Shown: one piece after another, positions 1 to 64,000 of the stretch | Layout of the letters: each line of letters begins with the position of its first letter | Position numbering within the stretch: position 1 is the stretch's first letter | NCBI GenBank assembly: GCA_029378245.1 | Contig: JARKIF010000005.1 | Span: 2,480,001-2,544,000 of the forward strand | Length of the DNA: 64,000 nt | Source of the DNA: Roridomyces roridus | Lineage: Eukaryota > Basidiomycota > Agaricomycetes > Agaricales > Mycenaceae | Direction: 5' to 3' | Notes under the pieces: model-generated | Databases searched by the model: none | Seen by the model: the letters and a program-made list of their open reading frames with translations, nothing else | What the model was told of the DNA's origin: nothing | Position numbers and translations under genes: made by a program

Positions 1-2733
1 CTGTCGTTGCCTTGCCACTCGTCGTCAGTCCAGCGAGAAGAACAGTGATTGCGTGATAAGCGAGGGGGAAACAAGCCCCAGATGCAGGAGCGGCGGATTG
101 GGGAGGAGGAGGAGGGAGGGGATGCACACGGAGAGGGCTGAACTGGAAGGTAGAAGAGGAGGGAGGGCGCCCGGGAGGCGGGGAGAGCCGGGCAGCGGTA
201 GAGCCGGACAGCGGTATATATGGGTGGATTTGCCGGGATGGTGCACACGATACACGCAATCCGCGTTATGCACGTTATGCACGTGTCTCGAACGTGTCGA
301 GTGAGTACAGCGGCGTCGAGAACCCGGATGTGGGTGTCGGCACGCCGAAAACACCGTCCGAGGATTAACACGGAGCGTCGAGCGCCGAGGGCGAGGCCAA
401 CAGGATGCAATACAGAGCAGCTGAAATGTGTAGTGAGCAACGGGTCAGAGAGAAAAGACAAAAGGGAACATACAGGAATTGTGCAGTCGTTGTTGTACGA
501 GGTGGGAAGCGAATATACATGTACACCGAGGAGGGGGCAAGGAGACGGGGAGCAGAGAAGGTGTATCTGCGCCAGCACAAAAGCAAGAGCAAAAAGTAGC
601 GTTTCTGGGATGGGTGGTTAGCTTAGCGTCCTCAGATTCAAAGATAATGAATACGTACCAGCTGCTTGTCGATGTCCTCTGCCCGCGCTTGCTCGTTATT
701 AATGCTAGGGTGCGCCCCATGCGCCCCACTCCGGAGGGAGAAGCAAGGATACGGCGCGTGTGTACGCCGAGACGCTGCAAAGCCTTGTCGGGCAGGAGGG
801 GAGGGTTTGGGTCCAGGATGCGACGAGGACTCGAAGGGCCCGAGTCAAATGCGATGGTGACGGAAGTAGGAGGAGCTTGGTGGGCGTATTGGCGTCGTAA
901 AGCGGGGGAGATGGCCAGAGGACGGCATAATCTCTGGGATGAGAGCTGGTCGCTGTCGACGGCGGGAGTAGAGACGGGTGCATCCGGGACGACGGGCAGT
1001 GTGAGCAAGAGACAGGATGATGGAGGCGGTGGAGATGGGCCAGAGTGCGAATCTCGTCGTCACTCTTCTCCTCATTGAGGCGGGGCAATCTGAAGTCGAT
1101 GGCAGGGACAGCCAACGTCTCGATGCTGGACCATGGACTAACAGGACGGGTGTGGCATCAAACAGAGACGCAGAAAAGCTGGAAAATGTCAGTGTGGAAT
1201 CGTCGACGGAGAGCAAGGTGACGCACTGGAATGCCACGTCACCACGCCATCTTTCCCCCCATCGTCGAGCCAGGCGCCAAGCGTAGGGGTGCAGGAGGGG
1301 ACATTGCCGGCGAGATAAAGCCAGCGTAGGTCGTGGATGAGGCGAAAGTGTTGGGGAGGATGGTGCTGGCAGAGGCGTTTGCGATCACATGATTGAATCA
1401 ACACAATCCCCGCTCGCCAGACGCGCGTGTTTCTATTCATCCCCCCTACATTGACACCCAAAGCGCACATGAATAAGTGCCTTGTATCCTTTAACACGCC
1501 GACTCCAAATTTCTGCTCAATTCAAGCTCAATTCAAATGGAAATGAAGGATCTTGGACGGCAGTAACTTTGGACTGCATCTATATTTCTTCAGCTCTATG
1601 GAGTGTATTTCAGCAAATGAATGGTTGCGATGCAGAGTCTAAGTTGAGAAGAACATGTTTGGGGGCTATATGCAGGCTCACACTGGCGAAAGTTGCTCGG
1701 TCGGTGAACAAGCTTCGGGAGTCAAAATCTCAATCTATGTGAGCGCTATGAGCGAATGAAGGGTACAGAACGTATCGTATCCATGCTAAGGGTGTTGTGG
1801 AATATTTCCGGGCTGCAGGATTGCTCAGAGGGAAGGTGAGTGAGTGTAATTTGAAAATTAAAAATCACACCGTGGACAGCGTTCCTGGCTGATCCAACCT
1901 CCGGTTTTTTGCGGAATACATTGTCTCATGGTCCATTCACTCGAATTGAGTCAATTTTGTGCTGAGGAGGAAGGTCACCGGTCGCTATGAGGAAAAGAGA
2001 TTTCGCATGACGGAATCACCACTACCTATCTCGGCAAATGATTTTTTTCCTGTCAGCTGTGGGCGAGACATGGGCATTCTGTGCAGGCCCCAAGAGTACA
2101 ATATCTTATAGGTCCTCGATTGAATAATTTCAGATTTTTACAAGGTGTGCAAGTCATCGAACGCGACATCGAGGTTGTATTGAAAAACTTGAAACCAGCC
2201 AACACCTGTCAGTCACACTCCACTCTCACTGCACTTTCAACCCATTCTGCCATGTAGACTCACTCCCTGCAAGCAAATCCTTTTCAAATGACGAATCAAT
2301 GTCCTGATACGACTCCAGAAAAAGTCTAGAGCTCCAGACGGGTCTCAGAATTGTACTAGGAAGGTAGGAGTGACAATGTTGGTATGATTTTTACACATCA
2401 AGGTCGAATTTACACTCGTTCAGCACTGTACGCCCTATCTATTACCTTGGATCTTTTTCAAGTCGCTTCAGAAGGATCTTATGCTGCTCCAGACGGATCC
2501 CCGCGTCCCCAAAAAATCTCAGAGTCATTAACGAGCGTTGTCGAGGCATTCTCCGAGATACTCGGAGACCCGTGTCCCCCACGGAATTGACATGGATTCG
2601 GGCTCTGCCTCGGCTCATTGAATCCCAACTGACTCTGACCCATCTCTATAGGATTCAGGGAGTATCTGCATGGATTCAACGAGCGCAAACTCAACTATAC
2701 GAGCACAGGGGACGTAATTCTGGTATTACAGAC
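1..2733. other. No supported gene; GC-rich then AT-richer intergenic DNA
   Basis: The first 1.3 kb is GC-rich with many overlapping open frames on both strands. None has a recognisable domain or a convincing exon chain, and they shadow one another. From about 1.3 to 2.7 kb the sequence is richer in A and T with short frames only. A TATA-like stretch lies at 215-220 on the minus strand, followed leftwards by pyrimidine-rich DNA, as expected of a promoter and 5' leader of a minus-strand gene starting just outside the window. That is inference only. Confidence 0.4.
215..220 (-). promoter_or_regulatory. Possible TATA box for a gene off the left edge
   Basis: TATATA lies at 215-220. Reading leftwards on the minus strand it is followed by CT-rich DNA to the window edge with no good start codon, so the coding region would lie outside. 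The match is weak and no gene is visible to support it. Confidence 0.2.
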
Positions 2734-3159
2734 ATGACGAAGGGGCTCACTCTTGAACAATGCGACATCCAACTTACCAGCAGGACATGTAATGTCCTAC
2801 CAGAGCATTCAGCGACAGACATGCACACCAACTCTCACCTGTGTCAAGCGGAAAGTGCAATACAAGTGGTGCACGGCGTCCGATTCGATTCCTTGCACCA
2901 ATTTCGGCGCATACGCATGCGAGTCAATTGCCTGCGAATATTATTCATGACGAAGGGGCTCACTCTTGAACAATGCGACATCCAACTTACCAGCAGGACA
3001 TGTAATGTCCTACCAGAGCATTCAGCGACAGACATGCACACCAACTCTCACCTGTGTCAAGCGGAAAGTGCAATACAAGTGGTGCACGGCGTCCGATTCG
3101 ATTCCTTGCACCAATTTCGGCGCATACGCATGCGAGTCAATTGCCTGCGAATATTATTC
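2734..3159 (+). repeat. Perfect 213-bp tandem duplication
   Basis: Two head-to-tail copies occupy 2734-2946 and 2947-3159. I see no difference between them; both translate identically in two frames. The period is 71 codons, so an open frame runs through both copies. In the frame starting at 2753 and 2966 each copy encodes a 65-residue peptide with six cysteines but no recognised family. Identity suggests a very recent duplication or an assembly duplication. No gene can be assigned. Confidence 0.9.
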
Positions 3160-3276
3160 ATATAGAGAAAATCAGCCGTAGCAGTGGATGAGTGATTTCT
3201 ACACATACATCGTTCAACGTCAACGGATGAATCGAGAACTCAAACCTGCAGGAAAAGGAGCAGTGCTGCAGGTGAA

Positions 3277-3303
3277 CCGGACCGTTCAAAGCAAACGGTC
3301 CGG
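3277..3303. repeat. Perfect 10-bp inverted repeat (hairpin)
   Basis: The arms CCGGACCGTT (3277-3286) and AACGGTCCGG (3294-3303) are exact reverse complements separated by 7 nt. No gene adjoins it. It could be a relic of a mobile-element terminus or a protein-binding palindrome; function unknown. Confidence 0.7.
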
Positions 3304-5069
3304 GGGAAGCCTGTTTGCATCTGAATGTCAGTTTACAGCTCAAGCGTGTTTGAATCGTTGAAATAGACGCACCGTTAGTGAGAGAAGATCTTTAAAAGAG
3401 GGCTAAGGGAGATGAGAGAATTATAATTCATTCGAATCGGATTTTCTTGATCCAGATTACCACGGACCGTTAAGTAGCGACACAAGTGTAGAGAGAGAGG
3501 TTATCGAAAGGAGAGACTGCTAGTACAAAATCCAGTAAGGATCGTTTTGCATAGCACGTCCAGCAAAGAAATAACGAGTACGCCACGCGGCGAGGTAGTA
3601 GTAGTGATCAGGCTGCGGAAGGGGAAACCGGCTGCCGCGGCGTTGATATCTCTGCATATGACACAGGCAGGCCAAGGCTCTGTGAAGATCTGAACTAGAG
3701 ATAGTCATTTTCGAGTCAAGGAGCGGCGCAAACACTCCGGTTCGAGAAAGATGGAACTGCGAGAAACAGGGTAATCCAGGATCAAGAGACGATGACAGTA
3801 AAAAGATCAGATGCACAGGAGAACACACTTTCGACTGACCGTAGCCGCAGGAGCGGACATGTGGCAAGATCAAAACGAGCGGGTGGGACCTGTGTACAGA
3901 CCGCCGTCGAGTAGAGTAGATATCATCCTCCAGCTCAGAAAAGAGAGGAGAATGGGGCGACCGGTCAAGAGATCTGTAACTGACTGTCCCCGCAGACGCG
4001 TACCAGAGCTCGAGGGTGTGCCAGCCTACGCGCTGAATTGAATTGCAGGGGCCGAGGATTCCCAGTATTCAGTCTCGGACAAGAACAGAGAGCAGCAGTG
4101 AGTGCGAGTGAAGAACGGAGGGAAGGGAACGGAGCGGAAATGGTGACACTTGATATGAGGACGAGCTAACGAATGGAGGGAATGGAGGCGACGGAACGGA
4201 GGAAAGAGAGGCGACGTAACGGTCCGAGCCTCCGAGGTCACGAGGGATCAACAAACAAAAGTGGCGGCACTTTTCCTTTCCACCCACTTTCGTCCCAGTG
4301 CAGCGACTCGCGCCGCCATGGCCATTGAATTCTATTTCTCTCCTGCCCAACCCGGACTCCTACACTCAACCGTCTTCCTAACCACTTCCTGAATCACCAA
4401 TTGTCGCCAATTGTGCCGCCCAGATACCATCCAGCGTCCAGCGTCCAGCGTCCAGCGTCCCATTCCCCGCTCCTCCCACCGGCCCGCTCTCACCTTCTCA
4501 CCGCAGCCAGTCACGCCCCAAGCGCACTACCGCCCGGACACCCGTATCCCAATCGGCACTGCATTTTTTTTTGATCGCACCCCAATATTCCGACCATTCC
4601 GAGTGCCCGCAAACGGGAGGCAGCGTGGTCGCTACACGTTGTGCTTCCATACCCAACACCCACGGTCCCGGTGCGCTGGGCCTGGTGCATGCCGGCGCTG
4701 TGTTTTTCCCCCGCGGCGCGCTGGCCAGACCGCGCTTGTTCGCGCGATGCTGTATGCTATTGCGTCGGCCCTGTTCTCGTTCTCTCGCGTGCTGAGCGTG
4801 TGCCGGCGTGAAGCGGTGCTGGCAGCATTTTATTTTACCCATATTTTTTAATTGTATTTGCGTGCTGTATTTAATTATTCTAATCAAAATTGATGGCAAA
4901 TCACATCTCACCAACTTTGATGGCTTATTTGAAGCTCCGAAAACCATCAAAAATCAGCCCAAGGCTTCGCCAATGTGTGCCGAGAAGCCGCCAACAACCT
5001 GCAGTGCTGGCCCGAAGATATTGCAATACGTACCTGGACTATCACCGGTAAATATCTAGATATGTCAAC
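3304..5069. other. No supported gene
   Basis: I see no convincing coding region. The longest open frames (for example 4411-4851 on the plus strand) overlap frames on the other strand and have no domain-like sequence. A short tandem repeat of a 7-bp unit (CCAGCGT, about four copies) lies at about 4435-4460. Confidence 0.4.
4435..4460 (+). repeat. 7-bp minisatellite, about four copies
   Basis: The unit CCAGCGT is repeated in tandem about four times. It is short and perfect, of the kind produced by replication slippage, and lies in DNA without a supported gene. Confidence 0.7.
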
Positions 5070-6076
5070 TTAATGAGCTGGAGTGGAGGGGACGAAGGGA
5101 GAGGTGCGAGGTTTCCGGATGGTGACATTTTGCTTCTTCCCACGTTTGGGTGGTGGTGGTGGTGGTCCGTCCGTCCTTCTGCACGCAACGCGTTTCTGCC
5201 GGCACAAATCGCAGGCACGAGCTTTGCCTCCGACGGAGTTGAGACAGACCGCTCCGAGACGACGGCAGTTGTCACAAGCTAAAGAAGAAGATGAGTAAAA
5301 TCGAAAACGAAGGAAAATCACTCACCATTGTTTTCCTCGTCGTCTCCAGCGACGGATTCCACTTCCTCCGGCGTCTTCACGCGAGCCTTCCCTTTACTCT
5401 TCCTCGGCTGCTTCCTCCGCGACAACGGCTTCCCGTCATCCTCGTCTTCGCTGACGACGACGACCTCCTCCTCGGGCTTGTCCTCCACCAACGACTCCGG
5501 CCCTTCCCCACCTTCATCTTCCTCCTCGTCTTCACCCCACTCGATCCCCGCGTATTCGTCTTCACCTCCGGGCGTCGAAGGCTCTCGGTCCTCGTTCGTG
5601 TGGATCGCGTAGTTGCGACCAATCCCGGCGAAGAAAGCGAGGTCGATGAAGAAGTGGCGAGGGAAGGTCACAAATCCAGGGACCATCAGGTCCCGTGGAC
5701 TCGGAGGGAGATGGGCCGGGGCTTGACGAGTTTTGGCGAGTTCTTCGGCGAATTCCCAGTAGTTGCAGTGGTGATCACGCCTCCGCGCGACCTCCTCGAC
5801 AACGCGCTGTCGTCTCGCAGCCTCCAATGCAGCCTCCTCTTCCCTTTTCCTCTCTGCCGCTCTCTCAGCCGCCAACCTCTCCTCCTTGGCCTTCTTCGCT
5901 GCCTCCACCCTCGCTACCTTCTCCTTCGCCTTGGCCAGCGCCTCCTCGAGCATCGCAATGGTCTCCGGCGAGATTTCGTCGTCATCCTCCGGGTCCGGGG
6001 TCGGAGCTTGGTTTTTCTTGTCCTTGTCTTCGTCGTCGCGATGAGGGGGCAGGGAGTGGCGCGAGTGGGTCGACAT
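5070..6076 (-). CDS. Cys-rich (paired CxxC) coiled-coil protein, retroelement-associated
   Basis: There are two exons (5326-6076 and 5070-5278) with a 47-nt GT-AG intron; they join in frame to 319 residues. I chose the ATG at 6076 (good context) over one 24 codons upstream. The order is: acidic disordered N-terminus; a highly charged Ala/Lys/Glu coiled coil (about residues 45-95); a short hydrophobic block; a long Glu/Asp stretch; a basic segment; then two motifs of the form C-x2-C-x6-C and C-x2-C-x5-C, and a run of six prolines before a basic tail. The Cys pattern suggests metal or nucleic-acid binding. The gene lies antisense to a purine tract and LTR just to its right, so it may be cargo or an antisense gene of an LTR element. 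I do not recognise a named family. Confidence 0.65.
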
Positions 6077-6202
6077 GGTGGTATGAGTCAAAGAGAAAAA
6101 TTGATCCGGGACAAACTTCACCAAACTTTCTTTGTTCGGTTCCGGCAACTCATTCGGCTACCGGCAATCATTTCTACCGTTCTCTTGGGCTCTTGAGGGC
6201 AA

Positions 6203-6219
6203 GAGCCTAAGAGGGGGAT
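6203..6219 (+). other. Probable polypurine tract beside an LTR
   Basis: A purine-rich stretch (AAGAGCCTAAGAGGGGGATA) ends two bases before the TGTTA start of the LTR at 6222. In LTR retrotransposons the plus-strand primer site lies immediately before the 3' LTR. This places the element's interior to the left and makes the LTR the 3' one. Confidence 0.5.
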
Positions 6220-6242
6220 ACTGTTATGTCCCGTTCCAACGC

Positions 6243-6317
6243 CAACTCCGGTACCTCAACTCCGGTACTCAACTCCGGTACTCAACTCCGGTACTCAACT
6301 CCGGTACTCAACTCCGG
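6243..6317 (+). repeat. 13-bp minisatellite inside the LTR
   Basis: Six copies of the core CAACTCCGG recur at 6243, 6257, 6270, 6283, 6296 and 6309, giving a 13-bp period (first interval 14). Related CTCCGG words also occur near the other end of the LTR. Tandem arrays like this often vary in copy number between LTR copies. Confidence 0.85.
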
Positions 6318-6547
6318 TCACGTCGGGATGCCTCCCGACGTCGAAGCGCATCACGCGCTCCTCGGTTCTATCCGGGTACTCGGGTTTTCACGCGATGAAG
6401 GTATCTGAGCGTTTCCCCCGGACTTGGTATTCATCAGGATATCCACTTGATCATTCCGTGCGGACTTAATCAGCTTATATCCACATAGCCGCATAAGTCC
6501 GTTTCTATTATTGGTCTGTGGTAATGACATATATCTCTACTTACTCG

Positions 6548-6554
6548 TATATAA
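6548..6554 (+). promoter_or_regulatory. TATA box of the LTR
   Basis: TATATAA in AT-rich DNA, about 330 bp into the LTR, in the sense direction implied by the purine tract. This is where an LTR U3 promoter would be expected. Confidence 0.35.
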
Positions 6555-6781
6555 GACTTTCCTTATCTGTATTCAACCTTAGTTGATAATTGACGTTCTT
6601 GACTACTCGTCTTGGCTGGTTCCTACTCCTTCCCTTCCTATCAACATAGCAAGGCGTCTTTGACACCCTACTCCTCTGTGGTGCTCTTAGATCGCTCCTC
6701 CGGTCGACTCCTTTCAACTCCGGTCACTACCGGAGTTCCGGCTTCTACTCCGGACTTGTCTTTTGGAATCGGATCGTAACA

Positions 6782-7251
6782 TTCCATCCGAATTTCAGTG
6801 CCTCGCAAATAATATTCATTATCGTACAGCATGACTGAAATTGGACTCACATCTTTACCGGTCATTTTCATGCTAAGAGGATATGAAAAAGGCACATGAA
6901 AACGTCAAAAACGCACATGAATCGAGATTGCGTACTTCACCGAAAGGGAGGTGATTTTGATGCGCTCCACTTTGATCTTCAGGCAATCCGGACATGAATT
7001 GGGGGGTACCGAGGGACATGATTTTCATGTGCCCCGGGTTTCACAGTGCTGTGTATTCAAGTAACCGCTTGGCAGACCCGCGGATTTCATCCGGCGGTAT
7101 CATTGGCCCGATAACTTTCTACCCAGCGCGACTGCCGTCATTTCATCCATGCAGGCTACTCTGAAAGGTAGATTCGTCCTGTTCTCTGCACAGGATCATG
7201 GCAGACGTGAGTTCTTACTTGTTCAAAATCAAAATGGGACAGTTGAAGTAA
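6782..7251. other. No supported gene
   Basis: No open frame with domain-like sequence and no primer-binding site after the LTR. I see nothing else here. Confidence 0.4.
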
Positions 7252-7524
7252 GTGCCGGGCAGATTACTGTCGGACGCTTCGAGAATGGGGCAGGTCCGTG
7301 CCATCTTCCCTCATCTCGGATTTCAACAAACCAATTTCAACAGACGCTTCCACTCGAATTTCAAAGGCCCAATTCTCGAACACATGCAACAAGAGTATCC
7401 CTTCCTCCGCGATCCGAAAAATCTCGAATTTTTCAAGAAAAAGTGGGCGTATATGTTTGTATATGCTGAGGTTGGGTATGCCCGGGCGTTTACGTCGTTG
7501 CATCATTTTGTGTTTGCTAGACCG
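7252..7524 (+). pseudogene. Gene relic resembling the C-terminal part of an SAM methyltransferase
   Basis: An open segment of about 90 codons has protein-like composition, ending in an aromatic-rich stretch (KWAYMFVYAEVGYARAF...) and a GT donor just after an Ala-Arg-Pro. It vaguely recalls C-terminal parts of fungal cyclopropane-synthase-like methyltransferases, but that is a memory-based resemblance. There is no upstream SAM-binding domain, no plausible start, and no clear continuation beyond the donor. I read it as a truncated relic. A further short protein-like stretch at about 7763-7820 may belong to it. Confidence 0.3.
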
Positions 7525-8087
7525 GTGAGTGAGAACACGAATCATGATGAGGGGGTGGGTTCTCATTGGCCGCTGGACAGGGTAATGTTGTGGAACCGTG
7601 TGCGTGAAGTGCCAAGTTTTGGATATCAATTTCAGAGTCGTCGTGAAACGACGTGTTCTGCCAAGATTTTTTTCACGTTCTTGTAGTCCTTTCACCAGAT
7701 TGTTACGATAGAATGAACTTTCTCGTATGTCGTATTTTCTCGAGTGTGTGATTCCTTTCAACATGGGGTGCTCGACGAAGAGCGGCTAATCCGCAACGTA
7801 CGCCAGCTGCCCAAGTTCAAGCAGTTTGAATAAGTTCGGCGAATGGTCTCGTCGTAACGGTAATTCAACCAACGACAAACTTCTCACCCGAGTATTCTAT
7901 GTCGGCCTCGAAGTTTGCAAAAGTCTGGCTCTTCTTCACGGTGACGAGGACTGGCGGCCGATGACCTGGGAGGGCGCGGTCCCACTGATTGCCAGCTGTG
8001 GACAGTCGATGATGTTGGATCAAGGTTGGAAACGGCATGATCACGGATCAAACCTCTCTCCTCTTCTCCTCCACCTTAGTGGTCACC

Positions 8088-9537
8088 ATGCTTCCAGCCA
8101 ATGCTACCCTGCGAACCCAGGTCTCGCAGCTCGCCCTGGAAATCTCGGCCACGAGAACGCGGTTGGCAGAAATGCAAGCCGAGTTGGTCAGTCTACAACA
8201 CCGGCTGGATACGGTCACCTATCCCGTCTTGTCTCTACCGCCGGAAATCGTGGCCGAAATATTCATCCACTGTCTTTCACCTACACCCGAATGGCCCGGT
8301 TGCATCCACTCTGAGGAGGCCCCGTTGCTTCTGTCACGAATTTGTAGCCACTGGCGTGGGATCGCCCTTGCTACCCCTGTGGCAGCACCTCGATATCGAC
8401 TTGAGACGCCGCGAGAAACGAGCGGCTGATATAACCCAAACCTGGCTTGGGCGCGCTCGCGAATTTCCATTTTTCGTGAGGATCACCGGGCGAGCCACGG
8501 AACTCATTGGCTCCAACAAGTTTGCCGAGACGTTCCGTCGACATGCCCCAGGAATTCAGTCGCTGGAACTAGCAATCCATAAAGAAGACTTTTCTGTTGA
8601 GAGGATGGTACAATCCTTTCAATTCCCCCTCCTCCGCCGATTGTCCATTCGCCTTCGGGAACATGCAGACATTTCGGATATACCCAAAGATCTCCGAGTC
8701 AAGATGTTCCAGGACGTCCCCCAGCTTTCCCAGGTCGTGTTGCACCAGGTTCTGCCCAAAGACCTTGCACCTCCCTGGCAACAGCTCACGAAATTCACTG
8801 GTAAATCGTTTTCACTGCCAGACTGCCTGGACACCTTGCGTAGCATGCCGAACCTCCTGGCATGTGCCCTTTCCGTGATCGAATCCTCGACGGACTACCC
8901 AGGGCTTGCCGTGTTTTCCCATACACGACTGCGCTCTTTTACTTTATTTCACTCACGGGACTATGGCAGTCCAAGGGCAAGCATGGAAATCCTCAATCTA
9001 ATGGCCCTCCCCAATCTTGAGAGTCTCGAAATCTTGGATCTCAAATCCGACGAGCGCATGATTCTCGACTCATTTCTCCAACGCGAGCCCGCGCCTGCTT
9101 TGAAGCGACTCATCGTTCATCTGCGGTCCAATTACTGGGGCCACACGGCGCTGCCTTTGACTGCGGCGCCTTTTCTACAGCCTCATCTTACGGACTTGGA
9201 GATCTGGTGCCCCGAAAAAGCCTTTACCCACGATTTCTTCGAGTGTCTCGGCCACGACTCGGGTTTCGTGTCGGGACTCGAGAAACTTGGGTTTCACTGC
9301 TACAGTGACCGGTATCCCGAGGACGTGGCTTCGCCACTTGATATACTCAAAATCGCAGCCGTACCGGTAAAGAGCAGGAGGGATATGCCGGGGGTCGCTC
9401 AGCTACGGGTGTTTCGTATCGTCGTGGTGGGCGGCAACTGGTTTTCCAAAGAGGCGGATTTGGCACCTTTCAAGGAATTGAAGGCGGAGGGTTTGGAGGT
9501 TTTTCTTGGCACAGATGTCGGAAGAAACTTCATATGA
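8088..9537 (+). pseudogene. F-box gene with a 5-nt deletion (frameshift)
   Basis: The coding sequence starts at 8088 (MLPANATLR), the same start as its paralogues at 36301, 40404 and 42179, just after an apparent 3' splice site. It encodes an N-terminal coiled coil, an F-box-like domain (SLPPEIVAEIFIHC) and then a long leucine-rich C-terminal region. Near 8380 the frame changes: paralogues read Ala-Thr/Ser-Thr-Pro-Ala-Leu-Trp, here five bases between the Pro and Trp codons are missing. The downstream frame is open to 9537 and matches the paralogues to the last residues. A 5-nt change cannot be an intron, so this copy is broken or the assembly has an error. F-box proteins recruit substrates to SCF ubiquitin ligases. 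Confidence 0.8.
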
Positions 9538-9815
9538 GGTCAGTTTCTCATCTTTTTCCTTGGGCCCAGTGCTGGACTGACTCTTACGCCGATTCATAGA
9601 ACAATAGTAAGTAGACAAATATGCGTAGGATTATTCACAACGCCTGTAATGCAGCCTGTTCTTTGTGGCGACTGGTGAGCAGCGGGAATGGGTCCGGATG
9701 GGCCAAGCAAAGTTGATTGTCGGTTCAAGTACGACATTAGTTTGTTTGTACTCGTTGTCTTTTTTCTTCCTTCAACCACAATGTGAGTCTCCACTCCTTC
9801 CCTCTCTTCCCACTC
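9538..9815 (+). other. Possible 5' part of a non-coding snoRNA host transcript
   Basis: No coding region. The segment leads into the snoRNA-bearing repeats that follow and may hold their promoter and first exon. That is inference from position only. Confidence 0.2.
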
Positions 9816-9903
9816 TCGCTATGATGTTACACGAAATATATTTGCTACTTCAGAGGGCGCAAGCCCGATGAGACTACACTTTCCACCAAGATCTCTGATT
9901 ACT
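9816..9903 (+). ncRNA. Box C/D snoRNA, copy 1 (intronic)
   Basis: A C box (ATGATGT, 9821-9827) and a D box (CTGA, 9895-9898) enclose about 70 nt, with an inner C'-like GATGAGA. The 12 nt before the D box (CCACCAAGATCT) complement AGATCTTGGTGG, and the stretch before the D'-like box (TATTTGCTACT) complements AGTAGCAAATA. From memory these two are neighbouring parts of one highly conserved large-subunit rRNA segment, so this would be a double-guide 2'-O-methylation snoRNA. It lies between splice-like signals, as an intron-processed snoRNA would. The terminal stem is weak. The rRNA match is recalled, not computed. Confidence 0.65.
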
Positions 9904-10132
9904 TTTTTTTCGTTTTTTTCCGTCTCCGCTCCTGTGCGCCTTTTGCTGACTGTTTTCCCAGGTAGGTGACCATCTGCGTACGCGTCCGCTGTGCGCAGGC
10001 ATGCAAGTGGGGGTTTCGTTGAATTCGACGCTGGTTGTGTGCAACTCCCTTCCCTCTTTGGTTTCACAGCTCCCCGCCACCGATTGGTTCCATGACTGTG
10101 AGTCTCCACTGCTTCCCCCCTCTTCCCCACTC

Positions 10133-10220
10133 TCGCTATGATGTTACACGAAATATATTTGCTACTTCAGAGGGTGCAAACCCGATGAGACTACATTTTC
10201 CACCAAGATCTCTGACTCCT
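10133..10220 (+). ncRNA. Box C/D snoRNA, copy 2 (intronic)
   Basis: This is a near-identical copy of the element at 9816. The C box is at 10138-10144 and the D box at 10212-10215. Both guide stretches (CCACCAAGATCT and TTTGCTACT) are unchanged while surrounding sequence has drifted. Conservation of guides and boxes against a drifting background argues for retained function. Confidence 0.65.
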
Positions 10221-10384
10221 TTTTTCTCGTCTCCGCTCCTGCGCGCCTTTTGCTAACTGTTTCCCCCAGGTAGACCATCTGTTGCGTACGACGCAGGCAT
10301 AGAAATGGGACTCGACGCCTGCATCCAACTCGACGTGACACTGGGCAGTCTGTCGACAGTTTTTATGACCTCGCAGTCAGGCCC

Positions 10385-10740
10385 GTCAGGAGCGCCTTGC
10401 CGCCGCCGCCGCCCGCAAGGTCAGTATTGTCTCCCTCTTCGCTCTCTCTTCAATATGATGCATACGTTTATTCGACGAACGGCTAGTGCAACGATGCTGC
10501 CTTCAATTAACCATCTTTCGGGACTGATTCTTCTTCTTTTCTGCGTTCTGCTTGTTGCAAAGAAACTGACATCCATTCCAGGCTGGCGCAAAAGGTCGTC
10601 TTCAAGCGCGCCGAGTCCTACGTCAAGGAGTACTTGAACAAGGGAAGGCCCAAGGTGTACTTTGTTGTCCGCATCCGTGGGTGCGTGCTTTCTTTTGGTC
10701 AAGATAACGTTCACTGACATCGGTCTAGTATCAATATGAC
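10385..10740 (+). pseudogene. Decayed ribosomal protein L7 (uL30) gene
   Basis: Three pieces of RPL7 remain in order with splice sites. The first (10385-10419) encodes RQERLAAAAARK. The second (10582-10680) encodes AQKVVFKRAESYVKEYLNK fused directly to PKVYFVVRIRG, lacking the roughly 20 residues that separate these in the normal protein. The third starts at 10729 with Ile-Asn after a 48-nt intron. No start, no full-length frame and no C-terminal half are present. Family assignment rests on recall of the RPL7 motif around FKRAESYVKEY and VVRIRGIN. The gene cannot make RPL7, but its intron 10420-10581 contains a snoRNA-like element. Confidence 0.75.
10450..10545 (+). ncRNA. Box C/D snoRNA in the RPL7-derived intron (snR39/snR59-like)
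   Basis: Inside intron 10420-10581 there is a C box-like TATGATGC (about 10453-10460) and a D box CTGA near 10523-10530. The stretch before the D box, ACCATCTTTCGGG, complements CCCGAAAGATGGT, which I recall as a conserved large-subunit rRNA segment. In budding yeast the RPL7 genes host snR39 and snR59 in introns, and both guide methylation in this rRNA region. Same host, same guide region: likely the homologue. The exact methylated base cannot be fixed here because the base next to the D box does not pair. Confidence 0.6.
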
Positions 10741-11300
10741 TGTGAGTCTCTGTCACGATGTCTTGTTTCCTCGATCGTCGCTATGCTGTTACACGATTTC
10801 CGCTTTCTTTCAGAGGGTTCCAGCCTGATGAGAACACATTCCATATATACCTGCTCCTTCTCCCTCCCTTTCGTTCATTCTTCGAGCCTTGCTGCTCACT
10901 GTCCCTGCTAGATCCTTTCGCGCCTGAGTATGGTCCCATGGATGTATGCTTTCGGCCATCTACGGGGGCTTCCTTCTATGACTGAGTCTCTGTCCCCCTT
11001 TCCTCAATCCTCGCTATAATGCTGCACGAAATCCATGGTTCCTTCGGAGGGTCGGAGCTACTTACATTCATCCTTTCATCTGATTCCCTCCCGTTTTTCG
11101 CACATCCCCTTGTCCTTTTCTTCCCCTCTTGCCCATTGCTTTTGCTAGATGCATTTGCGCAGGCCTTGTTACAAGACACTATATCCTACTCCACTCTGTT
11201 CCCATATGATAATGCTACTTATCAATCGATTCATTCTTTGCAAAATGTTGTGGGACCGTGAGGGTGTCCCCTATCTTGAACTAAGGGCCTTGCTTACTTG
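10741..11300 (+). repeat. Two degenerate snoRNA-intron units
   Basis: Units starting at about 10741 and 10984 keep GTGAGTCTC or TGAGTCTC, the GCTAT-ATG...TTACACGA or GCACGAA core and the TTC-GAGGG word of copies 1 and 2. They have lost intact C boxes and both guide stretches. They look like dead copies. The rest, to about 11,400, is pyrimidine-rich DNA without a gene. Confidence 0.5.
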
Positions 11301-11415
11301 CACCCTCGTCCTGAACGCGCTTCTTTCCCTCTGCTCTCGGGTACTCGTATGCTACTCGTATATTTCATGCATCATGGACATCGTACAGCACCGCTCTCGC
11401 AAGCGCGCTTAAGTA

Positions 11416-13754
11416 CTACTCCTTCATCACCAATCCTCCCTCTGCATACTTGGCAGCCCTAACTCCCTCCGCCCACTTGACAGCGTCATCCCGCCCCTTG
11501 GGAATGTCCACCGCAAACCATATGATCAGCGATGCGACCGCACACAGTGCGAATAGGAAGGGGAAACCTGTATCATACGCAGTCAGAGATAGATTCCGGG
11601 ATACATCGGAGTGGATAGTATTACGCACCCATCCAGTTATTCCCAGACGAATTGATGATAGCTTGGATCACATTAGGACCGATGATAGAGCTCGCTCGAT
11701 TGGAGAGTCCGAAAAGGCCGAAAAACTGGTTTTCATCACTCAGTCCCGAGAAAGACTCTGAGAGGGAGGAAGCGCAGGCACGAAAACGCACCATGTTATC
11801 GAAACCCGGCGGGGTGAGCTCAGCCATCATGGTCTGGCTGAAAGCGTAGTACGGGGCTTGGAAGAGGCCGAATACGATGTTGTATGCCCAGAATTCCCAT
11901 TTATTGTGGAAACCCAATCGGTTCGTCCAAATGCCGATCATACCTGCAGCACCCTCACTCAGCAAACGAACGGGATCAAGAAACTGGGAACGCACCCCAC
12001 AGTGGAATCATGATAGTCACTACGTTCGTTACAACGAACTATCGAAATGCTTAGCTGGCATAAAGGGAGGGAGATTGAAACAGAACACACCATCGTCTTG
12101 GTCGGAATCTTCCAGTGGCGTTGGATATACCAGAAGCCGAACGTGCTTATCGTGGACGTGATGGCTTGCGATAGACCGAGGTACGTGTTGGCGAGGAAAC
12201 TAAACTGGAACTTGGAGTTCTGGCAGATCCCGACAAGCGTGCCGGTCGTGTTGAGGCCCTGGATTCAGAATATATATATATCAGTAGCTGGCGGCGAAGG
12301 AACAACGAGCGACGCACATCCGCCAAAAGGAAGAAGGAGAAAAGGTAGATGAACGTGTAGGGGAGCTGCTTGTATTGTAGCATAGCGGCCCAGATCTGAC
12401 TCTCCTTCAGTATCAATGCCATTGTTTTCATGAATCGGCATACCTGCTTCCATCCGATGGTAAGGTAACTCTCTCCCTTGGGAAGAGGAGGCCCCGGTCG
12501 AGGCTGCTGGAATATAAACCACCAGATACCGGTGATCACCCAGTACGCGTTGGTCAGCACGAGCGTGTAGTTGTCGACTTTCGCATTTGAAGCCAAGGGA
12601 AGGAGGATCGACAAGTTGAGACACAGAGTCGCGATATAACCAATGTTACTATGAGCCTGCAGGGGGTTCGATGGAAAGAACAATTACGGAATCATGGAAC
12701 GCACCGTACTGATGTTGCTGATCAAGTTCTTCTGCATACTCTCTTCTCGCTCGTATTCCTCTTTGGAGATTTCTCCCGCGTCGTACTGTGCCCGGATTTC
12801 CTTCGAACGTGCAGTGTTCCTCGCCAATCTGGGGAAGAGGGCCGCGTAGAAGACGAGTGTGGCGCCGTATGAAATGAATCCGATCATGTACAAGCCCATG
12901 GCGGCACCCCATCGAGAGGGTTCTGCTGGAATTTAGTAATGGGTTACCTAGCTGGCTTGCGACGTACTCGTAAGGGACATGCTCGCAAATTGGGCGCCCC
13001 AACAAATAATCGTCATTACAAAAAGTAGCCAGCGACCGAAATTCCCATAATCTGGAGGATACTTGAATCCAAGAATCGCAAACGGTAATTAGAGCTTACC
13101 AGCCGCCGAACCGATGGTCGTAAACACAAGGGTCATGACCTTTTACAACATGAGGAGCTAGATAGAACGGTCACGCAAAAGAACTGACCGCAAAACTAAT
13201 GCCGTTCGCTACCAGGACCACGCTAGTCACAGACCTAGTTCCACCAGCCCAAGGAAGCACGCATCTGTATTCTTATATGAAGACTAAGTTGTAGGAAGAT
13301 GGATGGGCCGTACTGGCCAGAGGCATCGGGGGCAGAGCAAGACGAGCCCACGCCAGCAATTGGATCATAGCCAGCAGCGGTGGCCAGAGACTGGAAGAGG
13401 GTCATGGAGTATCCGTTGGGACCGACACCGTTGTCGCCTGAACACCATTGAAGCGTCTGTCAATAAAAAAAGGAATGCCCGGTCCTACCATTATAATACA
13501 CTACGAAAGATTAGAACGCGTCGATGCACTTGGAAGGAAGAGTACGAACGATAGTAACTCCACAACTCTCGACGCGTAACCACAGGCTCGTCCTTCCCGA
13601 TGGACGAAACAAAGACAGGCCCCTTCTTCAAGTTCTTGCTGGGAAGCTGCTCGGAGCTATCTTTGGTGTCCTTGTACTCGTCCGAGTGTCTGGCTTCCGC
13701 TACGGGCTCTGAATCCTCCAGCACGGGGTTGACCGGGGCGGGTAATCTGGACAT
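11416..13754 (-). CDS. Atg22-like major facilitator transporter
   Basis: Fourteen exons (13550-13754, 13489-13500, 13314-13437, 13189-13264, 13100-13139, 12968-13051, 12705-12925, 12444-12656, 12318-12395, 12091-12258, 11996-12038, 11792-11943, 11629-11725, 11416-11567) join in frame to 554 residues, with GT-AG introns of about 42-66 nt. Exon 2 is a 12-nt microexon. The acceptor of the 12705-12925 exon may be 3 nt later. After a hydrophilic N-terminus come RRELWSYYLYYNG, then repeated hydrophobic segments consistent with about 12 membrane helices and a short cytoplasmic C-terminus. In yeast Atg22 exports amino acids from the vacuole after autophagy; this gene belongs to the broader fungal Atg22-like/UMF1 group, so the substrate is uncertain. 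Confidence 0.85.
13489..13500 (-). other. 12-nt microexon of the Atg22-like gene
   Basis: This exon (TGTATTATAATG) contributes Leu-Tyr-Tyr-Asn to the conserved start of the transporter domain. It sits between a 49-nt and a 51-nt intron, both GT-AG. Skipping it would keep frame but delete four residues. Confidence 0.75.
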
Positions 13755-14062
13755 GGCTCAAGCTTCACGTCCACAGACCACAGCGGCGTCTTCGAAGGGA
13801 AGAACAGAGAAGAGACCGCTTCGGGAATCGGGGCGGTCTGGTGACCCCGGGTGGATAATGGGACCACATTGCGCTCTATCAGCCTTATCTCAGATATCCG
13901 CTTCTCAATTCATCCGATTGAGGGAGTGGGTCTGTTATGTTATGCGAGTGACATGGAGGACGAGGGTAAGGAGTGGACGGGAAGGATGCTCGGCCCGAAA
14001 TTGAATAGATCCGTCCATCTGGTGTATCGACGACAAAGTCTGTTACAAGTTCCAGCTCTTCC
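13755..14062. other. Intergenic, shared by two minus-strand genes
   Basis: About 300 bp separate the DUF6593 stop from the Atg22-like start. It must hold the transporter promoter. I see no further gene. Confidence 0.5.
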
Positions 14063-14741
14063 TCAAGCAGCATTTATCAAAGTCGACAAGAAGCCCACCA
14101 ACCCAACATTCCCTCCCCCATGTCCACCCTCATCAATCGCAGTCCCACAATTCATCATAAACGCAGCGAGGAGAGCAATGTCCAGCATCCCACTTTTATA
14201 CACCTCGGGAGCGGCGTCGAGGAAGATCTGTGGGTCCTCGTTGTGCCAGTAGGCAATGCAGTGATCGGGGGAAGAGCTTGAGTATAACTGGACCGAGGTC
14301 AGAAGAAGTTGGATGACAAGACGGAATAGCACGCACCCCGACCAAGGCCTCGTGTGGCTGAGGCATATTCTTCCAGATGTAGTGCTGGCCCTGATGCGTC
14401 ATCCCGCGCGTCCTGGAACATTATGACAAGCCCAGAACGAAGAGAAGGACAACATACATGTGCTTCCGATCCAGCGGAAACATATCCTTGGATTTCCTCT
14501 CCTCCCCATGGAACATGACCCTTGGAACAGAATGATCCCACTCAATGACCGCGATGACGTTCCCCTGCCCATTCCTCAATGTACTCTCCCTCTTGGTGCT
14601 CGCAATTCGCATCACCGTCTGCCCCCACGGATCAGTCACCTCCGAGTCGCGGATGTTTGGTTTGCCGCCAGAGAACTTGAATGGAATGAATCGCGGGTCG
14701 ACGGGGGTCCAAGCGGCTTCAGTGGGGTGGTGGTAGGACAT
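14063..14741 (-). CDS. DUF6593-type protein
   Basis: Three exons (14458-14741, 14337-14412, 14063-14287) join in frame to 194 residues. The pattern is that of the basidiomycete DUF6593 family as I recall it: an N-terminal stretch with PFKFSGG, followed by beta-strand-like segments, then Ala-Val/Ile-Glu-Trp (VIAVIEWD) and a Tyr-Ile-Trp-Lys-rich middle. The C-terminal part has a hydrophobic segment (MLDIALLAAFMMNCG). The function of the family is not known. An AT-rich TTAAATAAG about 50 bp upstream on the minus strand could serve as TATA element. Confidence 0.65.
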
Positions 14742-14938
14742 GGTGGTGGTATGCTTTGACAGAAACCGACCAAAGACCGTCCGTCTTATTTAAGAAACAA
14801 AAATAGTGTCCAATGATCGAGCTCGTTGCGAAGATCGTTGTTGGCGGCACTGCCTGAGGTGAAACCGTTTTGGTTCCATTCGACGGCGTATCACGGTTTT
14901 ATGCGAGTTCATTAAGGTCTAGAAATACAATTCAGCTG

Positions 14939-16015
14939 CTACTTCCGCATACGCTTCTTGAAGCGCTCCATGACCTAGAACATCGTCAGCTCAGCCTTTT
15001 CGCATTCGAATGGCCAACTCACCATCTCATCCGTAGCCATCTGTGCACCCTCATGGGTCCGCCGAGGTGCTTCTTCCTGAGGAGGCAGACCCATGGCCTC
15101 GAGCTTGGCGTCTCTAAGAATGTTGGCGTCGGATTTGGATGTTTTCAAGTTCGGGCGGTAAACTGCAAGCAGTGAGAAGATGTGACGAGAGGAGGAGCAA
15201 CGAACGTACATCGAGTGGCTACGAGGTGCTCCTCGTCGTTCTTATCCCTCTTGTGCGGCTCTTGCTGGCGTCCTTCAGCGACCACACGTTTAGCTTTTTC
15301 AGTGTCCTCAATATTCTTGAGTCGTGTGCTGAGTATCCGTAGTCAATACTAGCTGCAGTCGTGCGGCAGAAAACAAAAACACGACGCACTCCATGCCAAG
15401 GTCGACCTCCGGGATAGCAGTGAGCATGGTCATGCTATTGGTGACACTCCCATCGTCTGCGGTGGGTTTCTGCTTCTCGACCTTCCACCGGTCTGCGATC
15501 TGGTACAGCGCCTCTTGCGGGTCGGCGGGGCCCTTGTTCGCGTCGTCATCCTCGCGAGGTTTGGCGCGGACTTGAAGGTTCTCCTCGATGTACGCCATCC
15601 TGTTGAGTTGTTCAATAGAGAGAATATTGGAAGGGAAAGGCACATACATGTGCTTGTCGACGTCGAGGGCATTGGTCTGCTGCGTAAAGTTGCTGTTTCT
15701 GACAGTGCGTCGCGCACGAGCATCGCGTTCCTCGTCATCCTCCTCTTCCTCAGGGATGACCGCAGCTCTGCGTAATCCACCCTGCTCGACCTCCTCCTCT
15801 CTCGGCCGCTTCTTCTTCTTCCGAGCGTCTCCGATGTTCAATTTCCCAGCATCTATGCCCTGCCGCCCTCTGCGAAGCTTGCGCAGCTCGAGGAGATCAT
15901 TAATGTCCAAGTTGGAACCGGAGGCTTCGCTGTCGTCGTCCTCTGGCTGCGGTACGTCCTCGTTGGGCGACTTTTCTCGAATACGTGGTTGTGGACGAGA
16001 GCGTTTCTTGATCAT
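14939..16015 (-). CDS. TLS1: Tls1/C9orf78 (HCA59) family spliceosome-associated protein
   Basis: Five exons (15648-16015, 15390-15599, 15210-15328, 15023-15162, 14939-14974) give 290 residues, almost exactly the length of human C9orf78 (289). The start at 16015 (MIKKRSRPQPR) is preferred over an upstream in-frame ATG because it matches the compact family N-terminus. Visible features: acidic and Lys/Arg-rich N-terminal half, FTQQTNALDVDKHMMAYIEE, then the conserved MLTAIPEVDLGMD followed by TRLKNIEDTEKAKR. In fission yeast Tls1 interacts with Brr2 and affects splicing of shelterin transcripts; the human protein is also spliceosomal. The last exon is only 36 nt. Confidence 0.9.
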
Positions 16016-16089
16016 ATTGGTTGGCTGATTGCCGCTCACTCTTTGTCTTGAACTACGACTGTCTTCAGAAATACTAGTCTTGAACCACA

Positions 16090-16540
16090 ATGGATAGCGC
16101 AGAGTTTCACGCCGCGGTATAGGTCTTTGCACCTCTTGAAATTCAAGTTCACGATTTGAAAGGTATACGATATCGTGCGTCTAATTCCTCCCCAGAAAGT
16201 GACCAGCTACGGTACGACTATACTTGTCGAGTGAAAGAGGTCCATGCGCGCTCACGAACGCCCTCAAGGCCACATCGCGAAATTAATCGGTATGCCAAAC
16301 CACTCCCGACATGTGGGTCAAGCACTCAAGTTCTTGTCGCCTGAAACAAACCCACCGGTGCCCTGGTATCGAGTCGTCTCCTCCTCGGGAGCCATCTCAT
16401 CGCGTGGGCCTGGGACTTCCGGCGCGCAGAATCAGAGCAACGAACTGCAAGCGGAGGGCGTCGAAGTCACAGTGGGCCGTACGGGTGACTTGAGAGTGAA
16501 TTTCGCAGAGTACGGCTGGTTTCCCGATTCCCTGGAGTAG
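16090..16540 (+). CDS. ATL1: Alkyltransferase-like DNA-damage recognition protein (Atl1)
   Basis: Three exons (16090-16116, 16163-16211, 16269-16540) give 115 residues, the usual length of ATL proteins. The protein has the helix-turn-helix DNA-binding domain of O6-methylguanine-DNA methyltransferase. I can see the nucleotide-flipping Tyr in VTSYGHIAKL, the Arg finger in SRHVGQAL, and the active-site motif changed from Pro-Cys-His-Arg to Pro-Trp-Tyr-Arg (PVPWYRVV). Without the cysteine it cannot remove alkyl groups; ATL proteins instead bind O6-alkylguanine and hand it to nucleotide excision repair. Fission yeast Atl1 has PWHR; the Tyr here is a small variation. The 5' end is only about 75 bp from the divergent Tls1 start, so the two probably share a promoter. 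Confidence 0.9.
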
Positions 16541-16738
16541 TAGTCGAGAATAGTCTCCCAGCCAGACTGTAGCATCTGCTCTTTGAGTGGGGGAGGATGT
16601 GGAGACTGAGACCGAATTGAGGGAACACTGCCTTGAGTAAGAATCAAAGCCCAAACACCCGACGAACGTCGTTGCCACCGGCCACCACAGTCCCCGACAC
16701 CTTCCATCCCCCCTTCAGACTCCTTTATCCAACGAAAA

Positions 16739-18169
16739 ATGGGCCGATGGTGCGCTCTCCGTCTCGCAAACGCAACATCAGTGCTCATATCATGCAGGAG
16801 TGAAACCTACTACGACGATGTCTTCAACTCTAAACTAAAAGGCCTTGTGTACGCCTTGCTCGCCCACGATAAGACAAAGGAGTCATTCTAACGTTGAGCC
16901 CAGGTCTGGCGCCATCACGCGGGCCAAATTGGAAAAAGGCGACCTGCCTACAATCACGCAAGTTTTTCTCCTCTCCCTTCTGCTTTCTGGATGCTGACCG
17001 TCCGACTAAAGATTTAAACACTTTGTCGAAGATCTCGATGCTGGAGACTCGTTTACTACGAGTATCATTGAGCTTCTGGTCCAAGTGCGTTCTCCATTGT
17101 CTCCCTATTCCTATTGCTAACTCGCTGCAAGGAACTCGCAGAGCGTCGCTCGCGCAACAGCCCCAGCGACAGAAGACTCATTGCCGAACGTACTGCCAAG
17201 AACCTCCGCCTCTTAGCCACCCCGATTCGCGTATACCGCGACAGAAGAGCTGGTCGGAGAACCGTCAACTTGACAGAGTACCTCACGTCTCCGCCAGAGG
17301 TCATGGACATGGAGGACGATGACGACGACGAGTTTGAGACGCTTCTGGACCGCGGTAGCATTCCCGTCGAGGGCGTTCGCATTAATTCCGAGCTCGTGGA
17401 TGCATACAGCGCTCCGAGCTGGACCACCTCTCGCAGGGTTTTCACCGACATCAGCCCACCGACTCCATCCCTCTCCGAAGGCTCCCCACGGGTCCTTTCC
17501 CCGCCCATCTTTTCACCACCGCGAGTCAACACCGTATGGAATCTGCCCTCCCCTGCACCAGGTTCCCTCACCCGCCAATCATCCATCCGGCGGCCCATTC
17601 GTTCTTCACGCACGGTCGACTTCAACGACTTTACCTCCCGTCGGCGGTCAACTACCCGTGACCGTGACCTACGCGCAGATCCAGCGGATGACCCTTGGAC
17701 GCGCACCAGCAGCACCAACCCCTCGACCGTCGTCACGCGTCGTTTCTTTCCCTTTAGCTCGCAGACACGCCGGCACGACGATTTGGTTCCTTGGGGCGAG
17801 CCTGAGCCTGAACATGGGCATGGCATAACGGTCACTCCTGATGAGCCGTTGTCGTATACTGTGCCCGTGACGGAGGGCTCGTCTTCATCGTCGACGAGGT
17901 ACTTTTCGTTCCCGACGCCGGAGCAAGAGGGGAGCTCAACTAGCCCGCCTCCCTCCAGCGTGCCTCGACTAAGGCGCGGTGGGGTTCGTCCGCCCGAATC
18001 TTTACTCCTCCGCCGCGTGTCACCCGGGGCTCCACGGTCGCCTGTGAGCGTCGATGATAATGAGGCGGCGTCTGTGCGGGTTCGCATTTTGGATCATGGG
18101 CCTCTTCCCTCTCCACCAGTGGATGAACCGGCTTCGTACCCTACTCCTGGAGATGAAAATGAGGCGTAA
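16739..18169 (+). CDS. Uncharacterised Ser/Pro/Arg-rich protein
   Basis: Five exons (16739-16749, 16798-16848, 16904-16957, 17012-17084, 17132-18169) give 408 residues. The first intron is 48 nt and frame-neutral, so retaining it would also be open. The third intron begins with GC (AC|GCAAGT), the standard GC-AG variant; no GT donor keeps frame there. The first 130 residues look folded (DLPTITFKHFVEDLDAGDS, then a helix ending ELLVQELAERRSR). The rest is low-complexity, rich in Ser, Pro and Arg, with an Asp run (MEDDDDDEFE). I do not recognise a family. The long minus-strand open frame over the last exon is a codon-bias shadow. Confidence 0.7.
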
Positions 18170-18451
18170 AAATCATGTTGTTGTGAATGGACGACTCGTT
18201 GTATTTTTTCTTAGTCGTTGTAGTAATTATTGATTGGTTTTTTTGGAGTATTTCTGCAACGGGCAATCTTTGTTGAAGATCTTGTTATCGGGAACGCGGG
18301 GAGGTATCATGATTTTCTTGTGATATCCAGGAACTGGCGCCGTTCCCAGTCTTCCAGCGCGCGGAGAAATCACAACAGTCGTGAAAAAATCGATGTTCAT
18401 TCAGTTACTTCGGGAACGCGGGGCTGAAAGTACCATGATCTCGTCGACCAG
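18170..18451. other. Intergenic DNA left of the transposon
   Basis: 3' flank of the preceding gene up to the transposon target site. The corresponding right flank runs from 23679 into the 3' end of the convergent gene at 23803, so the element sits between two convergent genes. Confidence 0.5.
18446..18451 (+). repeat. Left 6-bp target-site duplication (GACCAG)
   Basis: GACCAG directly precedes the transposon's TACGGTAAGC end and is repeated exactly after the other end at 23673-23678. Confidence 0.85.
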
Positions 18452-18569
18452 TACGGTAAGCGAGACGGTTGAGGTTCGTTTCCAGGCTGAGAGATGTCAG
18501 ATGTCAAACCTGTCGGATAGATAACCGTGATAATCATCAATCTATCAGCGGCCGGGATGTTATCACTGA
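18452..18569 (+). repeat. Left terminal inverted repeat
   Basis: 118 bp, reverse complement of 23555-23672 apart from about three substitutions. The outer end reads TACGGTAAGCGAGACGG. Confidence 0.9.
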
Positions 18570-18793
18570 TGATCTCTGTTCCGTACTCGGCAAGATGATT
18601 TGCCGAGCGTGTGTTGCATGTGATGTCTGTTGCGCAAATCATGTAAAATGAAGACTGTTCCACTGATTGAAGTGCTCTACATTAGAACAGTAAGCCTGAG
18701 CAATACCAGAATGCTCAGTTTGGAATCAGTGATGAAATCACAAGCAGATCAAAAAGGTAGAGCTCAATTGTTCGGACACGCTACTCAGTACAG

Positions 18794-21288
18794 CTAGTCA
18801 TCGCCGACATCCTGGTCATCGCCGTCTTCACCAGGACCCGCGCCCTCTGATCCAGAAGCCTCAGTTGCATCTGGGCCCGGAATATCTGCCGGGAGCTCCA
18901 AGGGGAAGATGTCGTCAAACTCGAGCCGTTTGCACAACTGGTTGCACTGGTGAGTGTTGATGAAAGACTCAATACCCTCGAGACCAAAGTCTCCAAGGCC
19001 GGAACCCCTGTATAAAAACATTAATTTAGAGCAATGAGACTAGGGACAGACACTCACCCGTCTTGAGTGTGGGTCATGACATCAAACAAAACCAAACCAT
19101 CATGACCACGGACCGTAGCGGGGGTTCCTTGAATATCAGCCATAACAAGTGTTCCGGTGGCGGAACCGAACACATAATGTGCAAAGCTGTGAATGGTGAG
19201 GTGCGTGAGGTCGGAGCCACGAGCCTTGTGGTTGAGTGTGGAGGTGAATTGAATGACAGCCGCCGCACGCTTGGGCTCAACCATCCACGTCATTCCCTCA
19301 TCCTCGAAGCTATCAAGGCCAGAGGCCACGCTGGGTGAGCGGGTCACTTGAACCAGCATCTCTTGGGCAAGGTAGGCTGAGGAAAACTCGATGACTAGAC
19401 TATAGTTTAGGGCAGTCTTTGAGAAAGGGTCACGGTGACGCACAGTTAAAAATTGCAACATCCATCTCCTTGCAATATGCCACAAAATCTCCAAAGAGTT
19501 CCCTGCCCAGAGCGAGACGGTGGCACTCGGATTCAAGTAGCGCACGATTATGCACCACAGACACGCCGTTAGAGAGCGAGTGAGAATCGTCATCGGATGT
19601 ACGGTAGATACGCTTGGCAACAGCGCGTTCCTCCTTGTCGTTGACAAAGATGGTCATCTGGGTGGAGAAATGAGTTGCAGTTCAGCCCATGCAAATTAAC
19701 CACGCACATCATATGCAAGTTTGGAACCGCCCTTGGCAAAATGCACGTCGTCGATGACTGCTTCAATTTGCCCAGACTTCTGGATGAGTTCTGGCTCGTA
19801 CTGGGGTGGATGGACGGAGATGTCACATCTCTCAAGTGTTACACGCGACTGAGTCTTGGGTGTCATAAGTGCGGGAGTGTGGCTGGAGCCGGCGGCACCA
19901 AAGCGCGACCCAAGGGTTGAACCGATGTCTAGAAAAAAGTAGAAACAAGATGAGACAAAGCCCGTAGAAATTTCACGCAATAGACATACTTGAATTGGTC
20001 AGTGCACGAAGACGCTTACTGAGGCCCCCAGAACTGGTACCCGAGATGGCGCGCTTTCGACTGGTAGAATTTGGTTCGTCTACATTGAGGTTGCGTGCCA
20101 CCGCATCGAGCTCTTCACGATCTCCGTACTAAGAAAAGTTAAAACCTGAGTCAATATAAGACAGGCATTCACGCACCGAGTCCATGTTCACCACCAACTC
20201 GAGGCAGAGTAGCTTCGTATTATGGCCCCGGGCAAGGGTGCGGAAGATACTGGGAATATTGTTAACGTACGTCGCAATTTTCTCAGTTGTTGAGGAATGC
20301 ATCATATAGAAATTGGCCAAACTGCCGGTCATTGAGTTGGGTTCGGGAAGGCGATTGCCGGACCAGCGTAGATCAACGTCGCCACTACATGAGATGGAAT
20401 GAGATCAAAGGTATGTACGCAAGACGAGAGCAGTGGACTTACATCTCAAGTGGGAGCATCCCAAGCTTGTACTTGACAAATTGCGGCGACACAACATCAA
20501 CAATTTCTTGAACGAGGTCTATCAAATACCATTAGATGAGTTGAAAACTTTTTTTGGCAAGAGAAATACATACCTGGCATGGGGATGGACGACCGGTACA
20601 GCTTGATGAGGTTGCCAATCTTGGTATTGGTTGCCTTTGAGTCGCTCATGCGAGTCTACAACATGTTCAGTTGAACAAACAGGCAGTTACTGTGAGGAGG
20701 AGAAGAACATACCATTACTGCAAGCCGAATCATATCCTCCGCCTGGCCACCAGTCCCTCCCTCGTGGAAGATCAGAGCGGCCGTGTGCAACGAAGTGCCG
20801 GCTCTGGTGGTGCCCACAGAAGTACGCAAGCGCTGTTTCATGGCAGCAGCGCGGGCCTCATAAGTCTCCGGCACACTGTTTGTGTTGTTGTTGTTGGATG
20901 TCGATCCGCCTTAGCCCCAGTCATCAAAGGTAGGAATGAAGAAAGGAACAGAAGAAAAACATACCCTGGGTGCCGGAAGTGGCACTACCATTCTCCTTCC
21001 GAGCCTCGTCGACACAGCGGGAAGCACCACAGGTCTGGATGGTGCCAATCAACGGCATGTTGTTGCGGCGTGTGAGGCCGCAAAAGGCGCACTGCGGTTG
21101 TTCCTGCCACACAGTAGTCAGAATGGGTATTGTTGGGTCCACAGATCACTTACCTCAAGCTGCTGGTAGTCTGCAGTGTCGCGTTTAAACTGAGACAACT
21201 TCTCGCACTTTTGACAGATACTGTCATCGGTGCGGAGACGGAAAGTGGTCCCACAGTCGGAACATTCGGAGGGTGCGGTCTCGGTCAT
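18794..21288 (-). CDS. Alpha-type (MHCK/eEF2K) protein kinase carried by the transposon
   Basis: Eleven exons (21154-21288, 20965-21103, 20713-20909, 20574-20655, 20443-20518, 20177-20384, 19990-20128, 19708-19928, 19444-19657, 19058-19394, 18794-19007) join in frame to 653 residues. The N-terminus has zinc-ribbon-like cysteines (CSDCG, CQKC, then CAFCG and a later Cys pair). A spacer with a basic nuclear-localisation-like SRKRAI follows. The C-terminal third is an alpha-kinase domain: VAKRIY with a candidate ATP-contacting lysine, MTWMVEPKR, FAHYVFGSATGTLVMADIQG, then a Gly-rich segment and HQCNQLCKRLEF, the zinc-binding His/Cys block typical of the fold. Alpha-kinases are numerous in some mushrooms. 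The substrate is unknown. Its location between the inverted repeats makes it cargo. Confidence 0.85.
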
Positions 21289-21898
21289 TCCAGAGTTAGT
21301 TATTTGGGGGAAGTTCAGTGAAAGACTGGGAAGGGACCTTCGTGCTTTTAAATCTCGTGAATGGTCGGTTAAGTTTGAGCAGCTTGAGCATCCTAGGCGG
21401 CGCCAGTGATGCGCTTTCAGCTGAACGGAGTAAGTGTCGACGGGGTTGTGCAAAGCAAAAGAAAAAAAAGACGGACTTGAACGGACCTTGGACCAACTGT
21501 GAATTACGGAGTGGAACGGGAATGAGCCGCCGACTGGAATTCAACGGACTGGAACGGACTGATTCGGGTGGACGGACTTGACCGGATTGCTTTGCAAGAA
21601 TTGGCTTGGCTTGAACAACGGACTGGAACGGGCTTGAACAGGGAACAACTAATAGAATGATTAGCATGATTACTTCCCAATCGACTAACCGCTGTTCAAC
21701 ACAAGTTCAACAACAATTGAAAGGATTACTCACCTGTATGCTCAGTCAGCCACCAACGGCCCCGGCATGTTGGGATGTGCATTAGACGATACAATCGTCC
21801 GCTCGGCACCTCCATGATGTTTCCAGGTGCGTCGGAATATTGTGACTTAAAAGCTCAGCGAGAAAAATATCCCTTTCATAACGCACCCACCAAACACG
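21289..21898. promoter_or_regulatory. Bidirectional promoter region of the transposon
   Basis: This 610-bp gap separates the start codons of the divergent kinase and transposase genes, so it must drive both. Part of it (21471-21640) is a degenerate array of GGACTGGAACGG / GGACTTGAACGG words, which could be binding sites for the transposase or a regulator. Confidence 0.5.
21471..21640 (+). repeat. Degenerate GGACT(G/T)GAACGG word array
   Basis: The words GGACTTGAACGG, GGACTGGAACGG, GGACTTGACCGG and GGACTGGAACGGGC recur irregularly within 170 bp. They lie inside the divergent promoter of the transposon. The array is imperfect and has no fixed period. Confidence 0.6.
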
Positions 21899-23493
21899 AT
21901 GCCAAATCCTACTGGCAAAAATGGGCATCCATCTCAAGACCGTGAGTTTGCAATGACACATCTCCCAGTTGAATCCTGATAATTCCTTAGCTCCCGACGA
22001 TGAGAAGCTTCGGGAGGCCCTCCTCAAATATGCACGGCAGGGATTAAGTCGCGAGCACCAGATTTCGGCTTTGGCGTCCAATTTCAAGTATCATATTAGG
22101 TGTGTTCGATGTTCGCTACCGCTTTGGCTGTCTGATGATTTTTTTCTCAGACTAAGCTCTCTCCGCAAACTCAAAGAACGGCTCGGCATCAAAGCCAGTG
22201 TGCGCACGCAGAAGCTGTCCGTGGACCAGGTCAGACAAGCCGTTGTTGATGTGGTGGAGAGGGATCCCGCTCAGCTGCGTGGACCGGCATTCATCAAAGA
22301 CCAACTTCGTCTCAAAATGCTATTTGCTCCCCGGTGTGTTACTATCTTCTCCACAGCAATTCAGCTGAAAAATCCGCAAGTGATCTTATCCGCCAAATCA
22401 TGGTTGAACACTACCCCGGTGGCTTCGAAGTTCGCTTCCCTGGCCGCAAGAACCGTCGCGTAATTCGTGTTCCTCTGCGTGCGAGTGGTCCGTACTATGA
22501 AATTAGTAGTGATGGACATGAGAAACTCGCACCTGCTGCTCTCCGCATGGGTGGAGTGGGCTTTTCCATCTACGCATTCAAAGACAAATTCACCGATGCA
22601 CTGGTTTTCATCAAAGTTTTACCAGACATACGTAGCGCCGGGGCTGGGGGGCACATTTTCCTTGACTTTGTTGAGCACACCGGATGTGAGTACTTTAACT
22701 CAGATGTGTCTGACCGTTCACTCACAAAGCATTCCTTTTATCGCAGTCATTCCCATCCAACTGACGACGGATAAGGGTTCTGAGGTTGGATGGATCTATG
22801 CATTTATGGCGGCACTGAGGTATGTGGTCCATAATTTGCGGCACATCCGCTGACCCTCTTTTGTCAGAGAGATGTATGCCCCCGACATCGATCCAGCACT
22901 ATATCCATTCCATGTCCTGATCAAGAGTGTTCATAACACTGTAATTGAAGGATTTTGGCGGCACTTGAAGGAGAAGTTGGGTTTGAATTTGAAGGATTAT
23001 CTGTTGAGAGGCTGGGCGGAGCATCTGTTCAACCCTCATGATCCATTACACGAGTAAGTTTAATCAACTCAGCCTGCCCTGTGATTTGACTTACATTGGG
23101 TAATGTAGGCCTCTTTTCTATTGGATCTTTTCTCCTCTCATCCAGCGGGAACTGGATGATTTTGCCGACTGGTGGAACAATCATCGCGTTCGACACCAGC
23201 ACGACAAGATAATGCCGTCGGGGCATGTCCCATCGCACGCTATGGAGTATCCTGAACTGTTTGGGGCGCTTGACTGTCGAATCAAAGTCCCCCAGGTTGC
23301 AATTGATGCACTGCGGGATCAGATCAGTGGTGAGGAAGGTCCTAAATCACAGTTTCAAAGCTGGCCAGGCCTCACGGCAGAGTTTGATGTGTATGCATGC
23401 CGGGTTTATGAAGAGATTGGAGAACCCACTCTTACTATGGAAACAGGTTGGGATGTGTTTGTTAATATGACTGTTGCAATGACTGTGGCGTAG
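21899..23493 (+). CDS. Integrase-core DDE transposase
   Basis: Seven exons (21899-21941, 21991-22099, 22151-22333, 22381-22685, 22747-22819, 22868-23053, 23109-23493) give 427 residues. The N-terminal part (LREALLKYARQGLSREHQI, then LRKLKERLGI) looks like a helix-turn-helix DNA-binding region. The catalytic core is of the retroviral-integrase type: the first Asp in SSDGHEKL, the second in TTDKGSE, the Glu in HNTVIEGFWR, spaced as a D,D-35-E triad. Tryptophan-rich WWNNHRVRHQH follows. Similar proteins are annotated as integrase core domain proteins in many Agaricomycetes. It would cut and join the ends of the element. No frameshift is seen, so it is probably active or recently so. Confidence 0.88.
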
Positions 23494-23554
23494 CTAGAAT
23501 ACCATGTTCGATGCACTCATACCACATCACTTCCGTTGAGTTGGCCGAGTAGCC

Positions 23555-23672
23555 TCAATGATAACATCCCGGCTGCTGATAGATTGATGATTATCACGGT
23601 TATCTATCCGACAGGTTTGACATCTGACATCTCTCAACCTGGAAACGAACCTCAACCGTCTCGCTTACCGTA
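23555..23672 (-). repeat. Right terminal inverted repeat
   Basis: Reverse complement of 18452-18569 with about three substitutions. The outer end is ACCGTA at 23667-23672. Confidence 0.9.
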
Positions 23673-23678
23673 GACCAG
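23673..23678 (+). repeat. Right 6-bp target-site duplication (GACCAG)
   Basis: Exact repeat of 18446-18451. Removing the element plus one copy joins the left flank to GTTTTGAAG on the right, which would be the empty site. Confidence 0.85.
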
Positions 23679-23802
23679 GTTTTGAAGATTGATATCCAGG
23701 AACAAGCGGGGAGGAATCACACCAGTAATGAAAAATCGAAAATCATCGCCTTGTTCATTCATCTACTTTCTCCTAATACATGAATACTACTTTGTCGTAA
23801 AT

Positions 23803-24586
23803 TTACCCAGAGAAGCTGAGGCCATCAAGCTGGGCAGTGAACCGCGCAGCCGCGAGGATGGTGGCGTCCTGGAGGTTGTTGTTGGCGAACCCGCCAACGC
23901 ACTGGCTCTGGAAGCCAAGGAGGGTGGCGACGTCACAGTTGGGCTTGGCCGAACCGTGGCCGCATCCACCGTTACCGTTCGTCTGGGAGACGGCAGGTCC
24001 CGCGCATTTGCCGTTAAGGAACCCGCAGCAGCCCTGCTGGCACTCCGAGTCGGCGGCACAGACCTCGAAGACGGTCTTCTTGCTCGACTGGGCGACAGCG
24101 GGTGCAGCGGGCGGGGGAGGTGCGGCGGCAGAGCCAGAGCCAGCGTTGTTGCTCGACGCAGAGGACGGGGTGAAAGGGATGTTGTCCAACTGGGAGACGA
24201 AGAGGGCGGCAGATTGGACTGCGGGCGATCCAGAGTTGCTGCTGGTCGCACCCGGGGCGCAGTCGGACAGGCCGAGGGCGTGGGCGACGTCGCAGTTGGG
24301 CGCAGGGCTGCCGAAGCCGCAACCACCGTCACGGGTCTGCGCGACGGCGGGGCCGGCGCATTTGCCGGTGTTGAACGCGCAGCAGCCTTGCTGGCAGTCC
24401 GAGTCGACCGTGCAGGGACCAGTGACGAACTGGTTTCCGCGGCGCTGGCTGGCGTAACGGGAGGGGAGTTCGTGGGCCTGGACGCCGATGGCAACTGAGA
24501 GAGACAAAAGTCAGATAGGGATACTCGTCAATGGGAAAGAGATGCTCACCGAGAGTGAGGGCGACAAAAGTAGCAGTGAACTTCAT
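23803..24586 (-). CDS. Secreted Cys-rich protein with two repeat domains
   Basis: Two exons (24550-24586, 23803-24494) give 242 residues. The N-terminus (MKFTATFVALTLVAIGVQA) is a clear signal peptide. The mature protein has two copies of one Cys-rich module: C-x4-DSDCQQGCCAF-x-TGKCAGPAVAQ...GGCGFG and C-x3-DSECQQGCCGF-x-NGKCAGPAVSQ...GGCGHG, each ending in NCDVA and a further Cys. A Ser/Ala/Pro-rich linker with PPPP separates them. Modules of this type occur in small fungal secreted proteins related to biotrophy-associated effectors; whether it acts as an effector or a wall protein cannot be told. A TATATAA lies about 155 bp upstream. It is convergent with the gene beyond the transposon. Confidence 0.8.
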
Positions 24587-24741
24587 GATTATAGCGATTT
24601 AGTGTGGAGTGTCGGGTAAAGAAAGTAGTGTTTGAATGAAAAAGGACAACGCAGTTGCCTGAAAGAAGATGAAGATCGAAAAGAGGAGTGAGTGCGAAAA
24701 GGAAAGAAAAGCCTAAGGAATCTGGGCGAACGACCGAAGCC

Positions 24742-24748
24742 TTATATA
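24742..24748 (-). promoter_or_regulatory. TATA box of the secreted Cys-rich gene
   Basis: On the minus strand the sequence reads TATATAA, about 155 bp upstream of the ATG at 24586. It is well formed and correctly placed for a fungal secreted-protein gene. Confidence 0.5.
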
Positions 24749-24789
24749 GGCGGTTGTGGCTGTTACATGGATAAGCGAGTCTGATGGCC

Positions 24790-25661
24790 ATGAAACTGCA
24801 TCAAAAGACTCAGGTGCGTCGGATGGGCCGTCGGATGGGAGATCTCCAAGTGGTAGAATTAGGAGATACGCAAAACCCTAGCAACTGGCAATGAGGAGGC
24901 GAAACCGGATGAAATTGCGAGAGAATTCACCTTGCTGGTTTCGCAAAGGCTGTGGGGATGAGCACTAAGTTGCAGCAAATCTGTCGCGGCGTGCCCAGCC
25001 GCACTCCCTCGACAACAGAAGGTCCAAGAATGCCGCCCGACTAACGGCTAACAACGGTCCTCGTTGAAAGTATCGGCGTCCATCAGTCCGAAACATCACC
25101 ACCAGCTGAATAGAATTCTCCAGAGTCACTTTCAGGAGGTCCGGACCTAGTAGGTGATCGGATACCGTCGCCGTTGCTGTACAGACCCCGCGCGCACCAA
25201 GCTGCAAGGCGACCAGACACGTAGTATCCTGACCCTCGGGTCACCCGGCAAGACATCCAGAGGCCAACAACGGCCACAATGTCCGTTTCTCGTCGTGGTT
25301 TCAACTTTCCGCGACGTGCGGTGCCATAATTAAGAGATGCGTACCATCGAGTCCGGGAGCGAATTGTATTCTGAATTCAATGCGGGCTGGAGATCAACAG
25401 CAGTTGCATGGATGCCTAGTACCGGTTGCAGTGAGGGGTGCATTGCAGTTTCAAGTGCAGCAGATCATCGCCTGAGTTCAACGAGGAGATCCAGATGAAA
25501 TGAAAGCAGCCCAAATAAAGCCATAGATTTTCCCTTTGTGGACGCCAAGAGCAAGGAGGATCATGCAATCAACATTAGGTCCGAGTCACGAGGCCTGAAT
25601 CCTGCACACACGAATGGGAAAAATGAAGTATATTACATAGCAGTACATGTATCGATGATAT
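24790..25661. other. No supported gene
   Basis: About 870 bp between the Cys-rich protein's promoter and the 3' end of the oxygenase gene. Open frames are short and unrelated to any domain I know. Confidence 0.4.
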
Positions 25662-27022
25662 TCACGCCTTCGACGGCCCCGAATCAACCAAACGAGCATA
25701 CTTCTCCGGCAACCCATCCGGATAAAACTGAGGGAACAATTTCGGGTAGAATTTGTAGGCCACGAGTGGATGTGCTGTGAGCTTCATATTCAGGACGGAC
25801 TGCCCAGTTGTGAGGTAGTCGTTGGGTACGAAGGGGTCTGGTGGATGAATTAAGCATAAGTAGCTTGTTTGGGAGTACTAACGTACACTCTTTGGCGGTG
25901 TCCTCGCCATAGCGGAGCTGGCGCTCGCGTTTGAGGTCAATGATCTCCTGTGGGACTTTCGGGCGGCGTCAGTCCAGCGAAGGACGGAAAGGAGGAAGAT
26001 GAATGTGCTTACTGTCAAGTTTGACATCAACGATCCGCGTGTCCATCGAGACGCCCTGGAAGAATCCGACCGAGTGACGAGTACCAGTCGTCGGAGAGAG
26101 CACGCGATGCAGAGGGGCTTTCACAACGCCCTTGGTAATTTTTTCCAGGACTGCGGACGGAAGGTGAGGGAGAGTTGGGTGGGAGGAATAGGTGGGCGAC
26201 TGACCGTCTCCGACAAAGACAATGTACGTTCCGGGGATGGCGGTGGCTGGGAGCCATTCACCGGTGGGCATTTGGAGCTCCAGGCCAGGTTCGGGAGTCG
26301 CTTGGAGCAGCTGAAGAGTCGTATGTATAGTCAGTGAATGCCCTCACAAGCAATCAAGTGGCGACTAACGTAGGTGAGGAAGTTGGCATCAGTGTGGGGA
26401 TAGAAACCCTCCGTAGACGGTGGGCCCTGCGGGTAACGTAGAAGCTTGCACCGGAGCTGGCGATCCTCGATCTCGGGCTCGAACAGGTGTTCCAGACCCA
26501 TAGCTCCAAGCCCGAGCGCCTCGGCGACATATCGAGTGAAATTCAAGCTCAGGTCTTTGAGGTACTTGTAATACTCTCGCATCACGACGCGACCGCCAGG
26601 AAAGACCGACTCGTCTGGCCACTGGAAATTCGGATTAGTACAAGCTAGCAGTGAACAACAGGGGTCTGTACCGGGGTCGAGCCATGCAGCTTGTGGTACT
26701 CGGGACTGCCCTCCTTGGGGGTCGCGTTGTCAGCTCCGTAGTTGAATTGCTCTCGCGTGGGCTTCTCGATCGTGCCTCTGCGGACGTATCCGTTGAAGTG
26801 GGCCGTATAGTTGGTGTCGCAGGCCTCCTTGATATCAGATGGCAACGCAAAGAACTGGGCAGTAGCGTCCGTCATGTTTTTGACTAGGTCAGCCGGGACG
26901 GGGGCATTCTGGAGATAGAGGAATCCGTGTTCGATGAGAAGGGTTCGCAGTTGCGCGATAAAGGCGGCTCTGTCGCGGTCGACGAGTGAAGCATCTAGGA
27001 GGGGGAGGTCGGAATATGCCAT
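25662..27022 (-). CDS. 2-oxoglutarate/Fe(II) oxygenase, isopenicillin-N-synthase-like
   Basis: Six exons (26672-27022, 26370-26621, 26205-26310, 26013-26150, 25887-25955, 25662-25837) give 363 residues, normal for the family. The N-terminal DIOX_N part (LPLLDASL...LRTLLIEHGFLYLQN) is followed by the jelly-roll domain. The metal ligands are visible as HTDANFLTY (His and Asp) and the second His in KAPLHRV. The 2-oxoglutarate-binding Arg and Ser follow in GTRHSVGFF (RxS). Such enzymes hydroxylate, desaturate or ring-close small molecules in secondary metabolism or detoxification. It lies beside a small-molecule methyltransferase and an ABCC transporter. Confidence 0.88.
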
Positions 27023-27676
27023 GCTGATTTAGATGGGGCGGGTGGGCGATGCTCCCGAGAGTTATGAGCATAATCGGATGCCAATGAGTATTTTTGCGTT
27101 TGAAAATAATTCTCTCTTGAGTGTGAGAGGCCGGTTCACACTGTGGCCGCAGTGTATGGATACTATGTCATCGACCGTGAGAGCCGTGAGAGGTCCTGGG
27201 AGTTCTGCGAGCCGGTCGGCTTGCTATCCGTGGCCTCCGCTTGGCCATCGGACGCGGGCTCCAATTTCTCTGCGCGAGCTTCTGGATGACGTGGAGGCCC
27301 AATGCGCATCTTTGCATCTTAAAAAGCTTGGCGAAGCAAATTTCGGGGAGGTAATTTTGTTCGGACACCGAGTAGATTATGTATTGACTGAGCGCTTGGG
27401 GTTTTCTGGATTTCTTTCCGCGTTTTTGACGGTAGCCGCTTCGCCTACGGCCAAAAGGTGTCGGGATTTGGTACCCCGCAGTGAATGGGGAAAGACCATA
27501 ATCTCCCACTGAACGTGAGCCCAGATGTTGGCCCGTCGGGCATCGAGTGGCTAGGATGTGGCAAGTTGGGTTGATTTGATTGATCCGCAATCACTCCTCG
27601 TCTCAAATCAAACCACCATGACTGAGCACAAATATTCATACAAAAAACTCGGTCCATGATACAACTCTAGCAGTGT
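27023..27676. other. Intergenic, no gene seen
   Basis: The oxygenase promoter must lie here, to the right of its start. A plus-strand open frame at 27033-27512 is unlikely to be real: its composition is not protein-like and no introns or domains are apparent. Confidence 0.4.
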
Positions 27677-28638
27677 TTACAAGCGCTTCACAGACCAATA
27701 CAACATCCAAAAGTCGGTCTCATTGTTCAACACCTTGCCCGAGTTCTTCAACCACGCCTTGACCTCTACCTGTCCGGGCTTGAACACCTGCGTCGTCCAC
27801 ATCTCCTCCCAGCTCTCCGGCGTGTGGCAGAAGATCTGGTTGCTCCCTGAGGCGCGCATGAAACCCTTGGTAGGCTGACTGCCGTGGCAACCAAAGATCA
27901 TCGACCCGGCCTTGGGCGAGAGCAAGCCGGCGAATTTGCGTGCAATGAACAGCTGGTGCTCCTCGGAGAAGAGGTGGAAGAAAGAGCCGGTGTGGATCGC
28001 CGAGACGTAGCCGTGGAGAGGGTTGAACGAGGTGAGGGTGGAGAGAACGGGCGGCGGCGGAGGGGGGGCCTCGGTGAGCTGGGGGAGCAAATCGAGGAAC
28101 TCGGGGTCCAGGGCATCTCCCGGAATGAAGCTGCCCTTGAAGTCTCCCGTTGGGTTGCAGTACAGCTGGTTGCTGACATCCCAGAAACCACTACGCAAGT
28201 CCGAGGCGAGGATGTTCTGGGAGGGGAAGCCTGCTGCGGCGATGTTGCGCACGTCGTTGCCCACTGTAATAAGACGGTCAGCAAGGCACTTGGTTTCAAT
28301 GCGGGAACCTACAGCAACAGCCAAGCTCGATGAGGATGGCGTTAGGATCGTTCTTTCCAAGGTTGAGCACGTGCTCGTAGGCCTCGGGGTTCTTGGGCAT
28401 CTTCAGCCTACGCGCCGGTAAGCACATACAATCTGCATTCAAGCGAAACAACGTGCCTGATGAAGCCCAGGCGCTTGATGCACGGGTAGGGATAAACCTT
28501 GAGCGCCACATCGCGCATCTCGAAAATGTGCTTCTTCAGCGCATCGTCGTCGGTGATTCCGGTCGCGCCCTTCAGGAACGAGAGCTCGTGCTCGTCAAGG
28601 CGGTAAAAATCTTCAGTGTCGGTGTTGGTCACGGTCAT
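27677..28638 (-). CDS. SAM-dependent methyltransferase of the fungal AusD-like family
   Basis: Three exons (28457-28638, 28313-28407, 27677-28263) give 287 residues. The first intron is GC-AG: the only junction giving a continuous family-like sequence (FIRLKMPKNPEAYEHVL) starts with GC at 28456. Family features: ALKVYPYPCIKRLGFIRL, the SAM-binding glycine loop ILIELGCCLGNDVRNIAA, ILASDLRSGFWDV, and the late stretches MIFGCHGSQ and PESWEEMW. This family includes AusD-type methyltransferases of fungal meroterpenoid pathways. Substrate unknown. It is in the same orientation as the oxygenase, about 650 bp away. Confidence 0.85.
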
Positions 28639-29249
28639 GGCGAGTGGAAGTGAGGGAAACTGATACTTTACTTGGTGAGTATTTATGTGTTCCAATCGGC
28701 GGTACCCTCCACCGTGTTGGTCGGTGGATCTGGATATCGTCATTCTGACAATTCGTGTACTTTAAACTGGCCCACGATTCTACGCGGGATTTCATTTCCA
28801 ACCGAGAGCAAGCCAAACAAACGTAGAGAATTTTGTGAACTTTTCTCACTGTCCGAACGTCATCTCGACTTTGCGCCAACCGAGCAGTCGAGTTTAATTT
28901 TGACGATGACATGGTAATCGCCACTTTAGGCAAAAGGTCACATGTCTTTGCGCTCGCCTCCGACTTTCATCCCATGCACAGTAATTCTGTACTTCCGCAA
29001 GCGATGGGCAAGGAACACGGGTACCAGAACCGGGGTTTGCCACCTGTTTAAACTACACGGGCCTTTATTCATTCGCACGCCGCGCTCGTCTCCGATCCTA
29101 TTGGCACTTCTATTCCCATGGGGAATCTCTCCGTCGAATTATCGTGAACGCGGTTGGTGCATGTACGGTAGTCGACTCGCGTCCCGGAGATTGGTCAGGA
29201 ACGACGACGTAGGCGCGCGCGAATTTTTCTGGTCTCTCCACAGAACCTC
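28639..29249. promoter_or_regulatory. Divergent intergenic region of methyltransferase and ABCC transporter
   Basis: The two start codons are 611 bp apart and point away from each other, so this segment holds both promoters. No gene or clear TATA box is recognised. Confidence 0.4.
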
Positions 29250-35003
<5,754 letters not shown>

Positions 35004-35075
35004 ATGATTTCATGAATTTTACGATTAGTCAAGCGAACAAGAATAATACTCTGGTATCGAAGCAAAAGGAAGGCA

Positions 35076-35165
35076 ACTGGTCGCTATTCCACCTTGGTGG
35101 TAGCCGTCCGCATCAGCCAGTGGGGCAACTAGTCGCTGTTCCACTCTCGTGGCAGCCGTCCGCAT
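35076..35165 (+). repeat. Imperfect 38-bp direct repeat pair
   Basis: Copies lie at 35076-35113 and 35128-35165. They share ACT-GTCGCT-TTCCAC and GTGG-AGCCGTCCGCAT and differ at about seven positions. Confidence 0.75.
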
Positions 35166-35186
35166 CTCCGGTTGGTTCCTACTACC

Positions 35187-35302
35187 TGGCTAGCCCCATA
35201 ACACACCCTCACCCGACGAGGGGGAATAGGAGCTAGGCAGGGAGGAACGTGGCTAGCCCGATAATACACCCTCACCCGACGAGGGGAAATACAGACTAGG
35301 CA
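35187..35302 (+). repeat. Imperfect 53-bp direct repeat pair
   Basis: Copies lie at 35187-35239 and 35250-35302, both starting TGGCTAGCCC and ending CTAGGCA, with ACACCCTCACCCGACGAGGG in the middle. About 10 bp separate them. They may be the tail of a short interspersed element. Confidence 0.75.
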
Positions 35303-36300
35303 CTGCTCCAGCGTGAATCGAACTGATCACCGCCTCCAAAGAGGGGATCACAGTCGACGCACGACAGGAACCGCTCCTCCACAGAGGAGCGCGCAAACGA
35401 GTGAACGAACTTTGAGTAGTGCTGCTCTGGAGCGCAAGTCGATGTCTTCGTCCATTTTTAGTTTGCGTTTTGTGATATCTCCCGGCGTCGCTTTCCACTC
35501 TTGCGCTCCTTGGGTGCGGAGAACGCAGAAGACCGCGACTGCGCACGCGGCGGCGCATCGTGGCGGGTATACAGAATTTTATCGTGCAAGTCGAGATTGG
35601 GCGCCGTCGATGAGTGCGTCGCGAGCTGTCGCTAGGACCGGACACTGGACAGGATGAGTTCGGGCGGTTCGTGCTTTGCTGCTTTCACGCCTGTCGTTCC
35701 TCTCAGCGTGGCTTCGGTTGAGAGGAAACTTGAAGAGAGGGTTGTACTGTTACTTACCTGTTAAGAATCCATGCCACATCTTCGTCCCTCTTCGGATGCC
35801 TCGATCTGTGGGGCCTCCCTCTTCTTGCACGGCCAACTAGCTGAATGGGATTGCGAGAGATCCACTGCCGCGTTCTTGTGGCTGAGAAACGTTCTTGACA
35901 AAAAAAAACCGATTCTTGAGTTGACCGACAGTCTTTCAATATTTCTGGCGGATATGGCTCTCCTGGGTAGATCGAGTCCATCAGAGGCGTAATGGATGAA
36001 GGTTTCCAGCGGTACCGATGGCCAGAAGCCGCTGAACTTGCGCTGAACTTGCAAGTACGCCGTATGTACCGTGACGGTTCCAGACGGGGACGGACAACGG
36101 ACGGATCAAAATTTTCTGACGCGTCCTTCGCTCTCTCTCGCGACCAACTCGCGACGCGCCACAAGTACTTGCACAATTGCAAGGTCAACCTTACTTTCTT
36201 CAACCCTAGTTTCGGTCCGTTCTTGTGAGCTGAACTTGGATTATCGAAAGACTTTACGTGCAGACTAATAATACTCCCAGGAATTTTGTCGCTTGCTGCC

Positions 36301-37749
36301 ATGCTCCCTACCAATGCCGCCCTGCGATCCCAGGTGGCAGAGGTTGCCCTGGAGATATCTTCTATGGAAACTCGTTTGGAGGAGAAACGCGCTGAGCTAC
36401 AGCGCCTACAGCACCAGCTCGACGCGGTCACCTACCCTGTATTGTCCCTACCGCCCGAAATCACGTCCGAAATCTTCATCCATTGTCTTCCGTCCTTGCA
36501 GTTGCGGCCCGATGGCGTCGACCCTATGCAGGTTCCTCTGCTGGTGTCCCATGTTTGTAGCCAGTGGCGCCGAATCGCCATTTCGACGCCTCTGCTATGG
36601 AGAGAGTTGAATATCGACCTGGGTATTCGACGAAGGCAAGGGTCTGATATAGTCGACACATGGCTGGCCCGCGCGCAGCACTGTCCACTTTCCGTCAGGA
36701 TTCGGGGGCTAGTGCTGGATCTTGTTGATTCGGCGAGGTTTTTCGAGGCGTTCCGGCGACATGCATGGAAAATGCAATCGTTGGAACTGGAGATCCATAT
36801 GGAGGACTTTGAAGAAATGGAAAAGCCCATGCCAGAATTCCCTCTTCTCCGTGAATTGTCACTCTCCTCCGCCGACGGCTGGACTTTACTCAACGAAAGT
36901 CTCGACAAGATGTTCGCCGATGTCCCTCAAATTTCACAAGTTCGGTTGTGTTACTTTCCGGCCAAGGTGGACATGGTCGCGCTTCCCTGGGACCAGCTTC
37001 AAAAATTCACCGGTGAATTTTACGAGCTATCGGAATGTCTAGAGGCCCTGCGTCTCATGCCGAACATCGTTGAATGCACATTTTCGGTGCACGAGACCGT
37101 GGTCGAGGATGATAGCCACCAGATGGTTTCCCATTCGCAACTACGCACCTTTACCCTCTTCCAATCCAAACCTTTGGACGAAGATGAAGCCGTTCCCCGC
37201 AGCGCTCAACTTCTGGCGCTCATCACCTTCCCAAATCTTGAAACTCTCCAACTTCTCGACATCGAGGACTATGATGCGCAGGCCCTGGCTTCGTTTCTTG
37301 GCCGTGGGTCTCCTCCTCTCAAACGACTCGTCATCCGTCCGCATCTCAGACCCGGGCAGACGGATCTAGTGCTGACCATGACTCCATTGCTGCAGCCTCA
37401 TTTCAAAAATTTGGAAATTTGGTACCCAGAGAAGGGTTTCGCGTCCCGCTTCTTCGAGCGTCTCAGCCAAGACTCAGAATTCGTTCCCGGGCTCGAGATG
37501 CTTTCGTTTTATTGCAGAAGTCGGAAGAAAGAGGCTTCGCGGCGGGATTTGCTGGCAATTGCCGCTGAATCTTTGAACAAACGGAGGGATTTGACTGGGG
37601 TTAATCAATTGCGGGTTTTTAGGGCCATGGTTGCGGCGGAGAAGGTCTCACCTTGGTCCCACGCGGACGCCCTCGTGCCGTTCAGAAGACTCGAGCAGGA
37701 AGGATTAGATGTTCAAAGTGGACTTCAACGCAGCCGGAATGAAATCTGA
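36301..37749 (+). CDS. F-box protein (array member, intact)
   Basis: Single coding exon of 482 residues, starting MLPTNAALR like its paralogues. An N-terminal coiled coil (about residues 5-45, LEEKRAELQRLQHQLDA) is followed by an F-box-like domain (YPVLSLPPEITSEIFIHCLP, then VSHVCSQWRRIAISTP and a conserved Leu-Trp). The remaining 370 residues form degenerate leucine-rich repeats with recurring FPLLRELSL and FPNLETLQLLD-type segments and LEIWYPEKGF. F-box proteins bind Skp1 and present substrates to SCF ubiquitin ligases. The start codon is preceded by an acceptor-like CCCAG, so a 5' untranslated exon is likely. Confidence 0.85.
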   Translation: MLPTNAALRSQVAEVALEISSMETRLEEKRAELQRLQHQLDAVTYPVLSLPPEITSEIFIHCLPSLQLRPDGVDPMQVPLLVSHVCSQWRRIAISTPLLWRELNIDLGIRRRQGSDIVDTWLARAQHCPLSVRIRGLVLDLVDSARFFEAFRRHAWKMQSLELEIHMEDFEEMEKPMPEFPLLRELSLSSADGWTLLNESLDKMFADVPQISQVRLCYFPAKVDMVALPWDQLQKFTGEFYELSECLEALRLMPNIVECTFSVHETVVEDDSHQMVSHSQLRTFTLFQSKPLDEDEAVPRSAQLLALITFPNLETLQLLDIEDYDAQALASFLGRGSPPLKRLVIRPHLRPGQTDLVLTMTPLLQPHFKNLEIWYPEKGFASRFFERLSQDSEFVPGLEMLSFYCRSRKKEASRRDLLAIAAESLNKRRDLTGVNQLRVFRAMVAAEKVSPWSHADALVPFRRLEQEGLDVQSGLQRSRNEI

Positions 37750-38342
37750 GGTCAGTTTGTCGTTTTACTTGCCTTGTTCCACATCGATGAGCTCTTATTT
37801 AGCTGCATGATTCGTACTCTCGCGATTTCTTGATGGAGAGCATTACAGTCATGTAAACAGATACTACAGTGATGGTTTCAACATTGCTTAGACCTCTTGA
37901 TTTATCGTTTTTACCTTCCCACTTGGTTGCTGTTTAGTATGTGGGTTTTTTGCTTTGTATTCGTTGCTGCTCTACCGCTCTATATCTCAGTAAGTGCCGG
38001 GGCTGTCAATATTCCCTGACGAAGCAAATTGGAAGTAAACATATTTTATGGATCGAAACCTTAAAGCATCCTTTTCAGTTGCTACCTGCGTCAGCGGGTG
38101 AGAATCCGCATCCAATCCTGTAGGCACGTTCCCACAAACGATCGAGCCCATTCCTATTTCCATTTCTCTAAGAGTCTCAGAGTCTCACCTCGTCACAACG
38201 CCCAAACTCTCGCTCTACCGGTCTCTCGTCCATTTCCGACTCAATGATACAGTCAATGATACACAGCACATTTACAGTAGAGCTGCAATCGGGCTGTATA
38301 ACTTGAGCGCTGTAACCAAGCACGCAAACCAGCGGACTGACC
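37750..38342. other. Intergenic between F-box copies
   Basis: Convergent 3' flanks of an intact plus-strand copy and a broken minus-strand copy. No gene is seen. Confidence 0.4.
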
Positions 38343-39804
38343 TCAGATAAGATTGGGTCCATCTTCCCTGCCAATGTAGGCATCCAGCCCTTGCACCTTC
38401 ATTTCTCGGAATGGAGCCAGATCCCTCTGGCGGATAAGGTGGTTCCGGTGATCCTCCGCCTCGACGACACGGAACACACGCAGCTTGGCGACTCCAGCCA
38501 AGTTCATTCTCTTCACCAGAGGTTTCGCCCCAAAGGAGAGTACCTGCTTGTACGAGTATTCATTTCCTCGATTCCGGCAATTGAAATAAAGGTTTTCGAG
38601 CCGGGTGAGAAACTTTGGATCAGTTCCGAAGAGATGATGCCGAATTCTCTTGGTATATACCAGATTTGCAAACTTGTCAGATGAGATTGCACAAATGGAG
38701 TCTTGTCGGCTTTCAAATACGGGTAAATCCAGGCATATTCCTCTGGGCGAGCGACAAGCCGCTTCAAAGGCGGGGAACCGCGCTCCAAAAATGACACGAG
38801 GGTATCCTCCAAGTCGCTCGGGTCCACTTCGAGAAATTCGAGGTTTTCAAGGTTTGGGAAAGTAACGAACCGGAGGAATTCCACGCTGTTTGCTGTGTAT
38901 TCCGCAGCGGAGTGGGAGGTGGCGGAGAAAGAGAGGAACAGGGTGAAAGTTCGCATTGCAGGATGAGAGAGCACGTCAACTTGGTTAGCATCGAAATCAC
39001 TCTTCGTCTTGAACATTGAAAGTGAACATTCGGTGAGGTTAGGCATCTTGGCCAGAGCCTCCATGCATTCCGTGATGTTGTACAATTTGCCCGTGAAGGA
39101 ACGGACATGGTTCCACGGAAGGACAAGGAGGCGGGAGGGAATTTGGTCCAGAAGGAGTCGGTCGAGTTCAGGAGCAGTCTGGAACATCTCGACGCGGACT
39201 TCGGGAGCTTCCTCATCTTCCTCCACTTCGATGAGGTGAAGGGACAGCTCGCGGAGGTGAGAAAAGTCGGCAAGCGTGGGCATGCGGACCCAGTCGTAGA
39301 TACAAACATCGAGTTTGAGAGAGCGCACTCCCGGTGCATGCTGACAAACTGCCTCAAAAAATGCCTCGTTCTGGTCCGCGATAAGTCCCTCAATTGCGAC
39401 AGAAAGAGGGTGGTGGCGAGAGTGGTGGAGCCAGGTTTGAGCAATGTCAAGTGCATGCTTCTGACGCCGGATACAGCTCAGATCCAATCTCGTCCAAAGC
39501 CTCGGCGTGGAGAGTTTGTGGAGAGTGCAATTTGGCGCCATTGGCTGCAGATTCGCAGCAGAAGCAAAGGGGCCTCCGTGGTGTTCACCGCATCTCTGCT
39601 CCCGAGTGCGTCGGGGAGGCAGTGGACGAATATTTCGGAGGTGATTTCGGGGGGTAAAGTCAATACGGGGTAGGCAATTGCGTCCAAGTGAGCCTGAACA
39701 GGCTCCAGTTCAATGTGTAATTCTTGAATGCGCTCCTGCAAAACCGAGATTTCGTGTAGGATACCCGCGGCCTGGGATCGAAGGGCGGAAGGGGTTTTGA
39801 GCAT
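38343..39804 (-). pseudogene. F-box gene with two frameshifts
   Basis: The copy starts at 39804 (MLKTPSALR). It has the coiled coil and an F-box-like domain (LTLPPEITSEIFVHCLP...LLLLRICSQWRQIALST). Near 39525 an 11-bp insertion, a partial repeat of CTCTCCAC, shifts the frame: paralogues go directly from ALSTP to Leu-Trp. The long middle part is open in the new frame, then near 38650 two extra bases (TGG TAT AT) shift it again. The last frame runs to the family C-terminus (YIGREDGPNLI) at 38343. Two independent indels make a sequencing artefact less likely. It belongs, with the copy at 43861, to a subgroup with TTEAPLLLL in the F-box. Confidence 0.8.
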
Positions 39805-40403
39805 TGGTGAATCGGGAGCTTGATTTCCAGCCGCGGGTGGGCATGCACTTGCGAGTCGGAATAGTTCACTCACAGTAAGCGGTTCCAACTTTCAGGAATA
39901 GGGGACTCTAGCGTGCTCTGGCCTCCAGCGTCTACGGTGGGAGTTCGGACCCGGTCAGGTAGAGATGTTTCTAGTGGGACCGACTTAGTTGAAGTGAAGC
40001 TGAAGGCGGAATTTTGTGAATCGAAGATGGCAGTCCTGTTCAAGTTCAAGTTGAGTTCAAGTGAGAATGGTTCCGATCATTCGCTTCTTCACTGCTCCCA
40101 CGTCCGCACAAAGCTCATTTCTGGTTCTTCGCTGCTACTGTCCCGTGGAGGAGCACAAAAATGAGTCAACGACACGCGATTAGTGCTAGTCTTGGGGAGC
40201 ACAAATTGACGTCCTCGTCCGAGTTTGCGATTTGTGTGGTTCCGGGATGCTCGCACAGCTTTCTCCCTTCTTCCCATGCCACAACGGCGGTCCGCGACGC
40301 GCGTCGACCCTAGGTTCTTCAAGACTTCTCCGTTCTTGTCAGTGGAGTTCGGAACACTACGCACAAACTACTAACACATCCAATTTTTTTGCAGAACGTC
40401 GTC
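39805..40403. promoter_or_regulatory. Divergent intergenic region of two F-box copies
   Basis: This lies between the starts of a minus-strand pseudogene and an intact plus-strand copy. An acceptor-like TTTTTTTGCAG ends 9 bp before the ATG at 40404, again suggesting an intron in the 5' leader. No other gene is seen. Confidence 0.4.
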
Positions 40404-41861
40404 ATGCTCCCTGTGAATGCCACGCTGCGATCCCAAGTCTCACGGCTTGCCCTGGAGATACATGCGTTACAGACAAATTTGGCGGAAATGCAGGCCGAGC
40501 TGGTCCGCTTGCAACACCAGCTTGACGCGGTCACCTATCCAGTATTGTCCCTGCCGCCGGAAATCGTGTCCGGGATATTCCTCCACTGTCTTCCGGCTGA
40601 GGCGTTGGGTACCGATGGTATCGACAACACGGAGGCCCCGCTGCTCGTATCCCATGTTTGTAGCCAGTGGCGTCGAATCGCCCTTTCGACGCCTGCGTTG
40701 TGGGCAAACTTAGACATCGATGTCTCATGCCGCAATCTGTATGCTGCGGAGATAGCTAAAGCATGGCTTGGACGCGCTCGTTCGTCCCCTCTCTCCGTGA
40801 AGATCCAAGGTCAAATCACGGAACTGGGCGACTCTGCACAGTTTTTCGAGACGCTGCGCCGACACGCTCCTGGAATCAAATCTCTGGAGATCTCTGTTTA
40901 TGTGGACGACCTTGCGAGACTACCACAAGACATTGACTTTTCCCTTCTCCGCGACCTGAATATCCGCCTCATTCATGATGATGAGTTCCCTGACGTCTTC
41001 GAGGCGTTCAGCGGTGCCCAGGCGCTTTCACAAATCGTATTGAATCAAATGTCGCCCAGCTTCATCGCCCTCCCGTGGCAACAGCTCCAGAAATTCACCG
41101 GTAAATCGTACACCATCCCCCAGTGCATCGAGGTTCTGTCTCTTATGCCGAACCTCACCGAATGCGCGTTTTCCGTGTTCTCACTCGGTAGCCTCGCAAT
41201 CCCGGGAGTGTTTTCCCATTCAGGAATCCGCACTTTTACCCTGTTCCGCTCGTCATCCGACTGGGGCCAAGAAGCGGACAGTGCAGAAATCCTCGAGTTT
41301 GTTACCTTCCCAAATCTCGAAAGCTTTGAGCTTCTTGATGTGGACAGCAAGGACGGGGAGGCCCTGGATTCATTCTTCCAACGATACCGACAGCCCCTGA
41401 AACGCCTTATCATCCGGCCGCTAGATGCGACCCAGCTGGTGATGACTTCAGAACCTCTGTGGCAGCCCCAGCTCACGGAGCTGGAGATTTGGTATCCAGA
41501 GACCCTTTTTGCTCGCATCTTCTTCGAAAATCTCGGCGAGCAGCCCGACTATGTTTCGGGGCTTCAAAAGCTCACCTTTTATTGCCGTCGGGACCCGTCG
41601 GAGGAGCGGCACGAGGAGCTGGTCGCAAGAGCCGCTGAAGCGATAGTCAGCAGAGGGAAGCTGGAGAGTGAAGCTCAGCTTCGGGTATTCCACGCCTTTT
41701 CGATACCCAGTAACTATCTGGCGCCTCCCCCGAGATCAGCGCTTGCAACGTTTAGAAGACTGGCGGAGGAGGGGATGGATATCTATATCGGCACTGAGGA
41801 TGGCCGCAACAACTATATAAAGTTGGTCTTTTGCTTCATACCTGAAATTCTTGGTGTCTGA
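40404..41861 (+). CDS. F-box protein (array member, intact)
   Basis: Single coding exon of 485 residues, starting MLPVNATLR after a TTTTTTTGCAG splice acceptor in the leader. It has the coiled coil (AEMQAELVRLQHQLDA), the F-box-like domain (SLPPEIVSGIFLHCLP, VSHVCSQWRRIALSTPALW) and the leucine-rich C-terminal region with LTELEIWYPET. It extends about 16 residues beyond the usual YIGTEDGRN end. It is closest to the copies at 8088 and 36301. Role presumed SCF substrate adaptor; target unknown. Confidence 0.85.
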   Translation: MLPVNATLRSQVSRLALEIHALQTNLAEMQAELVRLQHQLDAVTYPVLSLPPEIVSGIFLHCLPAEALGTDGIDNTEAPLLVSHVCSQWRRIALSTPALWANLDIDVSCRNLYAAEIAKAWLGRARSSPLSVKIQGQITELGDSAQFFETLRRHAPGIKSLEISVYVDDLARLPQDIDFSLLRDLNIRLIHDDEFPDVFEAFSGAQALSQIVLNQMSPSFIALPWQQLQKFTGKSYTIPQCIEVLSLMPNLTECAFSVFSLGSLAIPGVFSHSGIRTFTLFRSSSDWGQEADSAEILEFVTFPNLESFELLDVDSKDGEALDSFFQRYRQPLKRLIIRPLDATQLVMTSEPLWQPQLTELEIWYPETLFARIFFENLGEQPDYVSGLQKLTFYCRRDPSEERHEELVARAAEAIVSRGKLESEAQLRVFHAFSIPSNYLAPPPRSALATFRRLAEEGMDIYIGTEDGRNNYIKLVFCFIPEILGV

Positions 41862-42057
41862 CCTCGTGTAGTATGAAAGATTACACTCAAGAGTAAAGCC
41901 ATACACAGATGGCGACTTGCAGCGTCGGAAGCTTGGACGACTCGGTGGCAGACGGTGTACTCCACGTAGATAGTATATTGTCTCGAACATCGAAGAACTT
42001 CCAAACTCCCCACGAATCTTCACATCATTGATTTGTGATCGTTAGCTCTGCTGCGGC

Positions 42058-42064
42058 TATATAG
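42058..42064 (+). promoter_or_regulatory. TATA box of the F-box gene at 42179
   Basis: TATATAG about 115 bp upstream of the start codon, followed by pyrimidine-rich DNA. Position and sequence fit a core promoter. Confidence 0.4.
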
Positions 42065-42178
42065 CATCCTCCTCCTCCTCTTGCCGCATCCTTTGGTGAA
42101 AATTCTGTGTAAATACATGCCTTCCCACTCATCGCGCCCAGAATTTTCCCTGTCGTCTCTCGCGGCGGATCCGACCAA

Positions 42179-43672
42179 ATGCTTCCTGCCAACGTCGCCC
42201 TGCGATCCGAGCTCGCAGAACTCGACATAGATATCTCAGATCTACAAACCCGTTTAGCGGAAAAGCAGGCTCAAAGGGGCCAGCTGCAACAACAGCTCGA
42301 CTCGATAACCTACCACGTACTCTCCTTACCACCGGAAATCGTGTCCAAAATATTCATCCTTTGTCTCCCGACTTGGTCACGTCCCCTCGATAGTATCGAT
42401 CTCAAGCACGCCCCCCTGCTTGTATCCCATATTTGCAGCCAGTGGCGCCGAATTGCCCTTTCGACGCCGGCCTTGTGGAAGGACTCACTGGATATCTGCA
42501 TGTGCCTTCGCCGGAAACAAGCGACCAATATAACGGAAACATGGGTAGCCCGCGCGCAGAGCTGCCCTCTTTCTGTAAAGATTCAGGGGCCAATGGATCT
42601 CGTTAAGCGAGCCGGGGTTTCCGAGGTGTTCCGTCACGTTGCGTTAGGAGTGCAATCCTTGGAGCTGGATATCTTTGAGGAGGACTTGGTAAAGATGCCT
42701 GAGCCCCTGGAATTTCCCCTTCTTCGCAAATTGACCATGTGTGTTTGCGGGGGCGACGAGGTCGAGCTCCTGGACGATCTCGTCCAAACATTCGACGACG
42801 TCCCGCAGCTTTCACAAGTTGTTTTGGATCACCTTCCGGCTCACGCCATTGCCCTCCCCTGGGAGCAGCTTCAAAAATTCACCGGCAAATTCTACCTCCT
42901 CGATAAATGCCTGGACGCCCTGCGTTTCATGCCAAACCTCGTCGAATGTGCATTTTCCATGCTCGAGACTGTTGTCGCCGAAAACTATGAGATATTCTCT
43001 CACCCACACATACGCACCTTGACCCTATTTCAATCTATGGACTTCAAAGACGAGGAGGACGCTCAAGTCGACATCCCCCGCAGCGCCCAACTCCTGGCGT
43101 TCATAACCCTCCCAAATCTGGAAACTCTCGAGCTTCTCGACATTGAGGACTGCAATGCGGAGATCCTGGCTTCCTTTTTGAGTCGTGGTTCGCCTCCTCT
43201 CAAGCGGCTCGTCCTCCGTCCGCATTTCGACCACGGGCAGGCAGAGCTGCTCTTGAGCACGGCACCATTGCTGCAGCCTCAGTTCACAGATTTGGAAATC
43301 CATTTTCCGTCAAAGGATTTCGTGTCCCGCTTCTTCGAGCGTTTCGGATGCGACTCGGGATTTCTGCCGGGGCTCCAGAAGCTTTCTGTTATTTGCAGAA
43401 AACATTGGTCGAAGGAGGCGTCGCGAGATGATTTGCTGGACGCGGCCGCTCTACCTTTGGCCAGTCGGTGGGATTTGCATGGGGATAACAAGTTGCGGGT
43501 GTTTCGTGCGATTGCGGTGGAGCGTCAACGTTCAAAAAGAAAGACCCCTGTCCCATTGCAACGACTGAGGCAAGAAGGAATGGATGTTGTCATTGGCAGT
43601 CGGAGACCCCGGGCTTATGGTGAATTCTGCCCACCCGAGTATAGAGATTCTTCAAGTTCAAGTGAAATCTAA
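42179..43672 (+). CDS. F-box protein (array member, intact)
   Basis: Single coding exon of 497 residues, starting MLPANVALR. Coiled coil (LAEKQAQRGQLQQQLDS), F-box-like domain (VLSLPPEIVSKIFILCLP, VSHICSQWRRIALSTPALW) and leucine-rich C-terminal part (FPLLRKLTM, LPNLETLELLDIEDCN). It ends with a Ser-rich tail (SSSSSEI) after the usual conserved end. The nearest relative by eye is 36301. Unlike the others there is no obvious acceptor just before the ATG; a TATA-like element lies 115 bp upstream, so the leader may be unspliced. Confidence 0.85.
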   Translation: MLPANVALRSELAELDIDISDLQTRLAEKQAQRGQLQQQLDSITYHVLSLPPEIVSKIFILCLPTWSRPLDSIDLKHAPLLVSHICSQWRRIALSTPALWKDSLDICMCLRRKQATNITETWVARAQSCPLSVKIQGPMDLVKRAGVSEVFRHVALGVQSLELDIFEEDLVKMPEPLEFPLLRKLTMCVCGGDEVELLDDLVQTFDDVPQLSQVVLDHLPAHAIALPWEQLQKFTGKFYLLDKCLDALRFMPNLVECAFSMLETVVAENYEIFSHPHIRTLTLFQSMDFKDEEDAQVDIPRSAQLLAFITLPNLETLELLDIEDCNAEILASFLSRGSPPLKRLVLRPHFDHGQAELLLSTAPLLQPQFTDLEIHFPSKDFVSRFFERFGCDSGFLPGLQKLSVICRKHWSKEASRDDLLDAAALPLASRWDLHGDNKLRVFRAIAVERQRSKRKTPVPLQRLRQEGMDVVIGSRRPRAYGEFCPPEYRDSSSSSEI

Positions 43673-43860
43673 GCGTTGATTCCTCGTCCGACTCGCTTTG
43701 TTTCCCGTGCTTCATTTCGGAACAATGTACATTTTTTTCAGTCGTACGAATATGTTACACGTATAAACAATAATCCAATGACCCGAGTGAGTTCTTCAAG
43801 AAATTTGTAAGAGAGATGGCGCGAACTGTTGTCGGTCTGCATTAGTGCGATGAACTGACC

Positions 43861-45227
43861 TCAGATGAGATTGGGTCCATTTTCCCTGCCTATATAGATA
43901 TCCATCCCTTGTGCCTTTAGTTCTCGAAACGGGGCCAGGTGGTCCTCGAGGAATGTTTCATCGCGGAATCTCATATCGACGGCACGAAACACGCGCAGCT
44001 TGGGGACCCCAGCCAACTCACAGTCAAAGGCTCGGCCGCATTTGCGAGTAATTTTGATAGTGATTCTTCACTTGGTACATCCCTGCAATAGAAAGAAAGC
44101 TGTTCGAGCCTGGGGACAAAGTCCGGGTCTTCGAAGAAGTCGAAGAAGATATCTGCGAAATCTGCTGATGGATACCAGATTTCGAGGTCGACGAGATGAG
44201 GCGCGGTGGTGAGGTCGAACTCCGCGAGGTCCCCAGATATTCGGGGGCGAAGGACGAGCCGCTTTAAAGGCGGTGAACTACGGTCGAAGAAGGATTGCAG
44301 AACATCCTCCGGGGCTTCATACCGCTCCACCTCGAGAAGTTGGAGGCTTTCGAGGTTTGGAAAGGTAACATTGTAGAAATTCCAAACTGTCTGCTATTAA
44401 ATCCGTGCTGGAGCGGGAGCGGAAAAGGGTGAAGGACCGTATATTGAGGTGAGATGTCACCCCAATAAAATCATCGTCGAAATCGCCCTCGTTCTCGGAC
44501 ATGGAAAGAGCAAGTTCGGTGAGGTTGGGCATCTCATCCAAAGCCTCTATGCATTCGAGAATGTCGTACAATTCACCCGTGAAGGAACGGATTTGATGTG
44601 ACGGAATGACGAGGAGACGGGAAGGAATTTGGTGCAAAAGGACTCGGTGGAGTTCATCAGCAGTCTGGAACATCTCGACGCGGCCTCCAGGCGCCTGGTC
44701 TTCAGTCAGATCAGTCCCAATGAGGCGAAGGGACAGGTCGCGGAGATGAGAAAATTCGATGCGTTTGGGCATGCGTTCCCAGTCGTCCGCAGACACATAG
44801 AGTGTTAGCGAGCGGATTTCTGGCGCATGCTGACGGAATATCGCGAAGAAACTCTTGAAATTTGCGATGTCCATGATGGGTCCCTTGAGCGTGACGGAAA
44901 GAGGGTGCTGGCGAGAGCAGTCAAGCCAAGTTTTGGCTATAGCATGCGCATGCTCATCGCGCGATGGCAAATCGATATCCAATCTCGTCCACAGCTTCGG
45001 CGTGCAGCGGGCAATTTGCCGCCACTGACTGCAGATTTGCAGGAGAAGCAACGGGGCTTCCGTGGTGTTCACTGCATCCTCCCCCGAAAGTACGTCGGGC
45101 AGACAGTGAACGAAGATTTCCGAAGTGATCTCGGACGGTAAAGTCAAGACGGGGTAGGTAATTGCGTCCAACTGGAGTGGAGAAACTCTGCGGCCTGGGA
45201 TCGAAGGGCGGCATGGGTATTAAGCAT
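43861..45227 (-). pseudogene. F-box gene with N-terminal deletion and two frameshifts
   Basis: The copy starts at 45227 (MLNTHAALRSQAAEF). About 65 nt of the coiled coil are missing, which shifts the frame before YPVLTLPSEI. The F-box-like domain (EITSEIFVHCLP, TTEAPLLLLQICSQWRQIA) and most of the leucine-rich part are open to about 44370, where the frame changes again (paralogues read FPNLESLQLLEVE). At about 44021 one base is missing before LAGVPKLRVF. The final frame ends at 43861 with GPNLI like the copy at 38343. Three separate lesions make this a clear pseudogene. Confidence 0.82.
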
Positions 45228-45610
45228 AGTCGTGCTGTGCTACTGGCGCGTAAATGAAGTGGATTCAACTTGGAGATTTTAGAGTCTGCATTTCGAGTCT
45301 AGATGTGAGCATGAAATTTTCGTCGACACGTTCACTGACAGGTTGGTGCGAAATATTTTACGCGCCGCAAGAGGAGCAGAAAGAACAGAAGACGTTGGCA
45401 AAGCGCAAGAAGAGCGCGTCCAGGTCGCGTTTCGGCGGACTCGGAGATTCGGCGGTGACGGCGCCTTTGTTCCCGGTTTGGACAGATCAGTGATATCACT
45501 CGTGGTCACGTTGGGTTGAACAACACGCCCTCTGTTCTCTCCACGACAAGGCCCCTGCCGGCTTTTACGCGCTCCACGCTCTCGACGCTCCCTCAAGACA
45601 CTCCACGAAT
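45228..45610. other. Intergenic
   Basis: Between the F-box pseudogene start and the membrane-protein gene; it should hold the latter's promoter. No gene seen. Confidence 0.4.
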
Positions 45611-48600
45611 ATGATCCCTCTCCTTCCCGCCCTCGCACTTGCTTTCCTGTCCTTTTTCTCCTCCGTTTTCGTTATCCTACGGATAGTTGTCCCCATTTTG
45701 CCTCCTCACCCGTCAGTGTTTTTATATGATGTTCGGCTGAAGCTAACTTTTTTTCAGGCTCAGTCGCCGTGTTTCTCCAGCTGAATTTGGGCTTCCAAAC
45801 TTTAGATCGCTTTCTGTAGCTGACCAGAGGTGCGTACTCCCCAAATTGTTCAAGTTTATACTGATCGTCCACCAGCCACATCTGGTTGGCCTGTTTGGAT
45901 ATCCTTGCCCTTGTATTCTTCATCTGGCAGACGATCAACGAGTACACCGGAGGCCCCTCCGACTATGCCATCGCTTTGGACCCAGCCTCGTCGTTGAGAC
46001 TCTGGCTCGCAACCACACTTAGACAAACTTGTCTTCTCATGGTTGTGGGCCTCACCCTTCTCCACGTCCGTCTCGGCCGCTCCGTCACCTTTGGTGTGAA
46101 GCAGTGGATGCTTTGGGCTCCCACTTTGATGCTCGTCGCAACTTCCACCGGAATCGCAGTTGTCATGCCCGGCGCTTCAGTTCCGAGCCTGTTCATCGGC
46201 ATTGCATCTTACACGACCACGATCGGTGTCCTCACATCTATTGCGTTCTGCTGCCTCATTGGTACGCTCTTTGCTATCAAGCGCAATCTCGCAGTCGTCG
46301 AAGAGTCCGAGCCTTGGCCACCTGCCAAGCAGATCGAGCAGGGTCCGAGACCCTCTTTCGCCACTGAGGAAGTCGACGGTCTCCGTGATGGCGCGTCCTG
46401 GATCACGTCCAACGCTTCCAACGTCAGTTCCCGACCTGAATCGGTCTCTGCGTGGTCGTTTTCAACGCATGGCCCATCTATGCATGGAGGTCGTCCCCAA
46501 GGGGGCTCGGTGCCCGCCAAGTCCTCCTTTTGGTTCAGCGGCTCCACTCCTCCCGACGCCCCGCCAGTCCCGCCCCTGCCGTCCTCCTATGCCGGCCCCG
46601 TGTCACCTACTGCTCAAGGCCTCAACGATACCGATCCCTTCCGTCGCGATGCGCCTCCAGAGACACGCCCCCGGTTCGACTCGCAGACTTCCTGGCTGAC
46701 TTCTAGCCAAGGGACCCACAAGACGGTTTCTGCGTGGTCGTATCCCACCACGCACGGCCGCGGCGACGAGACGCCGCACAACGGGAGCATGCTCAATGTG
46801 AACGCTGAGCTGCTCCCTTCCACCAACACCGCGGTGACCCGCCCGAGCACTCCGGCTTTGGCCAACGCTAAAGTCCTGGGCGGCTACGGGTTCGCTGCGG
46901 TGCCAGATACCGCGGATGCGGAGAAGAGCCTCGCTGGCCTTGCTGCGTCGGGCGCGGTTTTAGACTCTCCTGCTCTCTATAGAGCTCTAGGTTGGTTGAT
47001 TACTATTTGGGTTCCTCTGGTACGTTGTTCGCCAGATTCTCAATACTTTGCGCTTATCTTTTCATAACAGGTTTTATCGCTTCCTTACTCCCTGCTTAAT
47101 TTACAGGCCACGCATACGCCTGCAGCGGCTTCCATCTTGCTGATTCTTTCCGTCACGTTGTCTTCCCCGCTTTTGGCCCTCCACTTGCTCTTCCGGTCTC
47201 CCATCCCCATCCCGCACAGCGGCCTTTTCGGCGTCCATGGCGACCTCCCTGCGAATGCCCTCCGCGGTTCCGCCCCATCTGGAAGCACCCCTACCTACAA
47301 ATGGTCTCACGAATACAAACACAGTACTTCTGCATCTGTTACTGTCGTCGAGGGACGCAGGAGCGGAGACGTTTGGATGACCAACGGGAATGCTGTCGAT
47401 GGCAAGTCACGCGTTGGGCGGGTTATGGGGATGATGGGCCCGAGGCCCAAGTTGTCTGTTCTTCCGGTCGAGGAAGAGAGCGGGGAGCCCTTGACACCGC
47501 CGTTGCCGATTCAGACCGAAGACGAGTCTTCCCTGCCGATTTCGATCCACAATTCGACGCAGGATGAGATGAGTGCGCAGTTTGGAAGGCTCAGGCAGGA
47601 CTCCAAGGCGAGCTCGAGTGGGTCGGCGCTTGGAGATGAGAGTATGGCCTATGCGAGCCGGATCATGGTTGCGCAGAGGCATTATTCGGCCGTGGCCAAG
47701 ACCTTGCTCTTCTCTGGGTCGCCTGAGAAGGAGGAGAGGAGAATGTCTGCTGGGGGTCATTTGGTCGCCGCCAGTGGTGTCGGGCCCTCAAGCCGTCGGC
47801 AGTCTGGACATCTTCGTACTCGGTCCAACTCCTCCGTTCCGCATAGCCCTACAACCGACTCGCACAGCGTTAGCCCGCCACCGTCGTTCCCTCTACCGCC
47901 TACTCCTCCCAACGTCCGTGCTGCGCGCCTCGCCAGGCTTGGACACAAGAAATCCTTCTCGTCGGGTGGCGGAAGCGGCTTTTCCTTTGGTCCTGTTGAT
48001 GATATCAACGAGATTGATGCCCTTACCGCTGGGGTGTTGCCGCTTCTTGTTCCTGGACTCAGAGTTGGTGGGGATGTCAGGATCAAAGGGAGCACCAAGC
48101 CGGGCGAGTGGACTCCTCCGGAGAGTTTCAGTCGGGCCAAGGGCAAAAAGGCTTTGGCTGGGAGGCGCATGAAGGAGTTTGGGGAGGAGGACTTTTCGTC
48201 GCCGCAGATTCATTCGACGCCTGCGAGGACCCGGGCGAATCAGGGCCAAGCTAGATCCAAGAAGACGTCCATGCACAAGAGACATCATTTCAGTCTGCCA
48301 AGGTACGTTTAGTTTGTCGTTGTTTGTCATTCTTGAGTTGACGTTTTTGTAGCTTGGGTTTAGACAAGGACGGCGTTCATTCTTTGGCCAACTGGAAGGA
48401 TGACATTAACCGTGCGTTGGAGAATCAAGTTGGGCGGTATACTGCTCTGCCAGCCAACGTCGACTTGGATGGCGATTTCGGCGTTGGGCGGCGCGCGACG
48501 GTGTTTGGAGGCGAGCTTCGTGTGGTAGATGAGGAAGACGTGCAGGACGGACGCCCGCAGGCCCCTTCGCGAGGTCTCAAGCGCGGATTGTCGGCTCGCC

Positions 48601-49304
48601 GGCTTGGTCTGCAGTCTTCGGAAGTCCCGCATGATGCCCGTGTCTCCCTTGGCTCCTTGAACCTTCCCGTGTCTGGTCCTGTCCCCGCGTCCGCTAACTC
48701 TGAAGTCACGCTCTTTGACGACTTTGAGGATGGACTTCAATCGGGTCCTCAGGCCGAGTCGACGCCGCATAATACGGTCAAACCTGCCCCGCACCACAAG
48801 CAACGCCCGCCTCCGCTGCCGCTTGGTGTCACGGACCATCTGAGGGACGCTGAGCGCCGTTCCAACCGCCGTTCGAGCATTGTCTATATCGTCTCTCCGG
48901 CCCCTGAAACCCAGGTCAACACCCCAAACCAGTGGGACGACACACCGCCGCCTGCGAGTGCGCCGTCTGCGATGTCTTCGTTGGCGCAATGGTCTTCCCG
49001 TGTGATGGGCAAGCCTGCCAAGCTCCAGCGGAAGATCTCTGAATCCGTGTATGGATCTGGTTCCGCCAATGCCAATGCCAAGCCTAGCTCTCCTGGTTTG
49101 CGTCCGCTTCGTCTTTTGGGCGAGCGGGATGTGAACGGTGGAGGCACGCCTCCGTTGTCGCTCCGCAAGAAGAACAAAGCCCTGAACAGGGTGTTTGATG
49201 ATGAGAATTCGCCCCCTAGCGAAAATGGTGTTTCGAGTCTGGGGAGTAGGCGTAGCGTCAAGGCGCTCCAGCTCGCTCGGACTGAGACTCGCGTTGGGGC
49301 TTGA
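45611..49304 (+). CDS. Large uncharacterised membrane protein with disordered tail
   Basis: Five exons (45611-45711, 45758-45829, 45876-47019, 47071-48302, 48353-49304) give 1,166 residues. The fourth exon could instead start 36 nt later at a second acceptor, keeping frame. Membrane segments: one at the N-terminus (LLPALALAFLSFFSSVFVIL), four or more within residues 60-220 (IWLACLDILALVFFIW, CLLMVVGLTLLHV, MLWAPTLMLVATSTGIAVV, IGVLTSIAFCCLIGTLFAI) and two in the middle (ALGWLITIWVPL, AAASILLILSVTL). The rest is long, Ser/Pro-rich and probably disordered and cytoplasmic. I do not recognise a family; it looks like a conserved Agaricomycete protein. Confidence 0.75.
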
Positions 49305-49622
49305 TGATGATACCCACGCCCGACGTTTATGCTGATTATTTTCGTTTCTTCGTTTTTCGTTTTTGCTTTTTTTTGCTTGATGCTTTTTTTGCTAACGAAT
49401 CCTTGCTTGACGCATCTCCCATTTCACAATTGCTATCAATATCTCGCTATCGAACGTCTATCCTGCTACACACTTACATACTGCTCCATCTCTCTATGCT
49501 TTGAAAAACCTCTATGCTCTCTCTCTCTCTCGCTTTCGTTATTGCTATACATACTCTCAAGCCAAGCTATCATTGCTAGTCAACGTATGAAATAAAAAAA
49601 ACCCGGAGTTTTTCATTTGTAT
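49305..49622. other. Convergent 3' intergenic region
   Basis: T-rich then A-rich DNA with an AATAAAAAAAA stretch near 49,590, between two genes that end towards each other. It probably carries both polyadenylation regions. Confidence 0.45.
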
Positions 49623-50935
49623 TCAAGAAGTAAGGACGATGTACACTGATTGGCAACTACTCAAAGTGTAGTGAGGATGGTTTGCGATCGGGCTAAATAC
49701 GACATCTTGGCGGTTACCCGCAGTCGAGTTGGGGCACAACGCAAAGAGGTCGTTTCGGTTGTTGAGCGCGAGAGTGTTTGCTCCGCGGGATCCGTTGACG
49801 GGGTTTGACATGATGCAGTAATCTGGGAATGGGGTTGGTGGGAATTGGGTTGTTACGAATGTGGGCGAGTCGCCGGGGACGATGGCGAGTGAGGAGGTTC
49901 TAAAGTTGGGTTGGGAGGTTGACATGGGGAGGAGGCCGCCGTTGGTGAGGATGATGGAGGTGAAGAGGCCGTTGGCGGTCTGGAATAGCTTGTGAGATTG
50001 GGAATACTTGGAAGGTGGAGGAAGAACGCACCGTGAGGATGGACCAGGAGACGAGGGTGACTGTGTTGATTAGATTGACGTGGACAGAGACCGAGGGAGG
50101 GCCTGATGTAGGAGGGGTCATGTACACGGCTTGGAGATTGAAGCCTGCACCGAGCGTCTTGGCGATGCAGATCTCGCCAGTGGTGTCTTGATAGACTGTC
50201 AATTTGCTCGAGCCACCGCAAAATTCTGTGGTGTTGGCTGTACAAGCGGTGTGGCAGTCGTTGTCGTTTAGGTGGGTGGAGGTGGGCGGCGAGCTGCTGC
50301 AGAAACATTCGCCTGCGTATTCTAGGCCGGCAACGGCGAACCCGTTGGCTTTGCAAGCTGCGGTGCAGCTCTCGATGGTCACGCCGCTAATGAACATTTG
50401 GTGGGGCAGAGCACGTGAGGAGACGGAATCGCTGAAAGAAAATCAGCCGAGGGTAGCAGGTTGAAGGCCAGTGACGAACGCGAAACATCCTTGGTATTGC
50501 CAGGAGCCGACTTGGGCGGGAGCGACAGGCGAAGGGGAGCCATTCGAGTAGACATTAATGGCATTTGGACCTCCGCACTGTTCAGTGGCATTACCACTGC
50601 AAGGCGTGGTGCAGCTCGCTGGAGTGGTGGGCGCTCCGGAAGATTGAAGCGCATAATCACAGTCTATGAGCAGAAAAAGTTCAAAGACGCGGAGACGAAA
50701 CAAACGGGGTGTACCAACAGCATTGGGTCCCGAATTCCAGCCCGCCAAGACTGTACCCGCCCGACGTACAGAATGCGAGACAGGATTCGACAGTCATGTT
50801 ATCTGCGGAGACCAAAGACGCAGCCATGAGGGTACGAGAGGTGCTTGAATCGGTGTAGCATCCAATTGGAGTCCATTGGACGGCGGCTGCTGCATGGAGT
50901 GCAGCTAGGAGCGAGAAGAGAACTCTGAGGGCCAT
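49623..50935 (-). CDS. Secreted WSC-domain protein
   Basis: Four exons (50719-50935, 50480-50663, 50032-50431, 49623-49979) give 385 residues. The N-terminus (MALRVLFSLLAALHAAAAV) is a signal peptide. Two WSC (DUF1986-like) modules follow. The first has GCYTDSS, VESCLAFC, GLEFGTQCYCDYAL and CSGNATEQCGG; the second has GCFADS, IESCTAAC, GLEYAGECFCSSS and CTANTTEFCGG. Each ends with a short VYSNG/VYQDT strand. WSC modules bind glycans in cell-wall sensors and secreted enzymes. The C-terminal 120 residues carry no membrane segment I can see, so this is probably a free or wall-bound protein. Confidence 0.85.
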
Positions 50936-51355
50936 GTAAGTTGAGAGGGCTGTCGATTCTTGGACCGCTGTTTATAGCGGCCAGCTCCACCCGCTGCATC
51001 TGGTTGACGGCTGGAAGGCTTCCTTTCATTCACTGTCAGGTACCGAGGTACAACGCCATGTTACATGCCGTTCCCTGGTCCCTCGTCGGATATGGGCCGT
51101 TGCTTTCGGCGCTTGGAGCTTTATGCTTGAAGACGAAAAGAGACGCAGAAGTTGGCTCAGAGTCAATCGAAGGTCGTTCCAGAGTATGTACTTGGTGGTT
51201 CGAGAACAAAGAGATCAAGGGCCTGCTCGTCGACTCATGATGGCTCCGAGCAAGTCATATCTGTGCCTTGCTCAATACAATCCCTGCCACAAGCAGCGCA
51301 CTAGAACTACTAAATCCCGTCCCTGTACGCTAATACTTCCACGCTGTAAGATAAC
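50936..51355. other. Intergenic, no gene seen
   Basis: Holds the WSC-gene promoter (right of its start) and the 3' flank of the dynein gene. Both genes are on the minus strand. Confidence 0.4.
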
Positions 51356-53249
51356 TCATGAACCAGCTTCCTCCGCCCCACTCCCACCCCCATTCCCATT
51401 CCCATTACCATTACCATTCGACGACGAAGAGTCCTTCACAGTCGCAGTAGCCCCCGCCCGGTCCTTGGTCAACAACCGGTCAAAGAACTTTTTCAGCACC
51501 TCATGCTGCGTCTGGTTATCCCCAGAAGCAGACGTCGGACTCGGCACAGCGGCAGGTATCGGCGAACCACCTGAACCACCTGCTGGCCGGGGTGAGTTGG
51601 TCAAGGCTGCGAGGCCTGCAGGTCGGCGGCTCGCAGGAGCAGCAGCACGAGGCGGCGGCGCGCTCGTACCTCCGCTTCCCCCAATACCAATTTCCATCTC
51701 CGATAAAACACGGTCGACGGTGGGGAGGTCGAAGCTGGGGATGCCGAGAGGACCGACAAGTCCGGCTGCTCGGCTCGAGTCGGTCGGATCGCGAAAGGCA
51801 CCTCGCGGATCTCGGTCTGGTTTCTTGGCGTTCTCGTCGTAGTTCTTGGACAGGAATACTTGCTCTGGTACGGGGTTGTTGAGTGGCGGGAGCGGTGGAG
51901 GCTGAAGAAAAGATGAGCATTTTTTTTTTTGGAAGTTGACGACGCCTTGTTACCTTGATACCCTGGTCGGGTACGAGGGCGCTGAACATGGCCTGTGCAC
52001 CGTCTGACGGCAATACATCCTCGGCTTCAAAATCACGATCCCAAGCGTCCGCCCAGCTACGCGCCTCAAACTCCTCCCGCATGATGGTGATCTTTCCCCA
52101 GCTATCCCAACCCGCAGGGACGACGATACGGTCTCGATCGAGATAGTTTGGCTTCTGCGTGAAAGGAAATGGATTCCGTACAGGAGCTGGGGCCTCTGCG
52201 CCAGAGGCAACTGCAGGAGATGGTGCAGGTGGAATGAAAAGCATATGCAGGGCATATTGCCGCAGCGTCTGCAAAGTAGCTTGGTGCTGTGTTGTATAAA
52301 ACAAACCCGCGCCATCTGCGTTTAGCGTCAGATGTAAGAAAAAAAAAGAAAAAAAGCACAATGACGAACATTTCAGGCAAATAGTCCGCAGGACTTGCAT
52401 GACACCGTCTGTGCGCTCCTCCCATTCGCCACCCTTGCCGCGCACCATGCCGCCCATGCCCGAGGCGCTCGCACCAAGATCGCTCCCCTCATCAATCAAA
52501 TCCGCCTTTGTGCACACGACAACAATTGGTACACCCGCGGAATTATGGGTGAATGTCCCCGGACCCAGTGGTAGTAGTGTGCTACCAGAGACGGAAGATG
52601 CGGTTGCGACGGGGTCAGTCGAGGGTTCAGAGTAATGTTGTAAATGTGCTTGCACTATTGCAAGTTCTGTAAGCGGCGACAAGAGGACAGATAGATGGCT
52701 CACGTCGCTCACGCGACTCTTCGCGGACGATTTCAAGCTCTCGTGCAGTGTCACCGCGGGCCCAACCTTCTACCCATTGCAACCACGTCTCGAGCTCCTC
52801 GACAAAAGTCCACGGACGCGTCCAATCGAGCGCAATCATAACGAGGGTGTGGGGCAGCGCCGTTCGGGGTGGAACGAAATGGGGGAGAAGAGAGGTGTAT
52901 TCTGGGGAGGAAGAAGGCACCGTGTAAACGGAGAGTCGCGCAATTGTGTCTATGAACGCGTGATAAGTCGGTGCAGCGAATTTTTCATACGAACAAGTGC
53001 ACCCTCGTCGGCTTCGTCGCGCACATTTGCAAAGTCATAGCCAACGGCAAAGTCTGTCCTGTGGTCGTCCTTTTCGTCCGCTGGTGGCTTCTGTAACAGC
53101 CCAGCCATGAGGGTCGACTTTCCGGTGGATGGCTGCCCCAAAAGAAGGATTTGTTTGGAGGGTATAGAGCGAGAGGATGAGACCGAGTCCAAGATGGAAC
53201 CCCAGAGATCCTGTGGAGGAGCCTCTGGCGAGGCTGGGCGCGAGTCCAT
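51356..53249 (-). CDS. Cytoplasmic dynein light intermediate chain
   Basis: Five exons (52991-53249, 52704-52949, 52370-52666, 51954-52315, 51356-51901) give 569 residues. The second intron is only 37 nt. The N-terminal Ras-like domain has a P-loop (LLLGQPSTGKSTLMAGLL), followed by VGYDFANVRDE, IARLSVYTV and VPIVVVCTKADLI. The second half has ALHMLFIP, KPNYLDRDRIVVPAGWDSWGKI and the Phe/Leu-rich adaptor-binding helix region HEVLKKFFDRLLTKD near the end. The N-terminus is Ser/Pro-rich and the last 30 residues are Asn/Gly-rich repeats. It links the dynein heavy chain to cargo adaptors during microtubule transport. It is divergent from the Tex1 gene with only about 95 bp between the starts. Confidence 0.9.
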
Positions 53250-53343
53250 GGCGCGTGTCGTGAGCAAAGGCGTTTTGGCTTTGGTCGTGATTATGTCAAA
53301 AGTTGCTCTGCTTGCTCCATGCCGCCAAATGGCAAGGACGAAG

Positions 53344-54571
53344 ATGACCTCCCCGAACCCCAGCGACCGCCATCTCCGCCCATCCATACTACGTTTGCGA
53401 CGCGTGGCATCCTCGTATGGCTACTCTCTGTGGAATGTTCTTTCCTGACTTGCTCAACTTAGCCACCCAACTTTCCTGCCCTCAAACCTCGCGATATCCG
53501 GTACCACAGTCATCAGGCGATGACCCATGTCGCCTGGAGCTGCAACGGAAAGCGTCTTGCAGCAGTCGGAATCGACAAGACGACCCGTGTCTGGTTTCCG
53601 GAAAAGGGCGTGCGTCCTCGAGCCGCCTTGTAAGCCAAGGTGCTCAAATTACGCGTAGATGGAGCTCAAGCAGGCCGCTACCTTCTCTGGCGCCCACTCG
53701 GACGACGTCGACTACGTGTCTTGGAACCCCACTCACCCAGATCTCTTCTGTACATCCAGCCAGAAGGATCGTCGCATAGTTTTCTGGGATGCACGACAAA
53801 CACGAAACATACAGCAGTGTAGCCTCAAAGTCTCGCCAGTCCAAACCAACTACTCGCCCGATGGGCGCACGCTGTTGTACACGTCGGTCGGCAACCAGCT
53901 CTTCTTCCTCACGCTCGGGAAAGAAAACGAAGAAGCCAAGGAGATGTGGCATCCCGCCCCAAAAGATCCAGTCGTTGGTTCGACGGCTGTGTTCAACCAT
54001 GCCGGCGATGGTGTGGTACTGACGCATAATACGGAACACTCTCTCCGTATCATCGACTATCCGAGTCTCGCGTTGCGTGAGAACTATGCAGCCCACGTAG
54101 GCGGTTGCGTGGCCGTTGCCCTCGACCCCCGTGGCCGGTATCTCGCGTCGGGCGGGCACGACTCGATTGTCAACGTGTTCGATCTCTCAGAGTCGATCTG
54201 CGTGCGCACCATTACCAGCTGCGAGTGGGTTGTCATTGTATCTGCTCATTCCTACGTCTGAATGGTGTACAGAAACAGTATCAATGGGATCAGCTTCTCG
54301 CACGACGGTGAATACCTCGCTATTGCTAACTCGGGCACATACGTCGATATTGTGCGTGTTTCTCTCTTACTCGTGATCTCGGCTGACTGTCTTGTAGTGC
54401 GCCACGGAAACCGGTGCCTCAATGCACCGCGTCCCTGCGCTTGCACCTGCACCGACGGTAGCATGGCACCCTAGCAAGTACATTGTCGCATATTGTGGTC
54501 AGACGCGTCTGCGAGAGGGTGGACCGCCACCTATGGCTGTCGTCAGTTTGTTTGGGTTAACGGACGCGTGA
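53344..54571 (+). CDS. TEX1: THO complex subunit Tex1/THOC3 (WD40)
   Basis: Five exons (53344-53403, 53463-53609, 53659-54224, 54273-54351, 54398-54571) give 341 residues, close to human THOC3 (351). WD-repeat features: MTHVAWSCNGKRLAAVGIDKTTRVW, VDYVSWNPTHPDLFCTSSQKD, FLTLGKE, GGCVAVALDPRGRYLASGGHDSIVNVFD, INGISFSHDGEYLAIANSG and PTVAWHPSKYIVAYCG. The pattern and length match THOC3. The complex couples transcription to mRNA packaging and export. The first exon is the least certain; the junction at 53403 is the only one giving phase 0. An alternative start is the Met at the beginning of the first WD repeat. Confidence 0.85.
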
Positions 54572-54673
54572 ATAAGGCTTCTGTACAACACATATGGACT
54601 TGAATTAGGTAGAACACAAAAAAAAAAGTCGCGTCAATTGTTTGATCGCCGACGCGTCTTGTTCTCTTCCACC

Positions 54674-55810
54674 ATGAGTGAAATTGCACATTTTCGCCCT
54701 CCGGCTCAGCAACGCAACACCAAGCTCAAGTGAACTTGACACTCACTGCTGCCATCCGTTCTTTCTGACAAGAAATTTGCAGATATCAAGTTAGACAGTG
54801 TGCTGTACGCGTCCACTGGTGTCGTGCAAATCGACCAAACCGCTCATGATTTCCCACAAAGAACTGCTCGAAACCGGAATCCGACGTCGTTGCCCAAGGA
54901 GAGAGGTTCAAAGTTTGTGGCCGATGCAAGATGTGAATGAGACTGCACACCTTCTTGCGGACAAGTTCTGACCGTCACTCAGCGCGCGTTATTGCGATTC
55001 TAGATGCCGTTAGCCATTTTCTGGAAAGGGTCGTTCATCGCTGACCAGAACGCAGAGAAGAAGGATTGGCCAAAACATAAACCGCGATGCGAGCTCCAGG
55101 CTTCGCAGAACGCCATGGCTGAGGAAGCGGATGAGCTGAATTTCGAATGGGCGCTTGGGCAGGCGCCCACTTTGTCGATGGGGGCGATCCAACCGCTGCT
55201 GGTGAGTCTCAGTCTAAACCCATTTTAAGTACATTTACCAATTTTCTCGTTCCAGCACGAATGGGTTACGACGTACCGGCCCTTGCTCTGCCTTTCTCTC
55301 CTGTATGCTCAAGGACTGTGGGACCGTCCGCCCTGCCAGCATCCCGCCACCGACGAGCCGCAAGTCTTCTACGTCCCTCTATCCACGGTGCCGGGAATCT
55401 CAGAACAGACAAAGGCGCGCGCTGCGTTCCACATCGGTAACAAATGGAATCAAGTGCAAGTCGTACCCATCTCCGAACTACGTGCAGCCGCGACCGACCG
55501 CACGCATCGCATGTACGACCAAGATTTGGTGCATATTATCAGCGACTTTGACCGGCACCTCGCGGATCGCCAGCGGGTGGCCGTGGCTGCTTCGGCGGCC
55601 CCTTTCTTCCGCATGTCGATGGTCCTTCATTCGGTTTACTTTCATAATGGGATTGGTGCGATGCAGTTTCACAAGAATTGGTATTTTGAGCATGATCGGA
55701 GGATGGATTATTCGGGGCAGTGGCAGCCTCCGGCTGGGGATTGGCTTGGGCTGTTGCAGGAGACTGTCGCTGCTGGGAAGGGTTGGAGTCGTTCGGATGT
55801 GAGCTTTTAG
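54674..55810 (+). CDS. MYND-type zinc-finger protein
   Basis: Six exons (54674-54729, 54783-54804, 54862-54932, 54983-55008, 55056-55201, 55256-55810) give 291 residues. Exons 2 and 4 are 22 and 26 nt. The finger is assembled only when all are joined: CANC then CGRC then YCDSRC and WPKHKPRC, giving the C-x2-C...C-x2-C...C-x3-C...H-x3-C zinc ligands. In the exon 5 acceptor an AG-AG choice is resolved by frame (55056). The C-terminal 200 residues have no known domain but end in a conserved-looking FHNGIGAMQFHKNWYFEH. MYND fingers mediate protein contacts. Fungal genomes encode many such proteins of unknown role. Confidence 0.8.
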
Positions 55811-55894
55811 ACTGCTAAGTTGCTTTTATTCTTCTTTATAGTCGCCAACCTTTTCTTCAGGCATACTACAACTCGAACATCGCAAACATCACCA

Positions 55895-56313
55895 ATGAAC
55901 ACTCCCCTAATCAACTCTTTCTCTCGAAACAACCACATGTTAGATGTTACTTCATACGCCTCCCTCAACTCGATGGTCGACGTTATCGACCACCACTTCT
56001 CTCCATGGTATCCCATCGCCCCGTCCGTGCGTGAACGCATCATCGACGCTCTGGGATCTCCCACACAAGATGTGGTTCTCGCTCTTGTGGCTGACTTGTC
56101 TGCGGATCCCTCACATGCTCCTCCGGCACAATTCTTGAAGACGTTAATTATCGGGCATAGAGCGCTTCGTAAAAGTACGTGGGTTTACATCTATATCTAT
56201 ATGAGAATTCGGTAGCCTAATGACTTCCTTGGACAGTTGTGGCGAGACAGGATACAGCGGATGCACTTGAAGCAGTGACTCTGCAGATGCAGTCACTGAG
56301 TACCGATATGTAG
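55895..56313 (+). CDS. Small uncharacterised protein
   Basis: Two exons (55895-56174, 56237-56313) give 118 residues. It is a helix-rich small protein: DVTSYASLNSMVDVIDHHFSPWYPIAPSVRERIIDALG, then LALVADLSAD and a basic HRALRK, then an Ala/Glu-rich C-terminal helix. No family is recognised. It begins about 85 bp after the MYND stop, same strand. The start context is good and the 62-nt intron is standard, so I think it is real. It could also be a misannotated remnant of the upstream gene. Confidence 0.5.
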
Positions 56314-56886
56314 CTCGTTCGCTCGTTCGATGTCTCGCTGGATTGCGTCATCAATAATGAAAATTTCCTTTCTTGGCCAAAAGCGTTGTACCTCCGAATT
56401 GGGACTTGACGGGTTTCATGCGTCAGGGAGGTATTGGAAAAATTTGCATATGCTTCATTGACCTGCAAGTATGCTTTTCCGTCGAAGAGGAACAGGCTCT
56501 CCCTCCCTTTCTCTCTAGATCCCTCCCATAAGTAGTCGCAGTACAGCATGGAAATCAAATGGCAAAAAGCATGCCAGCAGGAGAGACCGGAGCCACTGGG
56601 ATACACTGCGCGATCTTTCGACCAATGGACAGGAAGTACTCGTCCTGATCATGAGTCCTCACTTCGGTCTTAAAGGCTCCGAGGGTGATCATTCCGATCC
56701 AAGGTGTATCCATTTTGAAATGGAGGGGTCTTGACATGAATAATCTATGTAGCTTGTTCAGCGTACCTACTACCGGGTTCGCGCTCACCGTCCTCGAACC
56801 AAACCGCTGCAAGATTAAAGCCTGGATTGGGACGGGAGCAGTAGGTTCGGCACCGCCATCAGCCTTGCAACTTGGTCTCGACCTCA
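56314..56886. other. Intergenic, no gene seen
   Basis: Between the small protein and the divergent F-box gene. A minus-strand open frame at 56555-56887 has no recognised feature and overlaps the F-box start. Confidence 0.4.
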
Positions 56887-58410
56887 ATGTCGACCGCAGA
56901 CCTTCGTGCGGAACTTACGCAACTGGACGCACAGATTCGCGAGCTCAAGGACGCTCTCGCTGCTGCCGAGAGTCGAAGAATTGCCGTACACCGACAACTA
57001 CGCGAAATCGCGACTTTTCCCATCTTGGTCCTACCTGTGGAGATGACAACGCAGATATTCACCCACTGTCTTTTTACCAGAGAAGAGTTCCTTGACCGTG
57101 GCCGGATTCCCCGGAACGAGCGACCGTTGCAATCGCACGAACCCCCGCTCGTCTTCTTGGCGGTCTGCCGTGCCTGGCGGGAAATTGCTCTCGCCACGCC
57201 AGCGTTGTGGTCGGCCTTTCGGATGCTATTCGACACCATTCGAGTCCGACGCTACACACATCCGGAACCCGCACGCATCGAGAGCTATATCCATCAGTGG
57301 CTGGGACGCGCAGGGCAACGACCTCTTTCTCTCACATTGGGGATGCAGTGTTACTGGTATCAGAATTCGGTTCGGGACATTTATGACAAGTTCCTTCCTC
57401 TCCCACGGATCCGGGATATAATCCATTTATACGCTCCTCGTATTGCGTATCTGGAATTGTATTGCAATCCCGATCAGATTCGCGAGCTGGCGTTGGACAC
57501 GGTTCCTTTCCCCATGCTGCAGCATGTCTGCATCAAAAACGACGAGAGCGTCCCCTCGGAATCGGTCGAGGTCTTTAGTGACGCACCTCAACTCACACAT
57601 CTCAGCCTGGCATATTTGGCCTTCCCCTCCTCCTACGTTTTTCCCGCGCTTCAATTCACGAGATTCGAAGGCGAGCTAAATAATTTGGCGATCTTTGCAC
57701 TCGCTCCGAATCTTATCGAGGCCAACTGTCGGCCGGGCGAAGATTGCGAATTTCCATCTTCTCCGATCACGCATGCGCACCTTCAGTCCCTGACCCTCTC
57801 AAGGCCATGCCCATATACGATTTTGGAACCCAAGGACATCCTACCGTATTTGACCCTCCCCGAATTGCGGACATTGGATATATCTGCTCAAAACACGACG
57901 GCAAACCCGGCCTCCATATCCGAGTTTGTGCATCGTTCGGGTGCGCGCCTCCTGACTCTGGTGCTCTCGGTCCAAGGTTACAAGTTCGAGGCCCAACCGG
58001 AGGATGTTTCCGGTGAATGGGAGGAGTGTTTCAGGGGGTTGCGGAATATACTGGAACACCTCATCGTGTGGCCATCCGAGCCATTTTTGAAGATGATTCT
58101 TCAGAATAATATTCCCATACTCAAGTCTCTCACCATCCACGAGGCGCCGCAAATACCCTATGAGCTCCTGTGTGAAGGCCTGGGCAAGCGACACTCAGAC
58201 CTAAAGTCGTTTCGCATCTCTTTCCAAGAAGGCGGCTTTCTCGATGAACTGGTGTTTCCAAAAACTAGCCTGGAAAATCTCCCTTGGAGGTGTACAGCCC
58301 TTCACTACTTTGCCCAGTTGGCCGAAAGAGGGATGAGTATCCAAATTGATTCGGGTGGGACTCGGAGTGGAAAAACGACTCGGGTCAACTTGATTGGGTG
58401 TGTGCTGTGA
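56887..58410 (+). CDS. F-box protein (diverged relative, intact)
   Basis: Single coding exon of 507 residues, starting MSTADLRAEL. A coiled coil (LDAQIRELKDALAAAESRRIAVHRQL) precedes an F-box-like domain (FPILVLPVEMTTQIFTHCL, then PLVFLAVCRAWREIALATPALW). The C-terminal 370 residues are leucine-rich, with little direct similarity to the array at 36-45 kb, though the layout is the same. It is an older member of the expanded family. Start chosen at the first Met after the non-ATG open frame. Role presumed SCF adaptor. Confidence 0.8.
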   Translation: MSTADLRAELTQLDAQIRELKDALAAAESRRIAVHRQLREIATFPILVLPVEMTTQIFTHCLFTREEFLDRGRIPRNERPLQSHEPPLVFLAVCRAWREIALATPALWSAFRMLFDTIRVRRYTHPEPARIESYIHQWLGRAGQRPLSLTLGMQCYWYQNSVRDIYDKFLPLPRIRDIIHLYAPRIAYLELYCNPDQIRELALDTVPFPMLQHVCIKNDESVPSESVEVFSDAPQLTHLSLAYLAFPSSYVFPALQFTRFEGELNNLAIFALAPNLIEANCRPGEDCEFPSSPITHAHLQSLTLSRPCPYTILEPKDILPYLTLPELRTLDISAQNTTANPASISEFVHRSGARLLTLVLSVQGYKFEAQPEDVSGEWEECFRGLRNILEHLIVWPSEPFLKMILQNNIPILKSLTIHEAPQIPYELLCEGLGKRHSDLKSFRISFQEGGFLDELVFPKTSLENLPWRCTALHYFAQLAERGMSIQIDSGGTRSGKTTRVNLIGCVL

Positions 58411-58816
58411 ATTGTGCCGATTGCGTTGGACTTACAGTGACTTTCTCAATCAGTTCCTCCTAGTACACTGTACCACTGCATGACGCCTCAGGCATGGCGC
58501 ACGGCTAAAGTCTCCCCAGGGCCAATTCGCTCGCTGGACGAATCACGCCACCCCAGTAGAAACAGCGAGTTTAGACCTCTGTTGGCCTGGCCGGGTGTCC
58601 TAGAAGATGCAATAGAAAGTTCTTACTTCACACCCTCGAGCGGACTGCGGAAGTACAAGTTGGCGGAGGCGGAAGCGTGTATCAGTGGCTGTCCATGCGG
58701 CATTTCCCAAAACGCACAACGTTGCCTGGTCTTCAATATGTTCTCAAAAGTTGGGTTCCTTGGTTCTATATAAATATCTACGTGTAATGTAATAAGTTAC
58801 GCCTCAAACGACCGCT
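58411..58816. other. Convergent intergenic region
   Basis: Between the F-box stop and the acyltransferase stop. A plus-strand frame of 97 codons (58480-58773) has no supporting feature. Confidence 0.4.
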
Positions 58817-60597
58817 TCACAACTTGGCCTTGCCCTGCGCAGCCGCCCGCTCCTGCGCCTGCTTCTCCCTCCACAACAAATTCCTCGGAAACGCAGCAGA
58901 GAGTAGATCCTCAGCGATCATGGTGACGAATTTGTCCTTGACGACAGTGGGCACACGAACGAACATGACCATGGCGCCTTCGTTCGAGTCCCACGTCCCA
59001 TCAGGATGCTGCGACGGCGGGGCCTGGAAGAACCGCGCGTAGCCGGCAAAGGCCCCGTACAAGACACACCGCGTGCGTTCGGGGCCGTAACCAAAGTGGA
59101 AGTTTTTCAATACGACTCTGTGGGTGAAGATGAGCGAGCGGAAGAATATGGAGACGCCCAGACGCACTTGGGCATGGAGTTGATGACAAAGGTACCGTCG
59201 TCCGACCAGAACTTGTGCTCCTTGGCTTCTTTGGACTGTTGTTCCCAAATCGGCTCACTGACGGCGACGATGCGCTTAACATGCTCGTAATTGCGAGTGT
59301 CTTTGAGGGATTGGCGGATGGCGAGAGCGATGGAGCCAATGGAGGACGCCTCGTCCAAGGTCATTCGGTCCGTGAAGGCCTGGAAGATGGCGTTGCCGAC
59401 AGCATGCCACCCCGGGATGCGCCACTCGTCTGGGCCCAGAGTTTTGGGGTTGGCAATGCCACGGTACTAAATCGTCGTTAACGCAGCAAGGACGACCAAA
59501 CAGACGAGACCCACACTGAGCATACTCGACACCTTTGTGATGGGCGTGGGCAGAACACGGTTGAGCGTCGTGATCACATACGCGCTCAGTGCGTCTTGTG
59601 CGGACGATTTTGTGCCCTTCCGCCCAGGATGCGTGTCTGCAACAGCGCGGAACTGCTCAATGTGCTGAGCGGTGAACATGATGTCAACCTGCGACGTGCT
59701 GCCCATAACACCACCAACCATACCCATCCACTCGTCCATCGGGTACAACACCTTGAGATGTGGCAGGAATCGGTCGATGAAATCGGCCGTGGAAGGGTTG
59801 TCGTTGAGTTCTGGTGGTGGGGCGGTGCGGTACTTCTCCCATGTAGGAGTACCGAATGCCGGTTTTTTACCCTGGTAGTATTGCGATACGGCGTAGATGA
59901 ATTGGTATACAAACTCGCCATCGCCTGGAAAGTGTCAAATAAAGGAGAAACGAGCGGGCGAGTGACAGACCAAGCATATGGCAAGACGACCATCCCAGAG
60001 TCGTCTCGTTCGTTGTACGGCAGTATGTCATTTTGACGCGCATTAGCGGTTCGTCCCACTCGGGCTCGGACGCCCCAGAAATGTCGCCGACGCAGGTGTC
60101 AATCATGCGTGCTGGGGGCGCCTCTAGATATTCGTAATGGTTGAAAGGCTCGTCCGTTTCAACAAAGGCGACGGGCACGCCGCGCTTGCCGTGGCCAATC
60201 TGCAGCAGTGATTAGGAGACGAAGCCTCATAGCAATAATAAGCCCATACCGTCCAGTCATGGCCTTTAGTTCGCAGACGACCCGAAGAGTGAGGGTAGTA
60301 AGTCAAGGCATCTTTGAAAGCCTTGAGGAAGCGTTCCTCTTCTATAGGGCCGGGGACCGTGTCCGTCAAAGAGATCTGGTCAGAAATTGAGAATCCTCAA
60401 AACTCGGTCGGAGAAAAGACTCACTTCAAAGTTAATACGTTCCGTCCCGGGTAACGGAAGTGGGAATACTGTCCGGACAGTTTCGGTATCATGAGGGGTA
60501 ACCCAAACTGCAGGGTTGCATGTATGTATTCAGAAGCACGTCTCCGAGATGGAAGCTGCCAGCTCACCGATGCGTGGTTCCGGGTCGGACGACATTT
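58817..60597 (-). CDS. BAHD-like acyltransferase (transferase family)
   Basis: Seven exons (60570-60597, 60425-60507, 60250-60375, 59971-60199, 59506-59924, 59168-59466, 58817-59117) give 494 residues, the family's usual length. The catalytic HxxxD motif is visible as SCHMLGDGEF, formed across a splice. Near the C-terminus FHFGYGPER takes the place of the DFGWG motif. Other features: FPLPLPGTERINFE, YYPHSSGRLR and FIDRFLPHL. Enzymes of this type transfer acyl groups from CoA to hydroxyl or amino groups of small molecules. One intron is only 39 nt. Substrate unknown. The start is a 28-nt exon; no better ATG lies in frame. Confidence 0.85.
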
Positions 60598-61100
60598 TCG
60601 AGAAGAGGAGGATGGTGGTATCGTCATCGTTATGTGTTGGCAAATATGGAGAAGAGATTGTACGGGCGCTGCACGACTTGCCTGATCGAGATCTGTGCCG
60701 ATCGACCTCATTGCTTTTTGATCCAGCGCGCTATGGATCGTCGGTTGAATGCAAAGACGACTGCCTTGTGGAGCGACGAAGACCACTTGACATTTGGGTC
60801 ACGGTCGACACTGGGCCAAAGGTTCTGCGGACTCGACAAGACCGAGGCACATGCAGCGGGTCGCGTATTAGTCGCGTGTTATTCGAGGAGCATGGACCAG
60901 CATGGACCGTCGTTTGCCGTCGGGATCATGACCATGGTGGCATTATGAGAATCGAGATTATGAGGTCGTGTTGAGTCGTGTTGTTTGTCGTCGCTTGCCA
61001 TGTATGATGTCGGGACGGTGGTGCCGAGGGTTAGCAATAGCACCACTGCACCCCTATAGCCCAATTGCACACCCTACACCGTCTTCATTGTACGACAGCC
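60598..61100. promoter_or_regulatory. Divergent intergenic region
   Basis: About 500 bp between the starts of the acyltransferase and V-ATPase subunit E genes; both promoters must lie here. Overlapping plus-strand frames at 60491-60974 show no domain. Confidence 0.4.
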
Positions 61101-62042
61101 ATGGCTTCAAGACCGCTCAATGATGAGGAAGTCCTCAACGAGATGAACAAGATGGTCCGCCTTTGCTCAACTGCTCTGCGCGCCGACTGAACGGAATCCA
61201 GGTAGCATTTATCAAGCAGGAGGCCATGGAGAAGGCCCGTGAAATCCGTGTCAAGGCCGACGAAGAGTTTGCTATCGAGAAAGTCGGTTAAACGGCTCTC
61301 AAACTCGCTGTTGGTCCCTAACTTGTTACCCAGGCCAAACTGGTCAAGCAGGAGCAGCAAGCCATCGATGCTCAGTACGAGAAGAAGCGCAAGGGTGCTG
61401 AGGTTGCTCAGAAGATGTCCGTCGCCGTCGTGTCTTTCCTTTCTCTCAGTTATGCTTATACTCTCTTTAGCGCCCAATCCACTTTAACCAACAAATCCCG
61501 CCTGAAACTGCTCCATCGCCGTGAAGAACATTTACAAGATCTCTTCTCTACTTCCCGGGCTTCCATCCTTGCGTTGGCCAAAGACGGCGGGCGCTATGTC
61601 CAGTTCCTTGAGGGTGTCATCGTGCAGGGATTTCTGCAGGTCATGGAGCCAAGTGTCACTGTGCACTCGCGGAAGCGTGACGTCGAGTTGGTCCAGCAAG
61701 CTGCAAACGGCGCCGCAAGCACGTACAATGAACTCAGTGGACGCAATATCTCGTTTGAAGTCGAGGGGTCGCTAAGCGATGATGGGTGCGCCCCCTTCTC
61801 AGCCCTCACTCTCAACTTGTTATGCTAACATTCGCCGCCAGTGCTGGTGGAGTTAAACTCATCAGTGGCTCCCGGCGCATCATGCTTGACAATACGCTGG
61901 ACGAGCGTTTACGGTTGCTGGAGGATAGGGTTTGTATTTCCCACTTGCCGCATTCAAATCGTTCATCGTTCTTCCTAAGATGCTTCCAGAGATTAGGAAA
62001 GACCTCTTTGGTGCAAACCCGAACCGCAAATTCTATACCTAA
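61101..62042 (+). CDS. VMA4: V-type H+-ATPase subunit E
   Basis: Six exons (61101-61154, 61202-61282, 61334-61416, 61471-61785, 61842-61929, 61980-62042) give 227 residues, matching yeast Vma4 (233) and human ATP6V1E1 (226). Family features: the N-terminal long helix with MASRPLNDEEVLNEMNKMV and FIKQEAMEKAREIRVKADEE, KLVKQEQQAIDAQYEKK, and the C-terminal globular part with GGVKLISGSRRIMLDNTLDERLRLLE and LPEIRKDLFG. The subunit forms peripheral stalks of the vacuolar proton pump together with subunit G. Near the C-terminal exon the frame ends soon after a Phe-Gly-Ala, as in homologues. Confidence 0.93.
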
Positions 62043-62388
62043 TGTCGAGGAGTGTAATGAAATATTTAGATTTGTGCGCGTCCTCATCACCCAGTAATAG
62101 CTAATGCGTTTCGGCCCGAATCCCGGCCAAGACGAGAATTGTTGGGTGTGGCATTGACGATTATGGAACGCTCCGACGTCTCCCTCTTGAAATCGCGCTC
62201 TCATCAAATCACACTTGGCATGAGTCAAAAGGCTGCTCTTTTGTTTCTCTACGATCTATACATGAAGCATGGAAAAACGAGTGGATTCAACACATCTACG
62301 ACAAAACCCGCAGACGGTTGTTTTAAATACATAAATAAATAAATAAATCGGGGATGTAATGTATTAGAGTCAGGAGAACGCGCTCAAC
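62043..62388. other. Convergent intergenic region
   Basis: AT-rich, with an AATAAATAAATAAAT run near 62,335, between two genes that end towards each other. Likely shared polyadenylation signals. Confidence 0.45.
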
Positions 62389-64000
62389 TTAAGACAAGGG
62401 GCAGATCTGCTCCGAGTCCCAGTTGGTAGCACCAACACCCTGGATGACGAGGAGCTGGTTGGTGGGGTCGATCTGCTGCTTGATGCTAAGCAGACGGTCG
62501 TAGTGGTATCCCCAGTTGGCAGTGGGGTAGTCGGGGACGAGGAGGTCGGGCTGAGAAAGCGTGTCGTCAGTCGAGGCTCGAAATAGAGAGAGCAAGCCAG
62601 GAAACTCACCTCGTTGAGGTACTGTCCACCGTCGGCACCGGTCAGGTCACGGAGAGGAGCCAAGAGGTCGGTAACACCCGTGCGGATGGCGTCGATCGCG
62701 GGCTGGGTGGCGTTGTCGGCCCAGGCACCGAAGATGGAGATGTCGCAGAGGGACTTGCGCCAGTTGGGGTGCATGGCGTTGAAGTCGGGGTCAGTCTGGG
62801 CGATCACACCACCACCGACGTGCCTGAATAGATGTCAATAAAAGATACGATCGCAAAAAGGGAAAAACGCACTGGCCAATACCGGCGGGCATGGCAGCAA
62901 TGGCCTCGGCCATAGAGTGCGATTGGGTGGGGTCCTCGAAGAGGGCGCGGGGAAGGAGCCAAGACGCGGTGTCAACGCCAGAGCCGGAAGTGCCAGCGCC
63001 AGTGTAGTTGAAGCCGATAACATCGACGGGGTCGAGGATGTTGGCAACGAACCAGCTCTGGTAGTTGGGGTAGGTCAACGTGGCGTCGGTCTTGATCGTA
63101 ACACCGGGAATGGCCTTGGCAGCCTCGATGAAGGGGCCCATGGTGGAGTTGCCCTTGTCGTTGTCGCCGTTGGGGAGGAGGTACATGAGGGCGAAGTACG
63201 CAGAGGCCTCGAAGGGGTAGTACCCGGACCAGCCAGCGTCGGTGAGGGCGGGCATGGCCTGCTGGAAGGTGTCGACGAGGTCGACGAACGAGTCGGTGCC
63301 GTTGGTGAAGGCCTCGAAGAAGTAGGCATAGATGGGGGAAATCTCGTGGGCCTTGTGGACGAGACGGGTAGCAACACCTGTGGGTATGGTGAGTGAGGAG
63401 TCAACAGCAGCAGAAAAGTCAGGAACCGAAGGACGGGCCTCCTCCACCACGTGCAGCCCAGAAGAGGTCGGTGTTCTGATTCTTGTTCACGGTGACCGAG
63501 GTGCCGTTGGGGAGGACAAGGTCGATTTCGAGCACGTTGTCGGAACCTAAGACGTAATAATGAGCATGGATGGAAGCGAAACAAACGAGAAAACGCACCG
63601 AAACCGTAGGTGGGGGAAAGGATGTTGTGGCCACCACCAAGAGGCCATCCACCACCAGCACCGACGGATCCCTCGGGACCGATACCACCGACGACAACGA
63701 CGTTGTTGTCAGAGGCGAAGCCGTAGGCCTGAACCCACTGGGTACCGGGAGAGACGGAGACGGCAGGGAAACCAGAGTCCGAACCGTCGGCGTACTTGAA
63801 GCTGGGGGAGAACTCCATGCCCTGGAAGTTGTGGGTCCAGATCATGAGCGAGCCAGGGCCAAGACCACGGCCAAGGAAGTCGTGCCTGTGTGAGATGAAT
63901 GAGAAAAAAAAGTCGAGCAAAGAGAAGATGAAAAGACGAACCCAGTGTTCTTGATCTTCACCTTGAGGTTGCGGTCGTACGCAAACTTGAGAGCCAACTC
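62389..64000 (-). CDS. FAD-linked oxidase (BBE type), 5' end beyond window
   Basis: At least seven exons (63942-64000 and further right, 63599-63885, 63427-63546, 62873-63377, 62610-62823, 62389-62550) encode 448 visible residues; the start lies outside. The FAD-binding domain contains the covalent-flavin His in [27 protein letters not shown], and the glycine-rich [17 protein letters not shown]. The second half carries a substrate domain. The C-terminus is a berberine-bridge-like segment ([28 protein letters not shown]). These secreted or vacuolar enzymes oxidise sugars or alkaloid-like compounds, using the flavin to produce peroxide. Substrate and signal peptide cannot be judged without the N-terminus. 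Confidence 0.85.

What the first reader, a model, noticed from the sequence alone, without database searches (positions are those of the whole stretch)
18452..23672. Intact DNA transposon carrying an alpha-type protein kinase
Seen directly: 118-bp terminal inverted repeats with about three mismatches, an exact 6-bp GACCAG target duplication, and two complete, oppositely directed spliced genes. One is a D,D-E integrase-core transposase, the other a 653-residue alpha-kinase with an N-terminal Cys-rich region. Cut-and-paste transposons rarely carry a kinase as their second gene. The kinase could act on the transposase, on host chromatin or on host defence, or be a passenger. If this pairing recurs, transposition could explain the known expansion of alpha-kinases in mushrooms. 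I found no prior description to cite.
Basis: partly seen in the sequence, partly recalled or inferred. Interest (0 to 1): 0.85.

Follow-up and report, generated by a model that had tools for sequence, protein, structure and literature searches.

The report
Mushroom transposon carrying an alpha-kinase gene
An intact, recently mobile DNA transposon of a mushroom carries, next to its transposase, a gene for an unusual protein kinase; nearly all such kinase genes found in this genome sit beside a transposase of the same kind, so the kinase looks like a regular part of the transposon and not a stray passenger.

Summary
The 5221-bp element (18452-23672) has 118-bp TIRs with 3 mismatches, a GACCAG duplication, and head-to-head genes for a 653-aa alpha-kinase and a 435-aa D,D,E transposase. 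The genome (Roridomyces roridus by protein identity) has five copies, 99.8-100% identical, all with the kinase gene (one frame broken), and an exact empty allele, so the insertion is recent. Termini TACGG..CCGTA, 6-bp duplications and gene layout fit the IS3EU superfamily. "No prior description" is wrong: Kojima 2025 states that fungal TET+ IS3EU families carry transposase and alpha-kinase genes in opposite orientations. Added here: 20 of 21 alpha-kinase matches lie within 8 kb of a similar transposase (19 head-to-head; about 0.15 expected by chance); 0 of 40 other PF24764 loci have one within 10 kb; catalytic residues are invariant in 16 relatives; one copy pair gives dN/dS 0.11; the kinase has N-terminal Cys motifs and a predicted ubiquitin-like middle domain. 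Best reading: an established second gene of fungal IS3EU that serves the element; substrate unknown. This genome fits the idea that such transposons explain alpha-kinase expansions.

The parts
18446..18451 (.). left target-site duplication GACCAG
   Evidence: exact repeat of 23673-23678; single copy in the empty allele C482:16597-16896
18452..18569 (+). left terminal inverted repeat (kinase side), begins TACGGTAAGCGAG
   Evidence: 118 nt, 3 mismatches against the right TIR
18794..21288 (-). alpha-kinase gene, 11 exons, 653 aa: Cys pairs C9/C12..C25/C28 and C50/C53..C70/C75, predicted ubiquitin-like fold about 146-284, alpha-kinase domain about 350-620
   Evidence: splicing; Pfam; identical to public P0001; model and fold; Cys positions read from the sequence
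21289..21898 (.). 610-bp region between the two start codons, likely a shared divergent promoter (inferred)
   Evidence: coordinates; measured; head-to-head order in 19 of 20 paired loci
21899..23493 (+). IS3EU-type transposase gene, 7 exons, 435 aa, D164/D230/E273
   Evidence: splicing; PF24764; conserved columns; integrase fold
23555..23672 (-). right terminal inverted repeat (transposase side), ends CTCGCTTACCGTA
23673..23678 (.). right target-site duplication GACCAG

Best explanation
The element is an autonomous-looking, recently active IS3EU-superfamily cut-and-paste transposon. SHOWN: structure, 6-bp TSDs, near-identical copies, an exact empty allele, open transposase and alpha-kinase genes read away from each other. 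SHOWN: in this genome alpha-kinase matches are tied to window-like transposases at many diverged loci. INFERRED: the transposase binds the long TIRs, excises the element and inserts it with a 6-bp stagger; the kinase, co-expressed from the 610-bp divergent region, is a catalytically competent helper that raises the element's success. The most likely route is phosphorylation of a nuclear protein that limits expression or transposition (host chromatin, silencing or repair factor), with the transposase itself as next candidate; the Cys-rich N terminus and the predicted ubiquitin-like domain would place it on its target. Estimated likelihoods: IS3EU identity 0.95; active kinase 0.85; kinase benefits the element 0.75; host protein as main substrate 0.4, transposase 0.3.
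For: Identity: TACGG..CCGTA termini, 118-bp TIRs, 6-bp TSDs, integrase core with no Cys in residues 1-160 and so no HHCC motif, against the IS3EU features in passages of PMC12730594 and PMC10045372. Activity: five copies 99.8-100% identical; empty allele. Kinase as regular component: 20 of 21 PF02816 matches within 8 kb of a window-like transposase, 19 of the 20 head-to-head, about 0.15 expected within 10 kb by chance; 0 of 40 other PF24764 loci have one within 10 kb. Kinase and transposase hits share a contig length in Mycena kentingensis, M. amicta, M. alexandri and Hohenbuehelia grisea, the last with consecutive locus tags HGRIS_006587/006588: 4 of 17 non-self kinase hits, where only the longest contig of each cluster is listed. 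Constraint: in 16 kinases aligned (of 18 hits), at 26-73% identity, K414, H543, D557, Q559, D575, G586, G588, H602, C604 and C608 are invariant, the stretch 525-614 aligning to MHCK-A; dN/dS 0.11 over 93 codons, one pair, C146 vs C458. Kinase and transposase distances correlate over 7 species, r 0.94, 3 of 5040 permutations as high. A Cys-pair motif like the kinase N terminus was picked up in 5 of 6 other loci scanned by pattern.
Against: No expression, kinase-activity or transposition data. The C13 copy has a frameshifted kinase and open transposase, and the C79 kinase exon frame is cut short, so the kinase can be lost, or need not act in cis. 13 of 33 window-like transposase loci had no PF02816 match within 10 kb; several are short or weak matches, and C480 does hold kinase N-terminal-like pieces. 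For 6 of the 21 kinase matches (C201, C57, C334:1.49 Mb, C1, C301, C469) no IS3EU-like terminus was located, and the C1/C301/C469 transposases are only 30-31% identical with E 6e-7 to 1e-5. The C20-C257 comparison gives dN/dS 0.60 on only 6 changes. Co-divergence partly reflects species relationships, and of the 7 pairs 4 besides the window's share a contig length.
Confidence: 0.75

Rival explanations
1. Passenger or captured host gene: the kinase serves the host or nothing, and is only carried along.
For: No activity shown; one of five copies has a broken kinase frame and C79's kinase exon is cut short; alpha-kinases are reported as an expanded family in rusts (passages of PMC4469406 and PMC5295586).
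Against: Pairing and head-to-head order hold at 14 loci outside the window's family, most with transposase matches about 30-50% identical; catalytic residues invariant in 16 relatives; dN/dS 0.11 in the largest comparison; of 21 kinase matches, none was shown to stand apart from both an IS3EU-type transposase and an IS3EU-like terminus.
Confidence: 0.15
2. The kinase acts directly on the transposase, switching DNA binding or assembly on or off.
For: Divergent neighbouring genes and correlated protein distances (r 0.94).
Against: Correlation partly follows species history; no docking or phosphosite evidence; in rusts and Tuber the same superfamily also carries a TET/JBP enzyme proposed to act on silencing marks (PMC12730594), which favours a host-side target.
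Confidence: 0.3
3. The alpha-kinase is a later insertion nested in a kinase-free transposon, or a chance neighbour.
For: 13 of 33 window-like transposase loci have no kinase match within 10 kb.
Against: All five full copies have it at the same place; 14 loci outside the family have it in the same head-to-head order; paired TIRs with direct TSDs enclose transposase plus kinase-like sequence in C101 (an internally shortened copy), C146 and C480.
Confidence: 0.02

Closest known systems
TET+ IS3EU families of rust fungi and Tuber (Kojima 2025, PMC12730594)
   Same: 6-bp TSDs, TIRs longer than 30 bp ending TAYGG..CCRTA (stated there for the rust families), transposase and alpha-kinase genes in opposite orientations (passages and part 1 of the discussion seen).
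   Different: Those carry a TET/JBP gene between the two genes; the window element has only a 610-bp gap there. No PF12851 match was found in the genome, but that search's controls also stayed silent. Host here is an Agaricomycete.
IS3EU/GingerRoot superfamily in general (PMC10045372)
   Same: TA..TA termini, TSDs usually 6 bp, DDD/E integrase-type core, no HHCC motif (passages).
   Different: The main text does not contain the word 'kinase' (0 occurrences).
Alpha-kinases MHCK-A, eEF2 kinase, TRPM7 (ChaK)
   Different: Here N-terminal Cys pairs and a predicted ubiquitin-like middle domain precede the kinase, and the gene is transposon-borne.
KDZ transposons with TET/JBP genes in mushrooms
   Same: A cut-and-paste transposon with a modifying enzyme as second gene (PMC12730594 section 3.2).
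   Different: Different transposase lineage; Kyakuja families have 7-bp TSDs and no TIRs.

Membership tests
IS3EU | 6-bp target-site duplication | tested here: met
   GACCAG, GTCATG, ATCTAC at 3 of 3 solo insertions; ATCGCC on the outer ends of the paired copies
IS3EU | TIRs over 30 bp ending TAYGG..CCRTA | tested here: met
   118-bp TIRs TACGG..CCGTA; features from PMC12730594
IS3EU | DDD/E integrase-type transposase without HHCC motif | tested here: met
IS3EU | Transposase groups with Repbase IS3EU transposases in a tree | not testable with these tools
   Repbase sequences and the paper's supplements not available here
TET+ IS3EU | TET/JBP gene between transposase and alpha-kinase | tested here: not met
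   the gap is 610 bp, too short for a TET/JBP gene; the PF12851 search of the genome found nothing, but its controls were silent too
TET+ IS3EU | transposase and alpha-kinase genes in opposite orientation | tested here: met
   19 of 20 paired loci
Alpha-kinase family (PF02816) | full-length domain above curated cut-off | tested here: met
   87.6 bits against cut-off 21.3, profile 1-185 of 185
Alpha-kinase family (PF02816) | catalytic Lys, D-x-Q, Gly-rich loop, zinc ligands H..H-x-C-x3-C | tested here: met
   K414, D557/Q559, G586/G588, H543/H602/C604/C608 invariant in 16 aligned sequences; MHCK-A alignment covers 525-614, so not K414; the naming of the roles is recalled
Alpha-kinase family (PF02816) | protein kinase activity | not testable with these tools
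   needs an assay

The most novel reading that the evidence does not exclude
The alpha-kinase is a core, dedicated gene of fungal IS3EU transposons: a Cys-motif / ubiquitin-like / alpha-kinase protein that overrides a host limit on transposition, making IS3EU a eukaryotic cut-and-paste transposon with a protein kinase as a standard component. The alpha-kinase 'gene-family expansions' reported for rusts and suspected for mushrooms would then mainly count IS3EU copies.
Probability: 0.45. Interest if true: 0.78.

Novelty: new member of a known kind. Interest (0 to 1): 0.52.

Why it matters
If the kinase is a working part of the transposon, phosphorylation becomes a new handle on how eukaryotic DNA transposons control themselves or disarm their hosts, testable with a 5.2-kb element that appears to have moved recently. 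It also bears on how alpha-kinase counts in fungal genomes should be read: published expansions in rusts (PMC4469406, PMC5295586, passages seen) may measure transposon load, not signalling complexity. That extension beyond this genome is an inference.

Tried and rejected
Chance TIR or TSD: rejected (five copies, own TSDs, empty allele). Nested kinase insertion: rejected. Kinase-free copies of this family: none among the five full copies; the remaining TIR matches (16 in all; only the best candidates are scored) were inner ends of the paired copies and four arms of two 83-85%-similar palindromic MITE-like stretches, by eye one duplicated locus.

Literature (listings unless said): alpha-kinase + transposon + Agaricomycetes, 2 papers; KDZ + fungal + kinase, 3; IS3EU, 35; alpha-kinase + IS3EU, 1; alpha-kinase + fungal genomes + expansion + basidiomycete, 3; alpha-type protein kinase + transposon + fungi, 0; Roridomyces roridus + transposable elements, 0; a kinase-expansion search, 162 papers of which 10 were listed; MHCK/EF2 kinase, 4. 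Opened: PMC12730594 (outline, passages, section 3.2, part 1 of 2 of the discussion), PMC10045372, PMC4469406 and PMC5295586 (passages). I saw no genome-wide kinase-IS3EU tally in these, which does not show that none is in print.

Full report
What is there. The window element spans 18452-23672 (5221 bp), with 118-bp TIRs differing at 3 positions and an exact GACCAG duplication. Reading GT-AG introns gave a minus-strand 653-aa alpha-kinase and a plus-strand 435-aa integrase-core transposase. One transposase intron is only 23 nt in this model, which the public protein shares. The kinase model equals a public Roridomyces roridus protein letter for letter; the transposase equals another except residue 295. 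Window residue 295 is W; the other four copies have R.

Is it mobile? G000 holds five full copies: C442 (window), three on C113, one on C13, at 99.83-100% identity to the window's. The two further solo copies have their own perfect 6-bp duplications (GTCATG, ATCTAC). The window's flanks joined with one GACCAG match another contig, C482, at 300 of 300 bases: a precise empty allele, so the insertion is recent and, by inference, polymorphic between haplotypes or nuclei. The other three joined sites returned the two flanks plus diverged matches that run across the junction (76% on C431; 89% on C113:163477; 71-72% on three contigs). Both genes are open in 4 of 5 copies; in the C13 copy a 1-nt deletion breaks the kinase frame while the transposase stays open.

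What it is. Termini TACGG..CCGTA, 6-bp TSDs and a DDE integrase-type transposase without an upstream HHCC motif fit IS3EU as described in passages of PMC10045372 and PMC12730594. The transposase model (mean pLDDT 87.4) matches retroviral integrases and, by Foldseek, TnsB, MuA and IstA; D230 and E273 are invariant and D164 near-invariant in 36 aligned sequences. Membership by phylogeny against Repbase could not be tested. [quoted passage not shown] The window element is a two-gene form without TET/JBP.

Does the pairing recur? A PF02816 search of G000 gave 21 matches, all over the curated cut-off. Of these, 20 lie within 8 kb of a transposase locus similar to the window's, 19 of the 20 head-to-head; about 0.15 would be expected within 10 kb by chance. 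The exception, C20, ends at a TACGG terminus shared with the C257 family, with unrelated flanks. The odd one in orientation is C201. None of 40 other PF24764 loci has a kinase match within 10 kb. From the other side, 20 of 33 window-like transposase loci have a kinase match within 10 kb; the 13 without include short or weak matches, and one (C480) has kinase N-terminal-like pieces the profile does not cover. Both termini were shown for 7 of the 21 kinase loci, one terminus for 8, none for 6; the C1/C301/C469 group rests on a weak transposase match alone. Complete TIRs with direct duplications were shown at C101 (an internally shortened copy), C480 and C146. Exon-wise profile searching makes all counts lower bounds. 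In other species, kinase and transposase hits share contig lengths in M. kentingensis, M. amicta, M. alexandri and H. grisea, the last with consecutive locus tags; 4 of 17 non-self kinase hits, only the longest contig of each being listed.

Is the kinase under constraint? Across 16 aligned relatives the presumed catalytic and zinc-ligand positions are invariant. One copy pair (C146 vs C458, 93 codons of one exon) gives dN/dS 0.11 with 23 synonymous and 12 non-synonymous changes; shorter comparisons of C146 with four copies gave 0.16-0.19 over 41-46 codons, while the C79 frame is cut short in that exon. A closer pair (C20 vs C257) gives 0.60 on six changes, too few to weigh. Kinase and transposase distances over seven species correlate (r 0.94; 0.83 without H. 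grisea; 3 of 5040 permutations as high), partly because both follow the species.

Most likely working. The transposase performs excision and insertion; the kinase, divergently encoded, helps the element. That it is a helper is inferred from the pairing, conservation and low dN/dS. The company of TET/JBP genes in related elements hints at a host-silencing target, but direct action on the transposase is nearly as plausible. Short palindromic derivatives with related TIRs and an ATCTAC duplication suggest that such elements can be moved in trans.

A side result. Two copies on C113 stand in inverted orientation 6577 bp apart, and the outer flanks of the pair, not each copy, carry a duplication (ATCGCC). 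The outer flank translates like a copia-type element (by eye, recalled motif). The interior is host DNA with a frame matching DNA_methylase PF00145. A 480-nt piece of it is 100% identical to C455 and 98% to C491; the left end maps to both and the last 49 bp to C491. This looks like a macro-transposition in which two IS3EU copies carried a host segment to a new site.

Verdict. Observation confirmed; the superfamily and its kinase were known in print; the genome-wide tie and its bearing on alpha-kinase expansions are the useful additions. New member of a known kind, interest 0.52.

Noticed in passing
G000:C113:735869-753133 (L009, L075, L010): Two inverted copies of this element flank 6577 bp of host DNA with a DNA_methylase-like frame; only the outer ends carry a duplication (ATCGCC), and interior pieces also exist on C455 and C491: an apparent composite transposon that moved a host segment.
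   Followed up: partly
L009 5504-5744 and its mirror in L010: In both composite copies the inner (transposase-side) end is duplicated: one right end lacking its last 2 nt is followed by a second complete right end.
   Followed up: no
G000:C46:607128-607312 and C122:14114-14298 (L014, L013): About 185-bp palindromic MITE-like stretch with TIRs 83-85% like this element and an ATCTAC duplication; the two places have matching flanks by eye.
   Followed up: partly
G000:C13 copy (L012): One-nt deletion at the position matching window 19651 breaks the kinase frame while the transposase frame is open.
   Followed up: yes
window kinase residues 146-284: Predicted ubiquitin-like fold between the Cys-rich N terminus and the alpha-kinase domain.
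   Followed up: partly
G000:C480:2310579-2316520 (L071 80-6021): IS3EU-like element with TIRs and CACGGC duplication that holds two kinase N-terminal-like regions in opposite orientations but no PF02816 match.
   Followed up: partly
G000:C57 and C79 kinase-transposase pairs: Kinase and transposase are 7.2-7.8 kb apart here, about twice the usual gap; an extra gene or nested insertion may lie between.
   Followed up: no
window 23803-24510, minus strand: Open frame just outside the element with repeated Cys-rich, secreted-looking sequence (by eye).
   Followed up: no
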